DNA from: an uncultured Spirochaetia bacterium
Lineage (GTDB): Bacteria > Spirochaetota > Brachyspiria > Brachyspirales > Brachyspiraceae
Direction: 5' to 3'
NCBI GenBank assembly: GCA_947040945.1
Contig: CAMRCO010000005.1
Coordinates: 1 to 49,374, forward strand
Length of the DNA: 49,374 bases
The translations under genes and the position numbers were made by a program. The notes under the pieces were generated by a model. That model saw only the letters and a list, made by a program, of their open reading frames with translations. It did no database searches and had not been told where the DNA came from. This document shows, piece by piece, positions 1 to 49,374 of the stretch. Each line of letters opens with the position of its first letter. Positions within the stretch are counted from its first letter, which is position 1.

Positions 1-2718
1 AGTAACAAGTTTAACTAATTCATCATGCTTAGCTTTGTCACTTTGATTATTTAGGTCAATGTTTGGTATTGGAAACTGTGCTAATTCTTTAATAACTACT
101 CTTGGAAATATTGCTCTAGATGATTTAAATAATGCTGTTTCTAACCAAAATGATGTAAGTTTAGAATTAATAATTCCTAAAATAAACAATGGCTCATAGG
201 TATGTATTTCTCTAATTATTTTAGCACTTTGTTCATTGTATATTTCTTCATTGGTGTATACTGCATTCATAAAGTATGGATATTTAGACAAAACTTGTCT
301 TACTAATATTCTAGGTTCTTTAAATAAATGATTTTTTCGTGGAGCTGCTAACCATTTACCATAAGATATCCAATTCCCTGACCACTCTAAACAATATCTT
401 TGAACATCTGAACCAGATAACATTTTTGCATATGTTGTATCTTTTTGCTCATTTGATAAAAAACGATTTGAAATTTTATCTTTAATAGTTTGTGGAGGCG
501 TACCCTTTCCTATTTCATAAGTCTTTAATCCATCATAAATATTTGCATATTCAGATATAGGACTTGATAACTCATTAATTTTATCCATGAGAGCAGGGAT
601 AGGATTATTAGGGTCAAGACACTGATTTATATTAATAATATAATTTTTAGTTAATAGCTCTATAAAATTTCCGTCTACACTCGTAAAAATATTATCACGA
701 AGTTCTCCCATAGTGTGTTTATGTTTATGTATTTGAGATTTAGAAAACACCAAAACACAAGTATCAACATTAGCCCCACTAAAAACTTTATCATAGCTAT
801 TTATAATATGGAGATAATTCATTTTGTCTACAATGAAACGGCGAAACCTATCAAATGAATTAATCGTTAAACAATTATTAGGAATAATAAAACCTACTAA
901 ACCTTTATCATTTACTAAGCGGTGAGCTTTTTCTGTGAACATTAAATAAGTATTTAATTGATAATCTGAAACAGGATAATTACTATAATAATATTCTTTC
1001 TGCTCTTTAGTAAACATTTCATTTCTAGCAAAAATATAAGGAGGATTACCAAGCACAACATCAAAACCACCACCACTGGCAAAAACAGAGGGAAACTCAG
1101 CTTCCCAGTCAAAGGCGTTTATTTTATAAATAATTTCACTGTCGCCAAAATCAAGCTCACCAGAAGAATCATAAAAATCAGTGCCGATTAATGAATTGCC
1201 ACACTTAATATTGTCCTCCATCGAAGGAAGCGCACGCTCACCAAAAAGCCCAAGCTCTTCGTTAATAGAAAAACTGTTCTCACCCTCAAGGCATTTAAGC
1301 ATGAGTGAAAGTTTCGTAACCTCAACCGCTTGTGCATCAATGTCGACTCCAAAAATGTTGTTCACAAGAATTCGCTTCTTGGTCTGAACGGTAAGTTTAT
1401 TGTCGTCCCCAATAGGGCTTTCTTTTTTGTGGCTAACACTAGGCGGATTATTCAAATAATAGGTTTCATGAAAATTAAGAAGATACTCATAAGCCCCAAT
1501 TAAAAAACTCCCACTCCCACATGAAGGGTCAACAATTTTAATTGATTCAATCTGCTTAGGTGTTTTGTTTTTAATTAATGCCCCCAAGGTGTTCAAAACA
1601 ATATATTTCACAATATACTCAGGCGTATAATAAACCCCGCCCGCTTTCCGCACTTCAGGTTTATACTCAATTTTCGATTTATGATTCTTGTCAAGTGTAA
1701 TAGTCTTGCCCAAAAACTGCTCATAAGCACTACCCAAAATCTCAACCGAAAGCACCGAAAACTCATAAGGGCTTTTAGGAAAATATAAATCACTAATAAT
1801 ATTTTTAACAACCTTATTGCTAACAACAGCACTTCGGCTTAACTCGTCATTTTCAAATAGCCCCGAGTTATACTTCCTGTCAGCATCGTCAAAAATATTA
1901 TAAAGATTTTGGTAATAATCGTCCCCAACCAAAACCCCATTAAGCTTGCCGTAAGTCTCAATGTCACGATCTTCGGCAATACGCAAAAATATAATTCGGT
2001 CAATAGTTTTCTGCACAACAATATTAATGTCACGCTCAAGCATGTCCATATTCTGTTTGCTAATGTCAGATGCAAGCGTCGTCCTAAATCCGTCAAGAGT
2101 ATTAAGAAAGTCATCATCAACCGACTCAATTCCTTTCTTGCTACTAGCGTCAAGAAAATATTTATTAAGTGACCCATTCAAAACATTATTTTTTTCAAAC
2201 ACTTCCCAAAGGTAATCAAACTCAGCCAAATATTCTGTATAATGAATATATTTAATCCTCGCATAAGAAGACTTGTCTTTTTCGTTTGGCTTTTTTAGGC
2301 AATCATAAACAGCAAACTCCTCAAAATCGGTGAGTATACTAATTTTAAGTTTCGCACTCCAAGCATAACGCCTAAGCTGATAGGCAGGCTCGCATTCCTC
2401 TTTAATAAAAACACTGGGCTTCTTTGCCTCAACAAAAAATAAACGCTTACCCTCTAAATTAAAAGAATAATCAGGCGCTTTCGTTCGCTGAATGCGTTTT
2501 TCTAAAACTTTCACTTTGTCCTCATGAACAACTTCACGTGCCGACTCGCTCAAGTTTTGTATATTCCCTGTGTCCCAATTAAAAATTTCAAAAAAAGGAT
2601 TAATAAAGTCTTGCCTAACTTGTGTCTCGTTATAGCTTTTCACTTTATACTCGTCATAGTGATTCGTAAACCGTGCAACAAGGCTTTCAAGTTTTTGGTA
2701 GGCAACACTTTTATCCAT
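1..2718 (-). CDS. Type IIG restriction-modification enzyme (partial, C-terminus beyond window)
   Basis: One uninterrupted frame of 906 codons runs from the ATG at 2718 to the window edge with no stop, so the C-terminus is missing. Residues 82-99 hold a PD-(D/E)XK nuclease signature (P82-D83, E97-A-K99). An N6-adenine methylase core follows: motif I DPSCGSGSF begins at residue 397 and motif IV NPPY is at 558-561. What remains visible after that is the start of the target-recognition region. Nuclease, methylase and specificity in one chain is the Eco57I/type IIG plan, which cuts and methylates with one polypeptide. A purine-rich AAGGA lies 12 nt before the ATG. No separate methylase or specificity gene is visible nearby, as expected for this class. 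The recognition sequence cannot be read from sequence alone. The nearest gene upstream, PIN-PhoH, is a housekeeping gene. Confidence 0.9.
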   Translation of the reverse strand, partial: MDKSVAYQKLESLVARFTNHYDEYKVKSYNETQVRQDFINPFFEIFNWDTGNIQNLSESAREVVHEDKVKVLEKRIQRTKAPDYSFNLEGKRLFFVEAKKPSVFIKEECEPAYQLRRYAWSAKLKISILTDFEEFAVYDCLKKPNEKDKSSYARIKYIHYTEYLAEFDYLWEVFEKNNVLNGSLNKYFLDASSKKGIESVDDDFLNTLDGFRTTLASDISKQNMDMLERDINIVVQKTIDRIIFLRIAEDRDIETYGKLNGVLVGDDYYQNLYNIFDDADRKYNSGLFENDELSRSAVVSNKVVKNIISDLYFPKSPYEFSVLSVEILGSAYEQFLGKTITLDKNHKSKIEYKPEVRKAGGVYYTPEYIVKYIVLNTLGALIKNKTPKQIESIKIVDPSCGSGSFLIGAYEYLLNFHETYYLNNPPSVSHKKESPIGDDNKLTVQTKKRILVNNIFGVDIDAQAVEVTKLSLMLKCLEGENSFSINEELGLFGERALPSMEDNIKCGNSLIGTDFYDSSGELDFGDSEIIYKINAFDWEAEFPSVFASGGGFDVVLGNPPYIFARNEMFTKEQKEYYYSNYPVSDYQLNTYLMFTEKAHRLVNDKGLVGFIIPNNCLTINSFDRFRRFIVDKMNYLHIINSYDKVFSGANVDTCVLVFSKSQIHKHKHTMGELRDNIFTSVDGNFIELLTKNYIININQCLDPNNPIPALMDKINELSSPISEYANIYDGLKTYEIGKGTPPQTIKDKISNRFLSNEQKDTTYAKMLSGSDVQRYCLEWSGNWISYGKWLAAPRKNHLFKEPRILVRQVLSKYPYFMNAVYTNEEIYNEQSAKIIREIHTYEPLFILGIINSKLTSFWLETALFKSSRAIFPRVVIKELAQFPIPNIDLNNQSDKAKHDELVKLVT

Positions 2719-2826
2719 AATATACTAATCCTTCAATTAATTAATAATAATATAAATTGCATTCTACTTAAATTATAGATTTAAAGCCATAATTTTTTTG
2801 GATATAGACTTTTATTTTTTTATTTC

Positions 2827-4167
2827 TTAAAGAATATTCGCCGCAAGTTCAGCAAGCTCTGAGCGCTCCCCTTTCTCGAGTGTCACAGTCGCACTAAGTC
2901 GCTCATTTTTCATTTTGTCAATTAAATATGTAAGCCCATTACTTCGCTCATCAAGATAAGGCGTGTCAATTTGATTAATGTCGCCAGTGAAGACAACTTT
3001 TGCATTCTCCCCTGCCCGAGTAATAATAGTTTTAACTTCATGCGGTGTAAGGTTTTGAGCCTCATCAACAATAAAATAAACTTTAGAAAGTGTTCGCCCT
3101 CTAATATATGCCAAAGGCGAAATGAGTAGCTTTTCTTTTTCAAGCATATTTTCTATAGTCTTAGACTCACTGCTTCCTTCAGGGTAAAGCGTTTTTATAA
3201 CCGATAAATTATCAAAAAGAGGTTGCATATAAGGGTCAAGCTTACTTTTAACATCCCCGGGCAAATATCCTAAGTCTTTGTTTGAAAGTGCAACCACAGG
3301 TCTTGCCAAAAGAATTTGCCTGTAATCACGTCTAAGCTCAAGTGATGCTGCAAGTGCCAAAAGTGTTTTGCCTGTTCCAGCTTTCCCCATTATTGTAACA
3401 AGTGGAATATCTTTGTTTAGAAGCATATCTAACGCCACAGCCTGCTCATCATTCCTAGGCATAATCCCGTAGGCTGACATACTGCTTTTCAAAACATAAT
3501 GAAGTGAATTACTTTCACTGTCATATTTTGCTATTGCCCCTTCACTGTCGTCTTCACTTTTTTTGTAGACGAAGTAGGTGTTAGGATATGGTTTACTGTC
3601 CTCTTTAAAAGGTACTGTTTTATCTTTTTCAAGTTTAGTTATAATTTCTTTATTTGACTCACTAGTGGATATATTTATTCCAGTATGTAAAGAGTCTATT
3701 GTTTCAACTTTGTCGGTATAATAATCTCTAGTTTCAATACCTAAACTTTTAGCCTTCATTCTAACATTAATATCTTTGCTGATTAAAACAACTCTATGTT
3801 TTTTCTCTTGCAAATTATAGGCAACAGCAAGTATTCTGTGATCAGGTATGTCCTCATTAAATATTTTTTTTATTTTTTCGTTTTCAGTATTTTCAGTATC
3901 AACAAACACACGGCTACCATTTCCAAAATCTATTCCCGACTCAAATATACTTTGGTCTTTTGTGACAAGGTTATCAAGCTCACGAATAAATTCACGAGCA
4001 TTATAGTTTATAGTCTCGCTTCCTCTTTTAAATTTATCGATCTCTTCTAGCACTGTTATGGGTATAACTACATTCCTATTTTCAAATGAATGAAGTGCTC
4101 TGAAGTCATGAAGAAGGACATTGGTATCCAACACGAATATTTTTATATTTGGTATAAAGCTAGGCAT
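2827..4167 (-). CDS. phoH: PIN-PhoH family ATPase/ribonuclease
   Basis: A 446-aa protein with two domains. Residues 8-150 form a PIN RNase domain (FVLDTNVLLHD with D14, acidic E41-E42 and D44). From about residue 235 there is a PhoH P-loop ATPase with Walker A GKAGTGKT at 261-268 and Walker B/DEAQ at 368-371. This is the long PhoH2/YlaK type, thought to couple RNA unwinding to cleavage, and not the short PhoH/YbeZ type. The length is normal for that family. The ATG is preceded by GAGGAG at a good distance. It lies just downstream of tRNA-Gly on the same strand, and no terminator is obvious between them, so co-transcription is possible. The physiological RNA target is not known from the sequence. 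Confidence 0.93.
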   Translation of the reverse strand: MPSFIPNIKIFVLDTNVLLHDFRALHSFENRNVVIPITVLEEIDKFKRGSETINYNAREFIRELDNLVTKDQSIFESGIDFGNGSRVFVDTENTENEKIKKIFNEDIPDHRILAVAYNLQEKKHRVVLISKDINVRMKAKSLGIETRDYYTDKVETIDSLHTGINISTSESNKEIITKLEKDKTVPFKEDSKPYPNTYFVYKKSEDDSEGAIAKYDSESNSLHYVLKSSMSAYGIMPRNDEQAVALDMLLNKDIPLVTIMGKAGTGKTLLALAASLELRRDYRQILLARPVVALSNKDLGYLPGDVKSKLDPYMQPLFDNLSVIKTLYPEGSSESKTIENMLEKEKLLISPLAYIRGRTLSKVYFIVDEAQNLTPHEVKTIITRAGENAKVVFTGDINQIDTPYLDERSNGLTYLIDKMKNERLSATVTLEKGERSELAELAANIL

Positions 4168-4211
4168 TTTTTACTCCTCAAAATAAGTTAGAAAGTTAAA
4201 GGAGATATATG

Positions 4212-4283
4212 AGCGGATGAACGGAATCGAACCGTCATCATTAGCTTGGAAGGCTAAGGTAATAACCGTTATACGACATCCGC
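4212..4283 (-). tRNA. tRNA-Gly (anticodon UCC)
   Basis: Read on the minus strand, the 72-nt sequence folds as a cloverleaf. The acceptor stem is GCGGATG/CATCCGC, the anticodon stem TTAGC/GCTAA encloses the loop CTTCCAA, and the T loop is TTCGATT with stem GACGG/CCGTT. The anticodon TCC reads GGA (and probably GGG) glycine codons. CCA is not encoded; the discriminator is T. It lies between the phoH start and the iron-transporter ATPase stop, with its own promoter upstream. Confidence 0.95.
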
Positions 4284-4297
4284 TTTATACTATAGTT

Positions 4298-4326
4298 AAT
4301 ATAATATGAAAGAGAAAAAAAATCAA
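4298..4326 (-). promoter_or_regulatory. Promoter of tRNA-Gly
   Basis: On the minus strand TTGATT (4326-4321), a 17-bp spacer and TATATT (4303-4298) stand about 15 nt before the mature 5' end of tRNA-Gly. Spacing and hexamers suit a housekeeping sigma70-type promoter. It may also serve phoH downstream. Confidence 0.6.
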
Positions 4327-4406
4327 GTGCCATAACAGAGATGAATTATGTTTTGAATTAAATTATTTTAGAAAATATAAATAACTATTAATTTAATATT
4401 ATCTCT

Positions 4407-5069
4407 TTATATATTTTTATAAAAATCTACAACCATTCCATCTCTACAAATTAATATATAGTCTGAAATAGCTTTAACATCGACAATATTATGACTTACA
4501 AAAACAGCAGTAATTTTAGATGCCCTTAAAATTTCATTTAGCTCATTTCTAATTTTTTCTTGTAAGCTCGCATCTAAACTACTAAAAGGCTCATCAAGTA
4601 ATAATATAGACGGTTTTCTTGCTAATGATCTTGCCAATGCCACTCTTTGTTGTTGCCCACCAGACAATTCATAAGTATATCTATTTTCAAATCCATTTAA
4701 GTTAACAAGGTCAAGCATTTCTTTAAGGATATATTCTTTTTTACTTTTGTCTTTAACTCCAAACACAATATTTTTTTTAACTGTCATATGCGGAAACAAA
4801 GCATAGTCTTGAAACACCATACCAATATCTCGTTTTTCAGGCTGAACAAACACTTTATCACTACAAAACAAATTACTATTTACTTTTACATATCCACTAT
4901 AGGGCTTTTCAAGTCCTGCAATAACCCTAAGAATAGTACTCTTTCCACTTCCACTGTCACCTAATACACCTAATATAGAGCCTTCACTTAAAGAAAATGA
5001 AATATTTTTAAGCGTATCCTCTTTTGCATTCTTATATCTAAAGCATAAATCTTTTACTTCTAAATACAT
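4407..5069 (-). CDS. Iron(III)-type ABC importer, ATPase subunit (short form)
   Basis: A 220-aa ABC ATPase with every core motif: Walker A GDSGSGKST at 37-45, signature LSGGQ at 135-139, Walker B ILLLDEP at 155-161 and switch His193. It powers import through the permease encoded just upstream; the permease stop codon directly precedes this ATG, so translation is probably coupled. Related FbpC/AfuC and PotA proteins are usually about 340-370 aa with a C-terminal TOBE/regulatory domain. This one ends right after the nucleotide-binding domain, so it lacks that domain. The iron assignment rests on the binding protein of the same operon; thiamine or another substrate cannot be excluded from this subunit alone. 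Confidence 0.88.
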   Translation of the reverse strand: MYLEVKDLCFRYKNAKEDTLKNISFSLSEGSILGVLGDSGSGKSTILRVIAGLEKPYSGYVKVNSNLFCSDKVFVQPEKRDIGMVFQDYALFPHMTVKKNIVFGVKDKSKKEYILKEMLDLVNLNGFENRYTYELSGGQQQRVALARSLARKPSILLLDEPFSSLDASLQEKIRNELNEILRASKITAVFVSHNIVDVKAISDYILICRDGMVVDFYKNI

Positions 5070-6695
5070 TTAATTAACCTCTCTGTCTATAGTTTTATTA
5101 ATCAAGAAAATAGCAATTAATGCAACAGCAATAATAAAAAGCGAAGGAATTGATGCACTTATAATAAGCTCATCATGAGCATAGGTAAAAACTTTTGTTG
5201 CAAGTGTATCAAAGTTAAATGGTCTTAATAAAAGTGTAAGTGGCAATTCTTTAATAATATCAACAAATACTAAAGAGAATGCACTAATAATTGCTGGTTT
5301 AAGCATTGGTAAATCTACAAGAAAAAATGTCCTTACTGTGCTATGCCCAAGAGTTTTTGATGCTTCATAAAATTTTTTACCAACTTTCTCAAACCCTCCT
5401 TCAATAGACTGAAATCCGACTCCTAAAAAACGTATAGTGTAGGCAAAAAGTAGCATTACAATACTTGTACTTAATATTAATGTTTTTGTATTCTCATTAA
5501 ATATTTTATAAAACCAAAGCATATTTCTATCAACAGAGTTGAAAAATAAAATAACAGTAATTGCGACAACTGTGCCAGGTATAGAATAGCCTAAAAGTGT
5601 AATTTTTGAATATAGAAGCGAGCATTTATTTTGTGCAATCCTTGTATAGTTTGCAATAATAACAGCCATAGATATAATTACTAAAGAGGCTACTACTGAT
5701 ACAAAAATAGAATTTCTTATCATTACTAGAAGCTTAAAGTTAAGCACTTCTTTATAGCTATAAATTGCCCACTCTATTAATTGTAGTGTTGGAATAAAAA
5801 ATCCAAATGACAAAACAATAAAGCAGTATAGCGGTATTAAAACTTTTTTTACACCCCTTACCTCTTTTCGTGTTATTGGTCTAATTTTAGTGCTTGATAG
5901 TGTATATTTTTTTCGCCCTCTTAATATTTTCTCCAAAGTTATAATAGCAAAAACAGACATTAAAAGAAGTCCTGCAAGACGTAAAGCTGCAACCGAATCA
6001 GCAAAACTAAACCAACTGGTAAATATTGCAGTAGAAAGTGTTTGTACTCCGAAATAGGAAACAACTCCATAATCGCTTAAAACTTCTAGCAAAATTAAAC
6101 TTAAAGAAGCAATTATTACTATATGAGCATGTGGTAAAACAACCTTAAAAAAAGTTTCAATACCATTTTTTCCAAGAAGTCTTGAGCTTTCTATTAGTGT
6201 TGCCGATTCCTTCTTAAAGTAAGAATAAACTATCATGTAGGCATAGGGAAATAGAAACATAGTAAAAATAAAAATTGCTCCTGTTTCTGATAAAATATTA
6301 AAAACACCCCAATTTGAATTTGAAACTTTAAGTGTATTTCTTAAAAAAACTTGAATATTTCCAGTATAGCTAAGCAAACCACTATATGTGTATGCAGCAA
6401 CATAAGGCGGAATTGACAAAGGCAAAATCATTGCCCATCTAAAAAAACCTCTAAACGGAAACTCATATACTGTAATTAAATATGCTGTAGTAACTCCAAT
6501 TGATACACTAAACACCCCTACAAACAAACAAAGCTTAAAGGTTGTTATTATATAATCTTTGAGCAAATAAGTTTTTATATGTATCCATGTATCATTTACA
6601 GGTTTAAACAAATAAAAAATAATTTCAAGATTTGGCAAAATAATAAGCAAAACAAATATGGTACTTAATATAAACCATAAATTAATTTTTTTCAT
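5070..6695 (-). CDS. Iron(III)-type ABC importer, fused permease
   Basis: A permease of about 541 aa with two homologous halves, each with roughly six membrane helices and a BPD_transp_1-type cytoplasmic loop. The loops are near residues 165-200 (ESSRLLGKNG...LPHAH) and 440-480 (EASKTLGHST...LPMLK). This FbpB/ThiP-like fusion forms the whole channel from one chain. I place the start at the ATG at 6695 (MKKINLWF), which has AGGAAA about 10 nt upstream. An in-frame TTG at 6731 lies inside the loop of a hairpin and has no ribosome binding site. The gene sits between the binding-protein gene and the ATPase gene, which is the usual order of ferric-iron importers. Confidence 0.9.
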   Translation of the reverse strand: MKKINLWFILSTIFVLLIILPNLEIIFYLFKPVNDTWIHIKTYLLKDYIITTFKLCLFVGVFSVSIGVTTAYLITVYEFPFRGFFRWAMILPLSIPPYVAAYTYSGLLSYTGNIQVFLRNTLKVSNSNWGVFNILSETGAIFIFTMFLFPYAYMIVYSYFKKESATLIESSRLLGKNGIETFFKVVLPHAHIVIIASLSLILLEVLSDYGVVSYFGVQTLSTAIFTSWFSFADSVAALRLAGLLLMSVFAIITLEKILRGRKKYTLSSTKIRPITRKEVRGVKKVLIPLYCFIVLSFGFFIPTLQLIEWAIYSYKEVLNFKLLVMIRNSIFVSVVASLVIISMAVIIANYTRIAQNKCSLLYSKITLLGYSIPGTVVAITVILFFNSVDRNMLWFYKIFNENTKTLILSTSIVMLLFAYTIRFLGVGFQSIEGGFEKVGKKFYEASKTLGHSTVRTFFLVDLPMLKPAIISAFSLVFVDIIKELPLTLLLRPFNFDTLATKVFTYAHDELIISASIPSLFIIAVALIAIFLINKTIDREVN

Positions 6696-6713
6696 AAAAT
6701 ATTTTCCTATACT

Positions 6714-6747
6714 ATAAAAAAAGTAGCCCAAAGACTACTTTTTTATA
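6714..6747 (-). terminator. Intercistronic hairpin, probable attenuating terminator
   Basis: The arms AAAAGTAG and CTACTTTT, extended by A/T pairs to about 12 bp, enclose the 8-nt loop at 6727-6734. A T run follows on either strand. It lies between the binding-protein stop (6776) and the permease start (6695). Partial termination here would give more binding protein than permease, as is common in ABC import operons. Confidence 0.65.
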
Positions 6748-6775
6748 TAACTAATTATTTACACGTTTTCAACTT

Positions 6776-7822
6776 TTACTTCCAGCCTACTTGTCCAAAT
6801 ATTTCGATAGCCTTTCTGTTATTTTCACCTACATCAACTAAACTTACATCCTGTAGAGAATATTCTCCAAATGAGCTTAATATTTCATTAGGTAAAACAT
6901 CTGGGTTTACAGGATATTCATAATTGAAGTCTGTATAAAGAGTTTGCACCTCTGGTGATACTAAGTACTCAAGAAGCTTTATAGCATTCTCTTGGTTTTT
7001 TGAATACTTAATCATTGAAGCACCACTTATATTCATTTGTGTATTTTCTGGAAAGAATACAGTAATTGCTTCTGCAGCCTTAACCTCTTCTGGATCATCA
7101 GAATTAAGCATTCTACCAATATAGTATGTATTTAAGATAGCAATCTCGCCCTCACCTGCAGCAACAGCTTTAACTTGATCTCGGTCATTACCTTTTGGCT
7201 CTCTTGCCATATTAAGAACCATACCAGCTGCCCATTCTTTTGCCTCTTCTTCCGAAGTTTCAGCAATAATTGACGCAAGTAATGACTGATTATAAGTAGA
7301 TTCAGAACTTCTTATAAGAATTTTACCCTTAAACTCATCTCCTGTTAGTGCATAATAAGTAGAAAGAGTACTAGGATCAACTTTTTTATTATCATAGGCA
7401 ATAATTCTAGCACGTTGTGTTAAAGCTATCCATTCATTATTTTCACCTCGTAACCTTTTAGGAACAATTTTAGTAATCATATCAGAGTTAATTGGCATAA
7501 CAATATCAGCCTGAACTGCTTGATAAAGATTAGCAATATCTGCTGTAATAAAAATGTCTGCAGAAGTATCAGCACCTTCACTTTTTAATCTACCCAATAC
7601 TTCAGGTGCTTTACCAGTAATAACATTAACTTTGATCCCAGTACTTTCTGTAAAGTTCGAATATATTTTTTCATCAATATCATAATGTCTTGCTGAATAT
7701 ACATTAACAACTTTATCTCCATTTGCCTCACTAACAACCTTAGTTTCTCCACCGCAAGCGACGGTAATTCCAAACAATAAAAGCATTGATATACCTGATA
7801 TCAAATATTTTTTTATACTCAT
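6776..7822 (-). CDS. Iron(III)-type ABC importer, substrate-binding lipoprotein
   Basis: A 348-aa extracytoplasmic binding protein. A signal peptide with a relaxed lipobox (TVAC, Cys23) implies lipid anchoring. The fold is that of the FbpA/AfuA class: VNVYSARHYD near the mature N-terminus (H46) and the pair Y233-Y234 in NTYYIGRM. In ferric-binding proteins an N-terminal His and two adjacent tyrosines ligate Fe3+, so iron is the likely cargo. Start: the ATG at 7822 has AAAGGAGA upstream. It is the first gene of a three-gene minus-strand operon with the permease and ATPase. The promoter overlaps inverted GTTAG/CTAAC repeats, which suggests metal-dependent repression. Other anions or metals carried by the family are less likely. 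Confidence 0.9.
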   Translation of the reverse strand: MSIKKYLISGISMLLLFGITVACGGETKVVSEANGDKVVNVYSARHYDIDEKIYSNFTESTGIKVNVITGKAPEVLGRLKSEGADTSADIFITADIANLYQAVQADIVMPINSDMITKIVPKRLRGENNEWIALTQRARIIAYDNKKVDPSTLSTYYALTGDEFKGKILIRSSESTYNQSLLASIIAETSEEEAKEWAAGMVLNMAREPKGNDRDQVKAVAAGEGEIAILNTYYIGRMLNSDDPEEVKAAEAITVFFPENTQMNISGASMIKYSKNQENAIKLLEYLVSPEVQTLYTDFNYEYPVNPDVLPNEILSSFGEYSLQDVSLVDVGENNRKAIEIFGQVGWK

Positions 7823-7840
7823 TTTATTAAATCTCCTTTA

Positions 7841-7882
7841 AATAAGTTAGTGCATTCTAACTTATTTAGTTAGAATTGTCAA
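7841..7882 (-). promoter_or_regulatory. Promoter and overlapping operator of the iron-transport operon
   Basis: On the minus strand TTGACA (7882-7877), a 17-bp spacer and TAGAAT (7859-7854) form a near-consensus promoter, about 30 nt before the binding-protein ATG. The region carries three alternating half-sites, CTAAC-N7-GTTAG-N6-CTAAC. Two overlapping perfect inverted repeats result: AATAAGTTAG/CTAACTTATT at 7841-7866, covering the -10 and likely start site, and ATTCTAAC/GTTAGAAT at 7854-7876 in the spacer. This placement is typical of a repressor site. The half-site recalls DtxR/IdeR/MntR-type boxes rather than Fur boxes; the regulator itself is not in the window. Confidence 0.7.
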
Positions 7883-7997
7883 ACAAATAAAATAAACATG
7901 TTATAAGCAGTATATCACTCTACATATAGTAATAAAGTAAATTAGATTTGTTGGATTATTCTTACAAAAGCAAAATTAATGGTTTATATAAAACTAT

Positions 7998-8876
7998 TTA
8001 AGACTCTTTCTTAAACGCTACCATAAATATAGCTATTATAATCATAGCGTAAGCGGCTATTTGTGTATGAGTTAGGGTTATCTTAAAAATTAAAATATCA
8101 CTTAAAGATGAGAATATAGTTTGAGATGATAAAACTAAAACAGTAGTAATCTGATTTGAAAGTTTTTGACCATAAAAAAATAACTGATAGGCAAGAGTTC
8201 CTGCTATCATTCCTATAAAAGAAAATGCTAAATATAAAATTTTATTATCCCAATTTATATTTAATATACTTTCATAATTTAATAAAACTAAAGGCAAGCA
8301 TAATATTACAAATGTAAGGCTTTGATAAAAATGAAGTGTTATGGGGTGAGTGTCTTTACTTAACACGCTTGAGCAAAGTATAATGTAGGCAGAGTATGCT
8401 AAGCTAGCTAAAAAGCATAATAAAGACCCAATATTTAAGGAACTTGTTTTATCATTAATTGTAAGAAGAAATATGCCAAACATAGCCATAACTGAAGCCG
8501 TGAGTAATATTTTAGATATTTTAGATTTTTTCACAATAACAAAATATAGTGGCACAAATATTAAATTAAGTGAAATAAGCAAAAGCCCCATTGAACCATA
8601 TTCTATTTTTCTAATTCCATAAACAGAAAAAACTAATGCTAAAAACAATACTAAACCTGTTATCATACATTTTTTTACTTCTTCTTTAGATACTTTTGCT
8701 ATTTTGCTATTTGAGAAAACTCCAAAAATAATTACTGGAAATGTATACCTAACTAGAAGCTCAAAAAAAACACTAACTCCTTCTTGACCCAAATATCTTG
8801 TTGGAATATAAGCAATTCCCCATATAAAAGAAGCTAGTAAAAGTAACACCACCCCTAGGCTATACCTTAGATTCAT
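7998..8876 (-). CDS. EamA-family (DMT superfamily) transporter
   Basis: A 292-aa integral membrane protein with about ten hydrophobic helices arranged as two EamA repeats. The first begins LGVVLLLLASFIWGIAYIPTRYL; the second begins near residue 150 with GSLLCFLASLAYSAYIILCS. This drug/metabolite transporter family exports or imports small metabolites, and substrates cannot be predicted from sequence. The length is standard and the protein looks intact. It is transcribed on its own from a promoter at 8943-8915. About 175 bp, holding the iron-operon promoter, separates it from that operon downstream on the same strand. Confidence 0.88.
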   Translation of the reverse strand: MNLRYSLGVVLLLLASFIWGIAYIPTRYLGQEGVSVFFELLVRYTFPVIIFGVFSNSKIAKVSKEEVKKCMITGLVLFLALVFSVYGIRKIEYGSMGLLLISLNLIFVPLYFVIVKKSKISKILLTASVMAMFGIFLLTINDKTSSLNIGSLLCFLASLAYSAYIILCSSVLSKDTHPITLHFYQSLTFVILCLPLVLLNYESILNINWDNKILYLAFSFIGMIAGTLAYQLFFYGQKLSNQITTVLVLSSQTIFSSLSDILIFKITLTHTQIAAYAMIIIAIFMVAFKKES

Positions 8877-8914
8877 AAAACACTCTCTATTTTTATTAAA
8901 CTAATATTTATAAA

Positions 8915-8943
8915 AGTGTATACTTGGTCTAAATATTTTTCAA
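8915..8943 (-). promoter_or_regulatory. Promoter of the EamA transporter gene
   Basis: On the minus strand TTGAAA (8943-8938), 17 bp and TACACT (8920-8915), about 40 nt before the ATG at 8876. It faces away from the rplI promoter in the same intergenic region. Confidence 0.5.
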
Positions 8944-8995
8944 TACACATCATTTATCTCATATTTATATATATACTTAAAATTAATAAAAGTAG

Positions 8996-9024
8996 TTGCA
9001 AATTGTATGTAAATATGCTATAGT
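8996..9024 (+). promoter_or_regulatory. rplI: Promoter of rplI
   Basis: TTGCAA (8996-9001), a 17-bp spacer and TATAGT (9019-9024), giving an expected start near 9031 and a leader of about 58 nt before the rplI ATG at 9089. It is the only good promoter seen before the rplI-to-mlaE gene run. Confidence 0.6.
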
Positions 9025-9088
9025 AGTCTACTATTTGATTTATATTTTTAATAATATTGTTCATTAATAATAATCGGAGAAGATACTT

Positions 9089-9616
9089 ATGGAAATTATA
9101 TTAACGAAAGACTATACCCCACTTGGATACGAAGGCGATATATGTAAGGTTAAAGATGGATACGCTAGAAACTATCTTATACCAAAACAAATAGGCGTTG
9201 TAAAAAACAGAGCATCACTTAAAACACTTGAACAGATGCAGAAAAACCTTGAAAAGAAACGTGCTAAAAGAGTTATGGAAGCAGAAGCTTTAAAAGGTAA
9301 AATTATTGAACTTAAACTTGTTGTACCTGTAAAGGTGGCTGACAATGGCAAGCTTTATGGTTCTGTAAGCCAGCAAGTTATAGTTGACCAGCTAAAAGCA
9401 CAAGAAATTGAAATAAACAAACGTGATGTACACATGGAACATCATATTAAAGAACTTGGACATTATGATATTGAAATTAAATTATATCATGGTGTTACAG
9501 CTATTGTAAAACTTGATGTCATCGATATTGAAGCTAAAGACTTACCTGTTAAAACGGAAGAAACAGCTGAAGTTGAAGAAAACACTACTGAAGTAACTGA
9601 AGAGCCTACTGCTTAG
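9089..9616 (+). CDS. rplI: Large ribosomal subunit protein bL9
   Basis: A 175-aa bL9. The N-terminal domain shows the family pattern: MEIILTKDYTPLGYEGDICKVKDGYARNYLIP, including the GYARNYLIP signature. A long Lys/Glu helix (about 45-80) and the C-terminal domain (about 85-150) follow. bL9 binds 23S rRNA near the L1 stalk base. The family is usually about 148 aa. The extra residues at the C-terminus (about 155-175) are Glu/Thr-rich and low in complexity. The ATG has GGAGA upstream. In many bacteria rplI follows rpsF-ssb-rpsR; here it has its own promoter and none of those genes lies beside it. Confidence 0.97.
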   Translation: MEIILTKDYTPLGYEGDICKVKDGYARNYLIPKQIGVVKNRASLKTLEQMQKNLEKKRAKRVMEAEALKGKIIELKLVVPVKVADNGKLYGSVSQQVIVDQLKAQEIEINKRDVHMEHHIKELGHYDIEIKLYHGVTAIVKLDVIDIEAKDLPVKTEETAEVEENTTEVTEEPTA

Positions 9617-9722
9617 TAAAAAATATTTGTTTTTATACAATATTCTTGTCAAAATAAAAAGTAATGATCTCTATAGAATTGTTCTTTATTTATAAAGGCA
9701 ACCTAAAAGGAGGATACGCTAT

Positions 9723-10013
9723 ATGAAAGATATTTCTAACAGAAGTAATTTAGGCAACAGATATTCGATGCAAGGAACTTGTGCGAAAGAGGTTCTATTT
9801 ACTGTGAAAGATAATCGTATTTATGGCGTAGAATTCATAGGTGCTTGCCCGGGCAATACAATAGCACTTTCAACTCTTTTAGAAGGTATGCCTTTGGAAG
9901 ATGTTACTACAAAATTAGAAAACATTCTTTGTGGCACAAAAGGAACATCATGCCCTTCCGAGCTTGCCAAAATAATAAAAAATAAAATACAAGTAGAAGT
10001 CAAAAATGCTTAA
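9723..10013 (+). CDS. TSCPD domain protein (TIGR03905-like)
   Basis: A 96-aa protein that is essentially one TSCPD domain. It contains GACPGNTIALSTLLEGM and a later CGTKGTSCPSELAKII, where the Cys residues of GACPGN, LCGTKG and TSCPSE are the likely metal ligands. This domain also occurs at the C-terminus of some class II ribonucleotide reductases. Free-standing versions have no firm function. The ATG is preceded by a strong AAAAGGAGG. The gene lies between rplI and dnaB on the same strand and could be co-transcribed with both; nothing else ties it to replication or translation. Confidence 0.85.
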   Translation: MKDISNRSNLGNRYSMQGTCAKEVLFTVKDNRIYGVEFIGACPGNTIALSTLLEGMPLEDVTTKLENILCGTKGTSCPSELAKIIKNKIQVEVKNA

Positions 10014-10037
10014 TATATTTAAGTAATTTATATTTTT

Positions 10038-11450
10038 ATGAATACTATACCGTCTTCAATAGAAGCAGAAGAATCCCTTATTGGGGCTATGCTTCAAAAT
10101 CCTTCCGCTATAGCGATAGCTCAATCAAAAGTAAGACCAAGTGATTTTTATAGTGAAAGAAATCGACTTATGTATGAAAGCATACTTAGTATGGCTGACC
10201 GTTCTATAGGCATTAATGCAGAAACTGCTTTAAGATATTTAAAAGAAAATAACCTTTTTGATACTATATCTCAAAATGATGAAGCATATTTGCTAAGAAT
10301 AATTGACGGAACAACATTTCCACAAAACGCTAAGTATTATGCTGAAATAATATCTGAAAAATCAATTTTGCGTGATCTTATTTATGCCACTCAAAACATA
10401 CAAAAAATCGCCTATGATGCAGGAGAAGAGGACGCTAAAGAAATAGCTGACCAAGCGGAAAAGCTTGTTTTTGAAGTTACTCAAAGGCGTCTTGATAATG
10501 ATTTTTCAACAATTAAAGACCTTATAATAGAAGTAATAAAAACTATAGAAATAAGAGCCAAAAATGCTAAAAGCAATGATTCCATTACAGGTGTGCCTTC
10601 TGGATTTCGTGAGCTTGACAAAATAACACATGGCTTTCAGCCTTCTGACCTCATAATACTTGCAGCAAGACCATCAGTTGGTAAAACAAGTTTCGCATTA
10701 AATGTCATAGAAAATATTATGTCGAACACACAATCAATGAACTTTGGTATAGGGCTTTTTTCACTTGAGATGAGCAAAATGCAAATTGTTGAAAGAATGC
10801 TTGCAAGTAAAGCACGTATTAGTCTTTCTGATGTAAGAAGTGGCAACATAAATAAAGGTGATTGGCCTATTCTTGGAAAAACATTTGAACAGCTCTCTAA
10901 ACCAAATTTGCTTATTGATGACTCAAGTCAGCTTACAATTATGGAATTGCGTGGTAAAGCTCGTCAAATGAAGTATAAATTTGCTGAATTACGAAAAACA
11001 AGTAAATCAGAGTCAGATTTAAATATTATAATAGTTGATTATTTACAGCTACTTCATGCCTCAGCTGGAACAAGGCGAGGTGGAACAAGAGAACAAGAAG
11101 TTGCTGAAATTTCAAGAGGGCTTAAAGCACTTGCTAAAGAACTTAATGTTCCAGTTATAGCATTAGCACAGCTTTCAAGAGCTATAGAAAATAGGCAAGG
11201 AGAAAAACCTCGTCTTTCTGACCTAAGAGAATCAGGCTCAATCGAACAAGATGCTGATATAGTAATGTTTTTACATAGACCAACTAAATCAAATAAGGAC
11301 GACCTGCCAATAGAAGATGATAAAAGCGATATTGAAATAGTTATTTCTAAGCATAGGAATGGTTCTATTTCAGATGGTATTCCTCTTACATTTATTTCAA
11401 GTCAAACACGTTTCACAAATAAAAATAACGATAATTATAGGGCTTCATAA
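10038..11450 (+). CDS. dnaB: Replicative DNA helicase DnaB
   Basis: A 470-aa hexameric 5'-3' helicase that drives the replication fork. The N-terminal domain (about 1-105) opens with PSSIEAEESLIGAMLQNP. A linker leads to the RecA-like motor with Walker A ARPSVGKT at 210-217, Walker B IIIVDYLQLL near 339-348, and a C-terminal ESGSIEQDADIVMFLHR block. The length is typical and no intein is present. No strong ribosome binding site precedes the ATG, but the N-terminus matches the family. It lies 24 bp after the TSCPD gene and 3 bp before mlaE, so all three are probably on one transcript. Confidence 0.97.
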   Translation: MNTIPSSIEAEESLIGAMLQNPSAIAIAQSKVRPSDFYSERNRLMYESILSMADRSIGINAETALRYLKENNLFDTISQNDEAYLLRIIDGTTFPQNAKYYAEIISEKSILRDLIYATQNIQKIAYDAGEEDAKEIADQAEKLVFEVTQRRLDNDFSTIKDLIIEVIKTIEIRAKNAKSNDSITGVPSGFRELDKITHGFQPSDLIILAARPSVGKTSFALNVIENIMSNTQSMNFGIGLFSLEMSKMQIVERMLASKARISLSDVRSGNINKGDWPILGKTFEQLSKPNLLIDDSSQLTIMELRGKARQMKYKFAELRKTSKSESDLNIIIVDYLQLLHASAGTRRGGTREQEVAEISRGLKALAKELNVPVIALAQLSRAIENRQGEKPRLSDLRESGSIEQDADIVMFLHRPTKSNKDDLPIEDDKSDIEIVISKHRNGSISDGIPLTFISSQTRFTNKNNDNYRAS

Positions 11451-11453
11451 ATA

Positions 11454-12242
11454 ATGTCATTTTTTATAACAAAAAACAGAAAAATAAAAATCAAAGAATT
11501 TCTTGAGAATGCTGGAGAGTTTACTACTTTAATATTTGATATAATGCGTAACACTTTTAAAAGATCATTTTCTGTTAAACTATTTGTAGAGCAACTATAT
11601 AGAATGGGAGTTCAGTCTCTTTTTCTTGCTGCCCTTGTGTCATTTTTTGTTGGTATGGTTATGGCATTACAAATATCTGTTGTACTCGATTCTGTTATGA
11701 TGGGTATTTCTCAATATGTTGGAGCTATAGTTGGAAAATCAATGGTTGCCGAAATGTCTCCTATGCTTCTTGCAATTGTGTTTGCAGGACGAATAGGTAG
11801 TGCTGTAACTGCTGAAATTGGAACTATGAAAGTAAGTGAACAACTTGATGCATTACAAACACTTTATACAAATCAAATAGAATATGTTGCTGTTCCTCGT
11901 TTTTGGGCAGGGGTGGTTGCTTTACCTATGCTTGTTATTACTGCCGACATTGTTGGTGTTTTAGGTGGAGCTGTTGTTACATATTTTATTATGAATAGTG
12001 ATCCTATATATTATCTTGAACGTGCGGTTGACGTTATAGGCTTACATGACTTTATAGGGAGCGTCATAAAATCTACAGTATTTGGTGCTGAAACTATGCT
12101 CATATCATGCTATTTCGGGTTCAAAACTGATGGTGGTGCTTATGGAGTTGGAAAGTACACTACAAACAGCGTAGTATGTAGTTTTGTAACAATTCTTATA
12201 AGCGACTATATGTTGGTTACACTCTTCTCTTATTTCTTATAA
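11454..12242 (+). CDS. mlaE: MlaE-family ABC permease (lipid transport)
   Basis: A 262-aa membrane protein with five or six helices. It carries the family block near residues 85-130: VGKSMVAEMSPMLLAIVFAGRIGSA...AEIGTMKVSEQLDAL. MlaE-type permeases work with an MlaF ATPase and an MlaD/MCE protein to move phospholipid between the two membranes, which implies a diderm cell. Here the gene begins 3 bp after dnaB, and neither mlaF nor mlaD follows; the next genes are convergent. The partners must be encoded elsewhere. Confidence 0.92.
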   Translation: MSFFITKNRKIKIKEFLENAGEFTTLIFDIMRNTFKRSFSVKLFVEQLYRMGVQSLFLAALVSFFVGMVMALQISVVLDSVMMGISQYVGAIVGKSMVAEMSPMLLAIVFAGRIGSAVTAEIGTMKVSEQLDALQTLYTNQIEYVAVPRFWAGVVALPMLVITADIVGVLGGAVVTYFIMNSDPIYYLERAVDVIGLHDFIGSVIKSTVFGAETMLISCYFGFKTDGGAYGVGKYTTNSVVCSFVTILISDYMLVTLFSYFL

Positions 12243-12258
12243 TTCTTACAATATAAAA

Positions 12259-13497
12259 CTAATCAATGGCTAGTTCAAACTCTGTAATATCGAGAGGGGA
12301 CAATATAAACTCATAATTTAATTTCTTAAACCCACCCTTCTCCACTCTATCAAACGAGAATACTAAATAGTAAGTCCCCTCAGAAAATAAAATATCTTCA
12401 CTGCCATCAACTTCAGTTAAAGTTCTTATTTTATCGCCATTAGAATCAAATATATCAATATTAATATTTTCAAAATCAATCTTAAAATATGAAATATTTA
12501 TAGTAGTATCTTCAGTAACAGAAAACATAAAGTGGTCGGTGTCAAGAATATAATCAATTGCCCCTTTATATCTTATGTCATAGACTATATTTTGAGACAT
12601 GACAGGTATATTATTAGGTTCAAGTTCTGTATCGTCATAAATATCTTCAACTGACACGAGTAATTTATATGGTATATTATTATTTTTATCACTTCCATGA
12701 ACTAAAATATAATATGATGAGTGTGGATTAAGAAGTAGTTTTTCTACCTTCTCTCCATCTCCTTGAATATTACTATCAATTGTTGCAAGCTTATTATAGT
12801 TTTCATTATATATCGAAATTGAAACATCAGATGACGGAACACTTGAAAGCCCTAAGCTTGCTATTAATGGCAATTTAATACTATTTGTTATTTTATAAAT
12901 ATCTACTTCTTTATTTACAAACCCTTTTATTAAAACATTCGTATTATCTATCTGACTATAATATGAATCGATATTATAATGCCTTATATTATAATCGAAG
13001 TCAAAAATTTGTGCAGAAGCAAAGCTATCATTAGGCTCTTTTTCATACTCATCACTATACTCTTTTTCTTCTATAGTAAGGGTGTATTTTGTTTTATCAG
13101 CCCCTTCTATGAGTATATAGTATTTAAGACTTTCAGAAAGTGACTCTTCTAAATAAATATCTCTTATCAAATGACTATACTTACCACTACCATCATTTGT
13201 AAATGAGTCAGAAACATGCTTTATAACATTTTGATTATAGTCAAAAATTGTCATCGATAACTGTGTATTTGTTTCAGATTCAAGCTTAAGACCAATCATA
13301 CCTAAAACTCCAGCCTCAAAAAAATAATAATCTTTATCTGATGAATCTTCTATTTCTCCATTAAGAACATTAAGCACAGCTTCCGCCGTCAGAAAACTTT
13401 CATTATCTCCACTCTCATTTTTAGTTTGCTTAGAGCAAGAAAAAATAAAAACAAGAAGTAGTAATATAAATATGTTGTTTTGATTAAATATTTTCAT
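12259..13497 (-). CDS. Lipoprotein with PPC (pre-peptidase C-terminal-like) repeats
   Basis: A 412-aa exported protein whose signal peptide ends in a lipobox (IFSC, Cys21). The mature chain is acidic and built of about three beta-rich repeats of roughly 120 residues. Repeats two and three open with the family hallmark EKEPNDSFASAQ (about residue 157) and ELEPNNIPVMSQ (about 290). Each contains an SYYILVHG- or TYYLVFS-type strand. PPC domains usually accompany secreted enzymes; here they make up the whole protein and no catalytic domain is seen. A binding or surface role is inference only. The ATG overlaps the end of the rhodanese-like gene by 14 bp, so the two are translationally linked. Confidence 0.72.
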   Translation of the reverse strand: MKIFNQNNIFILLLLVFIFSCSKQTKNESGDNESFLTAEAVLNVLNGEIEDSSDKDYYFFEAGVLGMIGLKLESETNTQLSMTIFDYNQNVIKHVSDSFTNDGSGKYSHLIRDIYLEESLSESLKYYILIEGADKTKYTLTIEEKEYSDEYEKEPNDSFASAQIFDFDYNIRHYNIDSYYSQIDNTNVLIKGFVNKEVDIYKITNSIKLPLIASLGLSSVPSSDVSISIYNENYNKLATIDSNIQGDGEKVEKLLLNPHSSYYILVHGSDKNNNIPYKLLVSVEDIYDDTELEPNNIPVMSQNIVYDIRYKGAIDYILDTDHFMFSVTEDTTINISYFKIDFENINIDIFDSNGDKIRTLTEVDGSEDILFSEGTYYLVFSFDRVEKGGFKKLNYEFILSPLDITEFELAID

Positions 13498-13876
13498 TTG
13501 TTAATAATAGGTTTAATAAATCTTTATAATTTCCATTCAGAATATATACATTACTGAATCCTAAATTGGTCATCATCTGTAAAGCAGTTTGTACTCTTGT
13601 TGGATTTTGAGAGTAAAGAAAATAGCTGTTTGTTTTATCTAGCATGCCCACTCTAGATGAAAAATTGGCAGACAAAACATCTATATTTATTGAGCCATCA
13701 ATATTCTCTAAAAAATACTCCCCACTTGTTCTCACGTCAATTATTGTAAGATTAGTGTCGCTTTTTATAAGTTTAGATGCCTTAGCAACATTAAGTTTAT
13801 TTTTACTTCCCTCACATGAAAGCAATGTAATCAAAATTAAAAATAACAGCAAATATAGTTTATAACTTTTAAACAT
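13484..13876 (-). CDS. Rhodanese-like lipoprotein lacking the catalytic cysteine
   Basis: A 130-aa protein: lipoprotein signal peptide (TLLSC, Cys21), then a single rhodanese-like domain with the usual IIDVRTSGEY motif (about 45-54) and a GSINID strand. The active-site loop, normally Cys-X5-Arg, reads YSQNPTRV, with Ser89 where the sulfur-accepting Cys should be. Sulfurtransferase activity is therefore unlikely, and a binding or scaffold role is more plausible. It is the first gene of a pair with the PPC lipoprotein (14-bp overlap), so both would be co-exported. A promoter lies at 13941-13913. The ATG has GAGGAA upstream. Confidence 0.8.
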   Translation of the reverse strand: MFKSYKLYLLLFLILITLLSCEGSKNKLNVAKASKLIKSDTNLTIIDVRTSGEYFLENIDGSINIDVLSANFSSRVGMLDKTNSYFLYSQNPTRVQTALQMMTNLGFSNVYILNGNYKDLLNLLLTNENI

Positions 13877-13912
13877 AGATTCCTCAAATTAATATGTATA
13901 CTTAACAATTTA

Positions 13913-13941
13913 AATGTACTACTATTCTGTCTATTTGTCAA
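13913..13941 (-). promoter_or_regulatory. Promoter of the rhodanese/PPC lipoprotein pair
   Basis: On the minus strand TTGACA (13941-13936), 17 bp and TACATT (13918-13913), about 37 nt before the ATG at 13876. The -35 is consensus and the -10 weaker. Confidence 0.55.
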
Positions 13942-13964
13942 TATCTTATTTTAGATATATGCTC

Positions 13965-14678
13965 TTATTTTTTTATCCAGCCGTCTTCATCTAAATATTC
14001 GATTACAACACTTTCGTACATGTGTCCTTGACTAATTTTATATGGGACTTTATTTTTCCATTCATAACTAGATGAAAAGTCCTCTATAAAAAAACTTGTT
14101 AGTCTATATTCATTATCAACTTCTATTCCAAGATAGTAATTATTTTCTGATGACTCAAGTTTATAGTAATTTTGAACCACATTATCTATAAGTAGCGTAT
14201 CTAAAATATATTCTGGGAAGTATTTACTTTCGCCACCACTATAATATAAAAAGCCTATTATTGTATATGGGTATTTGTATATTTCAAATTTTTCTATTAT
14301 GTCGCTAAAATCTTCTTTTGGCGTAATTTTGCTGTCATATATTGTCTTCTTGTCATAAATAAGTATCAAGTCTTCGCCATTAAGCTTTATTTCAAACTCT
14401 TTAGCATGCTTTGATTTATAGAATACTATACTTTGACTTTTTTGTGACACTATATCAATATAGGCTTTATATTTTACTCTAACATTTCTTGGGCCGCCTT
14501 CAACTCCGTAACCTTCGTCATGACTTAATACTTCAATAATGATTTCACCTTTATAGCCCGAGAAATTGTTCACTTTAAGGATTTCTGCTTCGCTCTTTTC
14601 AACATCTATGCCTAATGCATAACAAAATGACATGAACATAAACGCACACACGAATACTACTTTTGACACATTATTCAT
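13965..14678 (-). CDS. Exported protein of unknown function, possibly LolA-like
   Basis: A 237-aa protein with a clear signal peptide (basic-free start, hydrophobic stretch to about residue 20, SFCYA-L cleavage region). The mature part is rich in beta strands and in Tyr, Lys, Glu and Asp. It includes INNFSGYKGEI-like openings, a long strand series and an ESVVIEYLDEDGW tail. The layout (strands with YKAYIDIVSQ and KLNGEDLILIYDKKT) recalls outer-membrane lipoprotein-sorting LolA-type folds, but no diagnostic motif is present and I do not claim the family. The ATG has AAAGGAG upstream. It is a single gene with its own promoter. Confidence 0.6.
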   Translation of the reverse strand: MNNVSKVVFVCAFMFMSFCYALGIDVEKSEAEILKVNNFSGYKGEIIIEVLSHDEGYGVEGGPRNVRVKYKAYIDIVSQKSQSIVFYKSKHAKEFEIKLNGEDLILIYDKKTIYDSKITPKEDFSDIIEKFEIYKYPYTIIGFLYYSGGESKYFPEYILDTLLIDNVVQNYYKLESSENNYYLGIEVDNEYRLTSFFIEDFSSSYEWKNKVPYKISQGHMYESVVIEYLDEDGWIKK

Positions 14679-14726
14679 AACAGCTCCTTTCTATGGCATC
14701 AAATTACTTAAACAAGTAAGGCATAA

Positions 14727-14754
14727 ATTATATATCAAGCATAGCATTTTTCAA
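14727..14754 (-). promoter_or_regulatory. Promoter of the exported 237-aa protein gene
   Basis: On the minus strand TTGAAA (14754-14749), 16 bp and a perfect TATAAT (14732-14727), about 49 nt before the ATG at 14678. A small inverted repeat TTACTT-AAAC-AAGTAA (14704-14719) lies in the leader and could be an operator or hairpin. Confidence 0.6.
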
Positions 14755-15179
14755 GTGAGTAAATTACTATATGCGTATTCTTGGTATGACAAAGAGCGAC
14801 ACTCTATTTAGAAATCCAACAAATCCAACACTTTTGATGCCATTTTTAACGCATGTACTTCCAGTATACAGACGTATGTTGTTTTTTAATTCTTGCCTAC
14901 GGCACACAGAGTGGTATAGTATTTACTAGCTTAAAGTTATTACTACTTACAGTAAAATTAATAATTCCTTATGTCTTGCATTAAGAGTATAATTTTGTAA
15001 ATTTTTTAGTTAGTGAAGTCATAAATACTGTGGTGGATATTTGTGGCTAGATTTTCGTTCGTAATTTTTTAGTTCTTTGATATATAATATATGCTCCTCT
15101 TTAAGTGTACTTTTTTTACTTTAATAATATAATAATTGGAATAAGGCGTATAACTTTATAAAAGGTATAGGATTAAAAG
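14755..15179 (+). other. Noncoding stretch with no convincing gene
   Basis: About 425 bp between an exported-protein gene and a relic gene. Both strands carry frequent stops. A 52-codon open frame at 14771-14929 has no ribosome binding site and no recognisable sequence. A 9-bp tandem repeat (AAATCCAAC twice) sits near 14811. Base composition here is less AT-rich in places than normal local intergenic DNA. Together with the adjacent restriction genes this suggests decayed or acquired DNA, but nothing can be named. Confidence 0.5.
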
Positions 15180-15293
15180 TTGACAAAACAAGAATTATTT
15201 CAATTATGGAAATCCAATAAAGAAACCTACGCTAACCAAGAGATAGGTAGTGGCACTCAATCTTTTACAAGAAAAGTTATTGAATCATCTTAA
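15180..15293 (+). pseudogene. Truncated N-terminus of a restriction-enzyme-like gene
   Basis: A TTG at 15180 with AGGAT upstream opens a 37-residue frame that begins LTKQELFQLWKSNKETYANQ and continues with an IGSGTQSF block, ending at TAA in a terminator. From memory this resembles the first 35-40 residues of large type II restriction/methylase proteins, which go on for hundreds of residues. Here only the opening survives and the neighbouring restriction operon converges on it. I read it as a gene remnant left by insertion or deletion. It could instead be a genuine small peptide; a protein search with the 37 residues would decide. Confidence 0.4.
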
Positions 15294-15294
15294 A

Positions 15295-15330
15295 ACAAAA
15301 GACTCCCTATAATTAGAGAATCTTTTGTTT
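15295..15330 (-). terminator. Terminator of the restriction-modification operon
   Basis: The inverted arms 15295-15309 and 15314-15328 pair over 15 positions (two G-T wobbles) around a 4-nt loop. A T run follows on the minus strand, directly after the stop codon of the last operon gene. On the plus strand it would also end the relic transcript. Confidence 0.8.
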
Positions 15331-15338
15331 ATGGCGTG

Positions 15339-16091
15339 TTATTTTCTAAATACAAACAAATACTCATGTGCGAGTAATAAAAAATTATACTTGATACTAT
15401 TAGTTTTCCAAAAACCAGTCGCTTTACAGTTATGCTGTTCTTTTAGTATAATTTCCTTTAATTTAAATCCTTGTATTTCAAAAATTTTCATTACATCAAA
15501 ACTCATAGGTACAACATAACCTTTTTGTCTTGTGTCGCCCATTAAAATGGCACAAAATTTATTATCTTTTAAAACTCTATAGCTTTCAGATGCTACCTTT
15601 TTCATTTCTTCTAAAAACTGTGGTACTTTACAATGGGACAAATCTTCTTCTATATCTTCACTATATGAAATTATATTAGCATAAGGTGGGTGGGTACATA
15701 TAAAATCAATGCTTTCATCAGCTATAAAATGAAGATCTCTAGCATCACCTTTATTAAAATAAACCTGTCCTGTGTTATCTCTTTCAAAGACACATTTTTC
15801 TCGGCACCTTTCTAGTGCAATTTCATTTACATCAACGCCAATAATATTACGATTAAGTAGTTTAGCTTCTACAAGAGTTGTTCCACCACCAGCAAACTGA
15901 TCTAGAACTAAATCTCCCTCGCTAGAATATCTAAGCAGTAAATTTCTTGGTATATATGGGGACCAATTTCCACGCCATTTAGCATCATGGGTAGCCCATT
16001 TACCCCTATCTGGAAAACTCCAAACGGTATTCATTTCAAGCTCAAAGTTATCGGGTTCCCATTTAGTTATTTTTTTATTTATCATAACCAT
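15339..16091 (-). CDS. DNA methyltransferase (second methylase of the RM operon)
   Basis: A 250-aa S-adenosylmethionine-dependent DNA methyltransferase. Motif I (DQFAGGGTT, 64-72) precedes motif IV (THPPY, 133-137), and the N-terminus carries the WSFPDRGKWATHDAKWRGNWSPYIP block common to N4-cytosine/N6-adenine methylases of this class. An S/T-type residue before PPY is often linked to N4-cytosine methylation, but here the residue is His, so the base cannot be assigned. It overlaps the preceding 181-aa gene by 10 bp and is the last gene of the operon, before a strong terminator. It probably protects one strand or a variant of the site cut by the operon's nuclease. Confidence 0.85.
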   Translation of the reverse strand: MVMINKKITKWEPDNFELEMNTVWSFPDRGKWATHDAKWRGNWSPYIPRNLLLRYSSEGDLVLDQFAGGGTTLVEAKLLNRNIIGVDVNEIALERCREKCVFERDNTGQVYFNKGDARDLHFIADESIDFICTHPPYANIISYSEDIEEDLSHCKVPQFLEEMKKVASESYRVLKDNKFCAILMGDTRQKGYVVPMSFDVMKIFEIQGFKLKEIILKEQHNCKATGFWKTNSIKYNFLLLAHEYLFVFRK

Positions 16092-16627
16092 TCTTCAAAA
16101 TTTTCTTTAGTTAAATTAAATTCCTTTAATAAACCATCCATAGAAAGCCATCTTCCTTGCCCTTTTGGGTAATTACAATCCTCTTGTCCCCATATCCATT
16201 TATAGGTTTTTAAGAGTATATCCACAGAAATTCCAACGGTATCAGTAAGCGAAAACTTTTTTATTACCTCATCTGGTTCTTTTCCGCAACACACATAATA
16301 TAAAGCTCGTATTAATAGTAGTGTAGTATCTGCATCATTTCCATATTTACTGTACAAATCGTCTTTAATTTCTTTATGGCTTATTAGCCACAAACTTTCA
16401 TCTGTAGGATTATAAATGAACACCATAAAATCATTACGCGATAATCTGCCATAGCTTCGTTTACCACCAGGTTTGTTAATCACTATCTTTTCCCCAGTAG
16501 TTACTTGCTCTACTTCATATAACAAATATGGAATAGCATTTAATTCATCTCGAAATGTATCTTGTTTTTGGTTATCAATTTGGAGTGGCACAAGGTTTAC
16601 TTTATATTTAAATGTTTTATTAACCAT
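16082..16627 (-). CDS. Unknown protein in the restriction-modification operon
   Basis: A 181-aa soluble protein that I do not recognise. It shows no signal peptide, membrane segment, nuclease motif or methylase motif. Noticeable features are a basic patch NKPGGKRSYGRLSRNDF (about residues 51-67), YYVCCGK near 109-115, and a C-terminal half rich in Trp and acidic residues. Position is the main clue: it lies 11 bp after the putative nuclease gene and overlaps the second methylase by 10 bp, so it is almost certainly part of the system. It could be a specificity or second restriction subunit, as in two-subunit enzymes, or an accessory factor. That is inference. Confidence 0.7.
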   Translation of the reverse strand: MVNKTFKYKVNLVPLQIDNQKQDTFRDELNAIPYLLYEVEQVTTGEKIVINKPGGKRSYGRLSRNDFMVFIYNPTDESLWLISHKEIKDDLYSKYGNDADTTLLLIRALYYVCCGKEPDEVIKKFSLTDTVGISVDILLKTYKWIWGQEDCNYPKGQGRWLSMDGLLKEFNLTKENFEEWL

Positions 16628-16638
16628 GTAGTCCCCCT

Positions 16639-17163
16639 TTATATTATTGGCATAGGTAAACCTAATTTTATTAATGGTATATACTCAAAGTAGTACTGAC
16701 ATCTAACGCTAATAATATAGTCTAATACATCTTTATATTGAGATTGCTTAAACCAATCATTTAAAAGGTAAACATATTCTACTTCTATGTTGGCTTGCGA
16801 CATTAGTTTTTGGTACTGTTTCTTTTTAAAATCACAAGTTTGTAATTTTTCATCTACCGACCCTGCAACTTGTTGGTATTTACATTCAATAATGAATAGT
16901 GTGTTATTAACTATCACATATATACTATCATCTGGTAGGAGTTTTTTGGATATAATTTTTGTCCAATCAATATTTAATTCTGAAAGAAATTTATAAAACC
17001 CATGCTTTTTAAAAACTATTGCTATTTTTTCACCATTATACAATACATTATCACCTATAATAGTGTATCCTTTTTGCCCAGCTAAAAAAGTTGGTAGATC
17101 TACTTTCCCTTCAAACACTAAACCTGTTTTAGTGTTTCCGCCACCTTTTCCGTTTTGTATCAT
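16639..17163 (-). CDS. Putative type II restriction endonuclease (PD-(D/E)XK)
   Basis: A 174-aa protein with a PD-(D/E)XK nuclease signature: L-P77-D78-D79 at the start of one strand and I-I-E93-C-K95 on the next, followed by QQVAGSVDEKLQTCDFK. The N-terminus has a Gly/Asn-rich stretch running into TGLVFEGK, a pattern I associate with several restriction endonucleases. The gene stands between a Dam-type methylase (10-bp gap) and the unknown 181-aa gene (11-bp gap). It is shorter than DpnII or MboI (roughly 280 aa), and I see no similarity to them. The recognition site is unknown; the neighbouring methylase hints at GATC or a sequence containing it. Confidence 0.7.
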   Translation of the reverse strand: MIQNGKGGGNTKTGLVFEGKVDLPTFLAGQKGYTIIGDNVLYNGEKIAIVFKKHGFYKFLSELNIDWTKIISKKLLPDDSIYVIVNNTLFIIECKYQQVAGSVDEKLQTCDFKKKQYQKLMSQANIEVEYVYLLNDWFKQSQYKDVLDYIISVRCQYYFEYIPLIKLGLPMPII

Positions 17164-17173
17164 ACCAATACTC

Positions 17174-18073
17174 CTAATAATTAGCTATTAGCAACTCATT
17201 TATTTTACCTCTTGAATTGCTATTTGAATTTATCATTCTTGTTGCAGAAACTCGGTTTATAATAAAATCTTTATAAAGATTGTCAAAAAAATCATCATTT
17301 TCATCTGCGTTTTTAGGATCGGAATTACTAAGTATAACTTTTGAATTTATAGCCCTAAGCCTTGTTGCAAAATCAGCAAGTTCTATTTGCTCTTTATCTC
17401 CGAATTCAAATTTAGTATAAGAAGTAAAATTTGATGTATCTGTTAAAGGGCGATAAGGGGGATCTATATATATAAAGGTGTTTTCATCTATAAAATTTTC
17501 ACAATCAAGATAACTGCCACAATGCATAGTAACATTTTGCAAAGCCTTAGATACATTCAAAAGGTTTTCTTTATCACAAATACAAGGATTTTTATAAGAA
17601 CCCATAGGAACATTATATAATCCATTTTTATTTACACGATATAATCCATTAAAGCAAGTCTTATTCAAAAACACAAAAAGTGCCCCTTTTTCAATATTTA
17701 GGTCATTGTTTCCATTTGTTTTAAGAGAGTTAAACCTGTCTCTTTTCATATAATAATATTCTTTGCGATTATCTGAATCCATAGGGACATATTCATTTTG
17801 ATATTGTTCTAGTAGACAAATAATTTGTTGTGGTGCATTTTGAATTGATTTATAGGTATTAATTAATTCAGCATTTATATCGCTTATATAAACTTCTTTT
17901 AATTCATAATTGGAAAGTATATCGAATAAAACTGCTCCACCTCCAATAAAGGGTTCTGCATATTTGGTTATTTTTTTTCCAAGTTCTTTTGGGTAAGAAT
18001 TTCTGATATCTTCTAATAGTTGCCCTTTTCCACCCACCCATTTTATAAAAGGTTTTAATGTGTTGTTTTTCAT
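17174..18073 (-). CDS. Dam-type (alpha-class) N6-adenine DNA methyltransferase
   Basis: A 299-aa methylase of the Dam/DpnM family. It has FIKWVGGKGQL (9-19), motif I AEPFIGGGAV (39-48), the NKTCFNGLYRVNKNGLYNVP loop (137-156) typical of GATC-recognising members, and catalytic DPPY (204-207). It should methylate adenine in GATC or a closely related site. It is the first gene of a four-gene operon that also holds a PD-(D/E)XK nuclease and a second methylase, so it acts in restriction-modification and is probably not a housekeeping Dam. Order and spacing recall DpnII/MboI systems, but the nuclease differs. A strong promoter lies at 18150-18122. Confidence 0.92.
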   Translation of the reverse strand: MKNNTLKPFIKWVGGKGQLLEDIRNSYPKELGKKITKYAEPFIGGGAVLFDILSNYELKEVYISDINAELINTYKSIQNAPQQIICLLEQYQNEYVPMDSDNRKEYYYMKRDRFNSLKTNGNNDLNIEKGALFVFLNKTCFNGLYRVNKNGLYNVPMGSYKNPCICDKENLLNVSKALQNVTMHCGSYLDCENFIDENTFIYIDPPYRPLTDTSNFTSYTKFEFGDKEQIELADFATRLRAINSKVILSNSDPKNADENDDFFDNLYKDFIINRVSATRMINSNSNSRGKINELLIANY

Positions 18074-18121
18074 ATTTTCTAAGCCTTTTTTATTTATAGC
18101 AAGCTTTGAGACGCTAAGTTT

Positions 18122-18150
18122 ATTATATGATAAAATGATGACTTGGTCAA
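18122..18150 (-). promoter_or_regulatory. Promoter of the restriction-modification operon
   Basis: On the minus strand TTGACC (18150-18145), 17 bp and a perfect TATAAT (18127-18122), about 49 nt before the methylase ATG. No controller-protein box or C-protein gene is visible. Confidence 0.7.
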
Positions 18151-18189
18151 CATAAGTGTTAAAGCTATAAATTTTATTAAAAATTTAAA

Positions 18190-18217
18190 TTGCAATTTTT
18201 TTGAAAAACACTATAAT
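18190..18217 (+). promoter_or_regulatory. Promoter of the L,D-transpeptidase gene
   Basis: TTGCAA (18190-18195), 16 bp and a perfect TATAAT (18212-18217), about 34 nt before the ATG at 18252. It is divergent from the restriction-modification promoter, from which it is separated by about 40 bp. Confidence 0.6.
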
Positions 18218-18251
18218 TTAGATATTCACACTTTAAATAGGTAAAAATAAT

Positions 18252-18869
18252 ATGCATCGTTTACTTTTGTTAATTGTTTTAATCTTAGCCACACCACTTT
18301 TTGGTGAAAAAATTAATGTAATGGCAGAGTATAAAGAGGCTATAGCAAAAGCCAAAAAAGTGTATAAGTATAATGAAAAAAAAGATTATATTATAATTAT
18401 TAATACTAGTCGCCAAGAAATGTACTTAATTAAAAATAAAAAAGTTGTAAAAACATATATCGTGTCTACAGGAAAAGCAGGTGAGGGCAACGCTATACGC
18501 AGCAAAAAAACGCCTTTAGGATATTTCAAAATACACTCAAAAATAGGCGACAAGGCTCCCATAGGTACCATATTTGTATCAAAAATTAATACAAAGAAAA
18601 AAGCAACAATTTACACAAATGATACTGATACTCAAAAAGATTATATTACAACAAGAGTCCTAGACTTAGACGGGCTACAAGAAAATTATAACAGAGGTGG
18701 CACCAACGGAAATGTCGACACCTATAAACGAGGCATTTATATTCATGGCACACATGAAGAAGGACTATTGGGCGTGAAAGCTTCAAACGGATGCATACGA
18801 ATGTATAACAAAGATGTAGTTGAACTGTTTAATTTAATTGAAGAAAACACAATCGTCTATATCAAATAA
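18252..18869 (+). CDS. L,D-transpeptidase (YkuD domain), exported
   Basis: A 205-aa protein with a signal peptide (about 1-18, ending PLFGE). The YkuD domain (about 45-204) has the catalytic block IYIHGTHEEGLLGVKASNGC, giving H165, H168 and Cys181 in SNGCIRM. These enzymes make 3-3 peptidoglycan cross-links or attach proteins to peptidoglycan in the periplasm. The architecture is the simple single-domain form, and all active-site residues are kept. Two DUF3592 membrane-protein genes follow on the same strand (55-bp gap); they may share the transcript, though a functional link is unproven. Confidence 0.9.
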   Translation: MHRLLLLIVLILATPLFGEKINVMAEYKEAIAKAKKVYKYNEKKDYIIIINTSRQEMYLIKNKKVVKTYIVSTGKAGEGNAIRSKKTPLGYFKIHSKIGDKAPIGTIFVSKINTKKKATIYTNDTDTQKDYITTRVLDLDGLQENYNRGGTNGNVDTYKRGIYIHGTHEEGLLGVKASNGCIRMYNKDVVELFNLIEENTIVYIK

Positions 18870-18924
18870 TATTATTAAGCTATATTATAGTAGAGAAAAA
18901 AAATAAATTGGAGTTATAAAAATT

Positions 18925-19419
18925 ATGATTAAAATAACAAGAAAAATACCCGTATCAGCAATGTCACTAAAAACTATGCTATACATTCTTATGATTATGG
19001 GTAGTTTATTTTTCTGCATTGGCATGGTGATTTCACTTATACCAATCTACAAAAAACAAATATCCACAAGTGTAAGCACTGCTGAGGTAGTCGACATAGT
19101 GAGAAACGAAAGTAAAGACAGTGATGGACGAACTCAAATAAACTATTTTCCTGTTTTTGTTTATAAGGCAAATGGAGAAAATATTCAAGTTACACATAGA
19201 TTTAGCCCAAGCCCTTATGAAATAGGTGACACTTTTGAAATTTTTTATAATCCAAAAAAACCAAATAAATATTATATTGAAGGCGAAGGCAGTGGAAACT
19301 GGATACTGGTTATGATTGGCTCAATTTTTACATTTGTTGGTGCTATATTTTTAATAGTTACTGTAAAGTTTTTTCTTTTACCATTTCTTAAAGCTAAATC
19401 TAGAGAATCATCTATTTAA
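18925..19419 (+). CDS. DUF3592 membrane protein (copy 1)
   Basis: A 164-aa protein with one membrane helix near residues 15-38 and another near 128-155, flanking a periplasmic or cytoplasmic beta domain. The domain shows the DUF3592 pattern: TAEVVDIVR, then YFPVFVYKANGE, then YEIGDTFEIFYNPKKPNKYYI. The function of the family is not known. It is followed after 30 bp by a clear paralogue. The ATG has TTGGAG upstream. Confidence 0.82.
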   Translation: MIKITRKIPVSAMSLKTMLYILMIMGSLFFCIGMVISLIPIYKKQISTSVSTAEVVDIVRNESKDSDGRTQINYFPVFVYKANGENIQVTHRFSPSPYEIGDTFEIFYNPKKPNKYYIEGEGSGNWILVMIGSIFTFVGAIFLIVTVKFFLLPFLKAKSRESSI

Positions 19420-19449
19420 TTTTTTTTATAATTAGGAGTAAAATTATAT

Positions 19450-19914
19450 ATGACAACAACAACACTTCCAGCACAAGCTCTCAATTTTCTTCCCATAATG
19501 GGGTCTATATTTTTAATGGGGTCTATATTTTTAACTGTTGGATTATTCGCATTTATTTCAATTCGCCACAGAAAAAAAGTTTGTACAAGCAAAACTACTG
19601 CTAAAGTGATAGATATAGTTAAGTCAAGAAGTAGAAGTAGAAGTCATAATATGAGTAGAGTACGCTATTATCCTGTTTTCAGTTATGATGCAAATGGAGA
19701 GGCTATTCAAGTTCAGCATAATGTTAGCCCAACGCCCTACAAAATAGGTGACAATTTCGAGATTCTTTATAATGAAGAAAAACCAGAACAATATTATATT
19801 GAAGGCAAAGCTGGTGGAAGTTGGTTATTTAATATAGTGGGAGTACTTTTCACACTAATTGGGGCTACAATGTTAACAGTCGTTACAATAATATATATTT
19901 TATCATTATATTAA
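19450..19914 (+). CDS. DUF3592 membrane protein (copy 2)
   Basis: A 154-aa paralogue of the preceding gene, with the same plan: helix, DUF3592 beta domain (TAKVIDIVK, YYPVFSYDANGE, YKIGDNFEILYNEEKPEQYYI), helix. Identity is high in the domain and low in the helices, so the duplication is not recent. An Arg/Ser-rich insert (about 58-66) replaces the DGRTQ stretch of copy 1. A terminator follows. Function unknown. Confidence 0.82.
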   Translation: MTTTTLPAQALNFLPIMGSIFLMGSIFLTVGLFAFISIRHRKKVCTSKTTAKVIDIVKSRSRSRSHNMSRVRYYPVFSYDANGEAIQVQHNVSPTPYKIGDNFEILYNEEKPEQYYIEGKAGGSWLFNIVGVLFTLIGATMLTVVTIIYILSLY

Positions 19915-19944
19915 AGATAAACTATAGATTTAATTAAAAATACA

Positions 19945-19988
19945 AAAAAGCGTATAGACTAATTTATAAATCTATACGCTTTATTTTT
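19945..19988. terminator. Bidirectional intrinsic terminator
   Basis: The perfect 12-bp arms AAAGCGTATAGA (19947-19958) and TCTATACGCTTT (19971-19982) enclose a 12-nt loop and are followed by ATTTTTT on the plus strand and an A-rich flank that gives T on the minus strand. It serves both the DUF3592 unit (+) and the convergent VOC-gene operon (-). Confidence 0.88.
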
Positions 19989-20005
19989 TATAATTTTACT
20001 TAGCC

Positions 20006-20338
20006 CTAAACAACCCAAGTTTTGTCCTCATAAAGCTCCATTATAGCATTATCTTTTATAATAAAAGCTATGCGTGTAGTATCATTTAGTGTAATAGGTT
20101 CAACCAAAATAGAATCAGCTTCTTTAAGATACTTAGTCATGTCATCAACTTTATAAGCTACATGACATTGTCTGTGCATAATTTCAGGAAAAAAAGTCCC
20201 CTCTTCAAATTTCAAATACTCAATTTTCTCATCATAATCATCAGGATTACTCATCCATAATTTCATGTCTTCATTGTAAGTCATATTAGGTTTTTTATTT
20301 GTTATAGGTATACCTAAATGCATATATTCCATTGCCAT
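20006..20338 (-). CDS. VOC/glyoxalase-fold small protein
   Basis: A 110-aa protein with a vicinal-oxygen-chelate look: YMHLGIPI at the start (His7), CHVAYKVDDM (His59) and IMELYED at the end (Glu101). These are plausible metal ligands of a glyoxalase-type site. Family members act as isomerases, lyases or binding proteins on small metabolites. It is the last gene of the DhaL-DhaK-LsrF minus-strand operon (23-bp gap to the aldolase gene), so the same pathway is likely. In Lsr systems the small partner of LsrF is LsrG, a different fold; this protein could take an equivalent isomerase step, but that is a guess. Confidence 0.72.
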   Translation of the reverse strand: MAMEYMHLGIPITNKKPNMTYNEDMKLWMSNPDDYDEKIEYLKFEEGTFFPEIMHRQCHVAYKVDDMTKYLKEADSILVEPITLNDTTRIAFIIKDNAIMELYEDKTWVV

Positions 20339-20361
20339 AATAAACTCCTTAAAAATTATTT

Positions 20362-21234
20362 CTATTGTTTACTTTGATAAAATTGATATGCCTCTTTTGC
20401 TGTTTTTTTCTTATGCACTATCATAACTATCGCTTCAGTCATCGCCAAAGGATTACCCGCCTGAAATATATTTCTCCCCATATCAACCCCAGCTGCTCCT
20501 TCAGAAATAGCCCTATAAACAAGCTCTAATGTATCTTGTTCAGATATTTTTTTTCCACCCGCAATTACAATAGGAACAGGACATGCAGCAACCACTTTCT
20601 CAAAATCATCACAATAATATGTTTTAATAATTTGAGCCCCAAGTTCCGCTATCATTCTTGTAGCAAGCAAAAAAAACTTAGTGGTACGTTCCATTTCTTT
20701 TCCAACAGCAACAACGCCAAGTGTAGGGATTCCATATCGATTACCGCTATCGACAACCCTCACAAGATTATTTATTGATGACGTCTCACCGCTAGACCCA
20801 ATAAACGTTTGCACAGCCAAACACGAAGCATTAATTCTAATAGCATCCTCTATATCAACCCCAATAACTTCATTACTCATATCGTCTTTCAAAACGCTTG
20901 AACCTGCAGTACATCTTAAAGCAATAGCTTTATTATATACTGGTGGCACACAACTTCTAATTGCTCCACGTGTAGCCATAAGCACATCAACTTTTTCTGC
21001 CAAAGGAGGAACAACAATATCAAGCCTTTCTAAGCCTGAAGTTGAACCCATAATATAACCATGATCAAATGCAAGCATCACAGTTTTTCCACTTTTTTTA
21101 TTGAATATTTTAGAAAGCCTATCTTTCATTCCCCAGTCTACATGATCCATTCCCTTAACATGGAAATTATTTTTCTTAAATGGGACATCAATTTTATAAT
21201 CTTTAGACTCTTTAATTTCATCTTTATCAGCCAT
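20362..21234 (-). CDS. lsrF: LsrF-type class I aldolase/thiolase
   Basis: A 290-aa TIM-barrel aldolase of the DeoC/FbaB/LsrF class. It aligns closely over its full length with E. coli LsrF as I remember it: the N-terminal MADKDEIKESKDY, DWGMKDRLSKIFN, GKTVMLAFDHGY, and the Schiff-base region QIIKTYY with Lys204 (Lys203 in LsrF). LsrF processes 3-hydroxy-5-phosphonooxypentane-2,4-dione in AI-2 breakdown. No Lsr transporter, LsrK or LsrG is present; the operon instead encodes DhaK and DhaL upstream and a VOC protein downstream. The substrate may therefore be another short-chain ketose phosphate. The phosphate-binding end GASGVDMGRN-type loop (GAAGVDMGRNIFQ) is intact. Confidence 0.88.
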   Translation of the reverse strand: MADKDEIKESKDYKIDVPFKKNNFHVKGMDHVDWGMKDRLSKIFNKKSGKTVMLAFDHGYIMGSTSGLERLDIVVPPLAEKVDVLMATRGAIRSCVPPVYNKAIALRCTAGSSVLKDDMSNEVIGVDIEDAIRINASCLAVQTFIGSSGETSSINNLVRVVDSGNRYGIPTLGVVAVGKEMERTTKFFLLATRMIAELGAQIIKTYYCDDFEKVVAACPVPIVIAGGKKISEQDTLELVYRAISEGAAGVDMGRNIFQAGNPLAMTEAIVMIVHKKKTAKEAYQFYQSKQ

Positions 21235-21263
21235 AATTACTTAATTCCTTTATAATAATCTTT

Positions 21264-22268
21264 TTACTTAACTTTTTTATGATACGGGGTGTTGCATGGC
21301 TTGTTCCATAAACTAATAAGCTCATCATCCATTTTACCAATAAACATCTGAAATCCTGCTTGCTCTTGCACTGTAAGTATCTCACCCACCATATTCGCAA
21401 CAACTTCTATATTTTTCTCTTTAAGATAATTTACAGTGTCACGATAAACAATAAGCATTTCCATTAAAGTGGTAGCCCCTGTTCCATTAATAATAAGCAT
21501 AACTTTTTCATTTGCATTAATGCCTATGTCTTTAACTAAAGCATCAACCATAAGCTTCGATGTATCATTAGCACTTTTCATTGGCATTCGTCCACCGCCA
21601 CCTTCTCCATGTTGCCCCATTCCAACTTCCATATCGAGGTCATCAAACTCAGCAAACACAGCACCTGACTGCGGATGAGTCGTAGTACGGCAAGCAACAG
21701 CTAAAGTCGCCATATTGTCTGCAAACTTTTTAGCAATATTATATACCTCGTCAAGACTTTTTCCTTCATGAGCTGCCGCTCCTGCCATTTTATAAGTTGG
21801 AACACAACCAACAAGTCCACGCCTGTCGTCTGAATTTTCACGAGGAGCATTCGAAACATCTTCTTGAGTAACAAGCTTTTTTACATTAAGCCCTAAAGAC
21901 TTTACTTGCTTCATCGCCATATTAGCGGTAAGCATATCACCCGCATGATTAAGCACTATAAGAAGAACACCTTTTCCTTTGTCAGCCATTTTAATAGCTT
22001 CAAGTACAGCATCAGGACCCGGTGCTGCGAAAACGTCACCCACAACCGAAATATCAATCATGCCACAACCAACAAAACCAGATATAGCAGGCTCATGCCC
22101 TGCTCCACCAATTGTAACAATTGTAACACGATTAGCGTCATCTAAACATTTACTTACAACCAAGTTGCCTGTTTTAAGTTCAAGTATGTCAGAGTTCGAC
22201 ATTACTAAACCTTCAAGAACCTCTTTAGTTATGTCTTCCGCCTTGTTTAAGAATTTCTTCATTTTCAT
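21264..22268 (-). CDS. dhaK: Dihydroxyacetone kinase subunit DhaK
   Basis: A 334-aa ketose-binding subunit. Hallmarks are IGGAGHEPA (His58), LNHAGD (Asp111) and the covalent substrate-binding His220 in VGMGQHGEGG, corresponding to His56, Asp109 and His230 of E. coli DhaK. It holds dihydroxyacetone as a hemiaminal while DhaL supplies the phosphate. The ATG at 22268 has GGAGG 7 nt upstream. It lies 20 bp after dhaL and 29 bp before the aldolase gene. No DhaM is nearby, so whether the phosphate donor is PEP/PTS or ATP is open. Relatives phosphorylate erythrulose and other short ketoses. Confidence 0.93.
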   Translation of the reverse strand: MKMKKFLNKAEDITKEVLEGLVMSNSDILELKTGNLVVSKCLDDANRVTIVTIGGAGHEPAISGFVGCGMIDISVVGDVFAAPGPDAVLEAIKMADKGKGVLLIVLNHAGDMLTANMAMKQVKSLGLNVKKLVTQEDVSNAPRENSDDRRGLVGCVPTYKMAGAAAHEGKSLDEVYNIAKKFADNMATLAVACRTTTHPQSGAVFAEFDDLDMEVGMGQHGEGGGGRMPMKSANDTSKLMVDALVKDIGINANEKVMLIINGTGATTLMEMLIVYRDTVNYLKEKNIEVVANMVGEILTVQEQAGFQMFIGKMDDELISLWNKPCNTPYHKKVK

Positions 22269-22288
22269 TTTAGTGCCTCCATTTTTTT

Positions 22289-22909
22289 CTATATTATTGC
22301 ATTATAAAAAGATTCAAAAAATATTGACATACTAATTGCCCCACAATCAGGACACCCTATCGACTGCTCTTTATAATTTTTAGCACGTCCAAACTTGGCT
22401 TGATATTTTTTTGTATTATCTGCCCCTTCTAGTGATGCTTTAAATGCAACGTCTAATAAACTTTTTATAGGGGTATCACTCGGTAATTGAGCGGTTTCTT
22501 CTATTACAGGTATTAAAGCGTCCATCATTGTTTTATCACCTTTTTTGGCAGGTGTTATCTCGCTCAATGTTTCTCTAGCACCTACAAACATTTTTTTAAT
22601 TGTGTCTGTGTCAAGACTTACACTTTCGATTGGACTTCCAAGACCTTCAAAAAAAAGTCCCCATAAAGGCCCTGCTGCACCGCCTCCTACATTTGATGAG
22701 GCAAATGATATTTTATTAAATAAATCTTTTATTGATAAGTCATTACTTTCAAGTAAAACTTTATCTATTGCATTCGCAACTTTCGTCATAGTAAAGCCAT
22801 GATCGCCGTCGCCAAACTTAGCATCTAAATCTGACAAGTAATCAGCTTTTTCTTTAATGTTTGATGAAAATAGATTTAATACGGAAATAATATCACTTTT
22901 TTGTAGCAT
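22289..22909 (-). CDS. dhaL: Dihydroxyacetone kinase subunit DhaL
   Basis: A 206-aa helical nucleotide-binding subunit. The Mg-ADP site is visible as LSDLDAKFGDGDHGFTM (Asp29, Asp34, Asp36), followed by a Gly-rich SSNVGGAAGPLWG-like segment (about 72-85). The C-terminal motif, usually a DPGA sequence, reads GCPDCGAIS here. It transfers phosphate to the ketose held by DhaK. It is the first gene of the operon, with a promoter at 22971-22944. The ATG has AAGGAT upstream. Confidence 0.92.
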   Translation of the reverse strand: MLQKSDIISVLNLFSSNIKEKADYLSDLDAKFGDGDHGFTMTKVANAIDKVLLESNDLSIKDLFNKISFASSNVGGGAAGPLWGLFFEGLGSPIESVSLDTDTIKKMFVGARETLSEITPAKKGDKTMMDALIPVIEETAQLPSDTPIKSLLDVAFKASLEGADNTKKYQAKFGRAKNYKEQSIGCPDCGAISMSIFFESFYNAII

Positions 22910-22943
22910 AATAAATCCTTATATAAAAATGCATCTAAACTAT

Positions 22944-22971
22944 AGTATATGCATAGTAGCTTAGTTGTCAA
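22944..22971 (-). promoter_or_regulatory. Promoter of the dhaL-dhaK-lsrF-VOC operon
   Basis: On the minus strand TTGACA (22971-22966), 16 bp and TATACT (22949-22944), 35 nt before the dhaL ATG. The -10 area lies among palindromic ATGCATA-like sequence that could bind a regulator. Confidence 0.6.
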
Positions 22972-23163
22972 TTAAATGTTAATTAATTTTATGCTCACGC
23001 ATGAATAACGAGTTATTTATAGATGTTTTTTAAGTTATTGAAATTAATAAATAAGATAAGGATTATATATGAGTATGAATATTAAAAAATCCAACATATA
23101 CTAAAATAAAATTAATATATATAGTATATGCAGGATTCTTCTATAATAATGTGTTTTGTAAAA

Positions 23164-23790
23164 CTACTCTTTTATTTTTTCTACAGCTTTAAGGAGATTC
23201 AAATATGCTTTTTGTAACTTTTTAGCACCAGAGGCTTTTACTTCGCCACCAACTTCTCCTTCTGTAACTCCATACTTAATTTTAGTTCTAACATAAGTTA
23301 TAAGCTCTTTAGAAAAATCAATATCACTTACATCATAAGTTATAGGAGTTAAAAAAAATGCTTCCCCAGATATTGCCTCATTTTCTGCTTTAATTTCAAT
23401 AATTTCGTCACCTAGTTTAATTTGCAAAGGATAGCCTTTACTTATTGTATACTCATACACTATTCCTGTGTTTTTCTGAGTATTAGCAGTCCCACCCAAA
23501 ATCATACTTGCCATATTCATTGAAGCTAATTCATTTAAATGTGCTGGGACATACGTTATTATTAAATATGTTTTATTATTTTTATAAACAAACTGACAAT
23601 ATAACAAAGGTGTGCCTAGAAATAGATCTTGTTTTAATAAAACACCAGTTGAAGCAGAGGTTAATTTAAATTTAGCTGTTTCTACCGAACTTTCTCCAGT
23701 AAGCCCGTCTATTTTCACCTTAGCTTTAACAGCCCATAAAAAATTAAAAGTAAACAACAATACCAAAACAGTAAGAATATACTTTTTCAT
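23164..23790 (-). CDS. Exported protein of unknown function
   Basis: A 208-aa protein with a classical signal peptide (MKKYILTVLVLLFTFNFLWA, cleavage probably after Ala20). The mature part is beta-rich, with many Lys, Gly and Thr, and ends in a helical Lys/Leu segment (KKLQKAYLNLLKAVEKIKE). There is no lipobox and no membrane helix after the signal, so a periplasmic or outer-membrane-associated location is likely. I do not recognise a family. The ATG has AGGAGG upstream. The gene stands alone between the DhaL operon and the ZraP-like gene on the same strand. Confidence 0.65.
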   Translation of the reverse strand: MKKYILTVLVLLFTFNFLWAVKAKVKIDGLTGESSVETAKFKLTSASTGVLLKQDLFLGTPLLYCQFVYKNNKTYLIITYVPAHLNELASMNMASMILGGTANTQKNTGIVYEYTISKGYPLQIKLGDEIIEIKAENEAISGEAFFLTPITYDVSDIDFSKELITYVRTKIKYGVTEGEVGGEVKASGAKKLQKAYLNLLKAVEKIKE

Positions 23791-23856
23791 AATTCCTCCT
23801 AAAAAACAATTAACATAATATAAATGTATTATTTAATTATACAATATTTAATACAA

Positions 23857-23889
23857 AAAACCAGTCCCCTATGTTAGGAAACTGGTTTT
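23857..23889 (-). terminator. Terminator of the ZraP-like gene
   Basis: The arms AAAACCAGT (23857-23865) and ACTGGTTTT (23881-23889) enclose a 15-nt loop. On the minus strand the stem is followed by TTTTTTG, 24-56 nt after the stop codon of the ZraP-like gene. Confidence 0.8.
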
Positions 23890-23912
23890 AAGTATACTAA
23901 TTTTAATTAGTA

Positions 23913-24416
23913 CTAATTTGTAAGTCTTCTGTAATTTCTGTTATTGTTATCAGGAAATAATTTTTGCATTTCGATAGAATACTCTGCTCTAAGCTTGCTT
24001 CTTTCAGCACTTAACTTGCTTCTTTCGTCAATAGCACTGTTTATTGTGTCTAGGTTAGGAGTTGTTTTAGAATACTCAGCGTTTATAATGTTTCTCTGAT
24101 CAATCATTTGGTCTCTTAAAGTGTTCATTTTAGGAGTATACTCTTCATATAAAGCATCATATTTTGCTTTATCTTCTGCTGTCATGTTGTTGTAATAATA
24201 TGAACCATTGCGACCATTTCTGTGTCCATATCCATCATTTCTGTCATAAGAACCATTATGTCCACGTCCGCCACCATTGTTATGATACCCACCACGTCCA
24301 CCACAACCACCGCCATGTCTACCACCGCCATGTCCACCATTGTAAGCATAAACCACAGAACCTGAAACCGCAAATACTACTATCATACTCAAAGCCATAA
24401 AAATTTTCTTAGTCAT
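23913..24416 (-). CDS. ZraP/Spy/CpxP-like periplasmic protein with Gly/His-rich N-terminus
   Basis: A 167-aa exported protein. The signal peptide (1-24, ending VVYA) is followed by about 50 residues very rich in Gly, His, Asn and Arg, including HGGGRHGGGCGGRGG and GHNGSYDRNDGYGHRNGRNG. An all-helical domain follows (about 77-160), starting MTAEDKAKYDALYEEYTP and running through repeated ERSKLSAERSKLRAEY helices, which is the layout of zinc-resistance-associated/Spy-type periplasmic chaperones. The His-rich part probably binds Zn or Ni/Cu. It is a single gene whose upstream sequence matches an ECF sigma promoter, which fits an envelope-stress role. The ATG has GGAG upstream. Confidence 0.8.
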   Translation of the reverse strand: MTKKIFMALSMIVVFAVSGSVVYAYNGGHGGGRHGGGCGGRGGYHNNGGGRGHNGSYDRNDGYGHRNGRNGSYYYNNMTAEDKAKYDALYEEYTPKMNTLRDQMIDQRNIINAEYSKTTPNLDTINSAIDERSKLSAERSKLRAEYSIEMQKLFPDNNNRNYRRLTN

Positions 24417-24452
24417 AATCTTTTCTCCATTTTTTTTATTTATACTAAGTTT

Positions 24453-24477
24453 GACGTAGATGTTTCAAAAAAGTTCC
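24453..24477 (-). promoter_or_regulatory. Candidate ECF-sigma promoter of the ZraP-like gene
   Basis: On the minus strand GGAAC (24477-24473), a 16-bp spacer and CGTC (24456-24453), about 37 nt before the ATG. This is the generic ECF pattern, and the extended form GGAACTT-N15-GTCAAA matches the E. coli sigma-E consensus closely. A possible sigma70-type alternative (TTGAAA-N18-TATAAA) overlaps it. Confidence 0.6.
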
Positions 24478-24531
24478 CACTATTAATTTTTTTTAGTATA
24501 AAATTATTAAATACCCAAAAACATAATAGCA

Positions 24532-24560
24532 TTGAAAAAATATTTTTTTTAATATACAAT
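24532..24560 (+). promoter_or_regulatory. gyrB: Promoter of gyrB
   Basis: TTGAAA (24532-24537), 17 bp and TACAAT (24555-24560), about 36 nt before the gyrB ATG. The spacer is an A/T tract, as in supercoiling-sensitive promoters. Confidence 0.6.
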
Positions 24561-24593
24561 GGATGAAAATGTTTTAGTATTTTAGGATTATAA

Positions 24594-26507
<1,914 letters not shown>

Positions 26508-26539
26508 TATTCACAACTATTTCGTTTCAAACTAAATAT

Positions 26540-26580
26540 TAAAAAAAGCCCCATCATAACAATTTATTATGACGGGGCTT
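26540..26580 (-). terminator. Intrinsic terminator between gyrB and the aldehyde dehydrogenase gene
   Basis: The 14-bp arms AAGCCCCATCATAA (26546-26559) and TTATGACGGGGCTT (26567-26580), one mismatch, enclose a 7-nt loop. On the minus strand seven T follow, so it ends the aldehyde dehydrogenase transcript; the plus-strand side lacks a T run. Confidence 0.85.
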
Positions 26581-26615
26581 AAATATACCAACAACTTCTA
26601 AATAATATTCAACTA

Positions 26616-28097
26616 TTATTTAGCAGGATAAAATCCACTAGGTTTATCTGACAAGTTAATCATAATATTTTTAACTTGAGTATAATGCTCTAAAATCATT
26701 TTGTCTGTTTCTCTACCGATTCCAGATGTTTTACAACCACCAAAAGGTGAACCTGCAGGAATAGCATTGTATGTGTTTACCCAAATACGACCAGTTTCTA
26801 TAGCTTTAGAAACTCTAATAGCCTTAGTAATGTCTTTAGTCCATACTCCGCCACCTAAACCATATTCACTATCATTTGCCATTTCAATAACTTCTTCTTC
26901 AGTTTTGAACTTAATAACAGTAGCAACTGGTCCAAAAATCTCTTCTTTTGCTACTCTCATATTATTTGTTGCATTAGTTATTAATGTAGGTTCAATGAAG
27001 AATCCTTTATCTAAGCCATCAGATGTAATTCGTTTTCCACCTGTAGCAATAGTAGCACCTTCATTTTTTGCTACTTCCATATAACTCAATACTTTTTTCA
27101 ATTGCTCTTCTGATGCTAAAGCACCCATTTGAGTTGATGAATCCCAAGATACGCCAACTTTTACCATTTCAAATCTCTTTATAGCTTCCTCAACAAATTT
27201 ATCATATATACTTTCATGTACAAAAACTCTACTACCAGCACAACAAACTTGCCCTTGATTGAATAAAATACCAAGTTGTAATCCATCCATAGCCATTTCC
27301 CAATCACAATCATCAAAGAATATATTTGCTGATTTACCACCAAGTTCAAGAGTAGCAGGAATTAATTTGTTAGCTGCTGCCTGAGCAACATTACGCCCAA
27401 CTTCTGTAGAACCCGTAAATGCGAGTTTGTCAAAGCCTTCATGCTGAAGAATATACTCTCCAGATTTTGCACCAGAACCTGTTACAAGATTAAATACTCC
27501 AGCAGGAAGAATGCCATCAATTAATTTAGCCAATTCTAAAACACTTAATGATGTATTTTTAGATGGTTTAAATACTGTAGTACAACCGCTCGCAATCAAC
27601 GGAGCTAATTTCCATGTAGCCATTAATAAAGGGAAATTCCAAGGAACAATTTGCCCGACAACCCCTATAGGCTCTCTTGTAACTATACTTAAAGTATTAT
27701 TTTGTAAAAATGATGCGGAACCTTCTTCAGCAAGAATGACACCTGCAAAATACCTAAAATGCTCAATAGCAAGTGGAACATCTACATTCATAGTCTCACG
27801 AATTGGTTTTCCGTTGTCATAAGTCTCTACCATTGCAAGATGTTCTTTATTCGCTTCCATAATGTCTGCGATTTTATTAAGAATAGCAGCTCTTTCATAT
27901 ACACCGACATGCTTCCATGTAGTAAATGCTTTTTTTGCTGCGAGAACAGCTTTATCTATATCGCTTTTACTAGCCTCTTCACATGTAGCCAACTTTTCAC
28001 CATTAACAGGAGAAAAAGTGTCATAGGTTTTTCCTTCTGAGGAATTAACCCATTTACCGTCTATATACAATTTATAATTCGAATCAATTTTTAACAT
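26616..28097 (-). CDS. NAD(P)-dependent aldehyde dehydrogenase
   Basis: A 493-aa enzyme of the classical ALDH superfamily. It has PWNFPLLMATWKLAPLIASG, FTGSTEVGR, catalytic Glu251 in ELGGKS, catalytic Cys285 in NQGQVCCAGSR, and EEIFGPV near the C-terminus. The sequence is full-length. It oxidises an aldehyde to the acid with NAD(P)+; the closest-looking groups are acetaldehyde/glycolaldehyde-type cytosolic ALDHs, but substrate cannot be settled. It is a single-gene unit with a promoter at 28162-28134 and a strong terminator. The ATG has GAGAGGAT upstream. Confidence 0.92.
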   Translation of the reverse strand: MLKIDSNYKLYIDGKWVNSSEGKTYDTFSPVNGEKLATCEEASKSDIDKAVLAAKKAFTTWKHVGVYERAAILNKIADIMEANKEHLAMVETYDNGKPIRETMNVDVPLAIEHFRYFAGVILAEEGSASFLQNNTLSIVTREPIGVVGQIVPWNFPLLMATWKLAPLIASGCTTVFKPSKNTSLSVLELAKLIDGILPAGVFNLVTGSGAKSGEYILQHEGFDKLAFTGSTEVGRNVAQAAANKLIPATLELGGKSANIFFDDCDWEMAMDGLQLGILFNQGQVCCAGSRVFVHESIYDKFVEEAIKRFEMVKVGVSWDSSTQMGALASEEQLKKVLSYMEVAKNEGATIATGGKRITSDGLDKGFFIEPTLITNATNNMRVAKEEIFGPVATVIKFKTEEEVIEMANDSEYGLGGGVWTKDITKAIRVSKAIETGRIWVNTYNAIPAGSPFGGCKTSGIGRETDKMILEHYTQVKNIMINLSDKPSGFYPAK

Positions 28098-28133
28098 AAT
28101 ATCCTCTCTTTTAGTTTATTTTCTTATTAGTAT

Positions 28134-28162
28134 AATATATCATTAAGTAATTATTAATGCAA
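28134..28162 (-). promoter_or_regulatory. Promoter of the aldehyde dehydrogenase gene
   Basis: On the minus strand TTGCAT (28162-28157), 17 bp and TATATT (28139-28134), about 37 nt before the ATG at 28097. Confidence 0.55.
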
Positions 28163-28206
28163 CTATATAATGTTCTTATTTTACTGTATTTTTCATTTTT
28201 ATGTGA

Positions 28207-28265
28207 AATACTGCTTAAAGCATACTTGAAATATACTTATCATACCAATGCAAGTAGTATTTTTT
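28207..28265 (+). ncRNA. Terminator-like hairpin, possible end of a short RNA upstream of ffh
   Basis: AATACTGCTT and GCAT (28207-28223) pair with ATGC and AAGTAGTATT (28248-28262); a run of six T (28260-28265) follows. On the plus strand a perfect TATAAT (28166-28171) with a weak TTAAGT 17 bp upstream could start a transcript of about 85-90 nt ending here. No SRP-RNA or 6S signature is visible. It may be a small RNA or simply a terminator guarding ffh. Confidence 0.35.
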
Positions 28266-28280
28266 GAATTTTTCATTTTA

Positions 28281-28309
28281 TTGCTTGACTTTATTTGTAT
28301 ATCTAATAA
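28281..28309 (+). promoter_or_regulatory. Weak candidate promoter of the ffh operon
   Basis: TTGCTT (28281-28286), 17 bp and TAATAA (28304-28309), about 50 nt before ffh. The hexamers are poor; it is the best match in the region. Confidence 0.3.
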
Positions 28310-28358
28310 ACTATAGAATGTGTTTTGTACTTTATTATTTTAATAGAATAGGTTTTTC

Positions 28359-29714
28359 ATGTTTGACAATATAACCAAATCAGTTACATCTGCGTTATCT
28401 AAAATACGTGGCAAAAAAGTTATCACTGACAAAGAGATAACCGAGACGCTTCTTGTTATTAAAGAGGCACTTCTTTCTGCTGACGTTTCAATTGATGCGG
28501 CTGATAAATTTATTGAAGATGCTAAGTCAAAGGCTATAGGCAAAGAACTTATTGAAGGGGTTTCTGCCGACAGTCAATTTATAGCAAGTGTTCATGATAC
28601 TCTTGTTGAAATGATAGGTGAAAGAGAAGGAGGACTTAAACTTCTAGCACCTGAAAAACAAACTGTAACACTTTTATTTGGACTTCAAGGGTCGGGTAAA
28701 ACTACAACAGCGGCAAAGCTTGCTAAGTTTTACAAAGATAAAAGACGTGTTATGCTTGTTGGGCTTGATATTTATAGACCTGCGGCTATGGAACAACTTG
28801 AAACTTTAGCCAAGCAAGTTGGTGTATTTTGTTATACCGATACTAAAGAAAAGAAAGCTTACAAAATACTTAAAAAAGCAATTGTTCAGGCTAAAAAAGA
28901 ACATATTGACATGATGATAGTTGACACTGCTGGGCGTCTTGAAATAGATGATGAGTTAATGCTTGAACTTAGACGTTTACTTAACACTGTTAATGTAACT
29001 GAAAAAATATTGGTTGTTGACTCAACTGTTGGACAAAGTGTTTATAATGTTTCTAAGTCGTTTAATGATTCTATTGGTATAGATGGTGTAATATTAACTA
29101 AGTTTGATTCAGGTGCTAAAGGTGGAGCTGCCTTATCACTTAAATATGCGACAGGTTCTGAAGTACGGTTTATTGGTACAGGAGAGCATATTGATGACAT
29201 AGATGAGTTTGATGCTAAACGTGTTGCAGGTCAAATACTTGGAATGGGCGATATTGTAAAACTTGTCGAAAAAGCTAAAAGTGCTATAAGCGAGAAAGAA
29301 GCTGAGGAAATGCTTCAGCGTGTTATAGAAAATAATTTTGATTATAATGATTTCTTAAAGCAAATAGATGCCACAAGTAAAATGGGTGGTATCACAAAAA
29401 TGATTGGAATGATGCCCGGTGCTTCCAATATTGACACCTCACGTCTAGGTTCAGAGGAGTTGAAATTTGCTAGATATAAGTTTATAATAGAGTCGATGAC
29501 AAAGAAAGAAAGGCTAGCTTTGTTTCCTTTAAATAATTCGAGGAAAGTTAGAATAGCCAATGGAAGTGGTACAAGTGTTTATGAGATTAATCAACTTGTA
29601 AAACAATTCAGCATGATGAAAAACATGATGGGAAGTACCAAGAAAATGAATAAGCTTGCTAAATCATTAGAGAATATGGGAATGTCTATGGATGATTTAA
29701 ATAAATTGATGTAA
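28359..29714 (+). CDS. ffh: Signal recognition particle GTPase Ffh
   Basis: A 451-aa SRP54 homologue. The N domain (about 1-95) has the ALLSADVS motif; the G domain has GLQGSGKT at 108-115, DTAGR at 189-193 and TKFDS. The M domain ends in Met-rich MMKNMMGSTKKMNKL, the signal-sequence and SRP-RNA binding part, with an RIANGSGTSVYEIN block. It delivers nascent membrane proteins to FtsY and SecYEG. Its receptor FtsY is encoded about 11 kb downstream in the window. It heads the ffh-rpsP-khpA-rimM-trmD operon, a widely conserved arrangement, with a 22-bp gap to rpsP. Confidence 0.98.
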   Translation: MFDNITKSVTSALSKIRGKKVITDKEITETLLVIKEALLSADVSIDAADKFIEDAKSKAIGKELIEGVSADSQFIASVHDTLVEMIGEREGGLKLLAPEKQTVTLLFGLQGSGKTTTAAKLAKFYKDKRRVMLVGLDIYRPAAMEQLETLAKQVGVFCYTDTKEKKAYKILKKAIVQAKKEHIDMMIVDTAGRLEIDDELMLELRRLLNTVNVTEKILVVDSTVGQSVYNVSKSFNDSIGIDGVILTKFDSGAKGGAALSLKYATGSEVRFIGTGEHIDDIDEFDAKRVAGQILGMGDIVKLVEKAKSAISEKEAEEMLQRVIENNFDYNDFLKQIDATSKMGGITKMIGMMPGASNIDTSRLGSEELKFARYKFIIESMTKKERLALFPLNNSRKVRIANGSGTSVYEINQLVKQFSMMKNMMGSTKKMNKLAKSLENMGMSMDDLNKLM

Positions 29715-29736
29715 TAAAAAATTGGAGGATATCTAG

Positions 29737-30120
29737 GTGGTAAAACTAAGATTAAAACGTATTGGCCGTAAAGACGCGCCTCATTACCGTATAGTAGCAA
29801 CAGACTCACGTTCCCCACGTGATGGTCGATTCATAGAGGAGCTTGGATGGTTCAATCCTAAATCTAAGACTGAACTCTATAAAATTAATGTAGAGGGAAT
29901 TAAGAAATGGCTTGGTAATGGAGCACAACCTAGTGATACTGTTAAGGGTATACTTATTAAAGAAGGTATACTTGAAAGAGATAAGGGAGCACCTTGTGAC
30001 AGAAAAACTAAAAAACCTGTCAAAAATATGGAAAAAAGACGCAAGCATCGTGAAGCTAAACCAGTAGCTGCACCTGTGGCTGCAGAAGTAGAAGCAACTG
30101 CAGAAACTGATAACACTTAA
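29737..30120 (+). CDS. rpsP: Small ribosomal subunit protein bS16
   Basis: A 127-aa bS16 starting at GTG, with GGAGG 8 nt upstream. The fold-defining start KLRLKRIGRKDAPHYRIVATDSRSPRDGR and ELGWFNP are intact. Most bS16 proteins are 80-90 aa; this one has about 40 extra residues, first basic (KKPVKNMEKRRKHR), then Ala/Val/Glu-rich (PVAAPVAAEVEATAETDNT). It binds 16S rRNA during small-subunit assembly. It lies between ffh and khpA. Confidence 0.97.
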   Translation: MVKLRLKRIGRKDAPHYRIVATDSRSPRDGRFIEELGWFNPKSKTELYKINVEGIKKWLGNGAQPSDTVKGILIKEGILERDKGAPCDRKTKKPVKNMEKRRKHREAKPVAAPVAAEVEATAETDNT

Positions 30121-30147
30121 AATCTATAATAGAAGGAGCATAACACA

Positions 30148-30387
30148 ATGGAAGAAAAAGAACTTATCGAATATTTAGCCAAAAAGCTAGTCGATGAACC
30201 TGATGACGTACGTGTCAATGTTGTGGAAGGTGAAAAAAGCACTATATTAGAGCTTAAAGTTAATCAAGCTGATATAGGTAAAGTTATAGGTAAAAGAGGT
30301 CGCATTGCACATGCACTTCGTACTATCCTATTCGCTACTTCTATGAAAAGTGGCAGAAGAGTTATGCTAGAGATTATTGATAATTGA
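30148..30387 (+). CDS. khpA: RNA-binding KH-domain protein KhpA
   Basis: A 79-aa protein, essentially one KH domain with the GxxG loop as GKRG in IGKVIGKRGRIAHALRTIL. KhpA (YlqC) works with KhpB/Jag in RNA binding and cell-size control. Its place between rpsP and rimM is typical. The stop TGA overlaps the TTG start of rimM. Confidence 0.95.
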   Translation: MEEKELIEYLAKKLVDEPDDVRVNVVEGEKSTILELKVNQADIGKVIGKRGRIAHALRTILFATSMKSGRRVMLEIIDN

Positions 30388-30890
30388 TTGTTTTTTACGG
30401 AAATATAACAGGCATACATGGTCTTAAGGGTGAGATTGAGATTTATTTTCATAATCCTCTACGTCTAAACTCTTTGCCAAAGCTTAGCTCTGGTATGTCT
30501 GTTTTTATATCAGAATCTCATATTCAATATAAGATTTTGGAAGTAAAAACTAAACCCCGTATTGTCGTTTTAACCCTTGACAAAGTTTCAGATATAGACA
30601 CAGCAACTAAGCTTAGAGGCGAGTCTATTTTTATAGACACAGACGACTTACCTGAACTTGATGACGATACATTTTATGAGTCAGAGCTTGTAGGATTCAA
30701 AATAATAGATGATAAAGAATCTGTTATAGGCGAGGTTCAAGATTGCTATATAGCACCTGCAAGTGCTATACTTGAAGTTAAGCTCACAGACAACTCTATA
30801 GCTTCTATTCCATTTGTTCATGCATATTTTGGAGATATTAGTCGTGAAAATAAAACAATTATACTAATTGATAAAAATATTCTTCCATGA
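30384..30890 (+). CDS. rimM: 16S rRNA processing factor RimM
   Basis: A 168-aa assembly factor. The N-terminal RimM barrel starts FYGNITGIHGLKGEIEIYFHNP; the C-terminal PRC barrel contains DDTFYESELVGFKIID and PFVHAYFGDI. It matures the 3' domain of the 30S subunit. It starts at TTG within a four-base overlap (TTGA) with the khpA stop, and ends in an ATGA overlap with trmD, so translation is coupled along the operon. Confidence 0.94.
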   Translation: MIVFYGNITGIHGLKGEIEIYFHNPLRLNSLPKLSSGMSVFISESHIQYKILEVKTKPRIVVLTLDKVSDIDTATKLRGESIFIDTDDLPELDDDTFYESELVGFKIIDDKESVIGEVQDCYIAPASAILEVKLTDNSIASIPFVHAYFGDISRENKTIILIDKNILP

Positions 30891-31636
30891 CAATAACCCT
30901 ACTCACACTATTTCCAACTTTTTTCGATAGCCCAATATCTATGGGTGTCATAGACGGTGCTTTAAAAAATAAAAAAGTAAACTTAGAAATTATAAACCTG
31001 CGAGAGTTTGGAGACGGTACTTATAGAAAATGTGATGATTATCCTTATGGTGGTGGGCCTGGCCTTATTATGACAGCATCTATATTTCAAAAATATTTTG
31101 ATGAAAATAAAAAAGGACACACAGTACTATTCACTCCAACAGGCAATAAACTTAGCCAAAATAAAATAAAAGAGCTTTCACAAAAAGAACATATTACTTT
31201 ATTACTTGGGCATTATGAGGGAATTGATTCTAGAGTGGAAGAGCTTTATGTTGATGAGTCTATAAGCATAGGCGATTATGTTTTAAGTGGTGGCGAAATA
31301 CCTGCTTTAGTTTTAATAGATGCCATATCAAGATATAAAGATGTTTTAGGTAATAATGAGTCGGTTATAAATGATACATTTGAAGAGAATGCGAATGGGT
31401 TACTTGAATATGAGCAATATACAAGACCTAGTGAGATTAAAGGCTTAGAAGTGCCTCCTATTTTGCTTTCAGGTCATCACAAAAACATAGATAAATATAG
31501 AAGAGAACGTAGCATTATAAGAACTTTTAAGTATAGACCTGACATTTTTTCCAATACTAACCTCACAAAAGCTGATATTACCACAATATACAATTATTTA
31601 ATAGAAAAAACAAAAAAATACTATGAAACTATGTAA
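30887..31636 (+). CDS. trmD: tRNA (guanine-N1)-methyltransferase TrmD
   Basis: A 249-aa SPOUT methylase that makes m1G37 in tRNAs reading CNN/GGN-type codons, preventing +1 frameshifts. It has CDDYPYGGGPGLIM (49-62), the knot region LLLGHYEGIDSRVEE (105-119) and SIGDYVLSGGEIPAL (127-141). Length is typical. It starts inside the rimM stop (ATGA). In many genomes rplS follows; here it does not. Confidence 0.97.
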   Translation: MTITLLTLFPTFFDSPISMGVIDGALKNKKVNLEIINLREFGDGTYRKCDDYPYGGGPGLIMTASIFQKYFDENKKGHTVLFTPTGNKLSQNKIKELSQKEHITLLLGHYEGIDSRVEELYVDESISIGDYVLSGGEIPALVLIDAISRYKDVLGNNESVINDTFEENANGLLEYEQYTRPSEIKGLEVPPILLSGHHKNIDKYRRERSIIRTFKYRPDIFSNTNLTKADITTIYNYLIEKTKKYYETM

Positions 31637-31744
31637 ACCACTTAAAAAAGGTTTAAATAAGCATAAATTAGTATAATATCCCAGTATATAATATATAAAA
31701 ATAAATTATGGGGATATCATTTTTTATTTTATGGGGAGTAATTT

Positions 31745-31978
31745 ATGTTAAAGTGTGATGGTTGCAACAAAGAAATTTCCGAATTTGAATATAGGACAAT
31801 GTCTTCATATCGTGATGGTAGTGTATCAAGCATAAGTATATGCGATGATTGCTATCATAAAATAATTTCTAAAATTATAGAAAAAATGCGTGTTTTAGAG
31901 TACAGTGAAATAAAAGACAAAGACAATTTTATTGAAGTAGTTAAAGAAAAACTAAATAAAATTCATAATATAAATTAA
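31745..31978 (+). CDS. Small zinc-ribbon-like protein of unknown function
   Basis: A 77-aa protein with two CxxC pairs, C4-DG-C7 and C34-DD-C37, that could bind one zinc ion, followed by a charged helix (KIIEKMRVLEYSEIKDKDNF). The ATG has GGGGAG upstream. It stands where rplS often follows trmD, separated by 108 bp. I do not recognise a named family. Confidence 0.7.
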   Translation: MLKCDGCNKEISEFEYRTMSSYRDGSVSSISICDDCYHKIISKIIEKMRVLEYSEIKDKDNFIEVVKEKLNKIHNIN

Positions 31979-32094
31979 AATATTTTTGTTACTACACTAA
32001 AATAGTATTGTTTATTTCTGTAATAGTCTACTAACCTAGCTGTTCAAAAATATTTATGAGTTTAAGCCAAATTAAAATAAATTTGCTCAATATA

Positions 32095-32123
32095 TTGATA
32101 CTTTATAAGTAGTAATATACAAT
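32095..32123 (+). promoter_or_regulatory. Promoter of the NSS-family transporter gene
   Basis: TTGATA (32095-32100), 17 bp and TACAAT (32118-32123), about 28 nt before the ATG at 32152, which has AGGAG upstream. Confidence 0.5.
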
Positions 32124-32151
32124 TATATTTTAATTTTTAGGAGATAAATTT

Positions 32152-33531
32152 ATGAAAAATAGAGAACAACTAGGGAGTAGATTAGGTTTTTTATTAGTTT
32201 CGGCAGGCTGTGCTGTTGGAATGGGTAATGTTTGGCGTTTTCCATACATTACAGGACAATATGGTGGTGGAGCTTTTGTTTTTCTATACCTTATAGCAAT
32301 AGTTATTCTTGGGCTTATACCTATGATTATGGAATTTGCTGTTGGTCGTGCTGGTCGCCATGACATCGCAAATTCTTTTCATGCCCTACAAAAAAAAGGT
32401 CAATCTTGGCATAGAATAGGTTATGTTCAAATACTTGGAAACGTATTACTCTTAGCATTCTACACCACTATTACAGGCTGGTGTTTATCTTATGTATTTT
32501 TTATGGGAAGCGGAAAACTTAACACCCTTAGTGCTGATGAAATTGGCGCTTTTTTTGGTGGTGTTTTAGGAAGCCCTACTACGCTTATTTTTTGGATGTT
32601 TCTAGCACTTCTTATAGGAATTGTAACTTGTGCTATTGGGCTTCAAAAAGGTGTTGAAAGAGTGAGCAAAATTATGATGCTTTCATTATTTGGTTTGCTA
32701 TTTATACTTATAATACGCTCTCTAACATTACCTGGAGCTATGGAAGGAGTTAAATTTTACCTCGTACCTGACTTTGGAAAAATGTTTGAAGGTGGAATTA
32801 AAGGATTTGCCGCAATTAGTTTTGCTGCAGTTGGGCAAGCATTCTTCTCACTAAGTGTTGGGCAAGGTGGTATGGCTATATTTGGAAGCTATATTGATAA
32901 AAAAAGACGGCTTACAGGCGAAGCTATGATAGTTGTTGCACTCGACACACTTGTTGCTTTAATGGCAGGTCTTGTAATATTTCCTGCATGTTTTGCATTC
33001 GGAATTAATCCGGGTGAAGGTGCAGGGCTTGCTTTTGTAACTTTACCTAATATCTTTAACAGCATGCCTTTAGGAACACTTTGGGGATCATTATTTTTCA
33101 TATTTCTTTCAATGGCAGCATTAACAACTGTAATTGGCGTTATGGAAAATGTTTATTCATTTCTTATGGACAAGTTTCATTGGAACAGAAAAAAGACATC
33201 TATCATACTTGGAATATCATTATTCATTTTAAGTCTTCCAACAGCTTTAGGATTCAATGTGCTTTCAGGATTCGCTCCACTTGGAGAAGGAACTGTAGTG
33301 CTAGACCTACTCGACTTTATAGTAAGCAATAATATACTTCCTTTAGGATCACTTGTTACATTATTCTTCTGTACTAGAAAATTTGGTTGGGGCTGGGATA
33401 ATTTTATTAATGAAGTTAATACTGGTGAAGGAAGAATGTTTTCAAATTCATTAAAGTTTTATGCAAGCTATATTTTACCTTTAATAGTACTATCAATATT
33501 TTTAGTTAAATATCTTGATATGATTTTTTAA
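32152..33531 (+). CDS. Sodium-dependent neurotransmitter:sodium symporter (NSS) family transporter
   Basis: A 459-aa LeuT-fold membrane protein with about eleven helices. Helix 1 has the family signature AGCAVGMGNVWRFPY followed by QYGGGAFVFLYL; helix 6 region reads FAAVGQAFFSLSVGQGGMAIFGSY. Both are parts of the Na+ and substrate sites. Bacterial members mostly import amino acids such as Leu, Trp or Tyr; the substrate is not predictable here. It is a single gene between the trmD operon and recF, ended by a terminator. Confidence 0.94.
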   Translation: MKNREQLGSRLGFLLVSAGCAVGMGNVWRFPYITGQYGGGAFVFLYLIAIVILGLIPMIMEFAVGRAGRHDIANSFHALQKKGQSWHRIGYVQILGNVLLLAFYTTITGWCLSYVFFMGSGKLNTLSADEIGAFFGGVLGSPTTLIFWMFLALLIGIVTCAIGLQKGVERVSKIMMLSLFGLLFILIIRSLTLPGAMEGVKFYLVPDFGKMFEGGIKGFAAISFAAVGQAFFSLSVGQGGMAIFGSYIDKKRRLTGEAMIVVALDTLVALMAGLVIFPACFAFGINPGEGAGLAFVTLPNIFNSMPLGTLWGSLFFIFLSMAALTTVIGVMENVYSFLMDKFHWNRKKTSIILGISLFILSLPTALGFNVLSGFAPLGEGTVVLDLLDFIVSNNILPLGSLVTLFFCTRKFGWGWDNFINEVNTGEGRMFSNSLKFYASYILPLIVLSIFLVKYLDMIF

Positions 33532-33553
33532 TAATATTATTTTTAATATTTTT

Positions 33554-33590
33554 AAGGGACGTATTTAATTATGCGTCTCTTCTTTTTTTA
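33554..33590 (+). terminator. Terminator of the NSS transporter gene, overlapping the recF 3' end
   Basis: The 11-bp arms 33554-33564 and 33571-33581 (two G-T pairs) enclose TTAATT; CTTTTTTT follows on the plus strand. The last codons and stop of recF lie within the loop, the second arm and the T tract. Confidence 0.8.
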
Positions 33591-34650
33591 ACATAGAAAA
33601 TATATCGAAGCTAAGCCCATCATCAAAATTGCGTAATTTTTCTTTTTCTGTAACAGTTATAAATACCTGCCCTTTGGTTTTTATATAGTCTAATATTTTT
33701 TCTCTTTTTAAATTATCAAGCTCAAGCATAGCATCATCTATTAAAAGTATTGGGCTGGTTTTTTTTATTTCAGATATAACATATTCACTCGCTAGTTTAA
33801 GTATTAACGTAAACATTCTATTCTCACCTTGAGAGGAAAACTTTTTTGAATTATTTTGTTTATATGAAAAAACATAATCCGACCTATGTGGTCCAAAAAA
33901 TGTTGTCTTCATCTTAATTTGAGTTTGAAATGTAGATTCAAGCTTTTTTACATAACTCTCTTCATCTTTTATGTCAGAAATTGAACTAACATATTTTATG
34001 TCATAAGGACAAGTTGTTCCAAAAATCTCATCAAAAACACTGTTCATTTTATCTTTTACAAGATTAGCATATTTTTCACACTCATTTGATAAAATTATAC
34101 CATATTTTGCGATGTCCTCATTATATATATTTGCATCATACGAGTTTTTCACAATTAAAATATTACGCATTTTTAGAAGCTTTGTATATTTTATTAATGT
34201 TGTAAGATAATTTTCTGACAATGTAGAAATAAGCATATTAAAATAATCACGCCTAACTTTAGGCTCGCCCAAAACAATATTCGTATCGCTTGGCAAAAAT
34301 AATATATATAAAACTTTACCTATAATTTCTTTTCTATATTTGACATGCTTTTTATCAATTAAAATATGCTTAGTATTATTTTGATAAATTATGTCAACTG
34401 TGCTATTATACGCTTTATTCTCGCTTGAAAAAACTCCTCTAAGAGAATAGCTACTCGATTCATAATTTAATATTTCTTTATCACGTCTAGTCTTAAAAGA
34501 AACTCCATTGCCAAGCATAAAAATAGCTTCTAGTATATTTGTTTTTCCAATTCCATTCTCGCCATATAATATATTGATTCTATCAGAAAAGTTTAAGCTC
34601 AAATCATTATAATTTCTAAACGAATGTAGACTTAAAGTTTTTAGAAGCAT
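33565..34650 (-). CDS. recF: DNA repair/replication protein RecF
   Basis: A 361-aa SMC-like ATPase: Walker A GENGIGKT (30-37), signature region SSQGENRM (about 275-282) and Walker B ILLIDDAMLELD. It acts with RecO and RecR to load RecA at gaps. Length is normal. It lies 5 bp after dnaN, the conserved dnaN-recF pairing; dnaA and gyrB are not adjacent. The ATG follows a weak ribosome binding site within the dnaN end, consistent with coupling. Its presence argues against Campylobacterota. Confidence 0.96.
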   Translation of the reverse strand: MLLKTLSLHSFRNYNDLSLNFSDRINILYGENGIGKTNILEAIFMLGNGVSFKTRRDKEILNYESSSYSLRGVFSSENKAYNSTVDIIYQNNTKHILIDKKHVKYRKEIIGKVLYILFLPSDTNIVLGEPKVRRDYFNMLISTLSENYLTTLIKYTKLLKMRNILIVKNSYDANIYNEDIAKYGIILSNECEKYANLVKDKMNSVFDEIFGTTCPYDIKYVSSISDIKDEESYVKKLESTFQTQIKMKTTFFGPHRSDYVFSYKQNNSKKFSSQGENRMFTLILKLASEYVISEIKKTSPILLIDDAMLELDNLKREKILDYIKTKGQVFITVTEKEKLRNFDDGLSFDIFSMLKKEETHN

Positions 34651-34655
34651 TTATT

Positions 34656-35783
34656 TTATTCTTCGCTAATATTTATAGGCATCAAAATATAGTAATAATC
34701 TTCTCTTTCAATTTCTTTAATCATAGTAGGACTGCTTCCTGAGTTTACCATGAATGTTACAATTTCAGAGTCAATATTTTTTAATGCATCTTGTAAATAA
34801 ACATAATTGTAAGCAACGCTATATTCTTCACCACTATACTTAGCCTCAATTTCTTCCGCTGATTCACCCATCTCATTATTAATACCTTTAACTTTCAAAG
34901 AATCTTCAGAAAGATTAATTATAATTTTTTTTGAACGCAGGTCATTTATCATAGGAACAACACGTCTTATAGCAGACATTAAATCATTTTTGTTTACACG
35001 AAAACTATATACAAAATCTTTTGGTATAACTTGTCTGAAATTAGGATATTTTCCTTCTATTAGAGTTGATACAAAATCATACTGCCCTATGTGAAAATAA
35101 ACTTGCTGTCCTGTAACACCCATTTTAATATTCTCAGCATCTTCATAGCTTGCTGTAACAAGTATTTCACTTAAAACTTTTGTTTCTATTATTATAAGGT
35201 ATGAGCCTTCTGATACATTATCAAATTCTCTTTCAATTAGAGCGAGACGTCTACCATCTGTTGCCACTGCTATAAACTTTGAATCAGTTTTTTCAAAACA
35301 TATTCCTCTTAAAGATGGCTTAAGTGGTTCTTTAGCTATTGAAGATATTGTTTTATTAATCATAGTAACAAATTCTTTTGTTGGAAGAGTTATATAATTA
35401 ATATTTTCATTGTCCTCAGGATAATCAGGAAAGTCGTCAGCCTTCATTCCAATTATCAAGTGTTTAATTTTACCATTCTCTGACTCTATATTTATTCTTT
35501 CATTTTGTTCAATATATATAGTAATAACGCCTTCAGGCATTTCTTTAAGTATTGAGCCTATTTTTTTTGCATAAACAGCAATAGTACCCTCGCCTTCTGA
35601 TTCGTCAAGCATCATTCTACTTCTAGCCCAAACAGAACCATCTGTCGCTGTAAGTGTTAGAATTTTATCTTTTAAGTGAAAAAGCACATTGCTTTCAATA
35701 TTGTATATTACCTTTCCTTCAACAACATTTTCAGTAATTCCAATCGATTTAATAATATCTTTTTTTAAGCATTTAAACTTCAT
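34656..35783 (-). CDS. dnaN: DNA polymerase III sliding clamp (beta)
   Basis: A 375-aa clamp of three repeated domains. The start MKFKCLKKDIIKSIGITENVV, ATDGSVWARS and the typical ATDGRRLALIE block (about 174-184) identify it; the C-terminus reads DYYYILMPINISEE where the usual end is MPMRL. It encircles DNA and tethers the polymerase. It is the first gene of a dnaN-recF unit with its own promoter (TTGTAG-N17-TATAAT). dnaA is not upstream in this window; a divergent outer-membrane-protein gene is. Confidence 0.97.
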   Translation of the reverse strand: MKFKCLKKDIIKSIGITENVVEGKVIYNIESNVLFHLKDKILTLTATDGSVWARSRMMLDESEGEGTIAVYAKKIGSILKEMPEGVITIYIEQNERINIESENGKIKHLIIGMKADDFPDYPEDNENINYITLPTKEFVTMINKTISSIAKEPLKPSLRGICFEKTDSKFIAVATDGRRLALIEREFDNVSEGSYLIIIETKVLSEILVTASYEDAENIKMGVTGQQVYFHIGQYDFVSTLIEGKYPNFRQVIPKDFVYSFRVNKNDLMSAIRRVVPMINDLRSKKIIINLSEDSLKVKGINNEMGESAEEIEAKYSGEEYSVAYNYVYLQDALKNIDSEIVTFMVNSGSSPTMIKEIEREDYYYILMPINISEE

Positions 35784-35809
35784 ATTAACCTCAAAGTAAT
35801 TTTTTTTTG

Positions 35810-35838
35810 ATTATATCATAAGCTTTATCTTTCTACAA
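35810..35838 (-). promoter_or_regulatory. dnaN: Promoter of dnaN-recF
   Basis: On the minus strand TTGTAG (35838-35833), 17 bp and TATAAT (35815-35810), about 27 nt before the dnaN ATG, which has GAGGT upstream. Confidence 0.6.
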
Positions 35839-35961
35839 TACTTGAACATCAATTAATAGTTCTTAATCTTAAGGATTATAAAATTTGTATTTATTTTTTT
35901 GATTGCTATTTTTAATTTACTGTGTTATATGTAAACATAATATTTATTTGGAGTAGTTACA

Positions 35962-37056
35962 ATGAAGAAATATTTTATTTGGTTTTTTATGTTATTGACG
36001 GTTAATCTTTATGCAATTGATGTAGATTTTAAATTATTTAACAGATCTCTTGCTTATAATGCTGAAGGATCAAGCTGGGAGCATACTATGGTTTCCATGA
36101 CATATTTTGAAAACTTCACAGAAGCCACATTTGGTTTTTATTTTAATGACTTAATATCATTTAGAATTGGAGCGGCTGTTCTTGTGCCATTTACTCTTGA
36201 ATTACCAGATGGTATCAGAGTTTTTCCAATTATTACAACTCAAATAAGCAATCAATATGTTTCTTTTACAATTGGAACTATGGATAGTGATCACAACTTT
36301 CCAGCTCCCCTATTTGACCCTTTAATAAACCTAACCCCTTATGTTAGAGCAACTGAAGAAAATAATCGTATACCAAATGGCACTGAGCAGTTTAATTATG
36401 GAAAGTTTACACATGGCTATTATGAATATGGTGGATCACTTAAGTGGTTTGTAGGTGGTAGTGGTGAGCTTTATATGAATTGGCAATTAGAGCATCTTGA
36501 AGAACATAGAGAACGTTTTGACGTTGGATTTATATACGCACTCGACTTCATTAAAATTTTCACTCCATATATTGGAGTACGCTATTGGCATAATGGCGGA
36601 CATGAATATCAAATAGTACCTGGAGCAACTGCTGTTACAGAAAATTATAGTGGGGGAATTGGTATTCACAGCGATATGCTCTCAATACTTTACCTAGCAT
36701 CATTTGATGCTCCAACAAGAGATACTGATGAGCTAAACCAATTTGGACATGGACTTTATACACGTGTAAAAATATCAGTGTATGGCTGGTTTGACATTGA
36801 ACCATCTGTATTTGTTTCAGGATATTATTTAAATAATGAACACAGATATATTTCAACAGAAGCTGATCCTTTTTTTAGAGTTCCTTTTTATTTTGGACTT
36901 AATTTATATAGAGACTTTGTATTTGACAACGGAATCGAAATTGCCATACAATTTGTAAATGGCATGTTTCTTACAGAAGATGGGGATGTTGGTGCAAGAT
37001 TTGACCAAGGTATAAATTTTGATTTTACATACTTACTAGACATAGTTAAAAAGTAA
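35962..37056 (+). CDS. Predicted outer-membrane beta-barrel protein
   Basis: A 364-aa exported protein. The signal peptide (MKKYFIWFFMLLTVNLYA, cleaved after Ala18) is followed by alternating hydrophobic/aromatic strands with polar turns, for example ATFGFYFNDLISFRIGAAVLV, EYGGSLKWFVGGSGELYMNW and VKISVYGWFDIEPSVFVSGYYL. This is a barrel-like pattern of about 14-18 strands. It is likely a porin or surface barrel, but I cannot name a family. The final residues (FTYLLDIVKK) do not end in the common C-terminal Phe. The ATG has TTGGAG upstream. Confidence 0.72.
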   Translation: MKKYFIWFFMLLTVNLYAIDVDFKLFNRSLAYNAEGSSWEHTMVSMTYFENFTEATFGFYFNDLISFRIGAAVLVPFTLELPDGIRVFPIITTQISNQYVSFTIGTMDSDHNFPAPLFDPLINLTPYVRATEENNRIPNGTEQFNYGKFTHGYYEYGGSLKWFVGGSGELYMNWQLEHLEEHRERFDVGFIYALDFIKIFTPYIGVRYWHNGGHEYQIVPGATAVTENYSGGIGIHSDMLSILYLASFDAPTRDTDELNQFGHGLYTRVKISVYGWFDIEPSVFVSGYYLNNEHRYISTEADPFFRVPFYFGLNLYRDFVFDNGIEIAIQFVNGMFLTEDGDVGARFDQGINFDFTYLLDIVKK

Positions 37057-37085
37057 TATATAACTGCATATAATAAGAAAAACGA

Positions 37086-37114
37086 TTGACAAAAATTATA
37101 TTCTACTTTAGTAT
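37086..37114 (+). promoter_or_regulatory. xpt: Promoter of xpt
   Basis: TTGACA (37086-37091), 17 bp and TAGTAT (37109-37114), leaving a leader of about 30 nt before the ATG at 37152. The leader is too short for a purine riboswitch. Confidence 0.65.
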
Positions 37115-37151
37115 GCTAATTTGCAATAATTTAAAATATTAGGAGCTCTGT

Positions 37152-37721
37152 ATGATGGATTTAAAAAGCAAGATATTGAAAGAAGCGAAAGTCCCTAAAG
37201 AAGGCATACTAAAAGTTGATAACTTTCTAAACCATCAAATTGATCCTGAACTTATGATGTCGATAGGTAATGACTTAGCAGCAAGATTAAAACACACAAA
37301 ACCCACAAAAATACTCACAGTGGAAGCATCAGGAATAGCACCTGCACTAGGTGTTGCCCTTGCATTAAATATACCATTAGTTTTTGCTAAAAAGTCTCTA
37401 CCTTCAACTATGATTAAAGGCTATCAAACTCAAGTTCATTCATTTACAAAAAAGACTGACTACAATATTTTTGTGTCAGCTGAATATTTACAAAAAGGTG
37501 AAAGAATATTAATAATTGATGACTTTCTTGCTATGGGTAACTCTATTGTTGGAATGCTCACCATTATTGAAGAATCAGGTGCTGAATGTGTTGGAATTGG
37601 AATAGTAATAGAGAAAACGTTTCAAAATGGACGAAATGTAATTAAAAAGTATGGACTCGTACCTGAAAGTTTAGTTAAAGTTAGCCTTGCGACTCCTGAC
37701 AAAATAGAGTTTGAAGATTAA
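37152..37721 (+). CDS. xpt: Xanthine phosphoribosyltransferase
   Basis: A 189-aa type I phosphoribosyltransferase that salvages xanthine to XMP using PRPP. It has the PRPP loop ILIIDDFLAMGNSI (about 119-132), TVEASGIAPALGVALAL, and the family KKSLPSTMI segment. The start has AGGAG 6 nt upstream. The protein is full-length with respect to Bacillus Xpt (194 aa). In many bacteria it is riboswitch- or PurR-controlled with a permease gene; here it is alone, followed by a terminator. Confidence 0.93.
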   Translation: MMDLKSKILKEAKVPKEGILKVDNFLNHQIDPELMMSIGNDLAARLKHTKPTKILTVEASGIAPALGVALALNIPLVFAKKSLPSTMIKGYQTQVHSFTKKTDYNIFVSAEYLQKGERILIIDDFLAMGNSIVGMLTIIEESGAECVGIGIVIEKTFQNGRNVIKKYGLVPESLVKVSLATPDKIEFED

Positions 37722-37762
37722 ATAAATACCCCTACATTGTAAGTGTAAAGGTATTTATTACT
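37721..37762. terminator. Terminator between xpt and the 5'-nucleotidase gene
   Basis: The arms AATAAATACC and GGTATTTATT (37721-37730, 37750-37759) plus an inner ACA/TGT stem form a hairpin between convergent genes. The T run is weak on both sides. Confidence 0.5.
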
Positions 37763-37791
37763 TCTCTATTATATTCTATAATTTATAAATA

Positions 37792-39582
37792 TTATTTTTT
37801 TGGAAACCACATTTCATATTCTCTTTCTTTAGCTTTTGAAGCAAAGTTTTCAGGAATAAATTTCCAATTATTATAAAGAGGTGGAGTTACTACTTTTTGT
37901 TCTCTTATAGACTCCCCTAAATAATATCTTAAATCCTTATCAGTTGCAGAAATTATTCTAGCTTGAAGCTCATCTTTAGGAATGCCAGCTCCATCAATAA
38001 GATGCCCTCCACCACCGTTTCCACGATATGAGTTTATAGCAACTTTATATTTTGTATTCTCATCAAATGCTCTACCATCTGAAAAACCAGTGATATTAAT
38101 ACGATTGCCTAAGCCTTTAGTTAGGTCTACAGTATAATCAATACCTACTGCTGTATCAAAATTATAAAAACGAGTTTTAGTGTCATAAGTATTATAACGC
38201 TCATTAAACAGAAGACTGCCATCATCATTATAAACATAAGCTAGCATATATGAATCAGGACTTGTCATTGTAGCAACCCAACTGTCATAATTATATTCTA
38301 AATAATCTTTAATTTCAGCACCTGTAAGTTCCATCACATAAAGCCAATTTTCATATCTATATAAAGAAAATAAATTTCCATAAGAAACATCCCCTTCATT
38401 AAGTACTGCATCCACAGAAAGTGGCGCTGTGAAAGAAATATCAGCCTTAACACCAAGATCATCTTCAACTATCTTAAACTGAAGTTCATGAATGAGGTCA
38501 ACAAACTTTGAAGGACCAAATATAGCATCATGTGAAGTAATAGTTTCTGAAAGAGCTCCAACTGAATCACTTAAATATGCTTTAGCTTCCTTAAAGTCAG
38601 CATCGAATTTTTTAAGAAACTCCTCATCGGGCACAATACCACTGCCTTGAATATCAACAATGATCCCTTCAGTTTTACCTATAACCCATTCATCATTTTC
38701 TTTTTTTACAGACACTATAGCTTTAGAAACACTACGCATAGCATCAAGTGAGCCCATAACTAAAACATCTTTTCCTGATGGAGAGACTACATTAGTAAGC
38801 GAAGTTTGATGATCATGCCCTTCAAATATAATGTCATATCCATCTACATTTAATGCAGTATATAAAGCTACATTTTCTGACATAGGCTCAAAATTGTCAT
38901 CACCTAAACCTGAATGAAAAACACCAACAATAAAGTCAGGTGCTTCTTTTTCTTGTACAATTTTTATCCATTTTTCTGAACTTTCGACAATGTCCTCAAA
39001 ATACATATCTTTCCAAAGCACTTCAGGAAGCCACCCCGGAACACCTGGTGTTATCATTCCTATTACAGCAATCTTAAATCCATTACGATTAATAATTGTG
39101 TATGGCTCAAAATATGTTTTATTTGTATCGTCTTTTCTTAAAGCATTAGCAGCAAGATATGGAAACTCCATTTCTTTTACAAGCTTGTCATAAACATCTT
39201 GCCCAACTTCTATATCATGATTTCCAACTACCCCAGCATCAATTTCTAAATAATTTAATACTGATGCACCTAAGTTTTTACCATCTTTTAGAAAATTATT
39301 ATAATATATAACAGGTTGTCCTTGATAGTAATCACCTGCGTCAAGATATATTACTTCATTTTGTTCATCAGATCTTAAGTCTTTTAATACTGTAGAAAGA
39401 TGAGCCATTGAGTGGTCAGTCTCAAGCCCTGTCATAAAGTCATAAGGAAAAATAGCCCCGTGAATATCTGTCGTTACTATAAACGTAAGATTAAATGATT
39501 CTTTATCCACAGTTTTTTCAGAACATGAGATTGACAAAATAAAAACAAAAATTAATAAAAACAAATAACGCTTATTCATCAT
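37792..39582 (-). CDS. 5'-nucleotidase/cyclic phosphodiesterase-type lipoprotein
   Basis: A 596-aa UshA/CpdB-type enzyme. A lipobox (SISC, Cys20) implies an anchored periplasmic or surface location. The metallophosphatase domain shows TTDIHG (Asp39, His41), DAGDYYQG, GNHDIE, VFHSGLGD and EGHDHQ; the C-terminal substrate domain has YRGNGGGGHLIDGAG. It probably strips phosphate from nucleotides or 2',3'-cyclic nucleotides for uptake; the neighbouring xpt fits purine salvage. The M1/M2 start is ambiguous by one residue; both have GGAGG upstream. Monocistronic. Confidence 0.92.
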   Translation of the reverse strand: MMNKRYLFLLIFVFILSISCSEKTVDKESFNLTFIVTTDIHGAIFPYDFMTGLETDHSMAHLSTVLKDLRSDEQNEVIYLDAGDYYQGQPVIYYNNFLKDGKNLGASVLNYLEIDAGVVGNHDIEVGQDVYDKLVKEMEFPYLAANALRKDDTNKTYFEPYTIINRNGFKIAVIGMITPGVPGWLPEVLWKDMYFEDIVESSEKWIKIVQEKEAPDFIVGVFHSGLGDDNFEPMSENVALYTALNVDGYDIIFEGHDHQTSLTNVVSPSGKDVLVMGSLDAMRSVSKAIVSVKKENDEWVIGKTEGIIVDIQGSGIVPDEEFLKKFDADFKEAKAYLSDSVGALSETITSHDAIFGPSKFVDLIHELQFKIVEDDLGVKADISFTAPLSVDAVLNEGDVSYGNLFSLYRYENWLYVMELTGAEIKDYLEYNYDSWVATMTSPDSYMLAYVYNDDGSLLFNERYNTYDTKTRFYNFDTAVGIDYTVDLTKGLGNRINITGFSDGRAFDENTKYKVAINSYRGNGGGGHLIDGAGIPKDELQARIISATDKDLRYYLGESIREQKVVTPPLYNNWKFIPENFASKAKEREYEMWFPKK

Positions 39583-39612
39583 AAAATACCTCCATAAAAT
39601 AACTATACCACA

Positions 39613-39641
39613 ATTGTAATATAGTTTACTTATATCCGCAA
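39613..39641 (-). promoter_or_regulatory. Promoter of the 5'-nucleotidase gene
   Basis: On the minus strand TTGCGG (39641-39636), 17 bp and TACAAT (39618-39613), about 31 nt before the ATG at 39582. Confidence 0.45.
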
Positions 39642-39692
39642 ATTATATTGCACAATAAAAAACTCTAAATCTTCTACTATTCATAATAATTA

Positions 39693-39721
39693 TTGCAAGT
39701 TACTCTTTTTAGATATATAAT
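39693..39721 (+). promoter_or_regulatory. ftsY: Promoter of the ftsY-aro operon
   Basis: TTGCAA (39693-39698), 17 bp and a perfect TATAAT (39716-39721). The expected start is near 39728, 30 nt before the ftsY ATG. The in-frame TTG at 39693 is thus the -35 element and not a start codon. Confidence 0.75.
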
Positions 39722-39758
39722 TATATTTAAACTAAAAAAATTTTATTCAGGGGAAAAC

Positions 39759-40718
39759 ATGTCTAACACTATATATTTAATAATAGCATTGGCTACACTT
39801 ATTTTAGTTGTAGCTATTTTTATCATTATAAAAAAAAGTAAAAAAAATAAACCTGTAAGTTTCACATCAAAAAAGAAAGGATTTTCACTTTCCTCCATTT
39901 TTAGCAAGGGAGAAATAAATGAAGAGTTTTTTGCTAGCCTTGAAAACACTTTAATATCGAGCGATGCAAGTGTTAATGCTACAAAAGAAATAATCAGTAA
40001 ATTAAGAGAAAAAATTGACACAGAAAAAATAAGTACAACTGAAGAGGCAAAAGAAATATTAAAAAATATTCTACTTTCTTCTTTTAGTGATAACACTTTC
40101 TTCAACATAGAAATCAAAACTATTTTGTTTGTTGTTGGTGTAAATGGAGTTGGAAAAACAACAACAATAGCAAAGCTTGCCAACCTAATTAAAAAAGATA
40201 AAACTGTAATACTAGCCGCAGGGGACACATTTAGAGCAGCCGCAACTGAGCAACTTGAAACTTGGGCAAGCAAAATATCGGTTCCAATTGTGAAAGGACA
40301 GCAAGCGGGCGACCCTTCTAGTGTACTTTTTTCAGCTTTAGAAAAAGCAACTAACAATAATATAGATGTTGTTATTGTTGATACTGCAGGACGTTTTCAT
40401 AATCAAGAAAATCTTGTTCGTCAGCTTGAAAAAATGAAAAAAATAGCAATAGAAAGATTTAGTGATTTTAATTTTGTACCAATACTTATTTTAGATGCTA
40501 ATGTTGGACATAATGGACTTAGTCAAGCTAAAGTTTTTTTAGACAGTTTAAATGTTCAAGGTATTGTACTTACAAAACTTGACGGCTCTTGCAAGGGAGG
40601 AGTCGCTATTGCTGTGTCACATGAGCTTTCAATTCCTATTTTATATAATTGCTATGGCGAAAAAATAGAAGACATTAAAATATTTGACAAAAACGAATTT
40701 ATAAACTCAATACTTTAA
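39759..40718 (+). CDS. ftsY: Signal recognition particle receptor FtsY
   Basis: A 319-aa SRP receptor GTPase. Residues 4-24 form an N-terminal membrane helix (IYLIIALATLILVVAIFII) followed by a Lys-rich stretch, and then the NG domain: GVNGVGKT at 127-134, DTAGRFHN, and TKLDGSCKGG. A membrane anchor in place of the long acidic A domain is known in several lineages. I start at the ATG at 39759, which has AGGGG upstream; a longer frame from 39693 begins in the promoter. It is the first gene of ftsY-aroA-aroC-pheA-aroK-aroE, 6 bp before aroA. Confidence 0.95.
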   Translation: MSNTIYLIIALATLILVVAIFIIIKKSKKNKPVSFTSKKKGFSLSSIFSKGEINEEFFASLENTLISSDASVNATKEIISKLREKIDTEKISTTEEAKEILKNILLSSFSDNTFFNIEIKTILFVVGVNGVGKTTTIAKLANLIKKDKTVILAAGDTFRAAATEQLETWASKISVPIVKGQQAGDPSSVLFSALEKATNNNIDVVIVDTAGRFHNQENLVRQLEKMKKIAIERFSDFNFVPILILDANVGHNGLSQAKVFLDSLNVQGIVLTKLDGSCKGGVAIAVSHELSIPILYNCYGEKIEDIKIFDKNEFINSIL

Positions 40719-40724
40719 TAAAAA

Positions 40725-41993
40725 ATGAATAGTATAATAATAATGCCCTCAAAACTTAATGGGGACATCAATGCTCAAATTAGTAAAAGTGATGCTCACC
40801 GAAGTCTTATAATATCTGCTTTATCAGGAAGCATAACAACTCTAAGCCCATGGTATAACAATGTGGGCGACGACATAAACATCACTAAAAATATTTTAGA
40901 AAGTTTATCTTTATGCGAAACAAATATTTCAAATGAAAGCCTCGTCATCACACCAAGTAAAAACTATAAACAAAATATTACCATAAACGCAGGTGAGTCA
41001 GGAACTACTTTAAGATTAATTTTACCTGTGCTTAGTGCATTAAATATTGACGCTACTATAATTTGTGAAGGGCGTCTTCCAAAGCGTCCAATGGAGACTT
41101 ATCACAAAATATGGAGTGACAACAATATTGAATTAATACAAAAAGATAATTATATAAAAACAAGTGGCAAAATAAAAAGTGGCGACTATCACATAGAAGG
41201 AAATATTAGCAGTCAATTTATTAGTGGAATGATTATCGCCCTATCACTTCTTGATAATGACTCAAGAATATTTATAGAAAATAATTTAGAATCGAAGCCA
41301 TATATTGACATGACTATTAATACACTTAAAAAATTTAATGTTGATATTGTTTGGGAAAACGAAAAAACTATTTATATAAAATGTCCAAACACTTTTAAGG
41401 CGAGCAACATAATGCTTGAAGGCGACTGGTCTCATGCCGCTTTTTTTATAGTGGCTGCTGCGATTGGAGGCGACATCACCACTCATGGGCTAAACAAAAA
41501 CTCGTTCCAAGGCGACAAAGAAATTGTTAATATTATAAACAGAATGGGAGGACATGCTCATTTTAGACATGACTCCACACTTAAAGTTAAGCATAATGGC
41601 AGGCTTAATGGAATCGACATTGATGTAAAAAATATCCCTGACTTAAGCCCAGTGCTTGCGGTGCTTGGAATATATGCCAAAGGTAAAACTACACTTTATA
41701 ATGCACAAAGATTACGATTTAAAGAAAGCGACAGAATAACTGATTTAGCAAACTCACTTAAAAGTCTTGGAGCTAAAATTAAAACAACAGATGATAAAAT
41801 TGAAATAGAAGGACAAGGGTTTATAGATGGCGGTAAAACTTCATCATACAAAGATCATAGACTTGCTATGGCTGTTTCTATATCAAGCATTATCGCAAAA
41901 AATAATATAGAGTTAGAAGATTGTGATGCAGTATCAAAATCATCAAGTAACTTTTTTAATCAATTTACATCTCTTGGTGGAAGGATAAAATAA
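40725..41993 (+). CDS. aroA: 3-phosphoshikimate 1-carboxyvinyltransferase (EPSP synthase)
   Basis: A 422-aa enzyme joining PEP to shikimate 3-phosphate. Diagnostic blocks: ISKSDAHRSLIISAL at the start (Lys/Arg for substrate), NAGESGTTLRLILPVL, GRLPKRPMETY, and RFKESDRITDLANSLKSLGA near the end. The protein is full-length with both domains. It lies 6 bp after ftsY and 3 bp before aroC. The fourth shikimate-pathway block shows KDHRLAMAVSI. No frameshift or fusion. Glyphosate-site residues were not examined in detail. Confidence 0.97.
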   Translation: MNSIIIMPSKLNGDINAQISKSDAHRSLIISALSGSITTLSPWYNNVGDDINITKNILESLSLCETNISNESLVITPSKNYKQNITINAGESGTTLRLILPVLSALNIDATIICEGRLPKRPMETYHKIWSDNNIELIQKDNYIKTSGKIKSGDYHIEGNISSQFISGMIIALSLLDNDSRIFIENNLESKPYIDMTINTLKKFNVDIVWENEKTIYIKCPNTFKASNIMLEGDWSHAAFFIVAAAIGGDITTHGLNKNSFQGDKEIVNIINRMGGHAHFRHDSTLKVKHNGRLNGIDIDVKNIPDLSPVLAVLGIYAKGKTTLYNAQRLRFKESDRITDLANSLKSLGAKIKTTDDKIEIEGQGFIDGGKTSSYKDHRLAMAVSISSIIAKNNIELEDCDAVSKSSSNFFNQFTSLGGRIK

Positions 41994-41996
41994 TTT

Positions 41997-43103
41997 ATGG
42001 GAAGTATTTATAACGGCAATATAATTAAGACAAGCCTTTTTGGTGAGTCACATGGAGAGTCTGTTGGCATTGTCATAGACGGTTTTCCTCATGGAATTAA
42101 AGTAGACAATTCATTTATAGAAAGTGAAATGAACAGAAGAAAGTCTAAAAATGCTAACATTACAACAGGGCGACTTGAGCCTGATGATGTAAAAATATTA
42201 TCAGGAATACTGAACGATATTACAACAGGAATGCCCATAGCATCCATTATAGAAAACACAAATAAAATAAGTGGCGATTACGAAAACTTAAAAGAAAATC
42301 CTCGCCCAAGTCATGCCGACTACACCGCATCTGTAAGATATAATAATTTTAATGATATAAGAGGGGGTGGACATTTTTCAGCTCGGCTTACTGCCCCTAT
42401 TGTGTTTGCTGGTGCTTTAGCTAAAACTGCACTTAAAGAAATGTTTAGCATTCAGGTGGCAGGTCATATTAAACAAATATATGACATATTAGACATTTAC
42501 CCAAATAACTCTATGCCAACTTATGAAGAGTTTATTAAAAATTATGATAAAACTATTAGCGTTTTCAGCTCTGATGCAGAAAGCAAAATGATCGCAAAAA
42601 TTGAAGACACAAAAAAAAACCATGATTCTGTTGGAGGAATTATTACACTTGTTGCTTTTAATGTTGACGCAGGATTAGGCGACCCATTTTTCTCTTCAAT
42701 CGAAAGCCGAGTTGCGAGTGCAATGTTTGCTGTTCCTGCTGTTAAAGGAGTTGAGTTTGGGCTTGGTTTTAATTTCGCTAACAAATATGGTAGTGAATGC
42801 AATGACTTATTTACTCTTAAAGAAAATAAAGTTGCAACTAAAACAAATAATAATGGTGGAATTAATGGCGGGATAAGTAATGGTATGCCAATAGTTTTAA
42901 GTGTTGTACTAAAACCTACTCCTTCAATTGCAAAGGAACAAATTACATTAAACATGAAAACAAAAAAAGATGAAGCCCTATCAATTAAAGGACGACATGA
43001 CCCTTCAGTTATTATTCGTGCTTTACCAATATTAGAGAGCATGCTTGCGATAACATTACTTGATATTAATTTGGAAATGCAATGCAGAAGGAGAAATGCA
43101 TGA
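41997..43103 (+). CDS. aroC: Chorismate synthase
   Basis: A 368-aa FMN-dependent enzyme giving chorismate from EPSP. Signatures: FGESHGESVGIVIDGFPHG at the start, RPSHADYTASVRY, RGGGHFSARLTAPIVFAGA, and the late GRHDPSVIIRALPILESM. Normal length. It overlaps the pheA start in an ATGA arrangement, so translation is coupled. Confidence 0.97.
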   Translation: MGSIYNGNIIKTSLFGESHGESVGIVIDGFPHGIKVDNSFIESEMNRRKSKNANITTGRLEPDDVKILSGILNDITTGMPIASIIENTNKISGDYENLKENPRPSHADYTASVRYNNFNDIRGGGHFSARLTAPIVFAGALAKTALKEMFSIQVAGHIKQIYDILDIYPNNSMPTYEEFIKNYDKTISVFSSDAESKMIAKIEDTKKNHDSVGGIITLVAFNVDAGLGDPFFSSIESRVASAMFAVPAVKGVEFGLGFNFANKYGSECNDLFTLKENKVATKTNNNGGINGGISNGMPIVLSVVLKPTPSIAKEQITLNMKTKKDEALSIKGRHDPSVIIRALPILESMLAITLLDINLEMQCRRRNA

Positions 43104-44266
43104 GTTTAGGCAATAATGATATGTATGTAGAAGAAATAGAAAAATTACGTATTAAAATAGACGAAACTGACAGTTTAATATTAAGTCTACTTGAAAAGAG
43201 AATGGGTATAAGTGAAGAAGTTGGTGCCTTAAAAGAAAAATATAATAAAAAAATATTTGACGCTAAAAGAGAAGAAGCTGTAATAAAAAACAGATGTGAA
43301 AAACTTAATAATAAAAAATTTACAAATGGTATAGAGGAAATATTTTATTCAATATTCAAAACTTCAAGAGACCTACAACAAAAGCATATTGTAAGTCGTA
43401 AAAATATTAAAATTGATGAAGAAAATATTAAAGTAGCGTTTCAAGGAGTGATAGGTGGATATGGACATGAAGTTTCATGCAATGTGTTTGGAGACTCAAG
43501 TTGCCTCACTCCTAAAAAACATTTTGAAGACGTACTTTTAAGCATATATGAAAATGAAAGCACCTACGGCGTGCTACCTATCGAGAACTCTTTTACAGGG
43601 ACTATAAATAATGTTTTAGATATACTTGTAGATTATGATGCTAAAATTGTTGGCGAGGCTTATTTAAGTATCGATCATGCTTTACTTGGAATAAAAGGAG
43701 CAAGCTTAAAAAATATTAAAGAAGTCATGTCGCATGAAGAGGCACTTAAGCAATGCTCTAAATATATTAAAGAAAAAAACTTTGACGAAAAAATAACAAC
43801 CAATACTGCCCTTGCCGCAAAATATATTTCAGAGAGAGGGGACGGTTCAATTAGTGCAATTTGTAGTAAAAATAATTCGGTAATTTATAATCTTGACATA
43901 CTTGACACTGGCATAACAAATATGAAAGGAAACCAAACACGTTTTATAATAGTGCAAAGTAAAAATATAGCGAAAAGTGTTGGAAACAAATTGAGTATAA
44001 GGTGTAGCCTGCCACATGAAAAGTCAGCATTAATAAAAGCTCTGCTACCAATTTATAATAGTGAAATTAATCTAACCTCAATTGTAAGTAGACCAAATAG
44101 AGACAATGCTTGGCAATATTATTTTTATATAGACATGACTGCCAACTGGGATGACAAAAATGTTATTGAATGTTTTAATAATTTCAAGTCAAATATTTAC
44201 AATATAAATATTTTAGGCAGGTATGACGAGGGGCTCACTTTAGTAAAGAATAAAATAAATGATTAA
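43100..44266 (+). CDS. pheA: Chorismate mutase-prephenate dehydratase (P-protein)
   Basis: A bifunctional enzyme of about 388 aa leading to phenylpyruvate. The AroQ mutase domain (about 5-95) starts EIEKLRIKIDETDSLILSLLEKRM. The dehydratase domain (about 108-285) has VAFQGVIGGYGHE, LPIENSFTGTINN and the catalytic GNQTRF. The ACT domain at the C-terminus contains VSRPNRDNAWQYYFYID, likely binding Phe for feedback inhibition. I start at the ATG at 43100, which has AAGGAGA upstream and overlaps the aroC stop. tyrA is not in the window. Confidence 0.95.
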   Translation: MSLGNNDMYVEEIEKLRIKIDETDSLILSLLEKRMGISEEVGALKEKYNKKIFDAKREEAVIKNRCEKLNNKKFTNGIEEIFYSIFKTSRDLQQKHIVSRKNIKIDEENIKVAFQGVIGGYGHEVSCNVFGDSSCLTPKKHFEDVLLSIYENESTYGVLPIENSFTGTINNVLDILVDYDAKIVGEAYLSIDHALLGIKGASLKNIKEVMSHEEALKQCSKYIKEKNFDEKITTNTALAAKYISERGDGSISAICSKNNSVIYNLDILDTGITNMKGNQTRFIIVQSKNIAKSVGNKLSIRCSLPHEKSALIKALLPIYNSEINLTSIVSRPNRDNAWQYYFYIDMTANWDDKNVIECFNNFKSNIYNINILGRYDEGLTLVKNKIND

Positions 44267-44774
44267 AAATATAATATACGTCATAGGGCTTAGCGGATGC
44301 GGTAAGTCCACCATATCAAAATGCTTAGCTAAAAAACTTGGATATTCTTTTTATGATACTGACTCTCTAGTAGAAGAAAGTGAAAACATGACTATAAACA
44401 ATATTTTCAGTAAATTTGGAGAGGCTCATTTTAGAGCACTTGAAACTATTGCTTTAGAAAAAATATCAAAAAAAGAAAATGCTATTATTGCAACTGGTGG
44501 CGGTATTGTTTTATCTGAAAAAAATAGAGCCATATTAAAAGAAAATGGGATTATTATTTTTATAGATAGAAGCCCAAAAAACATAACAGAAAATATCAAT
44601 ATTAATTCAAGACCATTACTTAAAAATGGTAAAGATAAATTATTTAAATTACATGAAGAGCGATATGAACTATATAAAAGTTTAGCAAATATTACAAAAT
44701 CATTTGATGAGTGGTTAAGTGTTGAAGAGACTACTAATATTTTATTTAAAGAATTAGAAGGCAAAGTAAAATGA
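44259..44774 (+). CDS. aroK: Shikimate kinase
   Basis: A 171-aa P-loop kinase: Walker A GLSGCGKS (10-17), DTDSLVEE (34-41), FRALE (near 59-63) and ATGGGIV, all for shikimate and ATP. It overlaps pheA by 8 bp and aroE by an ATGA. Full-length. Confidence 0.95.
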   Translation: MIKNIIYVIGLSGCGKSTISKCLAKKLGYSFYDTDSLVEESENMTINNIFSKFGEAHFRALETIALEKISKKENAIIATGGGIVLSEKNRAILKENGIIIFIDRSPKNITENININSRPLLKNGKDKLFKLHEERYELYKSLANITKSFDEWLSVEETTNILFKELEGKVK

Positions 44775-45598
44775 TAAACTCAAAAACAAAAATTATTGGA
44801 CTCATAGGTTCTCCAATAGAACACAGCATATCGCCTATCATTCATAATAAAATATATGAGTTAGAAAAAGAAAATATGGTTTACCTCGCTTTCAACATAA
44901 AAACAAATGAACTAGAAAGCTTTATTAAGTCGGCAAAAACTTTAGGTATACATGGATTTAATATAACTATGCCACATAAAAAATCTATAATCCCATATAT
45001 TGATGAGTTTGTAGGAAATCATAAAAGCATTAACACAGTAAAAATAGAAAACGGCTTACTTATAGGCACATCAACTGACGCTTATGGTTTTTCATATTTA
45101 CTTAAAAAAAATAATATTAATATTAAAAATAAAAATGTCATCATACTTGGAACTGGTGGTGCTTCAAACATTATAGCTAATAATATTAAAAATGAATGCT
45201 CGCTCACAGTTGTTGGGCGTGATAAAGATTTATTAATTAATATGTCTAAAAACTTTGAATGTGAACAGAGTTTATTTTCAGATATAGATAAAATAAAAAA
45301 TATAGATATTTTAATTAATGCGACTCCACTAGGCATGCATGGAATTAGTGAAAACTTTGAGAATTTTAATTTTCTAAAAAACATAAATAGTGATGGAGTT
45401 GTTATTGATACAATTTATAACCCAATAAAAACACAACTTATTTTAGAGGCATCAAAACTAAATATACAAACATGCAATGGTCTTGATATGCTTTTGGGTC
45501 AAGCTTTTAAGTCTCACAATTTTTGGTTTCTTAAAGAACTAGAAAGTAATGTTATAGAAAGTGTTCAAAATGCTGTTATATCATATTACACAAAATAA
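44771..45598 (+). CDS. aroE: Shikimate dehydrogenase
   Basis: A 275-aa NADP enzyme reducing 3-dehydroshikimate. Substrate side: SPIEHSISPIIHN, NITMPHKKSI (Lys), SINTVK and TDAYGF. Nucleotide side: ILGTGGASN; later NATPLGMHG and NGLDMLLGQAF. It is the last gene of the ftsY-aro unit. aroB, aroD/aroQ and aroF/G are absent from the window, so the early pathway steps must be encoded elsewhere. Confidence 0.96.
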   Translation: MINSKTKIIGLIGSPIEHSISPIIHNKIYELEKENMVYLAFNIKTNELESFIKSAKTLGIHGFNITMPHKKSIIPYIDEFVGNHKSINTVKIENGLLIGTSTDAYGFSYLLKKNNINIKNKNVIILGTGGASNIIANNIKNECSLTVVGRDKDLLINMSKNFECEQSLFSDIDKIKNIDILINATPLGMHGISENFENFNFLKNINSDGVVIDTIYNPIKTQLILEASKLNIQTCNGLDMLLGQAFKSHNFWFLKELESNVIESVQNAVISYYTK

Positions 45599-45627
45599 TC
45601 ACTCCCATATAATTTAAGGATATTCAA

Positions 45628-46602
45628 ATGTTATTAAAATCAATAAATGTAGTTCTTACTCTTTCATTTTTACTTGGGCTCGGATATTTCCTTAGAGCAA
45701 AAAATATTATAAAAAAAAATGATATTAATCTATTATCTTTTTTTGCAATATCTGTGTCAGTACCTGCTAATATATTTGTAAGCACTATAACTAATTTTGA
45801 TAAAGCATTACTTATAAAGTTTGCCCCCTCTGTCTTTTTACCTATAACGCAAACACTTTTACTTTTTTTAATTTCATATATTTTAGCAAAAATTATAAAA
45901 TTACCTAAAAATAGATTTGGAGTATTTGCTAGCATATTTAGTTTTGGTAATATTGGACTAATAGGTCTTCCCGTAGCAGCATCAGTACTTGGAATAGACT
46001 CACTTGTATATAGCTCAGTATTCTTTTTATCAAACACTCTTATATTTTGGACGCTTTCTGTTTATCTCATTAAAAGAGATGCTACTATAATGCTAGAAAA
46101 TAAAAATACTCAAAAAAATAAAAATAGCTTTTCTGAAAAATTAAAAACAATTATCACTATACTAAAAACTCCAACTATTATAACATTTTTAGTAACAATA
46201 ATACTTATATTGTCAGAAATAAAAACACCAGAATTTTTATTTAATTCAGTCAAATATCTTTCAAATATTGGAACTCCATTCGCTATGATTTATTTAGGAG
46301 CTATTGTCTGTGATGCGAAAGACCTGAAGTTTAAGTTTGGTATAGATTTAGTTTTACTCTCTGTTGGCAGGTTTATTTTAGCACCTCTCATTATGATATT
46401 ATTTCTACGTTTTGGAAATTACAGCTATGAGCTTAAAGAGTCATTTATATTATATTCAGGAATTGCTGCTATGACGCAAATAGGTGTTCTTGCTGGCATT
46501 CATGGAGCTGATAAAGAATATGCAGCTTATGCCATAATGAGCACAATTTTTCTTTATCCTATATCGCTAATTTTATTTCAATTTTTACTTAAATTAATAT
46601 AA
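45628..46602 (+). CDS. AEC-family transporter (copy 1)
   Basis: A 324-aa membrane protein with about ten helices of the auxin-efflux-carrier family: GLGYFLRAKNIIKKNDINLLSFFAISVSVPANIF at the start and FGNIGLIGLPVAASVLG in the middle. Bacterial members move organic acids such as malate. The ATG has AAGGAT upstream; it starts 29 bp after aroE and may be cotranscribed. A paralogue follows directly. Confidence 0.88.
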   Translation: MLLKSINVVLTLSFLLGLGYFLRAKNIIKKNDINLLSFFAISVSVPANIFVSTITNFDKALLIKFAPSVFLPITQTLLLFLISYILAKIIKLPKNRFGVFASIFSFGNIGLIGLPVAASVLGIDSLVYSSVFFLSNTLIFWTLSVYLIKRDATIMLENKNTQKNKNSFSEKLKTIITILKTPTIITFLVTIILILSEIKTPEFLFNSVKYLSNIGTPFAMIYLGAIVCDAKDLKFKFGIDLVLLSVGRFILAPLIMILFLRFGNYSYELKESFILYSGIAAMTQIGVLAGIHGADKEYAAYAIMSTIFLYPISLILFQFLLKLI

Positions 46603-46655
46603 AATGTATTAATAAAGAATATTCCCTTTGCTTTCAAAAATTTTAAGGATAATAT

Positions 46656-47621
46656 ATGTTATTAAAATCAGTTTACGTAGTTCTTACTCTTTCTATTATT
46701 ATAGCTACAGGATATATTCTTCGACATAAAAATATAATAAAAGACGATGGGGTAAAACTTCTCTCTACACTAACTGTTTTTATTGCTATGCCCGCAACCA
46801 TATTTATAAGCGTATCAGGTGGCTACACAAAAGAACTATTTTTAGAAGTGCTACCCACAATTTTTATTGCTATTATAAATATGATTTTTTTATATCTATT
46901 ATCTATACTTATAGCTGCATTAATAAAAGTTCCAAAACATAGAGTAGGTGTTTTTTCAGCTATATTCGCTTTTACAAATGTAGTTTTAATGGGATTTCCA
47001 ATAGCAAGTGCTGTGCTTGGAAGTGATGCTTTGAAATATGGCTCTATATACTTTCTAGCAAATACCCTTGTTTTTTGGACTATTGGAGTTGGAGGAATAA
47101 AAAAAGATGCTCGAATTATGAGTGGAGAAACTACTCAAAATATACCTAAAAAAGGAAAACTAAAAACATTTATAAAAGACTTATTTACTCCAACTATTAT
47201 TGGTTTTATGGTGTCTATATTTTTTGTATTTACAAATTTAAAACTACCTGATTTTTTATATAGTTCTATAAAATATACTGCTAATTTGGCAACCCCATTA
47301 GCGATGATTTATTTAGGGGCTGTTTTATATGACGCTACAAGAAAAGGATTAAAACTCGGACTTGACACACTAGTCCTCACAATATCAAAGTTTAGTATAG
47401 CACCGCTCTCAATGATTTTATTACTTAGATATTTTAATTTTAATAATGACCTTAATCAATCATTTATATTATTTTCAGGAATGAGTGCTATGAATCAAGT
47501 TAGTGTTGTTTCAAATATTTATAATGCTGACAAAGAATATGCGGCTAAAAACACTATAGTACTTATGGTACTCTACCCTATCTCACTTATGCTATATTCT
47601 ATTTGGTCAACACTAATTTAA
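46656..47621 (+). CDS. AEC-family transporter (copy 2)
   Basis: A 321-aa paralogue of the preceding gene: nearly identical first ten residues (MLLKSVYVVLTLS) and the same plan, with FTNVVLMGFPIASAVLG and IKYTANLATPLAMIYLGAVLYDA aligned to LSNIGTPFAMIYLGAIVCDA of copy 1. Divergence elsewhere is large, so the duplication is old. The substrates may differ. It ends 2 bp before the Maf-like gene. Confidence 0.88.
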   Translation: MLLKSVYVVLTLSIIIATGYILRHKNIIKDDGVKLLSTLTVFIAMPATIFISVSGGYTKELFLEVLPTIFIAIINMIFLYLLSILIAALIKVPKHRVGVFSAIFAFTNVVLMGFPIASAVLGSDALKYGSIYFLANTLVFWTIGVGGIKKDARIMSGETTQNIPKKGKLKTFIKDLFTPTIIGFMVSIFFVFTNLKLPDFLYSSIKYTANLATPLAMIYLGAVLYDATRKGLKLGLDTLVLTISKFSIAPLSMILLLRYFNFNNDLNQSFILFSGMSAMNQVSVVSNIYNADKEYAAKNTIVLMVLYPISLMLYSIWSTLI

Positions 47622-47623
47622 TA

Positions 47624-49374
47624 ATGAACTTAAAAATATCGACTGCATTACATAAACAACTTTCTATTAATGATACCCCATTACCAAAAGAATATCGTAT
47701 AGAAAAAAGTGATAATGGAAACTTTATAGTAACAAAAAACTCTCGTGCTGTGCATAGCAAATATAATATAGATAAAGAATGCGATAGTGCATTAGCTAGT
47801 CTTGAAAATACAAAAAAAAATATAATAGTTTTTTATGGTTTTGGGCTTGGGTTTACAGTAACATATTTAGCTAAAAATTTTACAAAATATTTTAACAATC
47901 CTATTACAAATAAAAATATTCAAATTATTGTTGTAATAGATGATATACATTTATTTAAATATGCATATTATCAAACTGACCTTAGTGTACTTGAAAACCT
48001 GAATATTTATTTTATCTATAAAGAAGAAAGCCCTAATAACATTATAAATACTTTGTCAAAAAAAAGTATAAAAGGTATTGAGTTTATTTTGCTTAAATCT
48101 CTTAGCAAAGAAGAAAAAGAAGAAGGGTATAATTTTTATTCTACTTTTTGTAAAGAAGTTGAAGTATCATTTGCTAATATTCTCACTAATATGAACTTTG
48201 AAAATCTATGGACCAGAAATATAATATTAAACACAAGTGTGCTTATAAACTCAAAAGACATATCTACGTTTAAGAATGTTTTTAATTCACTCTCATGCAT
48301 TTTAATATGCTCAGGCCCAACATTAGAATATAGCATAAATGAAATTAAAATAAAAAAAAATGACTTAATTATTATAGCAGTTGATACAGCTTTGTCAGTA
48401 TTGTTCAAAAATAATATAATACCTCACTTTGTTATAACAGTTGACGCAGGGCTTTATAATGCTTATGATTTTATTTTTGAAAGAAAGTATTTTCCGTATA
48501 TTGTAATGGACACAGCAACGCATCACTTAATAAAAAATATTATAAATAAAAATACAAATATAATAACATTTTCAAGCCAAGAAGATTCGAGCCTTATAAA
48601 AGCTATAAATAAAAATACAAATGTTTTAGTAAGCAATCTTTTTATAACAAACACAGCCGCAACAACCATGATAGATTTTGCAAATTATTTAGGTTTTAAT
48701 AAAATACTTTTAGTCGGATTTGACAATAGCTATCCACTTTATTATAGACATTCTAAACACTCATTGTCTTATGAGTTTTATATAAACAAAACAGATAAAT
48801 TAAATACACTTGAAACATATTATTTTAATAGCATAAAAAATGTCTCAAATATAAACGCCTACCCTCCCACCGACTATACACTTGAAAGGCAATTAGAATA
48901 TTTTAATTGTATAAACAAAATGTATCCTGAAATAAATATAATGAGATTAAAACAAGACGCTATCGATATCAAAAATATTCCAGATGGAAAAATTGACGAC
49001 ATAACTATTCCAAATATTTATAGTAAGTCATTAGAAACTCTAAACAAAAAATATAGTGAAAATAAAAATGATTTAGACAAAAAAGAAAGTCTTAAAAATC
49101 TTTATATAAATATGAATAATTCAATTTTAAGTTTTAAATCTGAATTAACTGATATATATAATGAAGTTATGACAAACAAAAATAATGACTCTGCACTTGT
49201 TACTATATATGAAAACACAATGAACAAAATAGAAACATATAAAAAAGATATTCATATACTTGACACAATACTTAAATCAACACTTATTCTTGCACAAAGA
49301 CCTGATCATAATATTTTTAATAAGTTGACATTTATTCTAAGTGAAACCATAAAAAATACAAATTACTTTTATAC
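47624..49374 (+). CDS. Maf/MptE-like (DUF115) protein, flagellin modification (partial)
   Basis: An open frame of at least 583 codons from the ATG at 47624 to the window edge. The central DUF115/MptE-like domain is clear: LICSGPTLEYSI (about residue 225), LIIIAVDTALSVLFKNNI, PHFVITVDAG and, later, NTAATTMIDFANYLGF and LLVGFDNSYPLYY. Motility accessory factors with this domain transfer nonulosonic acids to flagellins in Campylobacter and occur widely in spirochaetes. The stretch after about residue 450 is charged and helical. It starts 2 bp after the second AEC gene, so it is probably on the same transcript. Its C-terminus is not seen. Confidence 0.85.
   Translation, partial: MNLKISTALHKQLSINDTPLPKEYRIEKSDNGNFIVTKNSRAVHSKYNIDKECDSALASLENTKKNIIVFYGFGLGFTVTYLAKNFTKYFNNPITNKNIQIIVVIDDIHLFKYAYYQTDLSVLENLNIYFIYKEESPNNIINTLSKKSIKGIEFILLKSLSKEEKEEGYNFYSTFCKEVEVSFANILTNMNFENLWTRNIILNTSVLINSKDISTFKNVFNSLSCILICSGPTLEYSINEIKIKKNDLIIIAVDTALSVLFKNNIIPHFVITVDAGLYNAYDFIFERKYFPYIVMDTATHHLIKNIINKNTNIITFSSQEDSSLIKAINKNTNVLVSNLFITNTAATTMIDFANYLGFNKILLVGFDNSYPLYYRHSKHSLSYEFYINKTDKLNTLETYYFNSIKNVSNINAYPPTDYTLERQLEYFNCINKMYPEINIMRLKQDAIDIKNIPDGKIDDITIPNIYSKSLETLNKKYSENKNDLDKKESLKNLYINMNNSILSFKSELTDIYNEVMTNKNNDSALVTIYENTMNKIETYKKDIHILDTILKSTLILAQRPDHNIFNKLTFILSETIKNTNYFY

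Follow-up and report, generated by a model that had tools for sequence, protein, structure and literature searches.

Restriction systems directed at GATC are among the best-studied restriction systems, and their methylases M.DpnII (DpnM) and Dam act on this palindromic site. Pneumococcus carries alternative DpnI and DpnII cassettes; since DpnI attacks G6mATC, a cell with an active GATC methylase would not be expected to carry it. The second pneumococcal methylase, DpnA, methylates single-stranded DNA (PMC3573125).

We analysed a window of 49,374 nucleotides, a complete contig from the 130-contig, 2.17-Mb draft genome of an uncultured Spirochaetia bacterium. The genes of this bacterium have close relatives in Treponema and other spirochaetes, and its family is probably that of Brachyspira. 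Four genes of the window show a layout that, as the earlier note had observed, recalls DpnII and MboI: a Dam-type first methylase (M1), a nuclease encoded together with two methylases in a single operon, and a predicted GATC target. Nevertheless, the DpnII nuclease has about 290 aa and belongs to PF04556, whereas the nuclease here has 174 aa and belongs to PDDEXK_11; the second methylase (MT2) has a permuted motif order with THPPY and is not of the DpnA type; and there is an additional gene, p181, which bears out the proposal that a fourth gene had been added to a DpnII/MboI-like layout. Three other kinds of loci come close. Clostridial operons composed of D12 methylase, DpnII, and MT2 genes (e.g., L168, L170, and L172) agree with it in the M1 and MT2 families and in their order, but DpnII replaces PDDEXK_11 and p181 occurs in only some of them. 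Lactobacillales plasmids carry units of the same M1 and small nuclease families (L012 and L092-L094), with nucleases of 199-214 aa that are about 31-37% identical to ours over the matched part, but these have neither a second methylase nor p181. Finally, the Neisseria leuS/dam/drg locus (NgoAXI, GATC) has what is left of a DpnA-like methylase and of a PDDEXK_11 gene, but both are broken there and preceded by the DpnI-like drg. Judging from these comparisons, the operon appears to be a GATC system built like DpnII, in which the nuclease and the second methylase are different ones and an uncharacterised partner is added.

The four minus-strand open reading frames, running from 18073 to 15339 between promoter and terminator hairpin, are as tightly packed as had been claimed: 10 and 11 bp separate the first three, and the MT2 start overlaps the p181 stop codon (Table 1). 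Both transcription signals named beforehand are present. The -35/-10 pair is well placed, about 49 nt upstream of M1, even if promoter-like matches in the region number 22 versus 25.8 expected and are thus not above chance. A terminator scan for GC-rich hairpins did not pick up the 17-bp hairpin. No GATC was found within the promoter region in a sequence scan, which speaks against methylation-dependent control via the promoter. As for the surroundings, a genome of the same genus contains a homologue of the flanking transpeptidase gene, and no homologue of the flanking aldolase-like gene was found in it.

Table 1. Features of the operon and of its transcription signals, in positions of the window.
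Feature	Position	Strand	Size and evidence
Promoter TTGACC-N17-TATAAT	18122..18150	-	Consensus match alone, 11/12 bases
M1, D12/Dam-family adenine methylase	17174..18073	-	299 aa; PF02086, TIGR00571, 2dpm
Nuclease, PD-(D/E)XK, family PDDEXK_11	16639..17163	-	174 aa; PF20472; predicted GATC restriction enzyme
p181, conserved partner of GATC systems	16082..16627	-	181 aa; no family match; 54 homologous loci
MT2, second amino-methyltransferase	15339..16091, or 16085 from the next in-frame ATG	-	PF01555, PDLC03376, motif order, neighbourhood
Intrinsic terminator hairpin	~15293..15330	-	17 bp, T-rich tail, -19.4 kcal/mol, z -6.4

M1 matches PF02086 at 2e-59 in Pfam and exceeds the NCBIfam cut-off of TIGR00571 (dam). 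Among solved structures, M.DpnII (2dpm, 1.1e-53) is by a wide margin its closest relative, with Dam next, in agreement with the initial description of a Dam-type, GATC-like methylase. MT2 is an N6/N4 amino-methyltransferase (PF01555, 1e-24) that matches the PADLOC model PDLC03376 over its full length (2.5e-149). Its motif I lies near residue 60 and THPPY near residue 130, the order reported in the earlier note, whereas in proteins of the DpnA type ADPPY comes first and motif I lies close to the C-terminus; the best PADLOC model for DpnA is also a different one, PDLC03371, which places MT2 outside the DpnA type. MT2 is present in 42 of 391 clostridial genomes, and 28 of the 30 clostridial loci examined, with 1.5-kb flanks, adjoin D12, DpnII, DpnA, DpnI, PDDEXK_11, or p181 genes, the commonest order being D12-DpnII-MT2. 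By its neighbourhood, MT2 is the probable counterpart of DpnA and appears to fill its slot. In L053, L058, L059, L064, and L086, the gene directly upstream of p181 encodes an extended MT2 of 470-555 aa, the second half of which resembles a degenerate methylase copy. Three other loci (L193, L195, and L196) have three methylases each (MT2, D12, and DpnA), and no nuclease was recognised in them within 1.5 kb of MT2.

The 174-aa nuclease passes the Pfam cut-off of PF20472 (PDDEXK_11) only, with 34.5 bits versus a cut-off of 23.7, and falls outside the DpnII family PF04556; as a control, the DpnII of L013 matches PF04556 at 3e-110 and the PADLOC REase_II model at 5e-100. The protein is hence both shorter than and unlike DpnII, as had been suspected, and the proposed PD-(D/E)XK residues P77-D78 and E93-C-K95 are in place: E18, P77, D78, E93, and K95 are invariant in 13 homologues, as is the block GSVDEKLQTCDFK, and C94 is variable. 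The AlphaFold model (pLDDT 81.6, the first 19 residues being unreliable) matches the restriction enzymes BstEII, MunI, and BsoBI along with other PD-(D/E)XK nucleases in a fold search, with modest scores (best E 1.9e-3) that are consistent in kind. We found no restriction assignment for this small nuclease in the libraries searched and no paper on PDDEXK_11 in restriction systems, and it may already be predicted in REBASE.

The nuclease is a single-copy gene in the host genome, located in the operon, and its relatives keep constant company. Across 296 surveyed genomes of the phylum, full-length homologues occur in four other genomes, and all four adjoin a Dam-type or DpnA-type methylase: the gene order is D12-PDK-DpnII-p181-MT2 in L013, another spirochaete, D12-PDK-DpnA in L014, and DpnA-PDK in L015 and L016, where PDK stands for the small nuclease. 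All seven homologues on viral contigs likewise adjoin D12 and/or DpnA genes. Two-gene units made up of D12 and the nuclease alone are found on Lactobacillales plasmids (L012, L092, and L093; in L094 an IS30 element lies between the two genes) and are the strongest reason to name the nuclease as the restriction enzyme. Relatives of the nuclease are found in the DpnII slot, between M1 and the later genes, or beside DpnII itself. Since both are present in L013 and L027-L030, PDDEXK_11 and DpnII are not simple substitutes. In Clostridia, the small nuclease is rarer than MT2, with 2 of 391 genomes.

The same arrangement was sought in other genomes and found: L051 and L065, both Omnitrophota, contain exactly the four families of the operon, with the order of MT2 and p181 swapped, and L013 has the set plus DpnII. 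Homologues of all four proteins thus occur together, in conserved arrangements and in distant phyla, which makes the operon more than a chance assembly. The suggestion that the combination may be undescribed therefore stands only in part. The four-gene set recurs, and PADLOC-DB has both a family matching MT2 and D12 families; on the other hand, the libraries searched have no entry for p181, and we found no paper on the combination, nor one on a fourth gene in DpnII-like operons.

The protein p181 gave no match in Pfam, NCBIfam, or PADLOC, no significant match in PHROGs, and no sequence match in the PDB. An alignment of 38 p181 sequences shows an invariant YKWIWGQED-NYP block. Its structure model is confident (pLDDT 88.8, pTM 0.86), but a fold search of the PDB with this model gave no match, and in BFVD it retrieved one phage protein, gp155 of Streptomyces phage BillNye (prob 1.00, TM 0.54). 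The gp155 gene (L096:3222-3818) lies as an orphan within a tRNA-rich region and offers no clue to the function of p181. Two distant similarities were considered and rejected. Sub-threshold NucS Pfam matches are seen in 15 of the 38 members, but hhalign gave 1.8% probability for p181 as a NucS N-terminal domain versus 1.6% for an unrelated PDK alignment, and a weak PDB profile match to Chlorella virus DNA ligase (E 0.008, about 67 residues) received no support from the fold search.

Among about 85,000 species genomes scanned, we found 55 loci, in 54 of which the p181 gene was recognised, spanning spirochaetes, Clostridia, Bacteroidales, Omnitrophota, and archaea; Treponema saccharophilum DSM 2985 (L047) is one of the organisms with p181. 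The search was seeded with spirochaete sequences, and the counts are of loci, not of independent events, with close relatives included (e.g., four Methanoperedens loci). A p181 sequence search of plasmids, phages, and IMG/VR gave no match; distant p181 genes on the viral contigs L029 and L030 were reached via the nuclease only. Among well-covered loci, i.e., those with at least 2.5 kb upstream and at least 1.5 kb downstream of p181, 33 of 34 have a GATC-type gene within 3 kb, as labelled with gene-family models built from the same loci. The partners vary: DpnII occurs with MT2 or DpnA, PDDEXK_11 with either DpnA or the D12-MT2 pair, and a MutH-like nuclease (PF02976, 1e-11) with DpnA in L074. 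Most p181 loci are without the PDDEXK_11 nuclease, and about two thirds of the well-covered ones have a DpnII, PDDEXK_11, or MutH-like nuclease. The common denominator of these partners would be the GATC site rather than a particular protein family. In one DpnA-p181-PDDEXK_11 operon (L060), a 132-aa open reading frame lies between the DpnA gene (4620) and the p181 gene (5971); a stretch of it recalls ADP-ribosyltransferases, and it has no Pfam match.

We consider, with good confidence, that the operon encodes a DpnII-like type II restriction-modification system aimed at GATC, with p181 most likely as an accessory. The assignment to type II follows the adjoining of methyltransferase genes and a nuclease gene with intact motifs. 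The data themselves give the gene content, the families, the catalytic residues, the predicted fold of the nuclease, and the conserved association; from these we infer the GATC specificity, cleavage, methylation, and oligomeric state, as well as each step of the role of p181, and the system would work as follows. A single promoter would transcribe all four genes; M1, being of the Dam/DpnM type, would methylate adenine in GATC of the double-stranded host DNA; the PDDEXK_11 enzyme, probably a homodimer, would cut unmethylated GATC in incoming DNA; MT2 may protect GATC when the DNA has another form or methylation state; and p181 may assist the methylases at GATC. That p181 is indeed an accessory working with the methylases at GATC, and not a subunit of the 174-aa nuclease, is a proposal to which we give about even weight. 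Since p181 is absent from many such systems, it is dispensable. In a minority of loci, it is the sole recognised partner of a methylase, which would also fit p181 being a nuclease itself. It is rather unlikely, in our view, that p181 is the first of a new-fold nuclease family recognising GATC, in which case the operon would contain two unrelated GATC endonucleases.

These assignments matter because a small family of unknown fold, unnamed in the libraries searched, accompanies some of the most thoroughly studied restriction systems: should p181 act at GATC, it would be a new nuclease or else a general helper missing from the DpnII paradigm. The PDDEXK_11 enzyme, for its part, would be a further, very small GATC-cutting family beside DpnII, Sau3AI/MutH, and DpnI.

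The possible nuclease role of p181 leads to the best of the other readings, in which the operon would consist of two complete GATC modules, D12 with PDDEXK_11, and MT2 with p181 as a new-fold restriction endonuclease. The halves do occur alone, since besides the plasmid D12-PDDEXK_11 units there are loci in which only D12 and p181 (L035, L037, L039, and L071) or MT2 and p181 (L059 and L086) are recognised. A two-gene unit in a genome of the host's family (L165:4962-6314), standing by itself between housekeeping genes, pairs a distant p181 with a DpnA-type methylase, and none of these seven loci has a recognised non-methylase protein besides p181. Nevertheless, the large share of well-covered p181 loci that already have a recognised nuclease argues against this reading, MT2 is found much more often in the absence of p181, next to DpnII, and the loci with p181 only may have a nuclease gene elsewhere in the genome. 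The lack of a recognisable nuclease motif in p181 also counts against it, but is not decisive, given that the fold has no match in the PDB. Altogether, we regard two modules as a possible but doubtful arrangement and prefer the single system with p181 as accessory.

That single system might have a target other than GATC, given that not all methylases of the D12 class recognise this site. However, M1 is closest to DpnM and Dam, and the DpnII, DpnA, DpnI, and MutH-like neighbours found in relatives belong to families known for GATC enzymes, making another target improbable. In three lineages, moreover, a DpnI-type gene (DpnI REPLACEMENTS) abuts broken pieces of such systems, which supports one target for all parts: in Neisseria gonorrhoeae (L011), the DpnI-like drg is followed by a broken DpnA-like methylase and a broken PDDEXK_11 gene; in L088, the DpnI gene abuts a broken p181; and in a clostridial locus (L184:494-2400), it is followed by a short DpnD-like open reading frame, seen by eye only, and by an MT2 lacking about 30 N-terminal residues, which looks like a DpnI cassette having replaced the front of a D12-DpnII-MT2 system. 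Judged by analogy, this placement of DpnI beside remnants resembles the alternative cassettes of pneumococcus. For the gonococcal locus, a DpnIIB-like gene has been reported after drg (PMC4269198), and strains with dam instead of drg at this position methylate GATC (PMC6789123). The gonococcal sequence (NZ_CP119140.1) is filed in PLSDB as a plasmid but, at 2.17 Mb, is chromosome-like in size and gene content.

The system could also be decayed or inactive and retained for its methylases. GATC depletion was considered as a sign of activity and rejected: GATC is under-represented in the host, at 0.47 of expectation, but it is about equally scarce, at 0.35-0.45, in relatives where no PDDEXK_11 gene was found, so that this scarcity is uninformative. 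Its not being specific to genomes with the system leaves some room for decay, but the four intact frames with their conserved catalytic motifs, the tight spacing of the genes, and the undamaged transcription signals make an inactive system quite improbable. The weakest reading, which the earlier note had raised as an alternative, is one in which the site would be asymmetric, each strand would have its own methylase, and the 174-aa and 181-aa proteins would together form a heterodimeric nuclease. A pair of methylases accompanied by two small proteins that are not methylases fits this pattern, and the nuclease and p181 are sometimes adjacent (L029, L030, L052, L061, and L191). However, the nuclease can stand beside a single Dam-type methylase without p181, and p181 is mostly found without the nuclease and also with unrelated nucleases, so that neither is an obligate half of a shared enzyme. 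M1, moreover, resembles DpnM, which like Dam acts on a palindromic site, and all of this leaves the reading very improbable.

Beyond the operon, on the plus strand at 18925-19914, two tandem paralogous genes for small membrane proteins with DUF3592 domains lie downstream of an L,D-transpeptidase-like gene.
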